Assembly (NCBI GenBank): GCA_903907925.1
Contig: CAIVQB010000148.1
Location: 1 to 39,735, forward strand
Reading direction: 5' to 3'
DNA from: an uncultured Verrucomicrobiota bacterium
GTDB lineage: Bacteria; Verrucomicrobiota; Verrucomicrobiia; Limisphaerales; UBA9464
Length of the DNA stretch: 39,735 nt
The notes below the pieces were generated by a model. The model saw only the letters and a list, made by a program, of their open reading frames with translations. It had not been told where the DNA came from and made no database searches. Shown in pieces: positions 1-39,735 of the stretch (position 1 is its first letter; each line of letters starts with the position of its first letter). The translations under genes and the position numbers were made by a program.

Positions 1-256
1 CCGCTCGGGGCGAAGGAACGTGTTTCATAGCGGCGTGGCGCTACGCTACCCGCCGCAGTCCATAGTGTGGAGTGCGCCGGCAGAGCGAAGCGTCGACGGC
101 GCTATGGAGCCGGGCCTCCGATCAACACCGCCCGGATACCGTGGAATCTCGGCCGCAGTGCAACATCCGCCGCTCGGGGCGAAGGGACGTGTTTCATAGC
201 GGCGTGGCGCTTCGCTTCCCGCCGCAGTCCATAATGTGGAGTGCGCCGGCAAAGCG
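1..256. repeat. Two copies of an 87-bp dispersed repeat downstream of valS
   Basis: Bases 1-87 and 170-256 are the same 87-base unit with about five substitutions. Both begin CCGCTCGGGGCGAAGG and end in a GTGCGCCGGCA(G/A)AGCG tail. They are in direct orientation, with 82 bases of related GC-rich sequence between them. The region up to the valS stop at 329 has no credible gene; its open frames are low-complexity and rich in Arg and Ala. This looks like a dispersed non-coding repeat family, because the tail of unit 1 recurs exactly at 3390-3428. The left unit starts at the window edge and may extend further. Confidence 0.75.
68..106 (+). repeat. 39-bp direct repeat, copy A
   Basis: A 39-base sequence starting TGGAGTGCGCCGGCAGAGCG and ending GGCGCTATG. 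It is identical base for base to 3390-3428 in the same orientation. The two copies bracket the damaged valS gene. A diverged relative begins near 237. Confidence 0.85.
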
Positions 257-1012
257 GCGGCGTTGCCGCACGCAGTCCAAGACGCCGCCGCGTTGTTTAC
301 AGCGATGCTTTGGAACGAACTGGGCGTTTCAGGCCGGCAGATTCTCCAGGGCCGCCTGGGTCTGCTTTTCCTTCGCCTGCCATTCGAGCAATCGCTGTTG
401 ATGCTCTTCCAGCACCTTGGCCGGAACTTTCGCGGCGAACGCGGGATTGGACAGTTTGACCTGCACCTTCTCGATTTCGGACCGGATCTTCTCCAGTTCC
501 TTTTCGAGACGAACGCGCTCGGCACCAAAATCGATCAGGCCGGTGGTCGGCAGGAAGAGGTCCCCCAAGGCATTGCTGGCGCTGGGCGTACCTTTTTCCG
601 GTGTCCAGGTCGACGCGACCACTTCCACCACTTCGGCGTTGAGCAGGAGCTTGAGTACTTCGATTTCGGCGTCCGGCATCGGCGCGGACGGTTTGAGCAC
701 GAACCGCAGTTTCTTGGCCGGATCCAGCTTCAGCTCGCGGCGGAGGTTGCGTCCGAGCGAGACCAGGTCGTACTTCGCCTGCGCGACGGCTTCGGCGGTT
801 TCGTCGAGACCGAAGTATTCCTTCTCTTCAGTAGTCAGCGCCTTGGGCCAGCGCGAGAACATGATCGTTTTCCCACCCTGATCCTCGGGCAGTTCCTGTG
901 AGTAACCCATCCCGTGCCAAAGCTCCTCGGTGATGAACGGCAGAAACGGATGGAACACGCGCAGCAGGTTGCCGAGCACGAAGTCCATCACGGCCAGTTT
1001 GTTGGCGCGGAG

Positions 1013-1095
1013 GGGGGATGAAGTTGAAGGGTTGAAGGGTTGAAGAGTCGGACGGTGTGCTCCCGTTCAACGCTTCACTCTTCATCTCTTCAACC
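1013..1095. repeat. Low-complexity TTGAAGGG/CTTCAACC insert inside valS
   Basis: Plus-strand repeats of TTGAAGGG (GTTGAAGGGTTGAAGGGTTG) are followed by a GC-rich spacer and then roughly complementary CTTCACTCTTCATCTCTTC, making an imperfect hairpin. In valS it encodes a stretch with no counterpart in ValRS, between KAALRP and RANKLAVMDFVLG. The two sides are in different frames (a +1 skip is needed), and a six-base G run sits at the boundary. Its edges are estimated from where homology to ValRS stops and resumes. Confidence 0.7.
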
Positions 1096-2092
1096 GGCCG
1101 CAACGCGGCCTTCGACGCCTCCACATACCAATCGCAATACTCGCTCCAGAAGAAGCGGTAGAGTGTGGCGGTGGCATCGCTGAACTTGTAGTCGGCAAAG
1201 GCCTGGGTGACCTCGCGGATCGCCAGGTCCAGGCGCATCAGGATCCAGCGATCGTCGGCGGTCAGCAGGTCAGGCTTGATCTCGCCCTCCACGATGGTGC
1301 CTTCGCCGCCGACCATTTGACGGAACCGGCAGGCGTTCCACAGCTTGTTGCAGAAGTTGCGGCCGAGCTCGACCGATTGTTCGTCGAAGAGGACGTCCTG
1401 TCCGAGCGGCGCGGCGCGCATCACGCCGAAGCGCAGGGCATCGGCGCCGTACTTGGCGATGAGATCGAGCGGATCGGGCGAATTGCCGAGCGATTTCGAC
1501 ATCTTCCGGCCCTGCTTGTCGCGGATGATGCCGGTGAAATAGACGTTCTTGAACGGCAGATCGCCCATGTACTCGTAGCCCGCCATGATCATGCGGGCGA
1601 CCCAGAAGAAGATGATGTCCGGTCCGGTCACCAGATCGGTGGTCGGATAGAACGCGGCCAAGGTCGGGTTCCTGGCATCGATTTCCTTGTCACCCGTCCA
1701 GCCCATGGTGGCGAACGGCCAGAGCCACGAACTGAACCAGGTGTCGAGCACGTCGGGGTCTTGTCGGGCACCGTTTTGTTCAAGCAGTGCTTCGATTTCG
1801 GGATGGCCGGGTTGAACCGCAATCCCGATGTAGATTTCACCGGTCTCAGTCCCAGGACGTATAACCTGCGCGGCAGTCTGGAGATTTTGTTCTTTCGTCA
1901 GGAACGGAAGATCCATGTGAACCTGCTGCGAATCGCTCGGCGCAGTCGCGACGGGGCCTTTCCACAGGAACGTCCACACCGGCACGCGATGCCCCCACCA
2001 AAGCTGTCGGCTGATGCACCAGTCCTGAATTCCGCCGAGCAAATGGTCGTACACCTTGGCCCAACGATCCGGGTAGAATCGCATCTCACCCC

Positions 2093-2161
2093 CTGGGAGC
2101 GCTGCCATCCTGGCGGCGTGTTCGTCGCTCCCACTGGCCGGCAGGATGCCGGCGCTCCCAG
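2093..2161. repeat. 69-bp palindromic element inserted in frame in valS
   Basis: The ends are inverted repeats: CTGGGAGCGCTGCCATCCTG at one end and the reverse complement of CTGGGAGCGCCGGCATCCTG at the other (18 of 20 match). The element is exactly 23 codons long. On the valS strand it encodes a stretch with AGILPAS and HAARMAALPG, between NSVVQ and GEMRFYPDRW. ValRS proteins normally pass this surface loop with only a few residues, so I read it as a mobile REP-like element that keeps the frame open, in the manner of Rickettsia palindromic elements. Confidence 0.8.
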
Positions 2162-3049
2162 ATTGCACCACGCTGTTCCGGGCGGCTTCGACGCTGGGAT
2201 ACTTGAGAAACCACTGCTCGCTGAGGCGCGGTTCGACCGGCACATCGGCGCGTTCGCTGAAGCCCACGTTGTTGGTGTAGGGCTCGGCTTTTTCCAACGC
2301 GCCGGCGCTTTCCAGCTATTCCATTGAACGCTTGCGGGCAACGAACCGATCGAGTCCGGCCAATTCGGCGCCCGCGTCGGAGGTCATCTTTCCGTCGGGC
2401 GTGAGAATATCGATCACCGGCAGCTTGTGGCGCAGGCCGATCTCGTAGTCCGCCTTGTCGTGCGCGGGGGTCACCTTCAGCACGCCGGTGCCGAAGTCGA
2501 ACGTCACGTAATCGTCCGCAATGATGGGGATCCGGCGCTGTTCCATCGGCAAATCGAGCGGCAACGCGCGATAGACGTGTTTGCCGATGAGATGTTGGTA
2601 GCGAGGATCCTTGGGATTCACGGCCACCGCGGTGTCAGCGGGGATGGTCTCCGGCCGGGTGGTCGCGATGGTCAAGAAGGTGCCGGGCAGTTCGGCCACT
2701 TCGACCCGGAAATGGTACATGAAGCCCTTCTGCTCCTTCATCACCACCTCTTCATCCGACAAGGCGGTGAGCGATGCGGGACACCAATTGACCATCCGCA
2801 TCCCGCGGTAGATCAGGCCTTTTTTGTAGAGATCGACGAACACCTTCTGGACGCACCGGGAATACTCCGGGTCCATGGTGAAGCGGGTACGGGTCCAGTC
2901 GCAGGACGCGCCGAGTGCGCGCAATTGCTTCAGGATGATGCCGCCGTACTTGTCCTTCCATTCCCAGATCCGGGCGACCAGGGCTTCGCGGCCGAGATCA
3001 TCGCGATGCTTGATCTCGCCGGCCTTCTTGAGCGTCTTTTCGACGACAT

Positions 3050-3080
<31 letters not shown>

Positions 3081-3389
3081 GGGCAGCCAGAGGACTTCCT
3101 TGCCGTCCATGCGCGCCTTGCGGGCGAGGATGTCCTGGATGGTGTTGTTGAGAACGTGGCCGAGAGTGAGAACGCCGGTGACGTTGGGCGGCGGGATGAC
3201 GATGGAATACGCCGGCCGGGTGGGGGATACCCGGGCAGGATCGGCGGTGAAGCATTCGCGCTTCAGCCAGAACTCGTACCACTTCGATTCAACGGATTGC
3301 GGCTCGTAGGCCTTGGACAGATCGCTCATGTGCGTCCGTGGAGCCTACCGGAAATGCCGCAGCCTCGGCAACAGATGGAACGCCCCCTA

Positions 3390-3428
3390 TGGAGTGCGCC
3401 GGCAGAGCGAAGCGTCGACGGCGCTATG
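3390..3428 (+). repeat. 39-bp direct repeat, copy B
   Basis: Identical to 68-106, same strand, 3,322 bases apart. It lies in the 223-bp gap between the start of valS and the methyltransferase gene. The rest of that gap shows no gene and no clear promoter. Confidence 0.85.
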
Positions 3429-3552
3429 TACCCGTCAAACTGCAGGACGGGCTCCATACCCCACCCTCATTGGGTTCGCCGCGCATCCGCACGCACCGCA
3501 CCGGTTTTGAATTGGGTTTTTCGAACGGAATCACCAGTCTCCGTTCCGCCCA

Positions 3553-4371
3553 ATGACGGTCACCCGCAATCTCGACGAGGCCTGGTCCCGACTCCGGCGT
3601 TTGTATCCGGACGACACCTGGTTCGGCGGAATCCATCTCGAAGAGAACCGGCCGCGCCTCTTCCAGATGATGGCTGATCTGCTGGAGTTGTTGCCGCCGG
3701 CCACCGGGACTGGATCCGCGCGGGTCGTCGACGTCGGCTGCTACAACGGCTTCCTGTGTTACCTGCTCACCCAATTCGGCTACGCCACCGCCGGCATTGA
3801 TGCCCTGGCGGAGTCAGCCGTTCCCGAGCGCACCGGAATGTTGAAGGAAATCGGGGCACCCTATTTTGAAGCGAATTTCAACGAACTGAATCCGTTCCCC
3901 GCGGTTCCCGCCGATTCGTTCGATGGGGCCATCCTGGGCGAAGTGTTCGAGCATATCCTCACGCATCCGGTGGGTTTCCTGGAGGCGGTCCGACGGATTC
4001 TGCGCCCGGGCGGATTGTTGATCCTGACCACGCCGAATCCCTTAACGCTCTCCAACGCGATCCGCGTCCTCCGCGGTCAGGGCACCTGCTGGGGCGATTC
4101 CGATTTTGCGGCGATGCCGAAGATTGATGCCGCCGGGAAGATGATTTCCTATCCCGACATCCACTATCGCGAGTACGGCCAGCGGGTGCTGTTGGAAGCG
4201 ATCCAGAAGGCCGGATTCGAAGTGGTCCGCGCCCAGTACTTGGGCATGGGTGTCTCGGCCCATCAAGCCGGTTGGAAACGTCTCATCAAGTCATTGCCCG
4301 GCTGGCAAAAGCTGCAGACCTCCCGATTGTTTGGGATGTCCAACTATGTCGTCTGTCGACGGCCGGTTTAG
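3553..4371 (+). CDS. Class I SAM-dependent methyltransferase
   Basis: A 272-residue soluble protein with the Rossmann-type SAM-binding core. Motif I is VVDVGCYNGF at residues 58-67, an acidic residue follows at the end of strand 2 (GIDAL, D83), then GEVFEHI, and the strand-5 element LRPGGLLILTTPNP. This matches the Methyltransf_11/23 group, whose members methylate small molecules, quinones, lipids or sugars; the substrate cannot be read from sequence. The ATG at 3553 is the first start in frame and keeps the usual N-terminal helix. It converges with the efflux operon, whose last gene ends 7 bases away on the other strand. Confidence 0.85.
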   Translation: MTVTRNLDEAWSRLRRLYPDDTWFGGIHLEENRPRLFQMMADLLELLPPATGTGSARVVDVGCYNGFLCYLLTQFGYATAGIDALAESAVPERTGMLKEIGAPYFEANFNELNPFPAVPADSFDGAILGEVFEHILTHPVGFLEAVRRILRPGGLLILTTPNPLTLSNAIRVLRGQGTCWGDSDFAAMPKIDAAGKMISYPDIHYREYGQRVLLEAIQKAGFEVVRAQYLGMGVSAHQAGWKRLIKSLPGWQKLQTSRLFGMSNYVVCRRPV

Positions 4372-4377
4372 GCGGAC

Positions 4378-5760
4378 TCAGCGGGGGTGCGAAATCGTGG
4401 GTTCACCGCTGGGCATCGGTTCGCCGGCCGCCTTTTGGAGTGCGAACTGGGCCTTGTTGAACTCGGCGACCAGCGTGAGGAAGTCGAGGCGCGCGTGGGT
4501 TAGATCCTGCTCGGATTGGATCCGCTCGAGGACAGCGCCGACCGCGAATTCCTTGCGATCAGCGGCGAGGCGGAGCACCTCGGATGCGGTCTCGACGGCG
4601 TGTCGCGCAGTTTGGAGTTGGTCGCCCAGCGATTGCACCCGGGTCAATCCTTCCACCACTTCACGGGTAATGTCGTCGGCGAGTTTCTGATCGTTGAGCC
4701 GTGCGACTTGCAGGCGTGATTCGTTGGCCCGGATTCGGCCGCGATCGAAGAGTCCACCGGGTCCAAGACGCCAACCGAGGGTGAATTGGTAATCCTCCGA
4801 CGCGCCAAAACGGCCCGGTCCGTTGTTCACGCCGCCGCCCAGTCCACCGGCGAACACCTGTGCTCCCAGACTCGGCACCAGGGGACCATAGCGGGCTCCG
4901 TCGCGAAGATCCTCAGCCGCGCGGATCTGGGTCCGACTTTGCTGGATCTCAGGCCGAAGAGTCTTTGCCCGGACCACCATTGCCTCGAGCGTCCGGTTCG
5001 TGGCGATCAGAACCAGCGGTACCAGACCATCGTCCGACACCGCCATCGCCGTTTCCGGGCTGAAATCGAGATGCAGGATTCGGACGAGTCGCGCGGCGGC
5101 CAGGATCGATTGCTCGCGGGCCTGGCGCAGGGCCAGTCGGTTTCGGTCGACCTGGACCTCGGCTCGCAAGGCATCACCGCGGAAGGCGATGCCGGCTCCG
5201 ACGGCCTGCTTCAGTTGCGCCGCGAACTCTTCCGCGATGCGGATGGAATCCTCGGCGACACGGCCGGCGGCGTGGCTTCGGGTCAGATCAAAATAGCACT
5301 CCGCCGCGGCGAGGAGACTTTCCTGGCGCTGGCTTTCCGCGGCAAACCCGGCCGCTTTCACACGCTGATGGGCGGCCAGCTTCCGATAGATGGCATCGCC
5401 AAGGTCGAGTTGTCCGGAAAGCGTCGGACCAACAGTGTAGGAATCCTTGTGAACTTCGGTGACGTTGCCGGCCACGTCCTGAATCAAGTCATCGTGCCGT
5501 CGGTAGCCGAGTCCGGGAATGATTGATGGGAAGAACTGCCACACCGCACTTTCGTGGTCGGCCCTGGCTTCGGTCAGTTTTTCCCGGGCGATCTGAATTT
5601 CCAAATTGCGCGCACCGGCGAGCTGCAACGTGGTGGGAAGGTCGAGAACGAACGGGCGGGCATTGCCCGAAGCTGGAGTGTTGGTGACGTCCACACCGGT
5701 GGCGGAAAACAGTCCGGTCAGTGCGACGAGCGAGAGGATCCAGACGCGGATTCGTCTCAT
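4378..5760 (-). CDS. TolC-family outer membrane efflux channel
   Basis: A 460-residue protein with an N-terminal signal peptide (MRRIRVWILSLVALTGLFSA, mature part from about residue 22). It is followed by two long alpha-helical hairpin regions rich in Ala, Arg, Gln and Glu, as in the duplicated outer membrane efflux protein domain (e.g. DHESAVWQFFPSIIPGLGYR, and ARLDFLTLVAEFNKAQFALQ near the C-terminus). Trimers of this family form the outer-membrane duct of tripartite pumps. Its ATG overlaps the stop of the adaptor gene (ATGA), so the two are translationally coupled, and it is the last gene of the operon. The substrate is unknown. Confidence 0.88.
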   Translation of the reverse strand: MRRIRVWILSLVALTGLFSATGVDVTNTPASGNARPFVLDLPTTLQLAGARNLEIQIAREKLTEARADHESAVWQFFPSIIPGLGYRRHDDLIQDVAGNVTEVHKDSYTVGPTLSGQLDLGDAIYRKLAAHQRVKAAGFAAESQRQESLLAAAECYFDLTRSHAAGRVAEDSIRIAEEFAAQLKQAVGAGIAFRGDALRAEVQVDRNRLALRQAREQSILAAARLVRILHLDFSPETAMAVSDDGLVPLVLIATNRTLEAMVVRAKTLRPEIQQSRTQIRAAEDLRDGARYGPLVPSLGAQVFAGGLGGGVNNGPGRFGASEDYQFTLGWRLGPGGLFDRGRIRANESRLQVARLNDQKLADDITREVVEGLTRVQSLGDQLQTARHAVETASEVLRLAADRKEFAVGAVLERIQSEQDLTHARLDFLTLVAEFNKAQFALQKAAGEPMPSGEPTISHPR

Positions 5761-6842
5761 TTGGCCTCCGCGGAGTTCACCGATTGTCCATCGGTCAGGG
5801 CCAGTTTTCCGGTAAGGACGACCACACCATCCGTTGGGACACCGTCGAGAACTTCGAATGATTTGCCGTCCTCGAAGCCGATCTTGACCGGCGTCTTGCG
5901 GGCGTGCCCGTCGACCAGCAGGAAGACTGAGGTCTTGGCCTTTTCCACCACCAATGCCTCGACGGGCAGCAACGGCGCGTCTGGCTTGTGGGCGACGGAA
6001 ATCTTGGCGGTGGCAAACATCCCCGGGCGCAGCACGCGGTCCGGGTTTTCCAGTTCGATCTCCACCGGCATCGTTTTGGTGGATTCATCCAGCGACCAGC
6101 CGATGCGGGTGACCTGTCCGGCAAAGCTGGTCCCGGGCAATTCATCGATCTGAACCAGCGCGGCAAGACCCGCCTTCAGAAGCGGCGCTTCGGGTTCGGG
6201 AACGAACACTTCGACTCGAACGCGGCTGAAATCCATCAGCGTCACGATCGCGGCGTTCTGGGGTGGCGTGTTGCCGGTGCCGGCCGGAATCAAGGCGCCA
6301 ACGTCGGCCCAGCGCCGGGTGACGACGCCGGAAAACGGGGCCGTGATCTGGGTGAAGCCGAGGAGGGTCTCGCTGCGCTTCAGGCCGGCTTCGGCCATCT
6401 GCATCCGGCTGCGGGCGTTGTCCACGGTGAGCGGCACCACGAGATCGGGCGCCCGTTTCAATGCCTCGCTCAATCGTTGAAAATCGGCGCGGGCCACCTC
6501 GGCCTCCGACTGGAATTTCGCGCGATCAGCGAGCAACTCGGGTGCCTCAATTTCGGCAATGATGTCGCCCGCGTTGATGATGCTGCCGCGGTCGACCGGG
6601 ATGGTTTTGAGATAGCCGGCCACTTTGGCATACAGGGTGGCTTGTTGCAGCGGGCGCAGATTGGCGGGGAGGCTGATGCTGCGGGTGATTGGACCCCGAT
6701 GAATGCGGGTGACTTGCACCTGCAGACTCGAAGCCGGCGCGGTTTTGGCGGCTTCGGTGGCGGGCCGCTTGCAGCCCTCCAGCAGCACGGCGAGGGAGAG
6801 GCCGGCGGCGAAAATGCTGGTGGAGGAGGGAAAGAATTTCAT
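5757..6842 (-). CDS. RND efflux periplasmic adaptor (membrane fusion lipoprotein)
   Basis: A 361-residue protein. The N-terminus has a hydrophobic signal and Cys24 in LLEGC, a probable lipoprotein site; Glu at the -2 position is unusual for a lipobox. Then come the barrel-sandwich half motif (LYAKVAGYLKTIPVDRG), a helical hairpin (about residues 105-160), the second lipoyl half (ITAPFSGVVTRRWADVGALI) and the beta-barrel and membrane-proximal domains. Adaptors of the AcrA/MexA type link the inner-membrane permease to the TolC channel. It lies 30 bases after the permease gene and overlaps the channel gene by 4 bases. Confidence 0.9.
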   Translation of the reverse strand: MKFFPSSTSIFAAGLSLAVLLEGCKRPATEAAKTAPASSLQVQVTRIHRGPITRSISLPANLRPLQQATLYAKVAGYLKTIPVDRGSIINAGDIIAEIEAPELLADRAKFQSEAEVARADFQRLSEALKRAPDLVVPLTVDNARSRMQMAEAGLKRSETLLGFTQITAPFSGVVTRRWADVGALIPAGTGNTPPQNAAIVTLMDFSRVRVEVFVPEPEAPLLKAGLAALVQIDELPGTSFAGQVTRIGWSLDESTKTMPVEIELENPDRVLRPGMFATAKISVAHKPDAPLLPVEALVVEKAKTSVFLLVDGHARKTPVKIGFEDGKSFEVLDGVPTDGVVVLTGKLALTDGQSVNSAEAK

Positions 6843-6872
6843 CGGGAAGCCGGTCGTAGATGGAAAAATACT

Positions 6873-9800
6873 CTATGCGCGGACATGACGGCTGCTGGTT
6901 GGATCCAGGGGATCGAGCGATGCGGAATGCCGGCCGGCGCTGGATTGGACGAGTGCGAAAACCGCGGGCAACACGGCAAGCGTGCTCAAAGTTGCGGCAA
7001 CCAGGCCGCCCACTACCGCGCGTCCGAGCGGCGCGCTTTGTTCGCCTCCATCGCCGAAGCCGAGCGCCATCGGAAGCATGCCGACGGTCATCGCCAGGCC
7101 GGTCATGAGAATGGGTCGCAACCGGGTGCGTCCACCTTCGACGGCTGCCGCTGCGGCTGTGGCACCGGCGAGGCGTGCCCGTTCGGCGAAGGTGACCAGC
7201 AGGATCGCATTCGCGACCGCGACACCCACTGCCATGATCGTGCCCATAAACGATTGGAGATTGAGGGTGGTTCCGGTGACGGCCAGGGAGAGCGCCACAC
7301 CCGCGAGCACCGACGGAATGGTGGAAACGACGACGCAGGACAGTTTGAAGGATTGAAAGGCAGCAGCGAGCAACAGGAAGATGACGATGATGGCGAGCAC
7401 GAGTCCGGTGCCCAGGCTGTCGAACATGGCGACCATCGGGGCGATTTGACCGCGCACCGCGAGCGCCACCCGGGCCGGTGGCGGACCCAGTCGGGCCAGG
7501 ACGGCCGAGAGCTGGCGCGACACGGAACCCAGATCCTCGCCCACCACATTGGCGGTCAGGCTGACCTGGCGCTGCATGTTGTAACGGTCGTATTCGCCGA
7601 TGGCCGTGCCCTTCTGAACGCCGGCGACACTTCGCAACGGCAGCGAAGTGCCGCCAAGTGAGTTGACCGGAACGTTGCGCAGTTCCTCAATTGAGTTCAT
7701 CCGCGCCTGCGGGATTTCGACCTGAACTTGATAGGCCACGCCGCTGGCTGGATCGGCCCAATACACCGGTGAAGTGAACCGGCTCGATGATGTGGCGGGT
7801 ACCAGCGCGCGGGCCACATCGCCGACGGTAACGCCCATCAAGCCGGCGCGTTCCCGGTTGACGTTGACCTCAATCGTCGGCACGTCGAGGGCCTGGCCGT
7901 ATTGAAGATCGCGCAGCGAAGGAATCGTCGACAGGCCTTCGCGCACCTTCTCGGCGAAGTCCCGATTCGCGGCCAGGTTGGGTCCGCTGATCGCCACTTC
8001 GACCGGAGTGGGCGATCCAAAACTCATCACCCGGCTGATGATGTCACTCGGTTCGAAGGAGCAGTTGACCCCGGGCAGGGTGGTGGCGAATTCCCGGCGC
8101 AACTCCTCCTTCAACGTCTCGATCCGGATGCCGGATCCGTGCTTCAACTGGACCTGCAACACCGCTTCTTCCGGTCCGCCCGTCCACAGGTAAATGGTGT
8201 TGATCGGAAACGACGGAGGCTGGACTCCGACGAAGCCGAGTGTGATCTCGACGTGTTCGGCGCCGACCCGGGACTTGATGGCGGCGAGCGCGTTGGTGGC
8301 GATGGCTTCGGTCCGTTCGATGCGCGTGCCGGCAGGGGCGCGGAGGCGGAGCTGGAATTGTCCGGAATCGACCGACGGAAACAGTTCCGTGCCGAGCCGT
8401 CCGCCGACCTGCCACAGAATCACACCGGTCAACGCCAGAGTCAGAACAGCCACCCATCCGCGAAAATCCACGACGGTGCTCAGGAAGGCTGAATACCGAC
8501 TCGATTCAGGCCTGGCATTTGCAGCCTCCGAAGCTGTGCCGGGTTTCGGTGCCCGGATGAGCCAGGTAGCCAGAACGGGGACCAGCGTGGTGGAGAGAAG
8601 ATAGGACGCGGCCATGGCGAATCCGACCGCCAGTGCGAGCGGCAGGAACAGCGCCCGTCCCGCGCCCACCATAAAGAATGCCGGAATGAACACCGCAACC
8701 ACGCACAACATCGCCAGCAATCGTGGGCCGGCGGTTTCGATCGTGGCCTCGTAGGCGGCGAGGGCGATGGACCGGCCTTGTGTGAGCCGGGTGTGGATGT
8801 TTTCGACGGTGACCGTGGCTTCATCGACCAGCACGCCGACCGCCAGGGCGAGACCGCCGAGAGTCATCAGATTGATGGTCTGGCCGGTGAGCCAAAGCCC
8901 GATGACCGAGGCCAGCAAGGCGAGCGGAATGTTCAGGACCACCACCAGGGCTGTTCGCCAATCTCGGAGGAACAGCAGCACCATCAATCCGGTGAGCATG
9001 GCACCGAGGGCGCCTTCCACTGCCAGTCCGCGAATGGCCCGGGTGATATACGGCGATTGGTCGAATTCGTAGCTGACCTTCATTCCGTCCGGCAGTGCGG
9101 ATTGGAATTTTGGAAGATTCTCCCGCACCCGCTGCACGACACTCAGCGTGGAGGCATCGGACCGTTTGGTGACCGGGATGTAGACCGTTCGCCGCCCGTT
9201 CACCAGCGCGTAGCCGGTGGCGATGTCGGAGGCATCCTCCACCGTGCCTACGTCGCGGATGAAGATGGCCGGATTTACTCCGGCTTTGATCGGGACGTTT
9301 TCCAGCTCCTTCACGGAACGGACGATGGAGTTGAGCGGCACCATGGGGATTTGGTCGCCGATGCGGATGTTGCCCGACGGGGTAACGGTATTGGCCGAGG
9401 CGAGCGCCCGGACGACGTCATCGGGTGACAGGTTGTAGGCCCGGAGTCGGTCGGGGTTGGCGCGGATGACGATCGCCCGCGCGCTGCCGCCGAACGGAGG
9501 TGGTGCGGAGACGCCGGGCAGCGTGGCGAAGAGTGGTCGAACGCGGTTCAGGGCGGCGTCCTGCAATTCGGCGACGGTGTGGGTGGCGCTGGTGAAAACG
9601 AGACTGCCGACGGGAACGCTGCCGGCATCGAACCGCATCACGAACGGCGGCACCGTTCCGGGCGGCATGAACGCCCGGGCGCGATTCACCTGGGCGATCG
9701 TTTCCGCCAACGCCTGGGCCATGTCGGTCCCTGGATGGAACTGCAATTTGACCAGGCTGACGCCCTGGATCGACTTCGATTCCACGTGTTCGATGCCGGT

Positions 9801-10022
9801 GACGTAAAGGAAGTGATACTCGTAGTAGTAGGTGAGGTAGCCCTCCATCTGGGCCGGATCCATGCCGCCGTAGGGTTGGGCGACGTAGATCACCGGAACG
9901 CCGAGGCTGGGGAAAATATCCCGCGGCATCCGTTGCAACGCCAATCCGGCGGTGAGAATGACCGCGATCACCGCCACAATGACGGAGAACGGGCGGCGCA
10001 GGGCGAGGGTGACCAGACTCAT
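6873..10022 (-). CDS. RND efflux transporter permease (AcrB-like)
   Basis: About 1,049 residues, the normal size for an RND pump. The first membrane helix is [20 protein letters not shown], followed by a large periplasmic porter loop. A helix bundle then carries [14 protein letters not shown], matching the proton-relay helix GLVVDDAIVVVENI of AcrB with Asp-Glu instead of Asp-Asp. The second half repeats this plan. The open frame reaches back to an ATG at 10058, but the family begins at [12 protein letters not shown], so the ATG at 10022 was chosen. The periplasmic docking loops point to the small-molecule (HAE/HME) group; which of the two, and the substrate, cannot be told. First gene of the permease-adaptor-channel operon. 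Confidence 0.92.
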
Positions 10023-10258
10023 TGGGGCGACGACGGATAGTGAACTCTCGACTCGCAACGAACGAAACCGAGGATGGTATCGGCCCCCGCCAATCCCCTG
10101 CTCGAAGCACTGAACGCCCGAGTGCGAAGAACGTTCATCAGCCGGGCAAATTTGATGAAGTCATGCTAGGACCGTGATCCTTGGTTACAAGGCGAAAGCC
10201 CCGGGGTGCGGTGTCGGGAGTGGCGCGGTCGGTTTGTCGCTGGTAGTTTTTCACGAGC

Positions 10259-10957
10259 ATGAAGGTGATCCGCTGCGCCCGACTCGATCTTCCGGTCGAT
10301 CTTCCCGCGCTTCAATCGGAGGTCGCGGCGCTGCCGAACCGGTGGCAGCTACACTTCCAAACCGCGCACTACCAGGGCGATTGGTCTGTGCTGCCGCTTC
10401 GCTCACTGGGGGGTGTTGCGGATGAGGCTCTGCCCTTCGCGCTGGGCATTGCCGCGGCGGACTACGCATCGACACCGTTGCTGGCCCATTGTCCGTCCGT
10501 TGAACGATTCCTGAGTTTGCTCCAATGTCCCGTGCGGTCCGCCCGGCTTCTGAATCTGAAGCGAGGCTCGGTCATCAAACCCCACAACGATGCCGAGCTC
10601 GCGTTTGAAAATGGTGAAGCCCGGCTTCACGTGCCGGTCTTCACAAATCCCGAGGTCGAGTTCGTGATTCACGGTCAGCGCGTCATCATGGATCCCGGTT
10701 CGTGCTGGTACATCAATGCGAACCTCACCCATCAGGTTGCCAATCGCGGGACGACCGACCGCGTCCATTTGGTCATCGATTGCGGTGTAAACGACTGGCT
10801 CCAGGAATGCTTTACCCGGGCCGAGGTGAGTTGTGAAACCCTTCGTCGCGATCCGGCCCAACTGCGGCAGATGATCGAGGCGTTTCGAGCCATGAACACT
10901 CCGGCGTCCCTGGCGTTGATCCCCGAACTCGAGGCGGAACTTTCTCATGACCGGTAG
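10259..10957 (+). CDS. Aspartyl/asparaginyl beta-hydroxylase-like oxygenase
   Basis: A 232-residue protein with the Fe(II)/2-oxoglutarate pattern of the aspartyl/asparaginyl beta-hydroxylase family. His109 and Asp111 occur in KPHND, the family RxHxP element is RLHVP (residues 122-126), the distal His158 is in LTHQV, and Arg168 in DRVHLVIDC could bind 2-oxoglutarate. The cupin-like strands around GSCWYINANLTHQVANRG fit. Eukaryotic relatives hydroxylate Asp/Asn in EGF-like domains; bacterial substrates are mostly unknown. The stop overlaps the next gene by 11 bases, so the two are probably made together. It is divergent from the efflux operon, with a 236-bp gap that shows no clear regulatory site. 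Confidence 0.8.
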   Translation: MKVIRCARLDLPVDLPALQSEVAALPNRWQLHFQTAHYQGDWSVLPLRSLGGVADEALPFALGIAAADYASTPLLAHCPSVERFLSLLQCPVRSARLLNLKRGSVIKPHNDAELAFENGEARLHVPVFTNPEVEFVIHGQRVIMDPGSCWYINANLTHQVANRGTTDRVHLVIDCGVNDWLQECFTRAEVSCETLRRDPAQLRQMIEAFRAMNTPASLALIPELEAELSHDR

Positions 10958-11915
10958 CTGGCAGGGATGGGTGCCGTACCGGATTCAGGCCAGTCCGGAA
11001 GGCCCGGTCTGTCGCTGGTTGTTTGTTGGACCGACCGCATTCACTCAACCGTTCTTCGAAGAAACCATCGCGAGTGTTCTGAGCCTGCCGGAGAACAGTT
11101 TTGGCCCGCCCCGGGTGACACCGCTTTCGGCGTTGCCTCTTGCCGCGGCGGAACTCGACACGCTCGAACCGGCCGCCTTTGTGTTTCACGTCTCCCGCTG
11201 TGGATCGACCCTCGTCTCTCAACTGTTGAGCCTCGAAACCTCCTGCGTGGTTCTTTCCGAGGTGCCGTTCCTGGATCAACTCCTCCGGGCCCGTTTTCGC
11301 CCCGGACTGCAGGCGGTCGATGTCGCAAAGTCACTGCCCGCGGCCATCCGGCTTCATGGTCAACGTCGGAACGGAACGGAACGCTCGTTGGTGATCAAAC
11401 TCGATAGCTGGCACACCGGTTTGCACGCGGAGTTGCGGGCACTCTATCCGCAAACGCCCTTCATCCTGCTCTATCGTGAGCCCGCCGCCGTCGTGCAGTC
11501 TCATCAACGCCGGCCTGGGATGCATGCGGTGCGGGGCCTGGTTGAAGACACGCTGTTCCACTTCGGTCCGGAAGCAGCGGAGCGAGCACTGGCGGATCAT
11601 CTTCCGGCTGTCCTCGGGTTTTACTACGACACGTTTCTGGAAATCGCGCGGACCGATCCCCGGGTGCTCCTGGTTGCCTATCAACGCGACATGATCCCCG
11701 TGGTCGAAGCGATCGCCGCTTTTGCCGGGATCGAACTCTCGGATTCGACCCGCACGGCGTGGGCTGCGCGTGCCGCCTTTCATGCGAAACAGCCGGGCCA
11801 GCGTTTCGATGAAGCCCAGGTCGAAGGTCCGCTGGACCCGCGATTACGCGACTGCCACTCGCGCTGCCAAGCGCTCGAACGGTTTCGCTGCGCGATGCCT
11901 TCCAAGGCGCGATAG
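10947..11915 (+). CDS. Sulfotransferase-like P-loop protein
   Basis: A 322-residue protein. The loop HVSRCGSTLVSQLL (residues 81-94) has the Arg/Gly/Ser-Thr pattern of the 5'-phosphosulfate-binding loop of sulfotransferases. FILLYREPAAVVQSHQRRP resembles the 3'-phosphate-binding part (R-P-P-V-S). It has no signal peptide or membrane segment. By family it could move a sulfate group from PAPS to a hydroxyl, but proteins of this branch are little studied. It starts inside the last codons of the hydroxylase gene, which suggests consecutive steps on one substrate: hydroxylation, then sulfation. That link is inference. Confidence 0.7.
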   Translation: MTGSWQGWVPYRIQASPEGPVCRWLFVGPTAFTQPFFEETIASVLSLPENSFGPPRVTPLSALPLAAAELDTLEPAAFVFHVSRCGSTLVSQLLSLETSCVVLSEVPFLDQLLRARFRPGLQAVDVAKSLPAAIRLHGQRRNGTERSLVIKLDSWHTGLHAELRALYPQTPFILLYREPAAVVQSHQRRPGMHAVRGLVEDTLFHFGPEAAERALADHLPAVLGFYYDTFLEIARTDPRVLLVAYQRDMIPVVEAIAAFAGIELSDSTRTAWAARAAFHAKQPGQRFDEAQVEGPLDPRLRDCHSRCQALERFRCAMPSKAR

Positions 11916-11976
11916 CTTTCGGCGGATGTGCGAATGTCGTGCTACTTGAGCCTGTGTCGCGGCGCTCCCAGTGGTG

Positions 11977-13665
11977 TTATCGCGCGGGTTCGCAGACCAG
12001 CAGTGATACGCCTTGCAGCGGGAGATCGAACTGCAGGTTGAGGATTCCATCGGCCGGGACGTGTTGGCTTGAAACCGGCAATTCGGCGAGTGCCGCGGCG
12101 TGTTCGAGCTGCCGCACCTGTGATGCTGTGGGATTCTTCGGCGCGCCCATTCGAGCCCAGGTGGTGAACGCATTGCTGTGATCGCCGTCGATGCAGAACT
12201 GATGGACCCGCACGTTGGAATTCGTCGGCATCCCGGACACGGAAAGCGTGATTCGCGCGTCGGGACCGGAGAGGTCTTCGTCCTGATAGTGCCAGACCAT
12301 GACCGAGACCGTCCGGCCATCGCGGGCGGCGATGACGGAAACCTCGGGTCCGCCGCGAACACCGGCGCGAACGATGTCGTCGATGCGCCGCGCTGCCGTC
12401 GATTCCGAATGCAATCGTTGCCCGTGCAACTTAGCCATCATGCGAAACGAGTTCAGAACCGGGAGTTCGACGCCGCGGGTGGCGAGGGCGCGGAATCCCG
12501 CGAACCACGGTTGGCCCTCGAACTCGAAGGCCCAGGTGAGGGCCCCGGTGAGGTTCACCCCGTGACGGTCGGCAAGTTCGTGGGCGCGCGCGAAGCTGGC
12601 GGCGGTGTAGCTGGCGTAGAGGGAGCCGTTGCGATAGGCGTTCTGCGGGTACACCTCGGCCGAACAGGCGGCGCAACCGTCGGGATCGGATTCGCCGATG
12701 ACGATCGGCAGCTTCCGCAGTTCCGGAAAGCCGGCGACGATGCCGAAGCCGGCGTCGAAATCCTTCAACTGCGATGAAATCCCCATGCGAACGTGACCGT
12801 TGGTGACGCCCGGAGCGCCCTTGGCATGGAAGGAAATGAAATCCAGCGGTGAACCGATCCGCCCGGTGGCGTAGTTGGTTCCGCGCACGCAATGCTCGAG
12901 GAACTCGCGGAGAAAACGCGCAGCGTTCGGTTCCCGTGGGCCGGTCGATTCGGGACCGCCGACCCGCGCGTTGGGCAGGGCCCGTCGGATTCCAGCGACC
13001 GCATAATCGTAGAGCCGGTGGTATTCGGTCGGAGTGCCTTTCCAGTAGGGGATGTTGGGCTCATTCCAAACCTCCCACCACCAACGATCCACCTCGGCGC
13101 GTCCGTACCGGCTGAGGCAATGACGCGCCCATTGATAGTTCAATTCCTCCCATTTCGCGTAGTCCTTCGGCGGATAGGCCCAGCCGGTGTAGATGTCGCC
13201 GTAATTGTCGCCCGGCTTCCAATGATGCCGATAGGGGACGGGGTGAATCGACAATGCTTCGGGCATGAACCCGATCTGGACGTACGGATGCAGTCCGCTG
13301 GCACGATAGGTGTCGAAGATCCGGTCGACGATCGACCAATCATAGATCGGTCGGCCCTGACCGTCTTCGCCGTAGGCACCAGTGGATCCCCATTTCAAAG
13401 CGGGCGTTCCGTCGCCCGAACTCAGCAGGCTATGGGCGCGGAAGAAGGTGGGTGTGGCGGGATCGAGTTGTCCGAGTTGTCCGAGAAGTTTACGTCCGTC
13501 GGGCATCGTGGCGTAGTTCGGTTCATCCGCACCGAAGAACCGCCAGATCGGCGGCAGGGGGCCGAGCGACTGGTTTGCATCCACACGGATTGCCACCGGA
13601 AAGGAGTCAGCCCGGACCGCAAACGACAGAAATGCAGCCAGGCAAAGCAGCAGGCGGTGGAACAT
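11977..13665 (-). CDS. Secreted GH39-like glycoside hydrolase
   Basis: A 562-residue protein starting at ATG 13665, which gives a clean signal peptide (MFHRLLLCLAAFLSFAVRA, cleavage near residue 19). The open frame continues further upstream but only through repeat sequence. The (beta/alpha)8 domain resembles family 39: WWWEVWNEPNIPYW with a likely acid/base Glu202, and VIGESDPDG with a likely nucleophile Glu325. A C-terminal beta domain follows. Family 39 includes beta-xylosidases and alpha-L-iduronidases; the exact sugar is not readable here. The enzyme is probably periplasmic or secreted, for polysaccharide use. It stands alone, convergent with the sulfotransferase-like gene. Confidence 0.78.
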   Translation of the reverse strand: MFHRLLLCLAAFLSFAVRADSFPVAIRVDANQSLGPLPPIWRFFGADEPNYATMPDGRKLLGQLGQLDPATPTFFRAHSLLSSGDGTPALKWGSTGAYGEDGQGRPIYDWSIVDRIFDTYRASGLHPYVQIGFMPEALSIHPVPYRHHWKPGDNYGDIYTGWAYPPKDYAKWEELNYQWARHCLSRYGRAEVDRWWWEVWNEPNIPYWKGTPTEYHRLYDYAVAGIRRALPNARVGGPESTGPREPNAARFLREFLEHCVRGTNYATGRIGSPLDFISFHAKGAPGVTNGHVRMGISSQLKDFDAGFGIVAGFPELRKLPIVIGESDPDGCAACSAEVYPQNAYRNGSLYASYTAASFARAHELADRHGVNLTGALTWAFEFEGQPWFAGFRALATRGVELPVLNSFRMMAKLHGQRLHSESTAARRIDDIVRAGVRGGPEVSVIAARDGRTVSVMVWHYQDEDLSGPDARITLSVSGMPTNSNVRVHQFCIDGDHSNAFTTWARMGAPKNPTASQVRQLEHAAALAELPVSSQHVPADGILNLQFDLPLQGVSLLVCEPAR

Positions 13666-14089
13666 GGTCCGAGGCTGGAGTGCGAACCGTGGGTCGTCAC
13701 GCAAAAGGGGATGCGGTTGGGCGAAGGCGTTGGAGCCGGCGATGGGTGAGAATGGCCACAAACTGTCGGTGTATTTTTGAAATCCTCTACCCCGTTTAGC
13801 CGAGCTTTCATCAGTGATTGTGGAGCACCGCCTCTCCCCGGCCCTCCCCTCCATTCCGAATGGAGGGGAGGGAGTCCACCGAGTGCGAGAGGTGGAGTGA
13901 CACGACAAGCCACCCTCTCTCAAAACAGGCCCCGTCGGCTTGGTACTTGGCCTGGAACTGAACTCACCGACTCGTTCATTTTCCTGCCTTCGTGCTTTCC
14001 AAATTTTTCGTCTCCGTTGCTCCGTCGAGTCATTCAAATCTACCGGATTCCCCTCGGGCGGCTTCCCAGTCATCCTGCGCGGCTCTGGG
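13666..14089. other. Repeat-containing intergenic region between GH39-like gene and hrpA
   Basis: About 420 bases without a credible gene. It holds a perfect 31-base palindrome (13842-13872). It also holds an AT-richer tract near 13975-14010 (TTTTCCTGCCTTCGTGCTTT) of the kind often seen as dispersed repeats. The promoters of the divergent neighbours should lie here, but I cannot pick convincing -35/-10 pairs. Confidence 0.5.
13842..13872. repeat. 31-base perfect palindrome
   Basis: The arms CCCTCCCCTCCATTC and GAATGGAGGGGAGGG are exact reverse complements around a single C. There is no T tract and almost no loop, so it is a poor terminator. It resembles an intergenic palindromic repeat unit. 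Confidence 0.8.
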
Positions 14090-17000
14090 ATGAACGACGG
14101 CCGGATCCATGAATTGAAGGCGATGTTGCCGCGCTGCCTGCTGCCCGATTGGGTGCGGCTGGGAGCGCGGGCGACGCGATTGTTGCAGGGGACCTTGCAT
14201 CCCGATCAGCGGTCCGCGGTGTTGGACCGGCTTCTCAGCGAGGCTCGCCAATCCATCGAACTCCGCGAACTGCGCCGGGTGCATGTACCGCAGGTCAGCT
14301 ATCCCGATTCGCTTCCGATCACCGAACGCCGCGCCGACATCGTTGCCGCTATCCGGGCCCATCCGGTGGTGGTGCTGGCCGGCGAAACCGGATCGGGCAA
14401 AACCACCCAGATTCCAAAAATGTGTCTGGAAGCGGGTCTGGGCATTGAGGCGATGATCGGTTGCACCCAGCCGCGACGGGTGGCGGCGTTGTCGATTTCC
14501 CAGCGCATTGCGGCAGAACTCGGCGTGCCATGGGGCCGCGAAGTGGGCTGCAAGATCCGCTTCGACGATCGGTCGGGTCCGGAGACCTACATCAAGTTGA
14601 TGACCGACGGCATTCTCCTGGCTGAAACGCAGGGCGATCCGTTGTTGTCGGAATACAACGCGCTCATCATCGATGAAGCCCATGAACGTTCGCTGAACAT
14701 CGATTTCCTGCTGGGCTATCTGAAGGGCCTGATCACCCGCCGGACGGATCTGAAATTGATCATCACCTCGGCCACGATCGACACCGAGTTGTTCTCGCGG
14801 CATTTCGGCAATGCGCCGGTGATCGAGGTTTCGGGGCGGAGTTTTCCGGTGGAAGTGGTGTATGCGCCGGAAGGTGATTTGACGCAGTCGAAGGGGGCGC
14901 CGGTTCAGCCGGGTGAAGAGGCGGACGTTGATTTTGTGGGCGCGGCGGTGCGGGCGGCGGAAACGGTTCTGATCGATTCAAGCGATGGCGATCTCCTGAT
15001 TTTTCTGCCCGGCGAAAAGGACATCCGTGAGGCCAGTGATCAAATTGAAGGCCGATATGGCCGCGAAGTGGAGGTGGTGCCGTTGTACGGACGGCTGAGT
15101 TCCGGTGAACAGCAGCGGGTGTTCGCCCCTAGCACCCGGCGCAAGGTGGTCGTGGCCACCAACATTGCCGAAACGTCACTCACCATTCCCGGAATTCGGT
15201 TTGTCATCGATGCCGGTCTGGCGCGGATCAGTCATTATAATCCTCGCACCCGTACCAAACGGCTGCCCGTCGAGCCGGTATCGCAGAGCAGCGCGAACCA
15301 GCGCAAGGGCCGCGCGGGTCGCGTGCAGGCGGGCGTGTGTATCCGGCTCTTCAGCGAGGAGGACTATCAGGCGCGGCCGCAGTTCACGCAGCCGGAGATT
15401 CAGCGCTCGAATCTCGCCGAGGTCATTCTGCGGATGATGGCGTTTCGGCTGGGCGACATTGAGACGTTTCCCTTCCTGCAACCGCCTTCACCTTCGTCGA
15501 TTGCCGGCGGCTTTGCATTGCTGCAGGAGTTGGGCGCGTTGGACGAGCAACGGCAGTTGACTGCGATCGGACAGGAACTGGCCCGGCTTCCGATCGATCC
15601 CACGCTCGGCCGGATGCTGCTGCAATCGCGGGAGGAAAAGGCGACCCGTGAACTGCTGATCATCGCCGCCGGGTTGAGCATCCAGGATCCGCGGGAACGT
15701 CCGTTGGATCAACGGGAGTCGGCCGACGCAGCGCATCGGCGTCATGTAGATGCGCGCTCCGACTTCATCGGGCTGTTGAACGTGTGGAACGCGGTTCACG
15801 ACACCTGGGAGGAATTGCGGACGCAGAACGCCCGACGCCGGTTTTGTCGGCAGCATTTTCTTTCCTACACCCGGATGAAGGAATGGCAGGAGGTGCATTC
15901 GCAACTGGAGGACGCACTGGCTCAGGACGCCGCGCAGCCGCCGCGCGCGGGTGGCGCGACCTACGAGGCGATTCATCGCTCGATCCTCGCCGGACTGCTT
16001 GGTCACGTCGCACTGCGGGAGGAGCGCAATCAGTACAAGGCCACTGGCAATCGACAGGTGATGGTGTTTCCGGGGTCCGCGCTGTTTGAGCGTGGGGATC
16101 GACCCCAACGCGGTGGCGTACGAAAACCCAAAACGCCGGAGCCGCCGAAGCCGAAATCCGGCCAGCCGGAATGGATCGTGGCGGGGGAGATCGTGGAGAC
16201 CTCGCAGCGGTTCGCCCGGACGATTGCGGGCATTGAGTCGCAGTGGATCCTTCAACTCGCGCCGCATCTCTGCAAGGTGACCCATTTGAATCCGCATTGG
16301 AGCGCGGAGGCCGGCCGGGTGTTGGTCGAGGAGGTGGTGACCTTCCAGGGATTCGAGGTGCAGCGTCACAAGGTCAGCTATTCCAATTTTAATGCGAAGG
16401 ACGCGACGGCGATCTTCATCCGCTCGGCGTTGGTGGAGGAGGCGTTGTTCCCTGAGAAATTGCGCCGGAGCCGGCACGATGCGGCGTTGAATGAAGGAGA
16501 AGAGGACGGAGACAAAACTTCGAATATTGAGGAGGCGTTCCGGCGGTTTCCGTTCCTCGCCCACAATCGAAGCGTGCGGCACAAGGTGGAGACGTGGCAG
16601 ACCCGCATGCGCCATCATCAGCTCGACCTGGATCAATCCCTGTTCAAGTTCTACGCCGCACGGATCGAAGCGGTGGCTTCGGTGACAGAATTGAACCGGT
16701 TCGTGAACGGCCTGCCGGATCGCGAGGCGCTCTGCGTCGGCGAGGCGGATCTCGTGGGCGAACAGGACCTGGGTTACGACGCCGATGCGTTTCCCGAGTC
16801 CCTGGTGTTGGCAGGGCGCCAGGTTGAACTCGCCTACGCCTACGCACCCGGGGAAGACAACGACGGTGCGACCCTGCGCCTGCCCGTCGAACTCGTGCGC
16901 GAGGTTTCGCCGGCCGCCGTGTTCTGGTCGGTACCCGGTTTGCGCGTCGATCAGGCCAAGGAATTGCTGGAGAGTTTGCCAAAATCCCTTCGTCGGGAAT

Positions 17001-18250
17001 TGCAGCCCTTCGCGCCGAAGGTGGTTGAGATCGCGCGTGAATTCGTTCCGTCCGGTTCCTCGCTGGCACTGGCGTTGAGTGGATTTGTGAAAGACCGCTA
17101 CGGCGTGGACGTACCGGTCGAAGCGTGGAAGTTGGACACGATTCCGGCCCATCTGCGGCCGCGGGTGGAGGTGTTCGATGGCCGGGGAAAGGTGCTGGGT
17201 GCCGGGCGGGATCTCCAGGCGCTGCGGTTGCAGTTGGAACAGCAGATTGCCCGGTCGGCGATTCATGTCGCGGACGATGCGCCGTTCTGGAAGACGGCAG
17301 CCCGGCGCTGGGAACGTTTTGGAATGACGGCATGGACGTGCGGCGACCTGCCGCCGCGGGTGACGGTTCAGGAAGGGACCGGGCCGACCATTTACGCGTG
17401 GCCGGGTCTCAAGCAGGAGGAGGATGGCGTAAGCGTTCGGTTGTTCCGGACTGAGGCCTCAGCACGCGAGGCCAGCGTGACGGGTGTCGGCCGATTGGTG
17501 GAACTCGCGTTGCAAAAGGATCTGGCCTGGCTCGAGAAGGATTTGCGGGCGCTGGCGCGTCTGGAATTCCACGACGCAGCGTTGGGAACCGCGCAGGAGT
17601 TGCAGGACTCGGCTCTCGTTTGTTTGAAACGCTATCTGCTGCCGGCGGAACCGCTGCCGGTGTTGTCGGAGGCGAAGTTCCATGACGCAGTGGAGAATGC
17701 CCGTCGGTTGTTGCCCGGATTGGGACAGCAGTTGATCGACCGGGTTCGGACTCTGTTGCAATTGCGTCAACAGATCCAACAGCGGATGGGTCCGCCGCCG
17801 GGCACCAAACCCGCCGCGTCGAAGCCGCAGAAGCTTACCGATTTCAGTCAGCTCGGTTTGAAGACTGCCGTGCCGCTGGCAAATCCGTTTGGCGAAGAAC
17901 TGACGGCGTTGATACCGCACCGGTTTCTGGAGGTGATTCCCTTCGAACGGTTGCATCATCAAGCCCGCTATCTCCGCGCGCTGCTGTTGCGCATTGAACG
18001 GGCGTCCTCGAATCCGCCGAAGGAACAGGAGCGCGTGCGGTTGATTGCGCCGTATGTCGCCGCGTTGCGTCAGTGGGAGTCGGCGCGCCCGGGCGACACG
18101 TCGGCCGAGCGGCGCGAGCGGATCGAGGAATTCCGGTGGATGATTGAGGAATACAAGGTGTCCCTATTCGCGCAGGAGTTGGGGACGGCGACCCCGGTTT
18201 CGCCGAAGCGGTTGGAGGAGCAGGCGGAGAAGATTCGGAGGGCGGGGTAG
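14090..18250 (+). CDS. hrpA: ATP-dependent RNA helicase HrpA (DEAH box)
   Basis: About 1,386 residues from the ATG at 14090, close to the usual HrpA length of about 1,300. Upstream in-frame sequence is repeat-like and was left out. Helicase motifs are in order: Walker A AGETGSGKTTQ (residues 97-107), QPRRVAA, DEAH in IIDEAHERSLN, SAT in ITSATID, NIAETSLTIPG, and QRKGRAGRVQAG. After these come the winged-helix and HA2 domains, the OB-fold region and the long C-terminal DUF3418 part of bacterial HrpA. HrpA unwinds RNA and helps rescue stalled ribosomes and process mRNA. It stands alone; a low-GC hairpin follows the stop. It ends in TAG. Confidence 0.93.
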   Translation: MNDGRIHELKAMLPRCLLPDWVRLGARATRLLQGTLHPDQRSAVLDRLLSEARQSIELRELRRVHVPQVSYPDSLPITERRADIVAAIRAHPVVVLAGETGSGKTTQIPKMCLEAGLGIEAMIGCTQPRRVAALSISQRIAAELGVPWGREVGCKIRFDDRSGPETYIKLMTDGILLAETQGDPLLSEYNALIIDEAHERSLNIDFLLGYLKGLITRRTDLKLIITSATIDTELFSRHFGNAPVIEVSGRSFPVEVVYAPEGDLTQSKGAPVQPGEEADVDFVGAAVRAAETVLIDSSDGDLLIFLPGEKDIREASDQIEGRYGREVEVVPLYGRLSSGEQQRVFAPSTRRKVVVATNIAETSLTIPGIRFVIDAGLARISHYNPRTRTKRLPVEPVSQSSANQRKGRAGRVQAGVCIRLFSEEDYQARPQFTQPEIQRSNLAEVILRMMAFRLGDIETFPFLQPPSPSSIAGGFALLQELGALDEQRQLTAIGQELARLPIDPTLGRMLLQSREEKATRELLIIAAGLSIQDPRERPLDQRESADAAHRRHVDARSDFIGLLNVWNAVHDTWEELRTQNARRRFCRQHFLSYTRMKEWQEVHSQLEDALAQDAAQPPRAGGATYEAIHRSILAGLLGHVALREERNQYKATGNRQVMVFPGSALFERGDRPQRGGVRKPKTPEPPKPKSGQPEWIVAGEIVETSQRFARTIAGIESQWILQLAPHLCKVTHLNPHWSAEAGRVLVEEVVTFQGFEVQRHKVSYSNFNAKDATAIFIRSALVEEALFPEKLRRSRHDAALNEGEEDGDKTSNIEEAFRRFPFLAHNRSVRHKVETWQTRMRHHQLDLDQSLFKFYAARIEAVASVTELNRFVNGLPDREALCVGEADLVGEQDLGYDADAFPESLVLAGRQVELAYAYAPGEDNDGATLRLPVELVREVSPAAVFWSVPGLRVDQAKELLESLPKSLRRELQPFAPKVVEIAREFVPSGSSLALALSGFVKDRYGVDVPVEAWKLDTIPAHLRPRVEVFDGRGKVLGAGRDLQALRLQLEQQIARSAIHVADDAPFWKTAARRWERFGMTAWTCGDLPPRVTVQEGTGPTIYAWPGLKQEEDGVSVRLFRTEASAREASVTGVGRLVELALQKDLAWLEKDLRALARLEFHDAALGTAQELQDSALVCLKRYLLPAEPLPVLSEAKFHDAVENARRLLPGLGQQLIDRVRTLLQLRQQIQQRMGPPPGTKPAASKPQKLTDFSQLGLKTAVPLANPFGEELTALIPHRFLEVIPFERLHHQARYLRALLLRIERASSNPPKEQERVRLIAPYVAALRQWESARPGDTSAERRERIEEFRWMIEEYKVSLFAQELGTATPVSPKRLEEQAEKIRRAG

Positions 18251-18270
18251 AGGGGCGAGAGCGGAGGGGC

Positions 18271-18349
18271 GAGATTAAGAGTATGATTATGAGTAAGATT
18301 AAGAGCAGAAGACCGCAGTCCTCTTACTCATAATCTTACTCTTAATCTC
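18271..18349. terminator. Long AT-rich inverted repeat between convergent hrpA and DUF1501 genes
   Basis: The arms 18271-18298 and 18322-18349 match at 27 of 28 positions (GAGATTAAGAGTA against TACTCTTAATCTC at the outer ends). The loop is about 23 bases. It starts 20 bases after the hrpA stop and ends 20 bases before the DUF1501 stop, so it could end transcription in both directions. Its low GC stands out against its surroundings and it lacks a clean T run, so it is probably also a dispersed repeat. Confidence 0.6.
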
Positions 18350-18368
18350 TCCACCATCCCCCCGGTCC

Positions 18369-19850
18369 TTACGCCAATATCCCCCGAATCACTTCCCCAT
18401 GAACATCGGTCAACCGCCGTTCGGTTCCGTTGTGATAGAACGACAGACGTTCGTGATCCACGCCGAGCAGGTGCAGGAGCGTCGCGTGCAGATCGTAGAT
18501 CGTGCAGACATCCTCGATGGCGCGGTAGCCGAACTCGTCGGTCGCGCCGTGGCTGTGGCCGCGCTTCACGCCGGCACCGGTGAGCCAGACGGTGAAGCCA
18601 TGAGGATTGTGATCCCGGCCGCTGGCACCCTTTTGAAAGGTGGGCATGCGACCGAATTCGGTCACCCAGGCGATGACCGTGTTGTCGAGCAACCCACGGT
18701 CCTTCATGTCCCGGATCAGCGCAGCGCAGGGCTGGTCGAGGATCTCCCGGTGCACGTCGTATTGGGTCTTGAGCGTCTTGTGACCGTCCCAATTTCCGAC
18801 GCCTTCACCCATCGCGTAGGCGCCGTTGAACAATTGGACGAAGCGGACACCCCGCTCGATGAGGCGGCGGGCGAGGATGCAGTTGCGGGCGAATCCGGCT
18901 TTCACCGGATCGGTTGAATCGACGCCGTAGAGTTCCCGCGTGGCGTGGGTTTCGCGGGAGAGATCGCCCACTTCGGCGGCGCTCAATTGCATGCGGGCGG
19001 CCAGTTCGTAGCTGGCGATCCGGGCTCCGAGATCGGTGTCGCCGGGATGGCGCGAAAGATGGCGCTCGTTCAACAGCCGTAGAAAATCGCGGCTGTCGTG
19101 TTCCGCCGCGCCGGAGATGGAGGCGGGAGTGGCGAGATTGGGAATCGGTTTGTCCGCATTGAAGGGAACGCCCTGGAAGACCGCCGGCAGGAAGGCCGAA
19201 TTCCAATGGTTCGGACCGACCTGGGGAATGCCGCGCGGATCGGGGATGGCAACAAAGGCGGGAAGATTCCGGTTCTCCGATCCCAAGGCGTAGCTGACCC
19301 ACGAGCCCATGCTCGGAAACCCGTCGAGTGTGAACCCGGTGCTCATCTGGTTTTCGGCGGGTCCGTGGGTGTTGGACTTCGCCGTCATCGAATGGATGAA
19401 GCTGAAGTCGTCGGCCATTTCCGCGAGACGCGGGAGCAGATCGGAAACCCATTTGCCCGACTGCCCGCGGCGTTTGAATTCCCAATGCGGCCGGGCGAGC
19501 GCGCCTTGTTCGCCCTGGAAGGTCACCAGACCGGAGGATCCCGGCATCGCCTGGCCATGACGCCGGAACAACTCCGGTTTGTAGTCCCAGCTTTCCAAAT
19601 GGGCGCAGGCACCGGAGCAAAAGATGACCAGAAGGTTTTGCGCCTTCGGCTGAAAATGCGGCTGGCGTGGAGCCAGCGGTTGATCGGCTGACCAGTCCGG
19701 CCGGATTGGGCTTTTTGCCGCCAGCAATCCCTGTTCGGAAAGCAGCGTGGCCAGGGCGACCCCGCTGAGACCGGTCCCGCCGTGGAGCAGGAAATTTCGC
19801 CGGTTCAGCATCCACCGGCCGGCATTGGAAAGCGGTGGCGTGGACTTCAT
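18369..19850 (-). CDS. DUF1501 protein with Tat signal
   Basis: A 493-residue protein. The N-terminus has a twin-arginine motif (NRRNFLLHG, Arg17-Arg18) and a hydrophobic stretch, so a folded protein is exported by Tat. The body follows the DUF1501 family, an alkaline-phosphatase/sulfatase-like fold: [16 protein letters not shown]-type opening (here [15 protein letters not shown]), [45 protein letters not shown] and [13 protein letters not shown]. In Planctomycetes and Verrucomicrobia it usually neighbours DUF1549/DUF1553 cytochrome-like proteins; here those are absent. A ThuA-like gene ends 40 bases upstream on the same strand. Function unknown. Confidence 0.88.
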
Positions 19851-19890
19851 CGAGGGGCACCCGCAACCGGCCGGTGGTTGTTGCGACGGC

Positions 19891-20910
19891 TTACTTCAAC
19901 ACGTGATCCGCGGGCTTCACGCCCTTGACGAAGCCGTTGAAGCCATAAGCGGTCGGGTGGAATTCACCGACCAGGGCGACGTCGGCGGCTTTGGGTACTT
20001 TCTGTCCGGTGAAGCGGAAAGCGGTGTTGACCAGCAATCGGCGCAGATTCTCGTCCTGCAGATCCGTGGCCGATCCCATGGTGGTGGTGAAGACCTTGTT
20101 GGTGTGGCCGGCCTCGTTCTTGTACTCGCGGGTCCAGACCACCGGCTGCATCGGTTCATTGACGCCCTGTTCGACGCCGGTCGCGGTCTTCTTCTTGTAG
20201 TCGGCAGGTTCGTCGGTGCGGCTCATGCCTTTCAACACCCGGCCGCGGAAGAGGATCTTGGCATCGGCAGGAGGATGGGCTTCGTAGACGTCGGTGTCGC
20301 CGAACAAACCGGTTACGCCGCGCAGCAATTTGTCCTTCTCGGAGCCGGGCTCGACGACGCCCAAGGTCGCCTCATGTTTGTGATTGCCCCAGTGGCTGAC
20401 CCAAGTCTCGCCGAGCACCTGTTTGCCGAAACCCTGCGGCCAAGTCTTGCCGTTCCAAGAGTAGGCCTTGTAGACACTGGTGCTGGCGTCCGGATAGGAG
20501 AAGGCGTGGGTGCTGGTGCGGAGGGCGATGAAGGGTTTGCCGGCCAGGTAATAGTCGGCGAAATGCTTCATCTGGTCGTCCGGCCAGGCGCGGAAACGGA
20601 GGAGCATGATGCACAAATCGGCGGAATCGAGCGCCTCGATGCCAGGTTCGTTGGTCTGGGTGTTGGGATCGATCTCGCCGGTCTTCGGGTTGATGGAGAA
20701 CACCACGGTGCATTTGAACCCGTGACGCTGGCTGAGAATTTTGGCGAGCTGGGGCAGCCCTTCCTCGGAGCGGTATTCCTCATCGCCGCTGATCAGGACC
20801 ACGGACTTGCCGTTGGCTTTGCCTTCGGGCGGCGTGTAGGTGACCCACTGCTGGGCTTGGAGTGCCAGCGTGAACGCGAGGGCGCTGAGCAGGGCGGCGA
20901 GGGACTTCAT
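19891..20910 (-). CDS. ThuA-like secreted protein
   Basis: 339 residues from the ATG at 20910, which gives a signal peptide ([20 protein letters not shown]). The open frame reaches 20997 but the extra residues are not signal-like. The body has the ThuA/glutamine-amidotransferase-like fold: [20 protein letters not shown], then [23 protein letters not shown], then [12 protein letters not shown]. ThuA proteins are tied to trehalose or other sugar use in a few bacteria and are abundant in this phylum. It probably shares a transcript with the DUF1501 gene 40 bases downstream. Confidence 0.8.
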
Positions 20911-21041
20911 GATGGGCGGAGAATGGACTGGATTGCTGTCGATGACAATGATTCCGGCGACCCTGCTGCGGACGTGCCGAAGACCGCGGATCTTCAAGGA
21001 ACCGCAAAATCCCTTGCTTGCTCGATTCGTTGTCGACGGAA

Positions 21042-21069
21042 GAACCGGCAGGTGCGGGCCTGCCGGTTC
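21042..21069 (-). terminator. Terminator hairpin after cimA
   Basis: A perfect 11-bp inverted repeat (GAACCGGCAGG and CCTGCCGGTTC) with a 6-base loop, 20 bases past the cimA stop. On the minus strand the 3' side reads CCTGCCGGTTCTTCC, a weak T tail. Confidence 0.65.
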
Positions 21070-21089
21070 ATTCGGTCTCGGACGCTCTC

Positions 21090-22664
21090 TCAGCCTTTCA
21101 GCAGTGCGAATTCCATCGAATCGACCAGGGCTTGCAGGGAGGCGGTGATGATATTTTCGCTCACGCCGACCGTGCCCCAGTCGCGCTTGCCGTCGGTGCT
21201 TTGGATCAGCACCCGGGTCTTGGCGCCGGTGCCGGCGATGCCGTCCAGGATCCGCACCTTGTAGTCGGTCAGCTTGATCTTGCGGAGGATCGGGAAGGAT
21301 TTCCCGAGGGCGGAACGGAGGGCGCCGTCGAGGGCGTTCACCGGGCCGTCGCCGTCGGCCACCGTGTGGTGAACAGCTTCACCGACCCGGACCTTGACCG
21401 TGGCTTCGCAGACCGAGCCCGACGTGTCGCCACGGGTGGAAACGTGATACGACTCTACGGTGAAGGCAGGTTGCTTGAGATCAGAACGACCCGTTGAAAG
21501 GACGCCGCGGATCAGCAAGGCGAGCGAGGCCTCGGCGGCTTCGTATTCGAACCCGAGGTTCTCCTGTTCCTTCACCCGGGCGGTGATGGCCTTGGTTTCC
21601 GGCATCTCCGCGGTGAGCTTGAAGCCCAGTTCCGCCGCCTTGACCAAAATGTTGGTGCGGCCCGACATGTCGCTGACCAGGACGCGGCGAAAATTCCCGA
21701 TCGCGGTGGGATCGATGTGTTCGTAGCTGCGGGCGACCCGTTCGATGGCGTGGACGTGGATGCCTCCCTTGTGGGCGAAGGCCGTCTGTCCAACCCACGG
21801 CTGGCGGGGGTCGTGACGGAAATTGGCGATCTCGTCGACGAATTCGGACAACTCCTTGAGCTTGGGCAGCGAGGCCGGGGGAACGCCGCGCCGCCCGAGC
21901 TTGAAGTGAACGGTGGGGATGACGCTGATCAGGTTGCAGTTGCCGGTGCGTTCACCGTAGCCGTTGATCGTGCCCTGGATGTGATCCGCACCGGCTTCGA
22001 GGCCGGCGATGCCGTTGGCCACGCCGAATCCGCAGTCGTTGTGGGTGTGGATGCCGATCCGGGCATTCAGTTTGCCGTGGGCGTGGGCGACGATCCGGGT
22101 GACCTCACTGGGCAACCGTCCGCCGTTGGTTTCGCAGAGGCAGATGACATCGGCACCGGCCTTTTCGGCAGCCTGCCAGGTGGCGAGGGCGTATTCCGGG
22201 GCGTCGAGAAATCCGTCGAAGCTGTGTTCCGCGTCGTAGATCACCGTCTTCCCGTGATCCTTCAGGTACCGGATGGTATCGGCGATCATGGCGAGGTTTT
22301 CGTCCGGCTTAACCCGCAGGACTTCAGTGACATGAAGGAGCCACGTCTTGCCGACGACGGTGACCACCGGGGTTTCCGCGTCGAGCAGCATGCGGATTTG
22401 CTCGTCGTTTTCGACGGCCACGCCTTTTTTGCGGGTGAAACCGAAGGAAGCGATGCGGGCGTTTTTCCACTTGCGACGGCGGGCCTGTTGGAAGAATTCC
22501 AGATCCTTGGGATTGGAGCCGGGCCAGCCGCCTTCGATGTAGTGAACGCCGAACTGGTCGAGTTTCTCCGCAATGCGCAGCTTGTCGGTCAGCGAAAAAT
22601 TAATGCCCTCACCCTGGGAACCGTCGCGCAGGGTGGTGTCGTAGATTTCGACTTGGGATTTCAT
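21090..22664 (-). CDS. cimA: Citramalate synthase
   Basis: A 524-residue enzyme of the isopropylmalate/citramalate synthase family. The HMGL-like catalytic barrel opens with YDTTLRDGSQGEGI (about residues 8-21) and carries the metal-binding HTHND motif in IGIHTHNDCGFGVANG. The C-terminal third is the LeuA-type allosteric dimerisation domain. The length, the QGEGI variant and the HYIEGGWPGSNPKD segment point to the long CimA type rather than LeuA or homocitrate synthase. It condenses pyruvate and acetyl-CoA to citramalate, the first step of a threonine-independent route to isoleucine. The ATG at 22664 has no Shine-Dalgarno; the bases before it are pyrimidine-rich. A terminator with a leader ORF lies just upstream. 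Confidence 0.88.
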   Translation of the reverse strand: MKSQVEIYDTTLRDGSQGEGINFSLTDKLRIAEKLDQFGVHYIEGGWPGSNPKDLEFFQQARRRKWKNARIASFGFTRKKGVAVENDEQIRMLLDAETPVVTVVGKTWLLHVTEVLRVKPDENLAMIADTIRYLKDHGKTVIYDAEHSFDGFLDAPEYALATWQAAEKAGADVICLCETNGGRLPSEVTRIVAHAHGKLNARIGIHTHNDCGFGVANGIAGLEAGADHIQGTINGYGERTGNCNLISVIPTVHFKLGRRGVPPASLPKLKELSEFVDEIANFRHDPRQPWVGQTAFAHKGGIHVHAIERVARSYEHIDPTAIGNFRRVLVSDMSGRTNILVKAAELGFKLTAEMPETKAITARVKEQENLGFEYEAAEASLALLIRGVLSTGRSDLKQPAFTVESYHVSTRGDTSGSVCEATVKVRVGEAVHHTVADGDGPVNALDGALRSALGKSFPILRKIKLTDYKVRILDGIAGTGAKTRVLIQSTDGKRDWGTVGVSENIITASLQALVDSMEFALLKG

Positions 22665-22684
22665 AAGGAGGGAGGTTGGGGAAT

Positions 22685-22719
22685 AAAAAAACCCCGTTCC
22701 GACGGGCGGAACGGGGTTT
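22685..22719 (-). terminator. Attenuator terminator in the cimA leader
   Basis: On the minus strand, AAACCCCGTTCCG pairs perfectly with CGGAACGGGGTTT (13 bp) around the loop CCCGT, followed by seven T. It lies 21 bases before the cimA ATG and 14 bases after the leader-peptide stop. No minus-strand gene lies upstream for it to serve as an ordinary end-of-gene terminator. Confidence 0.88.
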
Positions 22720-22733
22720 CGGTGGAAACTCGT

Positions 22734-22778
22734 TCAACGCCGCTGGAATGCGGTAATAATCATCCGAATCCGAATCAT
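22734..22778 (-). CDS. Isoleucine-rich leader peptide of cimA
   Basis: ATG ATT CGG ATT CGG ATG ATT ATT ACC GCA TTC CAG CGG CGT TGA gives MIRIRMIITAFQRR. Four of 14 codons are ATT for isoleucine, two of them adjacent, and a threonine codon follows. In-frame starts further upstream at 22787 (17 residues) and 22835 (33 residues) are possible. A weak GGGA lies about 8-9 bases before the 22778 ATG. Isoleucine is the end product of the pathway that CimA opens, so the codons fit a sensor function. The short frame could arise by chance; its position relative to the terminator is the main support. Confidence 0.65.
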   Translation of the reverse strand: MIRIRMIITAFQRR

Positions 22779-22840
22779 TCCGGGCATTCCCGAGCAATCA
22801 GTGGCTCGGAAGGAGATGGAATGAAGGGCGTTCATCACGT

Positions 22841-22869
22841 ACTTTATGAGCGTCGCAGATCGTGGTAAA
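22841..22869 (-). promoter_or_regulatory. Possible sigma70-type promoter for the cimA leader
   Basis: On the minus strand, TTTACC (22864-22869) and TAAAGT (22841-22846) are separated by 17 bases. Each matches consensus at four of six positions. Transcription would begin near 22834, next to the ATG at 22835, so the longer 33-residue leader could even be leaderless. A weak call from consensus only. Confidence 0.35.
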
Positions 22870-23002
22870 AACCGCAATCGCCAAGTTCCTGACGGAAGAC
22901 GTTTCACCGATTGGGATCGACATCCGGCATCCGTCGGGCTGAATGGGAGCGTTGGCCGGAAACGTGGAATGGGGAAGGGGTTGATGCCCGGGAAATAAGG
23001 CG

Positions 23003-23030
23003 TTGACTTTTGACTCCCTCTACCTAGGCT
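23003..23030 (+). promoter_or_regulatory. Possible promoter of the FecR-like gene
   Basis: TTGACT at 23003-23008 and TAGGCT at 23025-23030, spacing 16. The TTGACT hexamer is repeated at 23010. The -10 match is poor (three of six). It lies 39 bases before the gene start. Confidence 0.35.
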
Positions 23031-23068
23031 GGTCTCGTCTGAAACCTAATTTTTCAAAAGGCTTTACC

Positions 23069-23782
23069 ATGAAGATGTTTGGCAGCTTTCCCCAGTGGGT
23101 CAGCGTCTGCGCTATTGCGGGCTTTTCATCGGTCGCCGGGCTGGCTGCGCCCCAGACCGGGAGTGCGAAGGTGACCGCGGTGACTGGCAATGTTTTGCTC
23201 GATACGGCTGCGGCCAAGGTCGGGGATATTGCTCAACCGAATTCGAGCATCACCACCGGCCCCGAGTCCAAGGCAAGCCTTTACCTCGGTGTCAATGGTC
23301 CTGATGTCAACGTGCTGGATAACAGCAAGTTGAAGCTCTCCGAGTTGACCTTTGATGATTCCGGTGCCGAGACCGTCATCAGCACCAAGCTGGGCCTGTC
23401 CGATGGTACCGTTGAAGGGTACGTCAAGAAGACCAGCAAGGATTCGACCTACCTCGTCACCACTCCGACCACCACGGCTGCGATCCGGGGTACAGTCTAC
23501 ACGATCAAGGCCAGCGGTGCTGTGCTGATCTGGGAAGGTTGCGCGGATGTCGGCTATCGTGATCCGGGTTCTTCCCGCGTCTCCAATTTCAACGTTTGCG
23601 CCAATCAGATGTTCGACCCGGGCGTCCCGGGCGTCGTCGACATTCCTGCTGGGACCCCGAAGCCGTCGCTTGGTTTGACAGGCCAGAACCAGCAGCCTCC
23701 GGTGGGACCGAAGTCCTTCGTTTCCCCGGTCAAGGGTCTGCCGGCTGCTTCCCCTGCACCGAACAACAATCCTGGCACCTGA
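23069..23782 (+). CDS. FecR-domain secreted protein
   Basis: 237 residues from the ATG at 23069, which has an AAAAGG element in front and begins a signal peptide (MKMFGSFPQWVSVCAIAGFS, cleavage near LAA-PQ). The mature part has the FecR-like beta domain: VTAVTGNVLLDTAAAKVGD, then ITTGPESKASLYLG, NSKLKLSEL, and TPTTTAAIRGTVYTI. The C-terminal 50 residues are Pro/Gly/Asn-rich and probably disordered. FecR domains in E. coli relay an outer-membrane signal, but stand-alone secreted forms in this phylum have no known role. A strong terminator follows, then a CHASE2 cyclase gene, which suggests a shared signalling task in the periplasm. Confidence 0.8.
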   Translation: MKMFGSFPQWVSVCAIAGFSSVAGLAAPQTGSAKVTAVTGNVLLDTAAAKVGDIAQPNSSITTGPESKASLYLGVNGPDVNVLDNSKLKLSELTFDDSGAETVISTKLGLSDGTVEGYVKKTSKDSTYLVTTPTTTAAIRGTVYTIKASGAVLIWEGCADVGYRDPGSSRVSNFNVCANQMFDPGVPGVVDIPAGTPKPSLGLTGQNQQPPVGPKSFVSPVKGLPAASPAPNNNPGT

Positions 23783-23830
23783 TTCAGGCAGTTAATTCTG
23801 TCAGGGTAACGGGCTGAGTTGAATCATTTG

Positions 23831-23862
23831 CCCAGGGCAACTTCGGTTGTCCTGGGTTTTTT
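23831..23862 (+). terminator. Intrinsic terminator between FecR-like and cyclase genes
   Basis: CCCAGGGCAAC and GTTGTCCTGGG pair over 11 positions (one G-T) around a TTCG tetraloop, followed by six T. It begins 48 bases after the FecR-like stop. The downstream cyclase start lies only 6 bases past the T tract, so cyclase mRNA must come from readthrough or from another promoter. Confidence 0.9.
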
Positions 23863-23868
23863 GTTGCT

Positions 23869-26280
23869 GTGGATGGTTCCGCACCAAGCTTTCGAAGGCA
23901 CTCCCCGCTGTGGGTGGGGCTGGCTGTGGCGCTGATCGGAACCCTGGTGATGGCGGTCTCCGGTTTTCTAGAGCGCCAATACTCACTGATCCAGGGCTCG
24001 GAGGGTCTTTCCCAGACGCCGATCGCCGGTGCCGATTGGGTCCAATGGCTCCACAAACATGATCTTCCGCTGGGTCTTGAACTGACCCTCTTCGACTGGC
24101 GGGTCCGTCAGGCGGCCGGATCGAGTGGATCTCTCGCACCGGAACTGGCGCTGGTGGCGGCGCAGGAAAGCACAGTGCAGAGCTTGCGCCTGCGCTATCC
24201 ATTGGGAGAATCGGTCGGTCTTCTGTTCCCGCGCCATATTTACGGCCGGTTGCTTCGGGAACTGACCGCAGAAGGTGCCGCGGCGGTCGCGTTCGACATT
24301 CTCCTTCCCGACGATCGTCCGGATCATCCGCTGGTAAAATTACCCGGGACCAACGCGCCGATATCGTCGGACGAATTCTTTGCGCGCGAGGTGGCGGCCA
24401 ATGGACAAGTCATTCTGGCATCCCTTCCCGACCTCCCGCCGGCACCGCGGTTTCGCAGTGTTGCCCATGCCTTGGGGGAGGTGAATTCACCCCGTGACAA
24501 GGATGGCTCTGCCCGTCGTGTCCGGGCTTTTGTCGACTGCCAGTTTTATGGAACTCAGTTGATCAACTTCGCCACCCGGCGCGGTCTGATTGTGGAGAAC
24601 GGCCCGACCCACTCGGCGGAGAAGGGGTCTTCGAACACGATTCGCTTGCGTGAACCTTCCAACGAGAGCGAGTGGATCCTTCAGATCGCCACCAATGGAA
24701 CCGTGTCCCTGCCGCTGGGAGCCGCGCGGATCACGGTTCCCGCTTACGAGCGAAAACGGGTCTGGCACATGGGAATCGTTCTGGCGGCGATGCGGCTGGG
24801 TCTGGATCTGGATCGCGCCGAAATCGGACCCGACCGGATTCGGCTCAGCGGCACCAACGGCGTGGTACGAATCATCCCGGTGGATGCCGCCCATACGCTG
24901 ATGGTGGATTGGTCGGTGAACACCGAAGAGATTCCCAAGGATCGAAAAGTTTGGATGGAGAAACTGTTGAAGGCGGACCTGGACCGCCAGGCGGGCAAGG
25001 TGCCCGAGGATTCCAACCGGTTTCATGACAAACTGGTCATCATTGGATCGCTGGTGAAGGGCAGCAACCTCGCCGATCTCGGTCCGACGCCCCTGGCACC
25101 GAGCGACTTCCTGGTGAGCACCTACTTCAATGTCGCCAATTCGGTCCTGCAAAACCGGTTCGTGTGGCGTCTGCCCATACCCGCCGAGCTGGCGTTGCAC
25201 CTGGCCTTGTCCCTGATGGCGGCGTGGGTGACTTGGCGATTGGGGACGTTGATGGCCGAGACGGCGATGGTCGGACTCGCCGCGGGTTATGTGGTGCTGG
25301 CGAGTTGGGCTTATCTGGAACACCGGTTGTGGTTGCCGCTGGCGTACCCACTGCTGACCGGACTCGGCGTGAATCACGCGGTCATGCTGACCTGGCGGCT
25401 GATGTTCGAGCAGCGCGAACGTCGGCGGGTGCGATCGGTGTTCTCGAAGATTGTTTCGCCGGATGTCGTTCGGGAATTGTTGGGAGCCGAGCGGCTCGGT
25501 CTGGACGGATCGCGACGGGAAATGACGGTCTTTTTTGCCGACGTCCGGGGGTTCACCGAGATGACCGATGCCGTTCAGGCCGCCGCCGAGCAACAGGCGA
25601 CCGAATCCCGACTTTCACCGGTGGATGCCGAAGCACTGTTCGAGAAGCGGGCCGGCGAAGTTCTGGAGACCGTCAATCTCTACCTCGCCACCATCGCCGA
25701 CGTCGTCAAGCACCAGAATGGAACTCTCGACAAGTACATCGGCGATTGTGTCATGGCCTTCTGGGGGGCACCAGGTGCCGATGACCGTCATGCGGTCAAT
25801 TGTGTGGTTGCTGCGATTGACGCCCAGCAGGCGATCGATCAGTTGAATATCCGGCGGGCGGCGGTCAACCGTCAGCGCGAGCAGGAGGCCGTCGCAACGC
25901 CCGGCTCTGGAGCGGCTCCCCAGCTTCTGCCGCTGCTGGCGTTGGGCACCGGCATCAATACCGGGACCATGACCGTGGGCTTGATGGGCAGCGAAGCTCA
26001 CATCCTGAACTATACGGTGTTCGGACGTGAGGTGAATCTGGCTTCCCGCCTGGAGGGAGTTTCAGGGCGCAGCCGGATTGTGATCGGCGGGACGACATTT
26101 GCCCATCTGCAGCGATTGGCTCCCGCGCTCGCGGCGTTTTGCGTGCCGCTCGAGCCGGTGTCGGTCAAGGGATTCCGCCAACTCGTGACCGCCTATGAGG
26201 TCGACTGGCGAAAAGCCGGTGCGGCGGTTTCGCGTCTTCGACAGAGGCGGTCCGATTCCGATCCCGATTCGGCGGCTTAG
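23869..26280 (+). CDS. CHASE2-domain adenylate/guanylate cyclase
   Basis: 803 residues. The GTG at 23869 is the first in-frame start after the stop codon at 23815 and keeps membrane helix 1 (PLWVGLAVALIGTLVMAV). A CHASE2 extracytoplasmic sensor domain follows (about residues 45-410, e.g. LTLFDWRVRQ and AVAFDILLPDDRPDH), then three membrane helices (about 435-510), then a class III catalytic domain. Catalytic residues are present: metal ligands Asp558 (VFFADVRGFTEM) and Asp626 (LDKYIGDCVM), Lys622 typical of ATP use, and Asn723/Arg727 in NLASRLE. Expected product: cAMP, made in response to a periplasmic signal. The metal Asp pair is 68 residues apart because of an Ala/Glu-rich insert (about 565-592). 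Confidence 0.9.
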   Translation: MDGSAPSFRRHSPLWVGLAVALIGTLVMAVSGFLERQYSLIQGSEGLSQTPIAGADWVQWLHKHDLPLGLELTLFDWRVRQAAGSSGSLAPELALVAAQESTVQSLRLRYPLGESVGLLFPRHIYGRLLRELTAEGAAAVAFDILLPDDRPDHPLVKLPGTNAPISSDEFFAREVAANGQVILASLPDLPPAPRFRSVAHALGEVNSPRDKDGSARRVRAFVDCQFYGTQLINFATRRGLIVENGPTHSAEKGSSNTIRLREPSNESEWILQIATNGTVSLPLGAARITVPAYERKRVWHMGIVLAAMRLGLDLDRAEIGPDRIRLSGTNGVVRIIPVDAAHTLMVDWSVNTEEIPKDRKVWMEKLLKADLDRQAGKVPEDSNRFHDKLVIIGSLVKGSNLADLGPTPLAPSDFLVSTYFNVANSVLQNRFVWRLPIPAELALHLALSLMAAWVTWRLGTLMAETAMVGLAAGYVVLASWAYLEHRLWLPLAYPLLTGLGVNHAVMLTWRLMFEQRERRRVRSVFSKIVSPDVVRELLGAERLGLDGSRREMTVFFADVRGFTEMTDAVQAAAEQQATESRLSPVDAEALFEKRAGEVLETVNLYLATIADVVKHQNGTLDKYIGDCVMAFWGAPGADDRHAVNCVVAAIDAQQAIDQLNIRRAAVNRQREQEAVATPGSGAAPQLLPLLALGTGINTGTMTVGLMGSEAHILNYTVFGREVNLASRLEGVSGRSRIVIGGTTFAHLQRLAPALAAFCVPLEPVSVKGFRQLVTAYEVDWRKAGAAVSRLRQRRSDSDPDSAA

Positions 26281-26294
26281 CCAGCGATACTGAG

Positions 26295-26335
26295 GAAGCG
26301 CGGAGAGACACTGATTTCACGGATTTACACGGATT
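26295..26335 (+). repeat. 41-bp inverted repeat, left copy
   Basis: The reverse complement of this segment matches 27415-27455 at 39 of 41 positions. It contains GATTTCACGGATTTACACGG. It lies just after the cyclase gene and, with its partner, flanks the AIM24-family gene. Confidence 0.85.
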
Positions 26336-26358
26336 GAGAGAGGGCGATCGGATCCAAC

Positions 26359-27159
26359 TTAACGGTTGTCGCCGTCGATCAAACGTCCGAGGCCGCCGAG
26401 GATGGAGCCTTCCTCGCGAGAGCGACCGCCTTCGTGACGGGCCGCGGCGTAGAGACGGTCCGCGAGACGACTCAGGGGAAGCGATTGCAGCCAGATTCTG
26501 CCGGGTCCTCGCAGGGTGGCGAAAAAGAGTCCTTCACCTCCGAACAGCGCGGACTTGATGCCACCCACAAATTGAATGTCGAAATCGACGCCGCGGGTGA
26601 AGGCGACGATGCATCCGGTGTCGACCTTGATGACCTCGCCCGGCGCGAGATCGCGGTTGATCAGGGTTCCGCCCGCGTGGATGAAGGCGGTTCGGTCGCC
26701 CTGGATTCGCTCCATGATGAAGCCTTCCCCGCCGAACAGGCCGGCGCCGATTTTCTTGTTGAAGGCGATCCCGATGCTGGCGCCTTTCGCGGCGCAGAGA
26801 AAGGCGTCCTTCTGGGCGATCAATTCGCCACCGATTTCGGCGAGGTTGATGGGGACGATCTTGCCCGGGTAAGGCGCACCGAAGGCGACCCGGCGTTTCA
26901 TCGAGGTGGGGTTGTGAAACACGGTGATGAACAGCGATTCCCCGGTGAGCAGGCGTTTGCCGGCACTCATCAATGCCCCCATCAATCCCGCGCTCGACGC
27001 CGAGCCGTCACCGAGGGTGGCGTCCATCGTCACCCCGTCGTCCATGTACATCATGCCGCCGGCTTCGGCGACGACGGATTCGTTGGGATCGAGGGTGATT
27101 TCGACGAATTGCAGATCATCACCATACACGGTGAAGTCGAGTTGTTGCATGGAGGGCAT
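26359..27159 (-). CDS. AIM24/TIGR00266-family protein
   Basis: 266 residues from the ATG at 27159 (MPSMQQLDFTVYGDDLQFVE); the next ATG at 27150 is also possible, and the frame reaches 27219. The family beta-repeat fold shows in VAEAGGMMYMDDGV, GESLFITVFHN, GGEGFIMERIQG, VDTGCIVAFTRGVDFDIQFV and GGEGLFFATLRGPGRIWLQS. No signal peptide is seen. Bacterial members are widespread, with no established role; yeast Aim24 sits in mitochondria and affects cristae. The gene stands alone between two inverted 41-bp repeats. Confidence 0.85.
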   Translation of the reverse strand: MPSMQQLDFTVYGDDLQFVEITLDPNESVVAEAGGMMYMDDGVTMDATLGDGSASSAGLMGALMSAGKRLLTGESLFITVFHNPTSMKRRVAFGAPYPGKIVPINLAEIGGELIAQKDAFLCAAKGASIGIAFNKKIGAGLFGGEGFIMERIQGDRTAFIHAGGTLINRDLAPGEVIKVDTGCIVAFTRGVDFDIQFVGGIKSALFGGEGLFFATLRGPGRIWLQSLPLSRLADRLYAAARHEGGRSREEGSILGGLGRLIDGDNR

Positions 27160-27414
27160 GGCGATTTGGGGTTGAGCGGTTTGATTGGGACAACCCGGAT
27201 CGGTGTGTCCGGGTTTCACTGAATTCCGTCAACAAATGCGCGAACACGGTGGGTCCGGCAAGTGGAGGCCAACCGCTCCTTTTCCATCCCGAAATCCGAC
27301 CGGGCCGCTTCTACGTCCACCCCCCGAAGGAAGGACACGAATTTCAGATTTGCACGGATTCGGACCGGTTAGACGGAATGAACTGAATGAACGGAATCCG
27401 ATCAGCTCTTCAGA

Positions 27415-27455
27415 AATCCGTGTGAATCCGTGAAATTAGTGTCTCTCCGCGCTTC
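27415..27455 (-). repeat. 41-bp inverted repeat, right copy
   Basis: Inverted partner of 26295-26335, with two mismatches. It lies between the starts and stops of the AIM24-family and hypothetical genes. Similar CACGGATT fragments occur just upstream (near 27350), so the repeat family is larger than this pair. Confidence 0.85.
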
Positions 27456-27471
27456 TTCGGAATCGTCCCGC

Positions 27472-28134
27472 TCAGGGAACGGGCGTCAGCTTCAAGTCGT
27501 CGAACAGGATGGGAGTCCCCGCAAAGGGCATGCCCCAGGCACCGGCTTTGCCGGCCGGTTGCAGGGTGGTTTCTTCCAGCACGACCTGCGCTTGGGACGG
27601 CTCGGTTCCGCTGGCAGGCCAGGCGCGTCCTTCGACCCGGAATCCGGCGGTCGCGCCTTTGACGATGCGGAGACGCAGTTCCGTCCATTCGCCGCTTTTC
27701 CAGTCAAAGGCGGCGGTGGCAACAGCGGTCTCGCCTTTGAACAACTCGAGGGCTTTTTTGGCTGGAGAAACTTGGAGCCGATAGCCGCTGGCACCGTTCA
27801 AGCCGACCGCCAGGGTCGGGAATTTTCGGCCCTGCCTGGAACCAAAGATCCGCGCCGACACTTCGAATCCGCTTTGTTCGGAGGGTCCGAACAGGAATCC
27901 GAAGCTTTCGAGAGGCGCTCCGGGCAGCTCAAGAAAGCGGTTCCCGGCCTCCTCCTTCACCGCGAACTGACCGTCCAGAATGAGAAGATCATCGGGCTGC
28001 GATCCCGGCGCGGCCTTGCTGAAATCCTGAGCGTAGACCGGCGGGGCCGCATTAGCCTCCAACGCGGGAAGGGAGAACGCGATCACCGACAGAGCGGTGA
28101 AACAGGTGGCGATCAGAGACGGGACGCGTTTCAT
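27472..28134 (-). CDS. Secreted hypothetical protein, LamG/DUF1080-like
   Basis: 220 residues from the ATG at 28134, which starts a signal peptide (MKRVPSLIATCFTALSVIAF, cleavage near ANA-APP). The mature part looks like a single beta-sandwich: YAQDFSKAAPGSQPDDLLIL, FEVSARIFGSRQG, GYRLQVSPAKKALELFKGET, WTELRLRIVKG, and ILFDDLKLTPV at the end. This order is typical of concanavalin-like domains of the DUF1080 or LamG type that bind or act on sugars, but no catalytic residue can be named. It stands alone, divergent from ubiX. Confidence 0.6.
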   Translation of the reverse strand: MKRVPSLIATCFTALSVIAFSLPALEANAAPPVYAQDFSKAAPGSQPDDLLILDGQFAVKEEAGNRFLELPGAPLESFGFLFGPSEQSGFEVSARIFGSRQGRKFPTLAVGLNGASGYRLQVSPAKKALELFKGETAVATAAFDWKSGEWTELRLRIVKGATAGFRVEGRAWPASGTEPSQAQVVLEETTLQPAGKAGAWGMPFAGTPILFDDLKLTPVP

Positions 28135-28194
28135 GGTGACGGAATCTAGGCAGGAGACCGACGGACGGCAACGGGGGTTCATTCGGCGGAAATA

Positions 28195-28244
28195 GGGTCT
28201 AGGGTCTGGGGTCTGGGATCTTGGGGTCTGGGATCTTGGGGTTG
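28195..28244 (+). repeat. G-rich GGGTCT tandem repeat upstream of ubiX
   Basis: Eight runs of three or four G are separated by TCTA, TCT or ATCTT. The 15-mer GGGGTCTGGGATCTT occurs twice in tandem (28208-28237). The plus strand meets the usual rule for a G-quadruplex. It ends about 40 bases before the ubiX start. Confidence 0.8.
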
Positions 28245-28286
28245 GTGGTCGTTGGCGTTCGGCGGGGATGGGTTCATAGTCCGGGC

Positions 28287-28844
28287 ATGCGCCTTCTGGT
28301 AGCCATCACCGGTGCGAGTGGATCGCTGTACGCCCAGCGGTTGCTGGACCAACTCGACCCCGGTCGGCACGAGGTGCATGTCATCCTCAGTCAGTACGCG
28401 CCGGCGGTGTTGGCGGAGGAGCTGCCGGACGGTCTGGTGCTGCGCGAGGGCGTCCAGCAGCACAGCCTTCGTTCGATGAACCTGCCGTTCGCCAGCGGGT
28501 CGAATCCGCCTGACGCGATGGTGGTGATTCCGTGCAGCATGGGAACGCTCGGACGCATTGCGCACGGGTTGAGTTCGGACGCGTTGTTGCGGTGCGCGGA
28601 CGTGATGCTGAAGGAACGGCGACCTCTCCTGCTGGTGCCCCGCGAGACGCCGTTGTCGTTGATCCACGTGCGGAATTTCGAACTGCTCCTGCAGGCGGGC
28701 GCACGGATTCTTCCCGCCAATCCGTCATTTTACACCCGGCCAAAATCGGTCGTGGAGGTCGTCGACACCGTGGTGGCCCGGGTGCTGGATCACCTCGGGG
28801 TGGAACATGTCTTGGCCCCGCGCTGGAAGGATGAACCGGAGTGA
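28287..28844 (+). CDS. ubiX: Flavin prenyltransferase UbiX
   Basis: 185 residues from the ATG at 28287; the frame is open upstream only through the G-rich repeat. The flavodoxin-like opening MRLLVAITGASGSLYAQRLL contains the FMN-binding GASGS. PCSMGTLGRIAHGLSSDALLRCADVMLKERRPLLLVPRE and LPANPSFYTRP-type segments match UbiX in order. It prenylates FMN to make the cofactor of UbiD-type decarboxylases. It is followed 76 bases later by a UbiA-like gene; a UbiD gene is not in the window. Together they fit quinone synthesis, in this phylum probably menaquinone by the futalosine route. Confidence 0.9.
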   Translation: MRLLVAITGASGSLYAQRLLDQLDPGRHEVHVILSQYAPAVLAEELPDGLVLREGVQQHSLRSMNLPFASGSNPPDAMVVIPCSMGTLGRIAHGLSSDALLRCADVMLKERRPLLLVPRETPLSLIHVRNFELLLQAGARILPANPSFYTRPKSVVEVVDTVVARVLDHLGVEHVLAPRWKDEPE

Positions 28845-28920
28845 AATGAAACGGGTCGAACCGACGGTCGCCCACTTTGTGCTCTATTGGATCGGGCGGC
28901 CCTGTCAGAGTGATCTTCCC

Positions 28921-29859
28921 ATGTTCGCGGTGCTTTCCAGGTGGGCGTCCTTCGTCAAGTTCAGCCACACGCTCTTCGCCCTGCCCTTTGCCCTGGCCTC
29001 AATGGTTGTGGCGGCGCGGGAACATCGTGGCTGGCCGGGATGGCGGGTGTTTGGGTGGATCCTGGTGGCGATGGTGGGGGCGCGGACCTGCGCGATGGCC
29101 TTCAACCGGATCGTGGATCGTCGCTGGGATGCCTTGAATCCGCGGACCGCAGGCCGGCATCTGGTGACCGGGGAAATCTCGCTGGGTAGTGCGTGGTTGC
29201 TGTGTGGACTTGCTGCGGCTGGATTGGTGTTTGCGGCGTGGATGTTGAACCCGCTCTGCTTCTGGCTGTCGCCGGTGGCGTTGTTCTTTGTGTGTTTCTA
29301 TTCCCTGACCAAACGGTTCACGGATTTTTCCCATGTCTGGTTGGGAATCGCCCTGGCCATCGCTCCGGTGGGGGCCTGGCTGGCGGTGACCGGGCGACTG
29401 GAAGTGTGGTCCTCCTCGGGATCGGTCACTGGCCTGGCGGCATTGCGTCAGGGCTTGGCGGTACCCGGGGTGCTGGCGCTGGCCGTAGTCCTGTGGTTGG
29501 TGGGGTTCGATGTCATCTATGCGACACAGGATTATGAGTTCGACCGATCTCACGGCCTGCGGTCACTGGTGGTGCGTTGGGGCCCGGTGAATGCCCTCAG
29601 CGTCGCTTTCCTGGCCCATCTGTTCATGTGGGCCTTGCTGGTGGTGTTTGGACTGATCAACGGATTCCGTCTGGCCTATTGGCTCGGACTCATTGTGATC
29701 CTCGGCCTGCTGGTGGCCGAACATATCCTGGCTCGACGCCGGGATCTCCGCTGGGTGAACGCGGCGTTTTTCAAACTGAATGCGGTGATCAGCATGTTGT
29801 TCCTGGCGGTGACGGTGGTGGAGGTGGTGTTTCCCTGGTTCCGGCTGCGGTGGTATTGA
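28921..29859 (+). CDS. UbiA-family polyprenyltransferase
   Basis: 312 residues from the ATG at 28921, with 7-9 membrane helices. Both Asp-rich motifs are present: FNRIVDRRWDALNPRT (residues about 61-76) and DVIYATQDYEFDRSHGL. These bind the prenyl diphosphate through Mg2+. The close spacing of NPRTAGRHLVTG after motif 1 is typical of the 4-hydroxybenzoate prenyltransferase-like group that includes MqnP of the futalosine pathway. It would attach the isoprenoid tail to the aromatic acid in the inner membrane. UbiX, the cofactor enzyme of the following decarboxylation, is encoded directly upstream. Confidence 0.87.
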   Translation: MFAVLSRWASFVKFSHTLFALPFALASMVVAAREHRGWPGWRVFGWILVAMVGARTCAMAFNRIVDRRWDALNPRTAGRHLVTGEISLGSAWLLCGLAAAGLVFAAWMLNPLCFWLSPVALFFVCFYSLTKRFTDFSHVWLGIALAIAPVGAWLAVTGRLEVWSSSGSVTGLAALRQGLAVPGVLALAVVLWLVGFDVIYATQDYEFDRSHGLRSLVVRWGPVNALSVAFLAHLFMWALLVVFGLINGFRLAYWLGLIVILGLLVAEHILARRRDLRWVNAAFFKLNAVISMLFLAVTVVEVVFPWFRLRWY

Positions 29860-29933
29860 TCGCGGTCCGTCCGGGAACGTTTCGAGCGTGGGCTTGCTTT
29901 TGCGGAGCGGTCGCGGCATTCAGCGGGCCTCCT

Positions 29934-30467
29934 ATGGAAGCCCCTGAAGTCCCCATCGAAAAGGTTCACGAAGACATCCACGAACATTCCCACGGAAAGG
30001 GTGGCTGGGCGATGGGCGTGGCCCTGTCGACGGCGTTGCTCGCCGTGCTGGCGGCGATCGCCTCCCTCCTCGCCGGGCACTACGCCAACGAGGGCATGCT
30101 CGACCAGATGAAATCGGCCAACGAATGGAACCGGTATCAGGCCAAGAGCGTTAAGGAAAACGTGCTGCGATCGAAGGTCGAATTGCTGGCCGCGCTGGGC
30201 AAGCCGGTGGCGCAAAAGGACACCGACAAGCTCGCTGAATATCGCAAGGAGGAGGATGAACTGGGTGAGAGCGCGCGGAAGCTTGGGGAGGGTTCGGAAC
30301 ATCACATGACCCTGCATTCGCGCCTCGCGCGGAGTGTCACCATGTTTCAGGTGGCAATCGGGGTCTCAGCGATTGCAGTGCTGACGCAGCAAAAAATGTT
30401 TTGGCTGGGCGGCCTGGTTTGCGGTGCCATCGGGGCATTTTTCATGATCACCGCCTATCTGCACTAG
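29934..30467 (+). CDS. DUF4337-like membrane protein
   Basis: 177 residues from the ATG at 29934; the frame extends far upstream but only overlapping ubiA. A His/Glu-rich N-terminus (EKVHEDIHEHSHGKGG) is followed by a membrane helix (about 27-47), a charged helical stretch (SANEWNRYQAKSVKENVLRS, typical of DUF4337), and two C-terminal helices ending in FFMITAYLH. Function unknown; bacterial members are small inner-membrane proteins. It lies 74 bases after the UbiA-like gene on the same strand. It ends in TAG. Confidence 0.75.
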   Translation: MEAPEVPIEKVHEDIHEHSHGKGGWAMGVALSTALLAVLAAIASLLAGHYANEGMLDQMKSANEWNRYQAKSVKENVLRSKVELLAALGKPVAQKDTDKLAEYRKEEDELGESARKLGEGSEHHMTLHSRLARSVTMFQVAIGVSAIAVLTQQKMFWLGGLVCGAIGAFFMITAYLH

Positions 30468-30496
30468 AGGTTGCAGGGATTGATCGGGCGCTGAAA

Positions 30497-30520
30497 GGGC
30501 GGCACCTCGCTGTGCCGCCC
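30497..30520 (+). terminator. Hairpin after the DUF4337 gene
   Basis: GGGCGGCAC pairs with GTGCCGCCC (9 bp) around CTCGCT. It lies 30 bases past the stop codon. There is no T run on the plus strand, so if it ends transcription it may be Rho-assisted. Confidence 0.5.
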
Positions 30521-30580
30521 GTTGGGGTTCAGCTTGGTTGTCCGCCGGCGAAGTGCCCGCGGAAATTTTCTAGAATTGTC

Positions 30581-30620
30581 GAAAGAGAAAACCCGGCGGC
30601 CTGTGGATCAAGCCGCCGGG
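30581..30620 (-). terminator. Minus-strand terminator-like hairpin without a gene
   Basis: On the minus strand CCCGGCGGC and GCCGCCGGG pair (9 bp) around an 11-base loop, followed by TTTTCTCTTTC. It has the form of an intrinsic terminator, but no minus-strand gene was recognised upstream (30621-30960). Confidence 0.5.
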
Positions 30621-30963
30621 CCAGGTTCTTGAGGCAGCACGAACGGCCTGTTCGCCAGTCGTGGTTGGGGTGGAAGGAGGGAGGGGTGTCCCAGCCATGA
30701 TGGCCAGGACGGAGGGTAACACGTCTTCTCGCGTTGCGTTGGACAGTGCTCTTTCCACAACCGCACCCGGACGCATGAGTGATGCCAAGTCGCTTTTGCG
30801 CCCCGGAATCCATCTGAGCTCAGGAATCCGTGGGCGTTTCCCCGCAGGCTGTCTCGATTTGCTCAGATCGCTGATTGATTCGGGCCTTTTCCTCGGAATC
30901 CCGTTCCGAATGCCAGATCGCACTCGCTCCCGGCCTCCGCCCCTCTACCCTCTCAGCAGCTCG

Positions 30964-31602
30964 ATGAACGCCGCTTTTCCAACACTCAAGGAGACTGCCG
31001 ATCTGTTGCAGGAAATCCGGACCCTCGCCGCGCCGGTGGAACTTCCGACCGCGGTGGCGGCACCGCTCCAGTTCCCGCAACGGTTGGGTTCGGTGGCGGA
31101 CTGGGCCGCCTTTGAACCGCTGCTGATTCAATACGCCGCCGAAGTGATCGTGGCGCGGGACTGGCCGGTCATGCTCCAGGCCTGGGAGTTCGCGCGGCAG
31201 GGTCACTCGATGGAATTGCTGGAACTGGACCGCTCCTGGAATCCCAGCTACGGCGATCCGCTGGCCGAGGCGAGCCGGCGGGTGGGCATGCGTCAACTCA
31301 ACCGGATGCGGCCTCTGCGCGATCACCGTGTCGTGCAACGGTATCTGGCCGCGGTGGAAAACGGCGATGCCCGGGCCTGGCACCCGATTGTCTTCGGCGT
31401 GGTGCTGGCCGTGTTCGGAATCCCGCTCCGCCAGGGTCTGGTGCATTACGCCGTGCAAACCGCCGGCGGCTGGTGTGATTCGATCGGCCGCTCCAAGGGG
31501 TGGCCGGAGACCGAAGGACAACACGTCCTCGAACGCCTCTGCGCCGCACTTCCGAAATCGCTGCCCTTGCTTCCGGACGCCGGGGCCTTCGAGGTGAAGT
31601 GA
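30964..31602 (+). CDS. UreF-like urease accessory protein
   Basis: 212 residues from the ATG at 30964. The second half follows the UreF order: a helix with DPLAEASRRVGMRQLNRM (compare ELREESRRLGRQL), then AWHPIVFGVVLAVFGIPLRQ (compare HAVVFGALAAALGIPL), then a helix leading to ETEGQHVLERL (compare GQTDGQRVL). The usual UreF start, with LPVGGFSYSQGLE, is not visible, and no other urease gene is present. UreF helps UreD and UreG load nickel into urease. The call rests on the C-terminal pattern only. It is followed by an SSS symporter on the same strand. Confidence 0.5.
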   Translation: MNAAFPTLKETADLLQEIRTLAAPVELPTAVAAPLQFPQRLGSVADWAAFEPLLIQYAAEVIVARDWPVMLQAWEFARQGHSMELLELDRSWNPSYGDPLAEASRRVGMRQLNRMRPLRDHRVVQRYLAAVENGDARAWHPIVFGVVLAVFGIPLRQGLVHYAVQTAGGWCDSIGRSKGWPETEGQHVLERLCAALPKSLPLLPDAGAFEVK

Positions 31603-31684
31603 GAACGATGCGGCGGATATTCCGAGCGGGGATGATGACCTGCGCGCTTGGCAGGAATCGCGGGTGCGGGAAGGCTGGGTGCGC

Positions 31685-33160
31685 GTGAGTCCGGTTTTTA
31701 TTCTGGGCGCGGTGGCGCTGTATTTCGCGCTGCTTCTCGGCATCGCCGGATGGACCAGCCGGCGCGCCGACACAGCGGGATATTTCCTTGGAAACCGCAA
31801 CTCGCCCTGGCTGGTGGTCGCCTTCGGTCTGATCGGCGATTCGCTGTCGGGGGTGACTTACATTTCGGTCCCTGGTCAGGTGGGAACCGCTCAATGCTCG
31901 TATCTGCAGGTGGTATTGGGCTACGTCGCCGGCTACGTGATCATCGCCGAAATCCTGCTCCCGCTTTACTACCGGCTGCAGTTGACGAGCATTTACAGCT
32001 ATCTCGGACAACGCTTCGGACGCGGTGCGCAGCGGACGGGATCCGCGTTCTTCCTGCTCTCCCGGCTGCTCGGGGCAGGGGCACGCCTCTATCTAGCCGC
32101 CAACGTTTTCCAAGCCTTTGTCTTCGATGATCTCCACGTTCCATTCGCTCTGACCGTGTCGGTGATCATTGGGTTGATCCTCGTCTACACCCTGCGGGGC
32201 GGCATCAAGACGCTGGTGTGGACGGACACCTTCCAAAGCGCGTTCCTCGTGTTGGGAGTGGTGCTCTCCATCGCGCTGATCGCCCGCGAGATGGCGTTGG
32301 GGCCCTCCGGCCTGTGGCACGCGGTGTGGGAGAGTCCGCTGAGCCGTGTCTTCTTTTTCGACGATTGGCGGTCGCCCGCCTATTTCTGGAAGCAGTTCCT
32401 TTCCGGGGCGGCCATTGCGGTGGTGATGACCGGGCTGGACCAAAACGCCATGCAGAAGAATCTGAGCTGCCGTTCGCTCGGGGACGCCCGCAAGAACATC
32501 TATGCGTTCACCGGCGTCATGGTGGTCGTGAATGCCGCGTTCCTGGCGCTGGGAGTCCTGCTTTTCCGGTTTGCCACCGCGCAGGGATTGCCGGTGCCGG
32601 CGCAGACCGATCATCTTTTTCCGACGCTGGCCCTGCATCATCTCGGACCGCTGGCCGCGCTGGTGTTCATCATCGGGTTGACCGCGGCGACCTTCAACAG
32701 CGCCGATTCCGTCCTGACCACCCTCACCACCAGCTTCTGCATCGATTTTCTGGCGTTCGGTTCGGCGTCGGATCGGAGCCCTGGGAGCGAAACGCGGATC
32801 CGGCGCGCCGTTCACCTGGTGTTTGCGGTGCTGCTGCTCGGAGTGATCCTGGCCTTCAAACGGTTCAACAACGGTGCGGTGATCACCCTGGTGCTCGATC
32901 TCGCCGGATACACCTATGGACCGTTGCTCGGCTTGTTTGTGGTGGGCCTGTTCACCCGGCTGCATCCGCGGGGCAATGCGGTGCCGGTGGTCTGCATCCT
33001 TTCGCCTCTGATTTGCTGGCAACTGAGCGCGCATTCCGCGGAGTGGTTTCATGGATACCGGTTCGGGTTTGAATTGCTGATCTTCAACGGGGCGTTGACC
33101 GCGGCCGGGTTGGCCCTGCTGGCGGCGTTCCCGGATCATCGCCGGAATCCCGCGTCATGA
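31685..33160 (+). CDS. Sodium:solute symporter (SSS family)
   Basis: About 491 residues with roughly 13 membrane helices. A GTG at 31685 was chosen because GGGAAGG lies 10 bases upstream; a GTG at 31664 is the alternative. Family landmarks: YFLGNRNSPWLVVAFGLIGD early in the protein, SLSGVTYISVPG (the Na+-binding helix 1 region), YLGQRFG, LRGGIKTLVWTDTFQSAFLV, and DQNAMQKNLSCRSLGDARKN. SSS proteins import sugars, amino acids, organic acids or urea with Na+; the substrate is not readable. Its stop overlaps the truncated haemoglobin start (ATGA). Confidence 0.87.
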   Translation: MSPVFILGAVALYFALLLGIAGWTSRRADTAGYFLGNRNSPWLVVAFGLIGDSLSGVTYISVPGQVGTAQCSYLQVVLGYVAGYVIIAEILLPLYYRLQLTSIYSYLGQRFGRGAQRTGSAFFLLSRLLGAGARLYLAANVFQAFVFDDLHVPFALTVSVIIGLILVYTLRGGIKTLVWTDTFQSAFLVLGVVLSIALIAREMALGPSGLWHAVWESPLSRVFFFDDWRSPAYFWKQFLSGAAIAVVMTGLDQNAMQKNLSCRSLGDARKNIYAFTGVMVVVNAAFLALGVLLFRFATAQGLPVPAQTDHLFPTLALHHLGPLAALVFIIGLTAATFNSADSVLTTLTTSFCIDFLAFGSASDRSPGSETRIRRAVHLVFAVLLLGVILAFKRFNNGAVITLVLDLAGYTYGPLLGLFVVGLFTRLHPRGNAVPVVCILSPLICWQLSAHSAEWFHGYRFGFELLIFNGALTAAGLALLAAFPDHRRNPAS

Positions 33161-33552
33161 ACGTTCCTCTTTACGAACGGATCGGTGGACGCACGGGGTT
33201 GGAATCGTTGGTCGGCGCGTTCTATGCCGCGGCCCGGTTGGATCCCGTGCTCGGACCGGTGTTTGCTCAACACGTCCAGGATTGGCCGTCCCATCTCGCC
33301 ACGGTCACCGATTTCTGGAGCACCCAGACGGGCGGGCCGCCGCTGTATCGCGGTGGCATGGGACGCCATCTCCGGTTGGGCCTTGAAGCACGGCATTTTG
33401 AACACTGGCTGGCGCTGTGGTCGCGCATCGCCGGTGAACAGTTGGAACCGGAATGCGCCGCCGAAATGGTGCAGATCGCCCGCGGCGTGGCCTCACGGCT
33501 CGCGGAGATGGCGGGGGGAGCCTACGGCGTACGAGTCGGAACCGGTCGTTGA
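33157..33552 (+). CDS. Truncated haemoglobin, group III-like
   Basis: 131 residues, the size of a bacterial truncated globin. LYERIGGRTGLESLVGAFYA opens the A-B helices with the distal-pocket Phe-Tyr pair (FY, residues 22-23). DPVLGPVFAQHVQDWPSHLA and FWSTQTGG follow the group III order. His71 in GRHLRLGL is the likely proximal haem ligand, with FEHWLALW after it. These globins bind O2, NO or other small ligands. It starts on the ATGA shared with the symporter stop, so translation is coupled. Confidence 0.85.
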   Translation: MNVPLYERIGGRTGLESLVGAFYAAARLDPVLGPVFAQHVQDWPSHLATVTDFWSTQTGGPPLYRGGMGRHLRLGLEARHFEHWLALWSRIAGEQLEPECAAEMVQIARGVASRLAEMAGGAYGVRVGTGR

Positions 33553-33591
33553 CCTTCACCGGATTCCGGTGGGTCGTTCCTGTTTCGAACC

Positions 33592-34614
33592 CTACTTTGT
33601 CTCCGCAACCGTCACCGGCTTGGGGGCCAGATCGGTGAGTTCGACGCCGGCGTCCTTCCGGAGTTGCCGGATGTATTCCGGCAGCCGCCGCTTCAATTCG
33701 TCCGCCAGCCATTCCTCCCTCACCAGGGATTCAACGTCCGAAAAGTCGCGGTGTTTGGCGGGATTTTTCTCAATCAGCCGGATGAGGTGGTATCCGAACT
33801 GGGTCGTCACCACGTCGCTCAACTGGCCCGGTTGCAAACTGAATGCCGCCGCTTCGAATTCGACCACCATCTGGCCCCGCAACACGATGTATTCGCCCTT
33901 GCGCGTCCGGGAGGCGGTGTCGTCGCTGTGCTGCCGGATGAGCGTTGCAAAATCCTCGCCCTTTTCCACCCGGGCACGGAAATCGTTGATCATCTGCAGA
34001 CGCTGCTTTCGGGATTCCTCGGGGAGTTCCTCGCCGGTCAACGGATTGCGTGTGGATACCAGAAGATGAGCCACCTTGACCGATTCGGGCACGGTCCAGC
34101 GTTCAGGCTCACGATCGTACCGCTGCTGGAGCACCTCGGGAGTTGGTTTCAGCGTGGCCTTGAGTTCGCGATCGACGACGGTGTTGGCGAGCGCCTCCTC
34201 GTACTTCTCCCGGGTGATGGAGGTCACGGTGTACCCGGCGCGGGCCAACTGCCGGTCAAAATCCTCAGGGGATTGCGCCTGATTCTTGAATCCGTCGATC
34301 AACGCCTTGGTTTCGAACCGGGCCCGGCCCCGATCCGCCTCCGTGGACCGTGCCTCACACAGTCGGAGGAACAGCAATCGATCCAGCAGTTGGGAACGGA
34401 AGGTCTCCCGGGCTTCGGGTGCGGGCAGCTTGCCGACGTTGATCATGCCGGTCTGCATCCGATCGAAGGCATCGTCGAGTTCCTGCAGGGTGATCACCAC
34501 TCCCTTGCCGCGGGCGACAATTTTCTCCTCCACCGGATCGGCCGCGCGGGCCGTCGTCCAGAGAAGGCCGGCCGCCACCAGGACCCATCCGCATTGGAGT
34601 TTCAAGCGCTTCAT
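33592..34614 (-). CDS. Parvulin-type peptidyl-prolyl isomerase (SurA/PrsA-like)
   Basis: 340 residues from the ATG at 34614, which gives a signal peptide (MKRLKLQCGWVLVAAGLLWT, cleavage near ARA-AD). The N-terminal half is a helical chaperone module resembling SurA (FRSQLLDRLLFLRLCEAR). The parvulin domain is about residues 170-295: VPESVKVAHLLVSTRNP, FATLIRQHSDDTASRTRKGE, and FSLQPGQLSDVVTTQFGYHL. It would fold exported proteins in the periplasm. The open frame extends to 35043 only antisense to mnmE. It stands alone, divergent from the mnmE pair. Confidence 0.85.
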   Translation of the reverse strand: MKRLKLQCGWVLVAAGLLWTTARAADPVEEKIVARGKGVVITLQELDDAFDRMQTGMINVGKLPAPEARETFRSQLLDRLLFLRLCEARSTEADRGRARFETKALIDGFKNQAQSPEDFDRQLARAGYTVTSITREKYEEALANTVVDRELKATLKPTPEVLQQRYDREPERWTVPESVKVAHLLVSTRNPLTGEELPEESRKQRLQMINDFRARVEKGEDFATLIRQHSDDTASRTRKGEYIVLRGQMVVEFEAAAFSLQPGQLSDVVTTQFGYHLIRLIEKNPAKHRDFSDVESLVREEWLADELKRRLPEYIRQLRKDAGVELTDLAPKPVTVAETK

Positions 34615-34730
34615 CCGTCGTGATCCTGCCCGACCCGGGGCGTTTGTGCAACCCGCAGGACCCCGGGCTTGCGTCGGTGGCGGGGAGGAGCGGGCTTGGA
34701 TTTGAAGGCCGCCGGGGGTATCGAGAAACG

Positions 34731-34985
34731 ATGACCGATGTGGAACGGACACTCCTGGAACAATTGATCGGACTCGAGAACGAGGTGGCGACCGCGGTGG
34801 CCGCCGGCCGGAAACCCGAGGTGATGCCGTGGATTCTGCGGCTTCGGTCGATGACGGCGGCACTCCCCGCGGATTCCGATCCGATGCTGCTCCACTGCCT
34901 GGAGCGACAGAGTTGGGAGAAGGCACGGCTGGCACTCCAAAGCCGGCATGCCGAAATCTCCCACGGGAGCTGCGGGACACCGTGA
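34731..34985 (+). CDS. Small hypothetical protein coupled to mnmE
   Basis: 84 residues from the ATG at 34731. Mostly helical and charged (MTDVERTLLEQLIGLENEVA, then WILRLRSMTAALPADSDPML), with two Cys and no signal peptide. Its TGA overlaps the GTG start of mnmE (GTGA), so the two are probably translated together. I do not recognise a family. Similar small helical proteins ahead of housekeeping genes are seen in this phylum, but no role is known. Confidence 0.6.
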   Translation: MTDVERTLLEQLIGLENEVATAVAAGRKPEVMPWILRLRSMTAALPADSDPMLLHCLERQSWEKARLALQSRHAEISHGSCGTP

Positions 34986-36355
34986 TTTCGCTGCCGTCAG
35001 ACACCATTGCCGCAATTGCGACCCCGCCGGGTTCCGGTGGCATTGCGGTGATCCGCGTTTCCGGTCGCGCGGCGATCGAGGTGGGGGATCGCGTGTTTCG
35101 TCGGGCGGGATCTGTTGCGTCGCCCTTGTCCGGGGCGTTGAGTCATACCGTTCACTACGGACAGATCGTGTTCGACGGCGTGCCGATCGACGACGTGCTG
35201 GTGACGGTGTTCCGGGCGCCCCGCACGTTCACGATGGAGGATACGGTCGAAATCAACTGCCACGGCGGCGTGCGGGTGACCGGCATGGTGTTGGATGCGG
35301 TTCTGGCCTCGGGTGCGCGGCTGGCGGCACCCGGCGAATTCACCCAGCGCGCCTTCCTTAATGGACGGATGGATCTCGCGCAGGCCGAGGCGGTGGCCGA
35401 TCTGATCCGCGCCCGGACCCGCCGTGCGGTGGCGGCGGCGCGGGATCAACTGGCCGGAGGGCTGTCGAAAAAGATCGAACGCATCAGCAGTGAATTGATG
35501 CGGGTCCTGGCGCACCTGGAGGCCCACATCGATTTCCCGGAGGAGGATATTCAACCGGAGATTGGCGGTGCAATGTGCGTGCGGTTGGAGGCGGCGGAAC
35601 GGGAGCTGGTGGCGCTGCTGCAAACCGCGGGTGAAGGCCGCATCCTGCGTCAGGGATTGCGGATCGTGATTTTCGGTCGGCCCAATTCCGGAAAATCCTC
35701 CCTGCTGAACCGCCTGCTCGATCACGACCGTGCGATCGTCTCCGCGGTGCCCGGCACGACGCGCGATACGCTCGAGGAAGCGGTCGAACTCCGGGGTTTG
35801 CCGGTGGTGCTCGTCGACACCGCTGGTCTCCGCGAGACGTCGGACGCGTTGGAAGCGGAGGGCATCCGGAGAAGCCGGGCGGCGCTCGATGCCGCCGAAC
35901 TCGTCGTGCTGGTCATCGACGGTTCGCGGGAATTGGATTCCGACGATCTCCGGCTGCTGGCCGAATCCGGTGATGAACCCCGCGTGGTGGTGTTGAACAA
36001 ATCCGATCTGTCCATCCGCGCGGTTCTTCCGACGGGAATTGAACCCGTGCCGGTCAGTTGCCTGTCGGGGGATGGCATCGAGGCGTTGAAGAATGCCGTC
36101 GAGACGGCGATCGGAACCGTTCGAAATGGGGAGTCCGTCTCGGGGATCGCGATCAATGCGCGTCACGCGGATGCGCTGCGGCGTGGCGCAGCGGGGATCC
36201 GCGGTGCGATCACGGCGTTGAGCGGCGGCGCGGCACCGGATCTTGTGGCGGTGGACCTGCGGATCGCGGTCACCGCGGTGGGCGAGGTGTGTGGACGGAC
36301 CACCACCGAGGATCTGTTGGATCTGATCTTTTCGGAATTCTGTCTCGGAAAATGA
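34982..36355 (+). CDS. mnmE: tRNA modification GTPase MnmE
   Basis: 457 residues, full length. The N-terminal tetrahydrofolate-binding domain begins SDTIAAIATPPGSGGIAVIR. The inserted G domain has Walker A GRPNSGKSS (about residues 231-239), GTTRDT, DTAGLRET and NKSD. It ends in FCLGK, whose Cys is needed for the modification reaction. With MnmG it makes 5-aminomethyl-type modifications on wobble uridine of certain tRNAs. The GTG at 34982 was chosen because the conserved N-terminus begins right there; it overlaps the stop of the small upstream gene. Confidence 0.95.
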   Translation: MISLPSDTIAAIATPPGSGGIAVIRVSGRAAIEVGDRVFRRAGSVASPLSGALSHTVHYGQIVFDGVPIDDVLVTVFRAPRTFTMEDTVEINCHGGVRVTGMVLDAVLASGARLAAPGEFTQRAFLNGRMDLAQAEAVADLIRARTRRAVAAARDQLAGGLSKKIERISSELMRVLAHLEAHIDFPEEDIQPEIGGAMCVRLEAAERELVALLQTAGEGRILRQGLRIVIFGRPNSGKSSLLNRLLDHDRAIVSAVPGTTRDTLEEAVELRGLPVVLVDTAGLRETSDALEAEGIRRSRAALDAAELVVLVIDGSRELDSDDLRLLAESGDEPRVVVLNKSDLSIRAVLPTGIEPVPVSCLSGDGIEALKNAVETAIGTVRNGESVSGIAINARHADALRRGAAGIRGAITALSGGAAPDLVAVDLRIAVTAVGEVCGRTTTEDLLDLIFSEFCLGK

Positions 36356-36377
36356 AAAACCCGCCGGGTGCGGCGGG
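36355..36377 (-). terminator. Intrinsic terminator of the ferredoxin gene
   Basis: On the minus strand CCCGCC-GCACCC-GGCGGG is followed by five T. It lies 68 bases past the ferredoxin stop and touches the mnmE stop codon on the other strand. Confidence 0.75.
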
Positions 36378-36445
36378 CTGGGGTGGTCGGGAAGCCGTGG
36401 GTCACGGGATTCCGGCGACGGAATGAGGTCGGTGGGACCGGACTC

Positions 36446-36679
36446 TCAGGTCCCGAAATCACCGATGGCCTCGACCGGGCAGCCTTCCTTGGCTTCCTTG
36501 CACGCGGCCTCCTCTTCGGGCGACGTCGGCTGCATCTTCACGTAGCTGAAGCCACCATCATCCCATCGGGTGAAGTTGGCGGGTGCGGTCTCGCGGCACA
36601 GATCGCAGTCAATGCATTGATTGTCTACGAAGTACTTGCCGGTGACGTTCTGTTCGTAGCGGTTTGCCAAGTCGGCCAT
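36446..36679 (-). CDS. Small 4Fe-4S ferredoxin
   Basis: 77 residues. Cys22, Cys25 and Cys28 (QCIDCDLC) with Cys67 in the CPVEAIG element can hold one 4Fe-4S cluster. A further Cys60 lies in the loop, where two-cluster ferredoxins would have more ligands. No signal peptide, so cytoplasmic electron carrier. The acidic stretch SPEEEAACKEAKEG is typical of the single-cluster group. It is followed by its own terminator and lies 130 bases downstream of the HlyD-type gene on the same strand. Confidence 0.85.
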   Translation of the reverse strand: MADLANRYEQNVTGKYFVDNQCIDCDLCRETAPANFTRWDDGGFSYVKMQPTSPEEEAACKEAKEGCPVEAIGDFGT

Positions 36680-36808
36680 ATTCTAGTTCGGTTTGTCGTT
36701 AAAATGCGGGCGGATATATGGGTTCCTCCGGGTCCTGCCGCAAGTGGCATTTTCCAAGGACAGGAGACCGGCGGGCCGGCGGTGCCCAAGTGGGCAATCG
36801 AAGCGGGC

Positions 36809-37915
36809 TCAGTCGAGAACCGGCCGGAGGTCGACGATTTCACCCGGCAAAACCTTCAATCCGGGGGGAATGCTGACCATGATGGGAAGGCCGTATTCGA
36901 TGGTGGATCCACCGCCGGGACGGCTGGGTAGAAGCTGGCCTGAAATCGGCTCGAGCTGGGTGCCGACCGCCAGGATCTTCCCCGTGCCGATCGCCCGATG
37001 CACCGACCGTGCGCGGACTTCGATCGGAAGATCCGCCTTTGCCTCAAAATTCAACGGCTGGCGGACGTAGGCGATGATGCGATCCGCGGAAAGGGCGCTG
37101 ATCGTCACCACGGCTTCCCCGGCCGGGACACTTTCGCCTTCGCGATGAAGGACCGCACTGACGATGCCATCAATCGGTGCCAGCAACGGGATCGGAGCCA
37201 GTTGAGCCTCGGCCAGTTCGATATTCTTTTCCTCGACGAGGGTGGCGGCGCGGATGGCGCTGGGTTCGCCATTGGTTGAACCGGGAAGAGCCGCCGGCCG
37301 GACTGCGGCGACCGCGGCATCAGTGTCCTCGATGAGCTTGGTCTGTTCGTCAATCTGCGCCTTGACGGCGTCGAGGTTGCTTTTGGCCTGATCCAATTGC
37401 GACTGACTGACCAGCCCGCTGCCGGGCTGCTTGAAAAGTTCCTGGGCCCTCCGGTACTCCGCCTCGACGAAGAACAATTTGCTGCGGGCGATGGCCAAGT
37501 TGACGCGGTTTTGCATCCAGGTGAGCCGGAGTCCTTCGTAGTTCACCCGGTTGTTTTCGATGCGGAGTTCCGGCACCGGCGAGGTCTTGAGCAGTTCGAT
37601 GCGGGCGTTGATGACGGCGAGGTTGGCCTGCAGGATGCGGGGATCCGAGGCGGCGACCAGTCCAAGGACCTGTCCCTTGCTCACTCGTTCCATGGCGTGA
37701 ACGGAAAGCTGGACGACCCGTCCCGCCTGCGGTGCGCCGACGCTGGCCCGGATGGATTCGACCTCGCCGACCAGGCTCGACGGGCCGACGTAATTGCGCC
37801 AGGCGAACACGGTCAGGCCCAGGACCAGGACGAAGACCACGATCGGAAGGCCGCGGACGCGAAATTCGCGCCAGACGGTTCCGGGTGGGCTGGGAATGAG
37901 GGGTAACTTTTCCAT
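36809..37915 (-). CDS. HlyD-family membrane fusion protein
   Basis: 368 residues. One N-terminal membrane anchor (VFVLVLGLTVFAWRNYV, about residues 23-40). Then a lipoyl half (GAPQAGRVVQLSVHAMERVS), a long coiled-coil region (about 95-215), the second half (APIDGIVSAVLHREGESVPA), and a beta-barrel. This is the plan of HlyD/EmrA-type adaptors, which link an inner-membrane exporter to an outer-membrane channel, but no exporter gene is adjacent. A DUF4956 membrane protein gene ends 28 bases upstream on the same strand, so the two are probably one operon. Confidence 0.82.
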   Translation of the reverse strand: MEKLPLIPSPPGTVWREFRVRGLPIVVFVLVLGLTVFAWRNYVGPSSLVGEVESIRASVGAPQAGRVVQLSVHAMERVSKGQVLGLVAASDPRILQANLAVINARIELLKTSPVPELRIENNRVNYEGLRLTWMQNRVNLAIARSKLFFVEAEYRRAQELFKQPGSGLVSQSQLDQAKSNLDAVKAQIDEQTKLIEDTDAAVAAVRPAALPGSTNGEPSAIRAATLVEEKNIELAEAQLAPIPLLAPIDGIVSAVLHREGESVPAGEAVVTISALSADRIIAYVRQPLNFEAKADLPIEVRARSVHRAIGTGKILAVGTQLEPISGQLLPSRPGGGSTIEYGLPIMVSIPPGLKVLPGEIVDLRPVLD

Positions 37916-37943
37916 CGATTAGAGTTCCATCGACCCGGTTGGA

Positions 37944-38630
37944 TCACACTTCCGATTCATCATCCGCGCGAAGGCTGCTGACCCGGGAAACGCCGGGAAA
38001 CGATCGGAGCTCGGAGATCAGGTCGTCGACGCGGTTCGAGTCCCGCAACAACAGGCGGTAGCTGAGGTCTGTTCCGTCGTGTCCGGCATTGCTGCGCTGG
38101 CTGGCCAGTTGAAGCTGCCGGGCATGCCGGTCCAGCAGGCCCTTGAGGTCGATGACGTCAGTCAGCGGCCGTGCCCAGTGGAGGTTGAGAATGAGATCGT
38201 AGCGGTGCCGGGCGCCAAAATGGGACCAATGCAGGTACAGCATCACCGCCGCGAACACCGCCGTGGCCAGGATCCCGGTGGTGAATTTCCGGGTGCCGCA
38301 GGACATGCCAATGGTGATGGCCGCCAGCACATAGGTGGTGTCGAGGGTATCCCGGAGAATGTTACGGAATCGGACGATGGCGAACACTGCCATCAGGCCA
38401 AAAGCCACCAAGAGATTGTTGGCCATGACCATCATCACCACCGCGACGATGATGGCCAAAACGATCAATGAATTGACGAACGATCGCGAATAACTCAGGC
38501 CGCTGTGGCAGGACATGTAGGTCCAGGCCACGACGTGCCCACAGAGGAACGCGAGCATCAAGCCGAGGATCATCCCGCCGAGATCGTCGGGAGCCGTTCC
38601 AAAATCGCCGCGCAGTAGCCAGTTTCCCAT
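37944..38630 (-). CDS. DUF4956 membrane protein
   Basis: 228 residues: five to six membrane helices in the first 140 residues and a cytoplasmic C-terminal domain with ACT-like spacing (LSYRLLLRDSNRVDDLISEL). The family core is LVAFGLMAVFAIVRFRNILR followed by DTLDTTYVLAAITIGMSCGT. DUF4956 proteins often neighbour polyphosphate-polymerase (VTC) or CotH genes; here the only neighbour is an HlyD-type adaptor 28 bases downstream. Function unknown. Confidence 0.82.
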   Translation of the reverse strand: MGNWLLRGDFGTAPDDLGGMILGLMLAFLCGHVVAWTYMSCHSGLSYSRSFVNSLIVLAIIVAVVMMVMANNLLVAFGLMAVFAIVRFRNILRDTLDTTYVLAAITIGMSCGTRKFTTGILATAVFAAVMLYLHWSHFGARHRYDLILNLHWARPLTDVIDLKGLLDRHARQLQLASQRSNAGHDGTDLSYRLLLRDSNRVDDLISELRSFPGVSRVSSLRADDESEV

Positions 38631-38857
38631 GGAGGTGAAAGGGGTGTTTATGCCGCAATTCCGGAACCGTTGTCGAGCCTTGTGACCGGCTTCGATCGCC
38701 AGGCGTTGGGCCGTTGAATGGAGCGCGCTTCGCCCGAAAGGTCGTGAACGTCCGATCGGGATCCATCCGGGATCCGGAATTTGACCTCACACATTTGAAG
38801 TTTTTTCTGATCGTCCACCATAGAACCCGTCCAAGACCAATGCAGCGATGACAGTTG

Positions 38858-38875
38858 TGTTACGGAGATGTTACG
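38858..38875. promoter_or_regulatory. Direct repeat TGTTACG-N4-TGTTACG, PhoB/OmpR-type spacing
   Basis: Two identical heptamers (38858-38864 and 38869-38875) repeat with an 11-bp period, the layout bound by OmpR/PhoB-type response-regulator dimers. The bases differ from the E. coli Pho box (CTGTCAT), so the regulator is unknown. It lies about 230 bases upstream of the DUF4956 gene and 280 bases upstream of the cytochrome gene. Confidence 0.35.
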
Positions 38876-39000
38876 TCAAACAAGACCTGCGGTCCATTTG
38901 TGATGAGGTTGCGGCCGGAATCCTACGGTAAGAACAGCATCCGCAGTGCCGGATTGGGTGCAATTTGAAGGAAAGTCGGTCCTTCGATACGAGCGCGTCC

Positions 39001-39022
39001 GAAAATGGGGAAGGGTCCTGCG
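39001..39022 (+). repeat. 22-bp direct repeat, left copy
   Basis: GAAAATGGGGAAGGGTCCTG followed by CG; repeated at 39592-39613 with one mismatch. The two copies flank the cytochrome c gene. Confidence 0.8.
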
Positions 39023-39154
39023 TTTCGCTGCCGGGCGCTGCGAGGTCGATGCATTGGGGTTCGGTGGGCCTGACAGGAGGCGAACCGCGGGAAGGGTTGT
39101 TTGAATCGCTTTGACGCGCCGTGCGTCAGGGGCAACGTTCGATCGCCTGATTTC

Positions 39155-39562
39155 ATGAAAACCCGCATCTCCTCCTGGATCTCCCTCGTCGCGTTCACCG
39201 GATTCGCCGCCTCGGTTTATGCCGCCGGCGTCGATTCCGCGAAACTTCCTCCGGCTGCCAAAACGCCGGGCGTCACCTTCGCCAAGGACATCAAACCGAT
39301 CTTCGAAAAATCATGCTTCAAGTGCCATGGCGCCGAGAAACAGAAGGCGAAGTTGCGGCTCGATTCATTGGAAGCCGCGCTGAAAGGCGGCGAAAACGCC
39401 CCGAACATCATTTCGTCGGACAGCGCCAAGAGCCCGCTGGTGTGGGCGATCGCGCGGGTCGGTGATGAGGATGACTTCATGCCGCCCAAGGACAAGGGCG
39501 AGCCGCTGACCCGCGAGCAGGTGGGATTGATCCGCGCCTGGATCGATCAGGGCGCCAAGTAG
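39155..39562 (+). CDS. Planctomycete-type cytochrome c (PSCyt1-like)
   Basis: 135 residues from the ATG at 39155, starting a signal peptide (MKTRISSWISLVAFTGFAAS, cleavage near AAG). One haem-binding CFKCH motif (Cys54, Cys57, His58) follows VTFAKDIKPIFEKS, the usual opening of PSCyt1 domains. The later KLRLDSLEAALKGG and DDFMPPKDKGEPLTREQVG match the family, with Met in MPP as likely sixth ligand. Usually this domain is the N-terminal part of a large DUF1549/DUF1553 protein; here it is a free, secreted protein. The frame also extends upstream to 39101. Confidence 0.87.
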   Translation: MKTRISSWISLVAFTGFAASVYAAGVDSAKLPPAAKTPGVTFAKDIKPIFEKSCFKCHGAEKQKAKLRLDSLEAALKGGENAPNIISSDSAKSPLVWAIARVGDEDDFMPPKDKGEPLTREQVGLIRAWIDQGAK

Positions 39563-39591
39563 CCGCCACGCCGGGCTCCTAGAGCCTGTCT

Positions 39592-39613
39592 GAAAATTGG
39601 GAAGGGTCCTGCG
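39592..39613 (+). repeat. 22-bp direct repeat, right copy
   Basis: Matches 39001-39022 at 21 of 22 positions, same orientation. It starts 30 bases after the cytochrome stop. Confidence 0.8.
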
Positions 39614-39621
39614 GCCAGGGA

Positions 39622-39704
39622 TTTTGTCTTCTGCCGAGGCGACGAAGTCCGAGCATCCCCACGCCGGGCTGTGAGGACTGAGTCAACGAAGGCAGAAGAC
39701 AAAA
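39622..39704. repeat. Inverted repeat with 14-bp arms near the window end
   Basis: TTTTGTCTTCTGCC (39622-39635) and GGCAGAAGACAAAA (39691-39704) are exact reverse complements, 55 bases apart. There is no transposase or ORF between them. It could be a small non-autonomous element or a repeat cut by the window end. Confidence 0.7.
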
Positions 39705-39735
39705 GCACTGCCGCCCGGAGGGTTGTCGAGGAAAA

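Follow-up and report, generated by a model that had tools for sequence, protein, structure and literature searches.

A predicted isoleucine-codon transcription attenuator preceding the citramalate synthase gene cimA in Verrucomicrobiota

The ilvGMEDA and leuABCD operons of E. coli are preceded by leader-peptide attenuators of the type found in ilv, leu, his and trp operons. Like these systems, the locus described here has a short ORF rich in codons for the end product, a predicted antiterminator and a terminator that exclude each other, and a terminator that immediately precedes the first structural gene. It differs from the classical ilv, leu, his and trp attenuators in that the controlled gene would encode citramalate synthase, strand 2 of the predicted switch spans the leader's own stop codon, a general 1:2 protector hairpin was not seen, and the host belongs to the Verrucomicrobiota. 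The theory of leader-peptide (ribosome-mediated) attenuators is treated in PMC1183508. The attenuator of Corynebacterium ilvBNC, or ilvB-II motif, is described in PMC10272879 and PMC11857589 as a leader, quoted in PMC11857589 as MTIIRLVVVTARRLP, with a terminator and an overlapping antiterminator. A branched-chain leader and a terminator overlapped by an antiterminator are common to ilvBNC and the present locus, whereas the Corynebacterium leader has mixed Ile, Val and Leu codons at ilvB and a proposed anti-antiterminator hairpin, compared with Ile codons at cimA here. The actinobacterial ilvB leaders and the LEU element resemble the present locus in that short ORFs with runs of branched-chain codons precede ilvB or leuA; unlike it, the LEU element is described, in PMC1262725, as having a pseudoknot or alternative hairpin that pairs with the leuA Shine-Dalgarno box. 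The Leptospira ilvB motif and the ilvB-OMG motif are likewise uORF-type candidate attenuators in other lineages, but the gene differs from cimA and, according to PMC10272879, one of the two is confined to Leptospira. According to PMC2965389 (2010), the leader-peptide systems demonstrated until then came, with the exception of ermC, from Proteobacteria and Actinobacteria alone, to which that study added Firmicutes. The ErmB leader, which belongs to a translational system induced by a drug, is mentioned in PMC11683593 with regard to predicted resistance genes of Akkermansia. The main texts of PMC1262725, PMC10272879, PMC8632094, PMC11109978, PMC11857589 and PMC2965389 make no mention of cimA, and the string "Verrucomicrob" is absent from the main text of PMC10272879, PMC8632094, PMC11109978 and PMC2965389. 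Neither a cimA attenuator nor a Verrucomicrobiota amino-acid attenuator was found in the accessible portions of the open-licence PMC literature, which holds few subscription papers or preprints. The author of an earlier note on this DNA knew of no such attenuator described for citramalate synthase in the phylum.

The window, the whole stretch of 39,735 nucleotides that was analysed, contains cimA on the minus strand together with the upstream features collected in Table 1.

Table 1. Positions in the window of cimA and of the predicted regulatory features preceding it.
Feature	Position	Strand	Basis
cimA, (R)-citramalate synthase, the putatively regulated gene	21090..22664	minus	TIGR00977, 668.5 bits (cut-off 450)
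Leader ORF MIRIRMIITAFQRR and stop, four ATT (Ile) codons	22734..22778	minus	direct reading; Ile enrichment in the stop frame
Strand 2 of the predicted antiterminator, GGCG-TT-GAACG, which includes the leader stop TGA	22731..22741	minus	invariance; covariation; cognate pairing
Predicted antiterminator strand 3, CGTTCCGCC, within the terminator 5' arm and loop	22705..22713	minus	stalled-ribosome fold
Intrinsic terminator, 13-bp stem, 5-nt loop and seven-T tract	22685..22719	minus	fold; alignment

Direct reading of the DNA confirmed the frame reported in the earlier note, with two of its Ile codons adjacent, and the 14 nt that separate its stop from a perfect hairpin. The frame reads ATG ATT CGG ATT CGG ATG ATT ATT ACC GCA TTC CAG CGG CGT TGA and has 14 codons, or 17 if the in-frame ATG at 22787, three codons upstream, is used. 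The hairpin is composed of AAACCCCGTTCCG, the loop CCCGT and CGGAACGGGGTTT at 22719-22689, and the T-tract at 22691-22685 ends 20 nt before the cimA ATG at 22664. The pairing of strand 2 with strand 3 over nine bases, also claimed in that note, was found as described. The 134-nt leader region folds with a predicted energy of -51.1 kcal/mol compared with -38.8 kcal/mol (sd 3.87) for shuffled sequences, none of 200 being as low. The ORF upstream of the leader (within 23003-23782, plus strand) is divergent from cimA; thus, no minus-strand gene precedes the hairpin there that it could terminate, and the hairpin lies inside the cimA leader. Since little room is left between the hairpin with its T-run and the cimA ATG, a start of the cimA transcript downstream of the terminator appears unlikely. 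The distance from hairpin to ATG was 15-65 nt in 22 of the 23 relatives measured, the remaining one, L008, having no ATG. The divergent neighbour of cimA (23072-23782, plus strand) encodes a protein that weakly resembles surface proteins of Leptospira, with matches to the Lsa33/LipL45 models that stay below cut-off, and beyond it lies an ORF of 803 amino acids (23869-26280, plus strand) which we take to resemble a membrane-anchored adenylate/guanylate cyclase.

The distribution of the element was followed in 79 loci of CimA relatives taken from genome contigs and in the window's own family of 50 genomes, 43 of which have cimA. The hairpin was present in all 42 family genomes in which the start of cimA is assembled, namely 40 represented by fetched upstream regions, the window, and G032, where the element and the cimA start sit on a separate contig; in the 43rd genome, G049, just the 3' portion of cimA is present. 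The leader was in view in 40 of these 42, the contigs of G024 and G026 ending before it, and 38 of the 40 fetched regions, all of which have the hairpin, were long enough to include the leader. A covariance model (R1) gave 46 matches of at least 55 bits in 320 genomes of the order, 40 of them in the window's family (f1), five in f13 and one in f33. All were directly before cimA except the f33 match (G081), which ends at a contig end, and two more f1 matches, those in G024 and G026, were truncated by contig ends. Weaker matches, of 30-45 bits, also occurred in the order. A survey of the class with 384 genomes drawn evenly, partly overlapping the order set, yielded 13 matches at E values up to 1e-7, of which twelve were in f1 or f13. 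Model searches over 40 genomes were run with stricter filters, by which weak matches are lost. In a quick tree of 68 CimA proteins, which also holds 36 Verrucomicrobiota-type non-carriers and eight outgroup rows on long branches, the 24 carriers formed one clade with an SH-aLRT value of 81, below the tree's starred level; L003 was labelled a carrier in this tree on its hairpin alone.

Two candidates for further copies were rejected. The 13th match of the class survey, in a genome of another order (G618, 45.6 bits), is a terminator that follows a ribosomal-protein gene (by eye), with no cimA near. The next match to the model in the window's own genome (35 bits, locus L152 on contig C143), considered as a second copy, is a 3' terminator after a ribosomal-protein gene, again as judged by eye; the weaker matches in this genome, L154, L156 and L157, were checked for cimA only.

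Other arrangements were seen before cimA outside the carrier clade. A promoter-like motif was recognized by eye just before the ATG of at least five non-carriers, TTGCCA-N17-GATAAT in L019, L022 and L033 and TTGCCA-N17-GATATT in L025 and L032; since the motif lies close to the ATG, there is no room for a leader in these loci. At L055 (about 2793-2930), whose cimA is sister to the carrier clade and encodes a protein 72% identical to that of the window, both the Ile leader, MSKKIIITAIIITSPNGGGLARV and stop, and the terminator-like hairpin differ from those of the window element; the locus is labelled Taylorbacteria, an assignment that looks doubtful. Short Ile leaders reading MINFMIII, MINFIIII or MINFIIIT before the stop were observed upstream of cimA in Candidatus Actinomarina (L066-L070 and L072-L074, about 2900-3000), ending just before two hairpins, the second of which leads into a run of nine T; a script recovered seven of these eight loci, and L067 was read by eye. 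Compared by eye, the Actinomarina leader is unrelated in sequence to the window element and is possibly convergent.

Codons were counted in 42 distinct leaders to which 45 loci had been collapsed, omitting L084 and L097, where contig ends leave only the hairpin in view. The leader stop was chosen by a strict pattern, a looser one taking an earlier TGA in L104, L105, L106, L115 and L118. In the frame of the stop, Ile occurred at 3.79 per 20 codons compared with 0.40 and 0.31 in the other two frames and with 1.41±0.15 in dinucleotide shuffles of the leaders (maximum of 500 shuffles, 1.88). Of the 839 residues encoded by the last 20 codons, 159 were Ile, more than any other amino acid, with at least two in 38 leaders and a single one in the other four (L092, L100, L115 and L117), so that none had zero. 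The codons used were ATT (102) and ATC (57), with no ATA, and Ile peaked at the eighth codon ahead of the stop, where 27 of the 42 leaders have it. Apart from Ile the peptides differ widely, and the segment spanning the stop remains complementary to the 5' arm of the terminator. Judged from these sequences, what the leader encodes is isoleucine and no fixed peptide. An in-frame ATG that precedes the modal Ile and is no more than 30 codons from the stop was present in 25 of the 42 leaders, while nine had only GTG or TTG as a start and eight had no ATG, GTG or TTG within 30 codons. No clear Shine-Dalgarno sequence was found before the leader starts of the 42 leaders, no promoter-like match was found upstream of the window leader, and no consistent promoter candidate was found upstream of the leaders of relatives. 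The title of a paper from 2000 reportedly claims leader formation without a ribosome binding site in the context of Corynebacterium ilvBNC, so that the missing Shine-Dalgarno sequence would have a precedent.

Strand 2, with the consensus CGnTGAACG, spans the stop, and its partner is CGTTCCGCn, located in the 5' arm and loop of the terminator; the TGA and the CG following it are invariant in an alignment of 38 sequences (A1). The strand 2:3 helix was counted in a register with a one-base mismatch (register A), leaving out of the count a register with a two-base bulge that is used by some members including the window. The cells of this helix were paired in 89.7% of cases, compared with 83.2% in shuffled alignments and 32-49% in slid registers. 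Double-change cells numbered 28 against 12.4 in shuffles, and the covariation score was 0.225 against 0.131; none of 500 shuffles reached the observed value in any of these three measures, and in the other two of the five, double-change pairs (3) and pair types (12), there was no excess over shuffles. The compensatory change was carried by the outer pairs, columns 10-52 being C-G in 20 sequences, U-A in seven and A-U in three. The stem of the terminator, the 3:4 pairing, was paired in 98.4% of cells in the 38 sequences, with double-sided changes at two pairs. The attenuator reading of the earlier note thus held among relatives, which keep both Ile codons and alternative 2:3 pairing along with the hairpin, with the 2:3 pairing covarying and the 3:4 pairing intact. 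An alignment-free comparison of strand 2:3 energies in 18 representatives gave -17.2 kcal/mol for cognate and -14.1 kcal/mol for re-paired strands, or -11.4 and -8.7 kcal/mol without the invariant core, with 0 of 20,000 permutations reaching the cognate value in either case; this test, like the covariation count, corrects only partly for the relatedness of the sequences. Their own strand 3 ranked first in three of the 18 representatives and among the top three in ten.

The switch was also modelled by folding in the presence of a ribosome, whose footprint was set to seven bases beyond the A site. With the ribosome placed at the Ile codon nearest to position -8, the 2:3 helix formed in 40 of the 42 leaders, the exceptions being L112 and L117. 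With the ribosome placed at the stop, a mean of -2.5 kcal/mol was left for the 2:3 pairing and the terminator (-27.7 kcal/mol) was free to form. When no ribosome was included, the 2:3 helix was predicted in 32 of the 42 leaders, indicating that untranslated RNA would tend to read through. The earlier note had further proposed that two copies of GGAATG pair instead with CATTCC. The motifs are present in the window (22790-22785 and 22781-22776 with 22750-22745), but the competing pairing is not general and would at most be local to it: with no ribosome in the model, upstream sequence captured three or more of the five core bases of strand 2 in just six of the 42 leaders, so that a 1:2 protector hairpin was not found as a general feature. 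In the window itself, the model without a ribosome still formed the 2:3 helix despite this option. A 1:2 protector or pause hairpin may therefore be optional and not defining, the modelled switch needing none. Overall, the locus combines an ORF with cognate codons, an intrinsic terminator, a covarying antiterminator and, in the fold model, the stall geometry of an attenuator.

Threonine dehydratase was searched for with two families in the window's own genome, which is 96% complete, and none was found at cut-off. PF00585, found in five of 14 control genomes, had no match, and the best match to TIGR01127 scored 67 bits against a cut-off of 378.75 that was exceeded in five of the 14 controls. 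Since neither family reached cut-off, citramalate formed by CimA is likely the source of 2-oxobutyrate and the route to isoleucine, which would make isoleucine the right signal for cimA. Leaders followed by a terminator also precede ilvB (L159, MQPCTNLVVVLVAGGDAAAGTCRA and stop) and leuA (L002, MIRSVLLRLLCSALLIGGAVAGID and stop) of the same genome; the latter was found when L002, a remote homologue, turned out to be leuA-like. Twenty relatives were fetched for each gene, and the leader stop was picked by the count of branched-chain codons, a choice that favours enrichment in the following values. Val averaged 4.43 per 20 codons in the ilvB leaders, the two other frames giving 2.00 and 0.57, and 21 of 21 had at least three Val (that of L177 read by eye and then scored); Ile was at 0.48 per 20 codons, and Leu showed no enrichment at ilvB, with 1.33 in the leader frame and 2.10 and 1.86 in the others. 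The leuA leaders had 5.41 Leu per 20 codons against 2.00 and 1.29 out of frame, with at least three Leu in all 17 scored of 21 loci, L181, L190 and L195 being left out for lack of a terminator and L198 for lack of a leader. Most of the antiterminator strands predicted for ilvB and leuA lie towards the 3' end of the leader. Cognate strand pairing was as low in one of 5,000 permutations for leuA and was weak for ilvB (59 of 5,000). Inspection of trpE in this genome (L200) by eye showed neither an obvious leader nor an obvious terminator. The composition of the cimA, ilvB and leuA leaders suggests a codon-specific attenuation set that divides the branched-chain pathway. It is likely, in our estimate, that this lineage of Verrucomicrobiota runs the whole branched-chain pathway by three codon-matched attenuators, with Ile at cimA, Leu at leuA and Val at ilvB and with the antiterminator strand of each towards the 3' end of the leader ORF, and that the isoleucine branch is sensed separately; on this three-attenuator reading, a dedicated sensor for the branch in this citramalate-using organism, in which IlvA is seemingly missing, would follow from an entry enzyme that is encoded separately.

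An ordinary terminator, belonging to an upstream or an antisense transcript and preceded by an Ile-rich frame through chance, would resemble the hairpin, and GC-rich hairpins with a T-run do follow ribosomal-protein genes in the same genome (L152, 35 bits) and likewise in G618. Against it, the upstream ORF is divergent, Ile is enriched in frame with the stop over 42 distinct leaders, and the strand spanning that stop covaries with the terminator arm, which leaves such a coincidence very improbable. A further proposal is that the leader acts by translation or by general ribosome stalling, through a stall peptide or the speed of translation, and not by Ile-specific termination. Streptomyces ilvB leaders are attenuator-like, yet codon changes in them were without effect, as reported in PMC1262725. 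Nascent-chain stalling is made unlikely by peptides that differ widely apart from Ile; the strong intrinsic terminator in 40 of 40 fetched family upstream regions and the other cognate codons at the sister genes, Val at ilvB and Leu at leuA, also speak against this proposal, which we consider improbable.

The region could also be a T-box or riboswitch with uncharged tRNA or a metabolite as its ligand, as T-boxes and riboswitches serve amino-acid genes of other phyla. Against Rfam, the window gave no match at gathering score, and no known Rfam leader or ilvB or leuA motif did so in the window or at the cimA, ilvB and leuA loci. Searches of those loci gave three sub-threshold matches, the best with 25 bits where 43 were needed and none of them a T-box, and no T-box was among the Rfam matches to L143 at E values up to 1. 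Since the conserved part, comprising stop, linker and terminator, is also shorter than 80 nt, an explanation of this kind is extremely unlikely.

The window element is very probably a ribosome-mediated transcription attenuator that ties transcription of cimA to charged isoleucyl-tRNA. From the known mechanism we infer the transcription start, translation of the leader, efficiency of termination and response to isoleucine as follows. RNA polymerase would start upstream of the leader, followed by a ribosome on the short ORF. With plentiful isoleucine, the ribosome would get to the TGA in strand 2 and cover it, blocking the antiterminator, so that the 13-bp terminator could form and transcription would stop before cimA. 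When isoleucine is short, the ribosome would stall on Ile some eight codons ahead of the stop and leave strand 2 free to pair with the emerging strand 3; the 5' arm of the terminator would then be occupied and the polymerase would read into cimA.

The element is apparently an instance of a known mechanism at a new gene, that for citramalate synthase, and in a new phylum, and leader-peptide attenuation would be extended to both citramalate synthase and the Verrucomicrobiota. The question is raised of how translation of the leader keeps up with transcription where clear Shine-Dalgarno sites are missing. If the three-attenuator reading is true, the candidate Ile leaders before cimA of Candidatus Actinomarina, with their unrelated terminator, would represent convergent evolution. 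The cimA, leuA and ilvB leaders would then form a natural trio of sensors differing in codon identity, in organisms known here mostly from metagenome assemblies, the regulation of which may be predictable from sequence.
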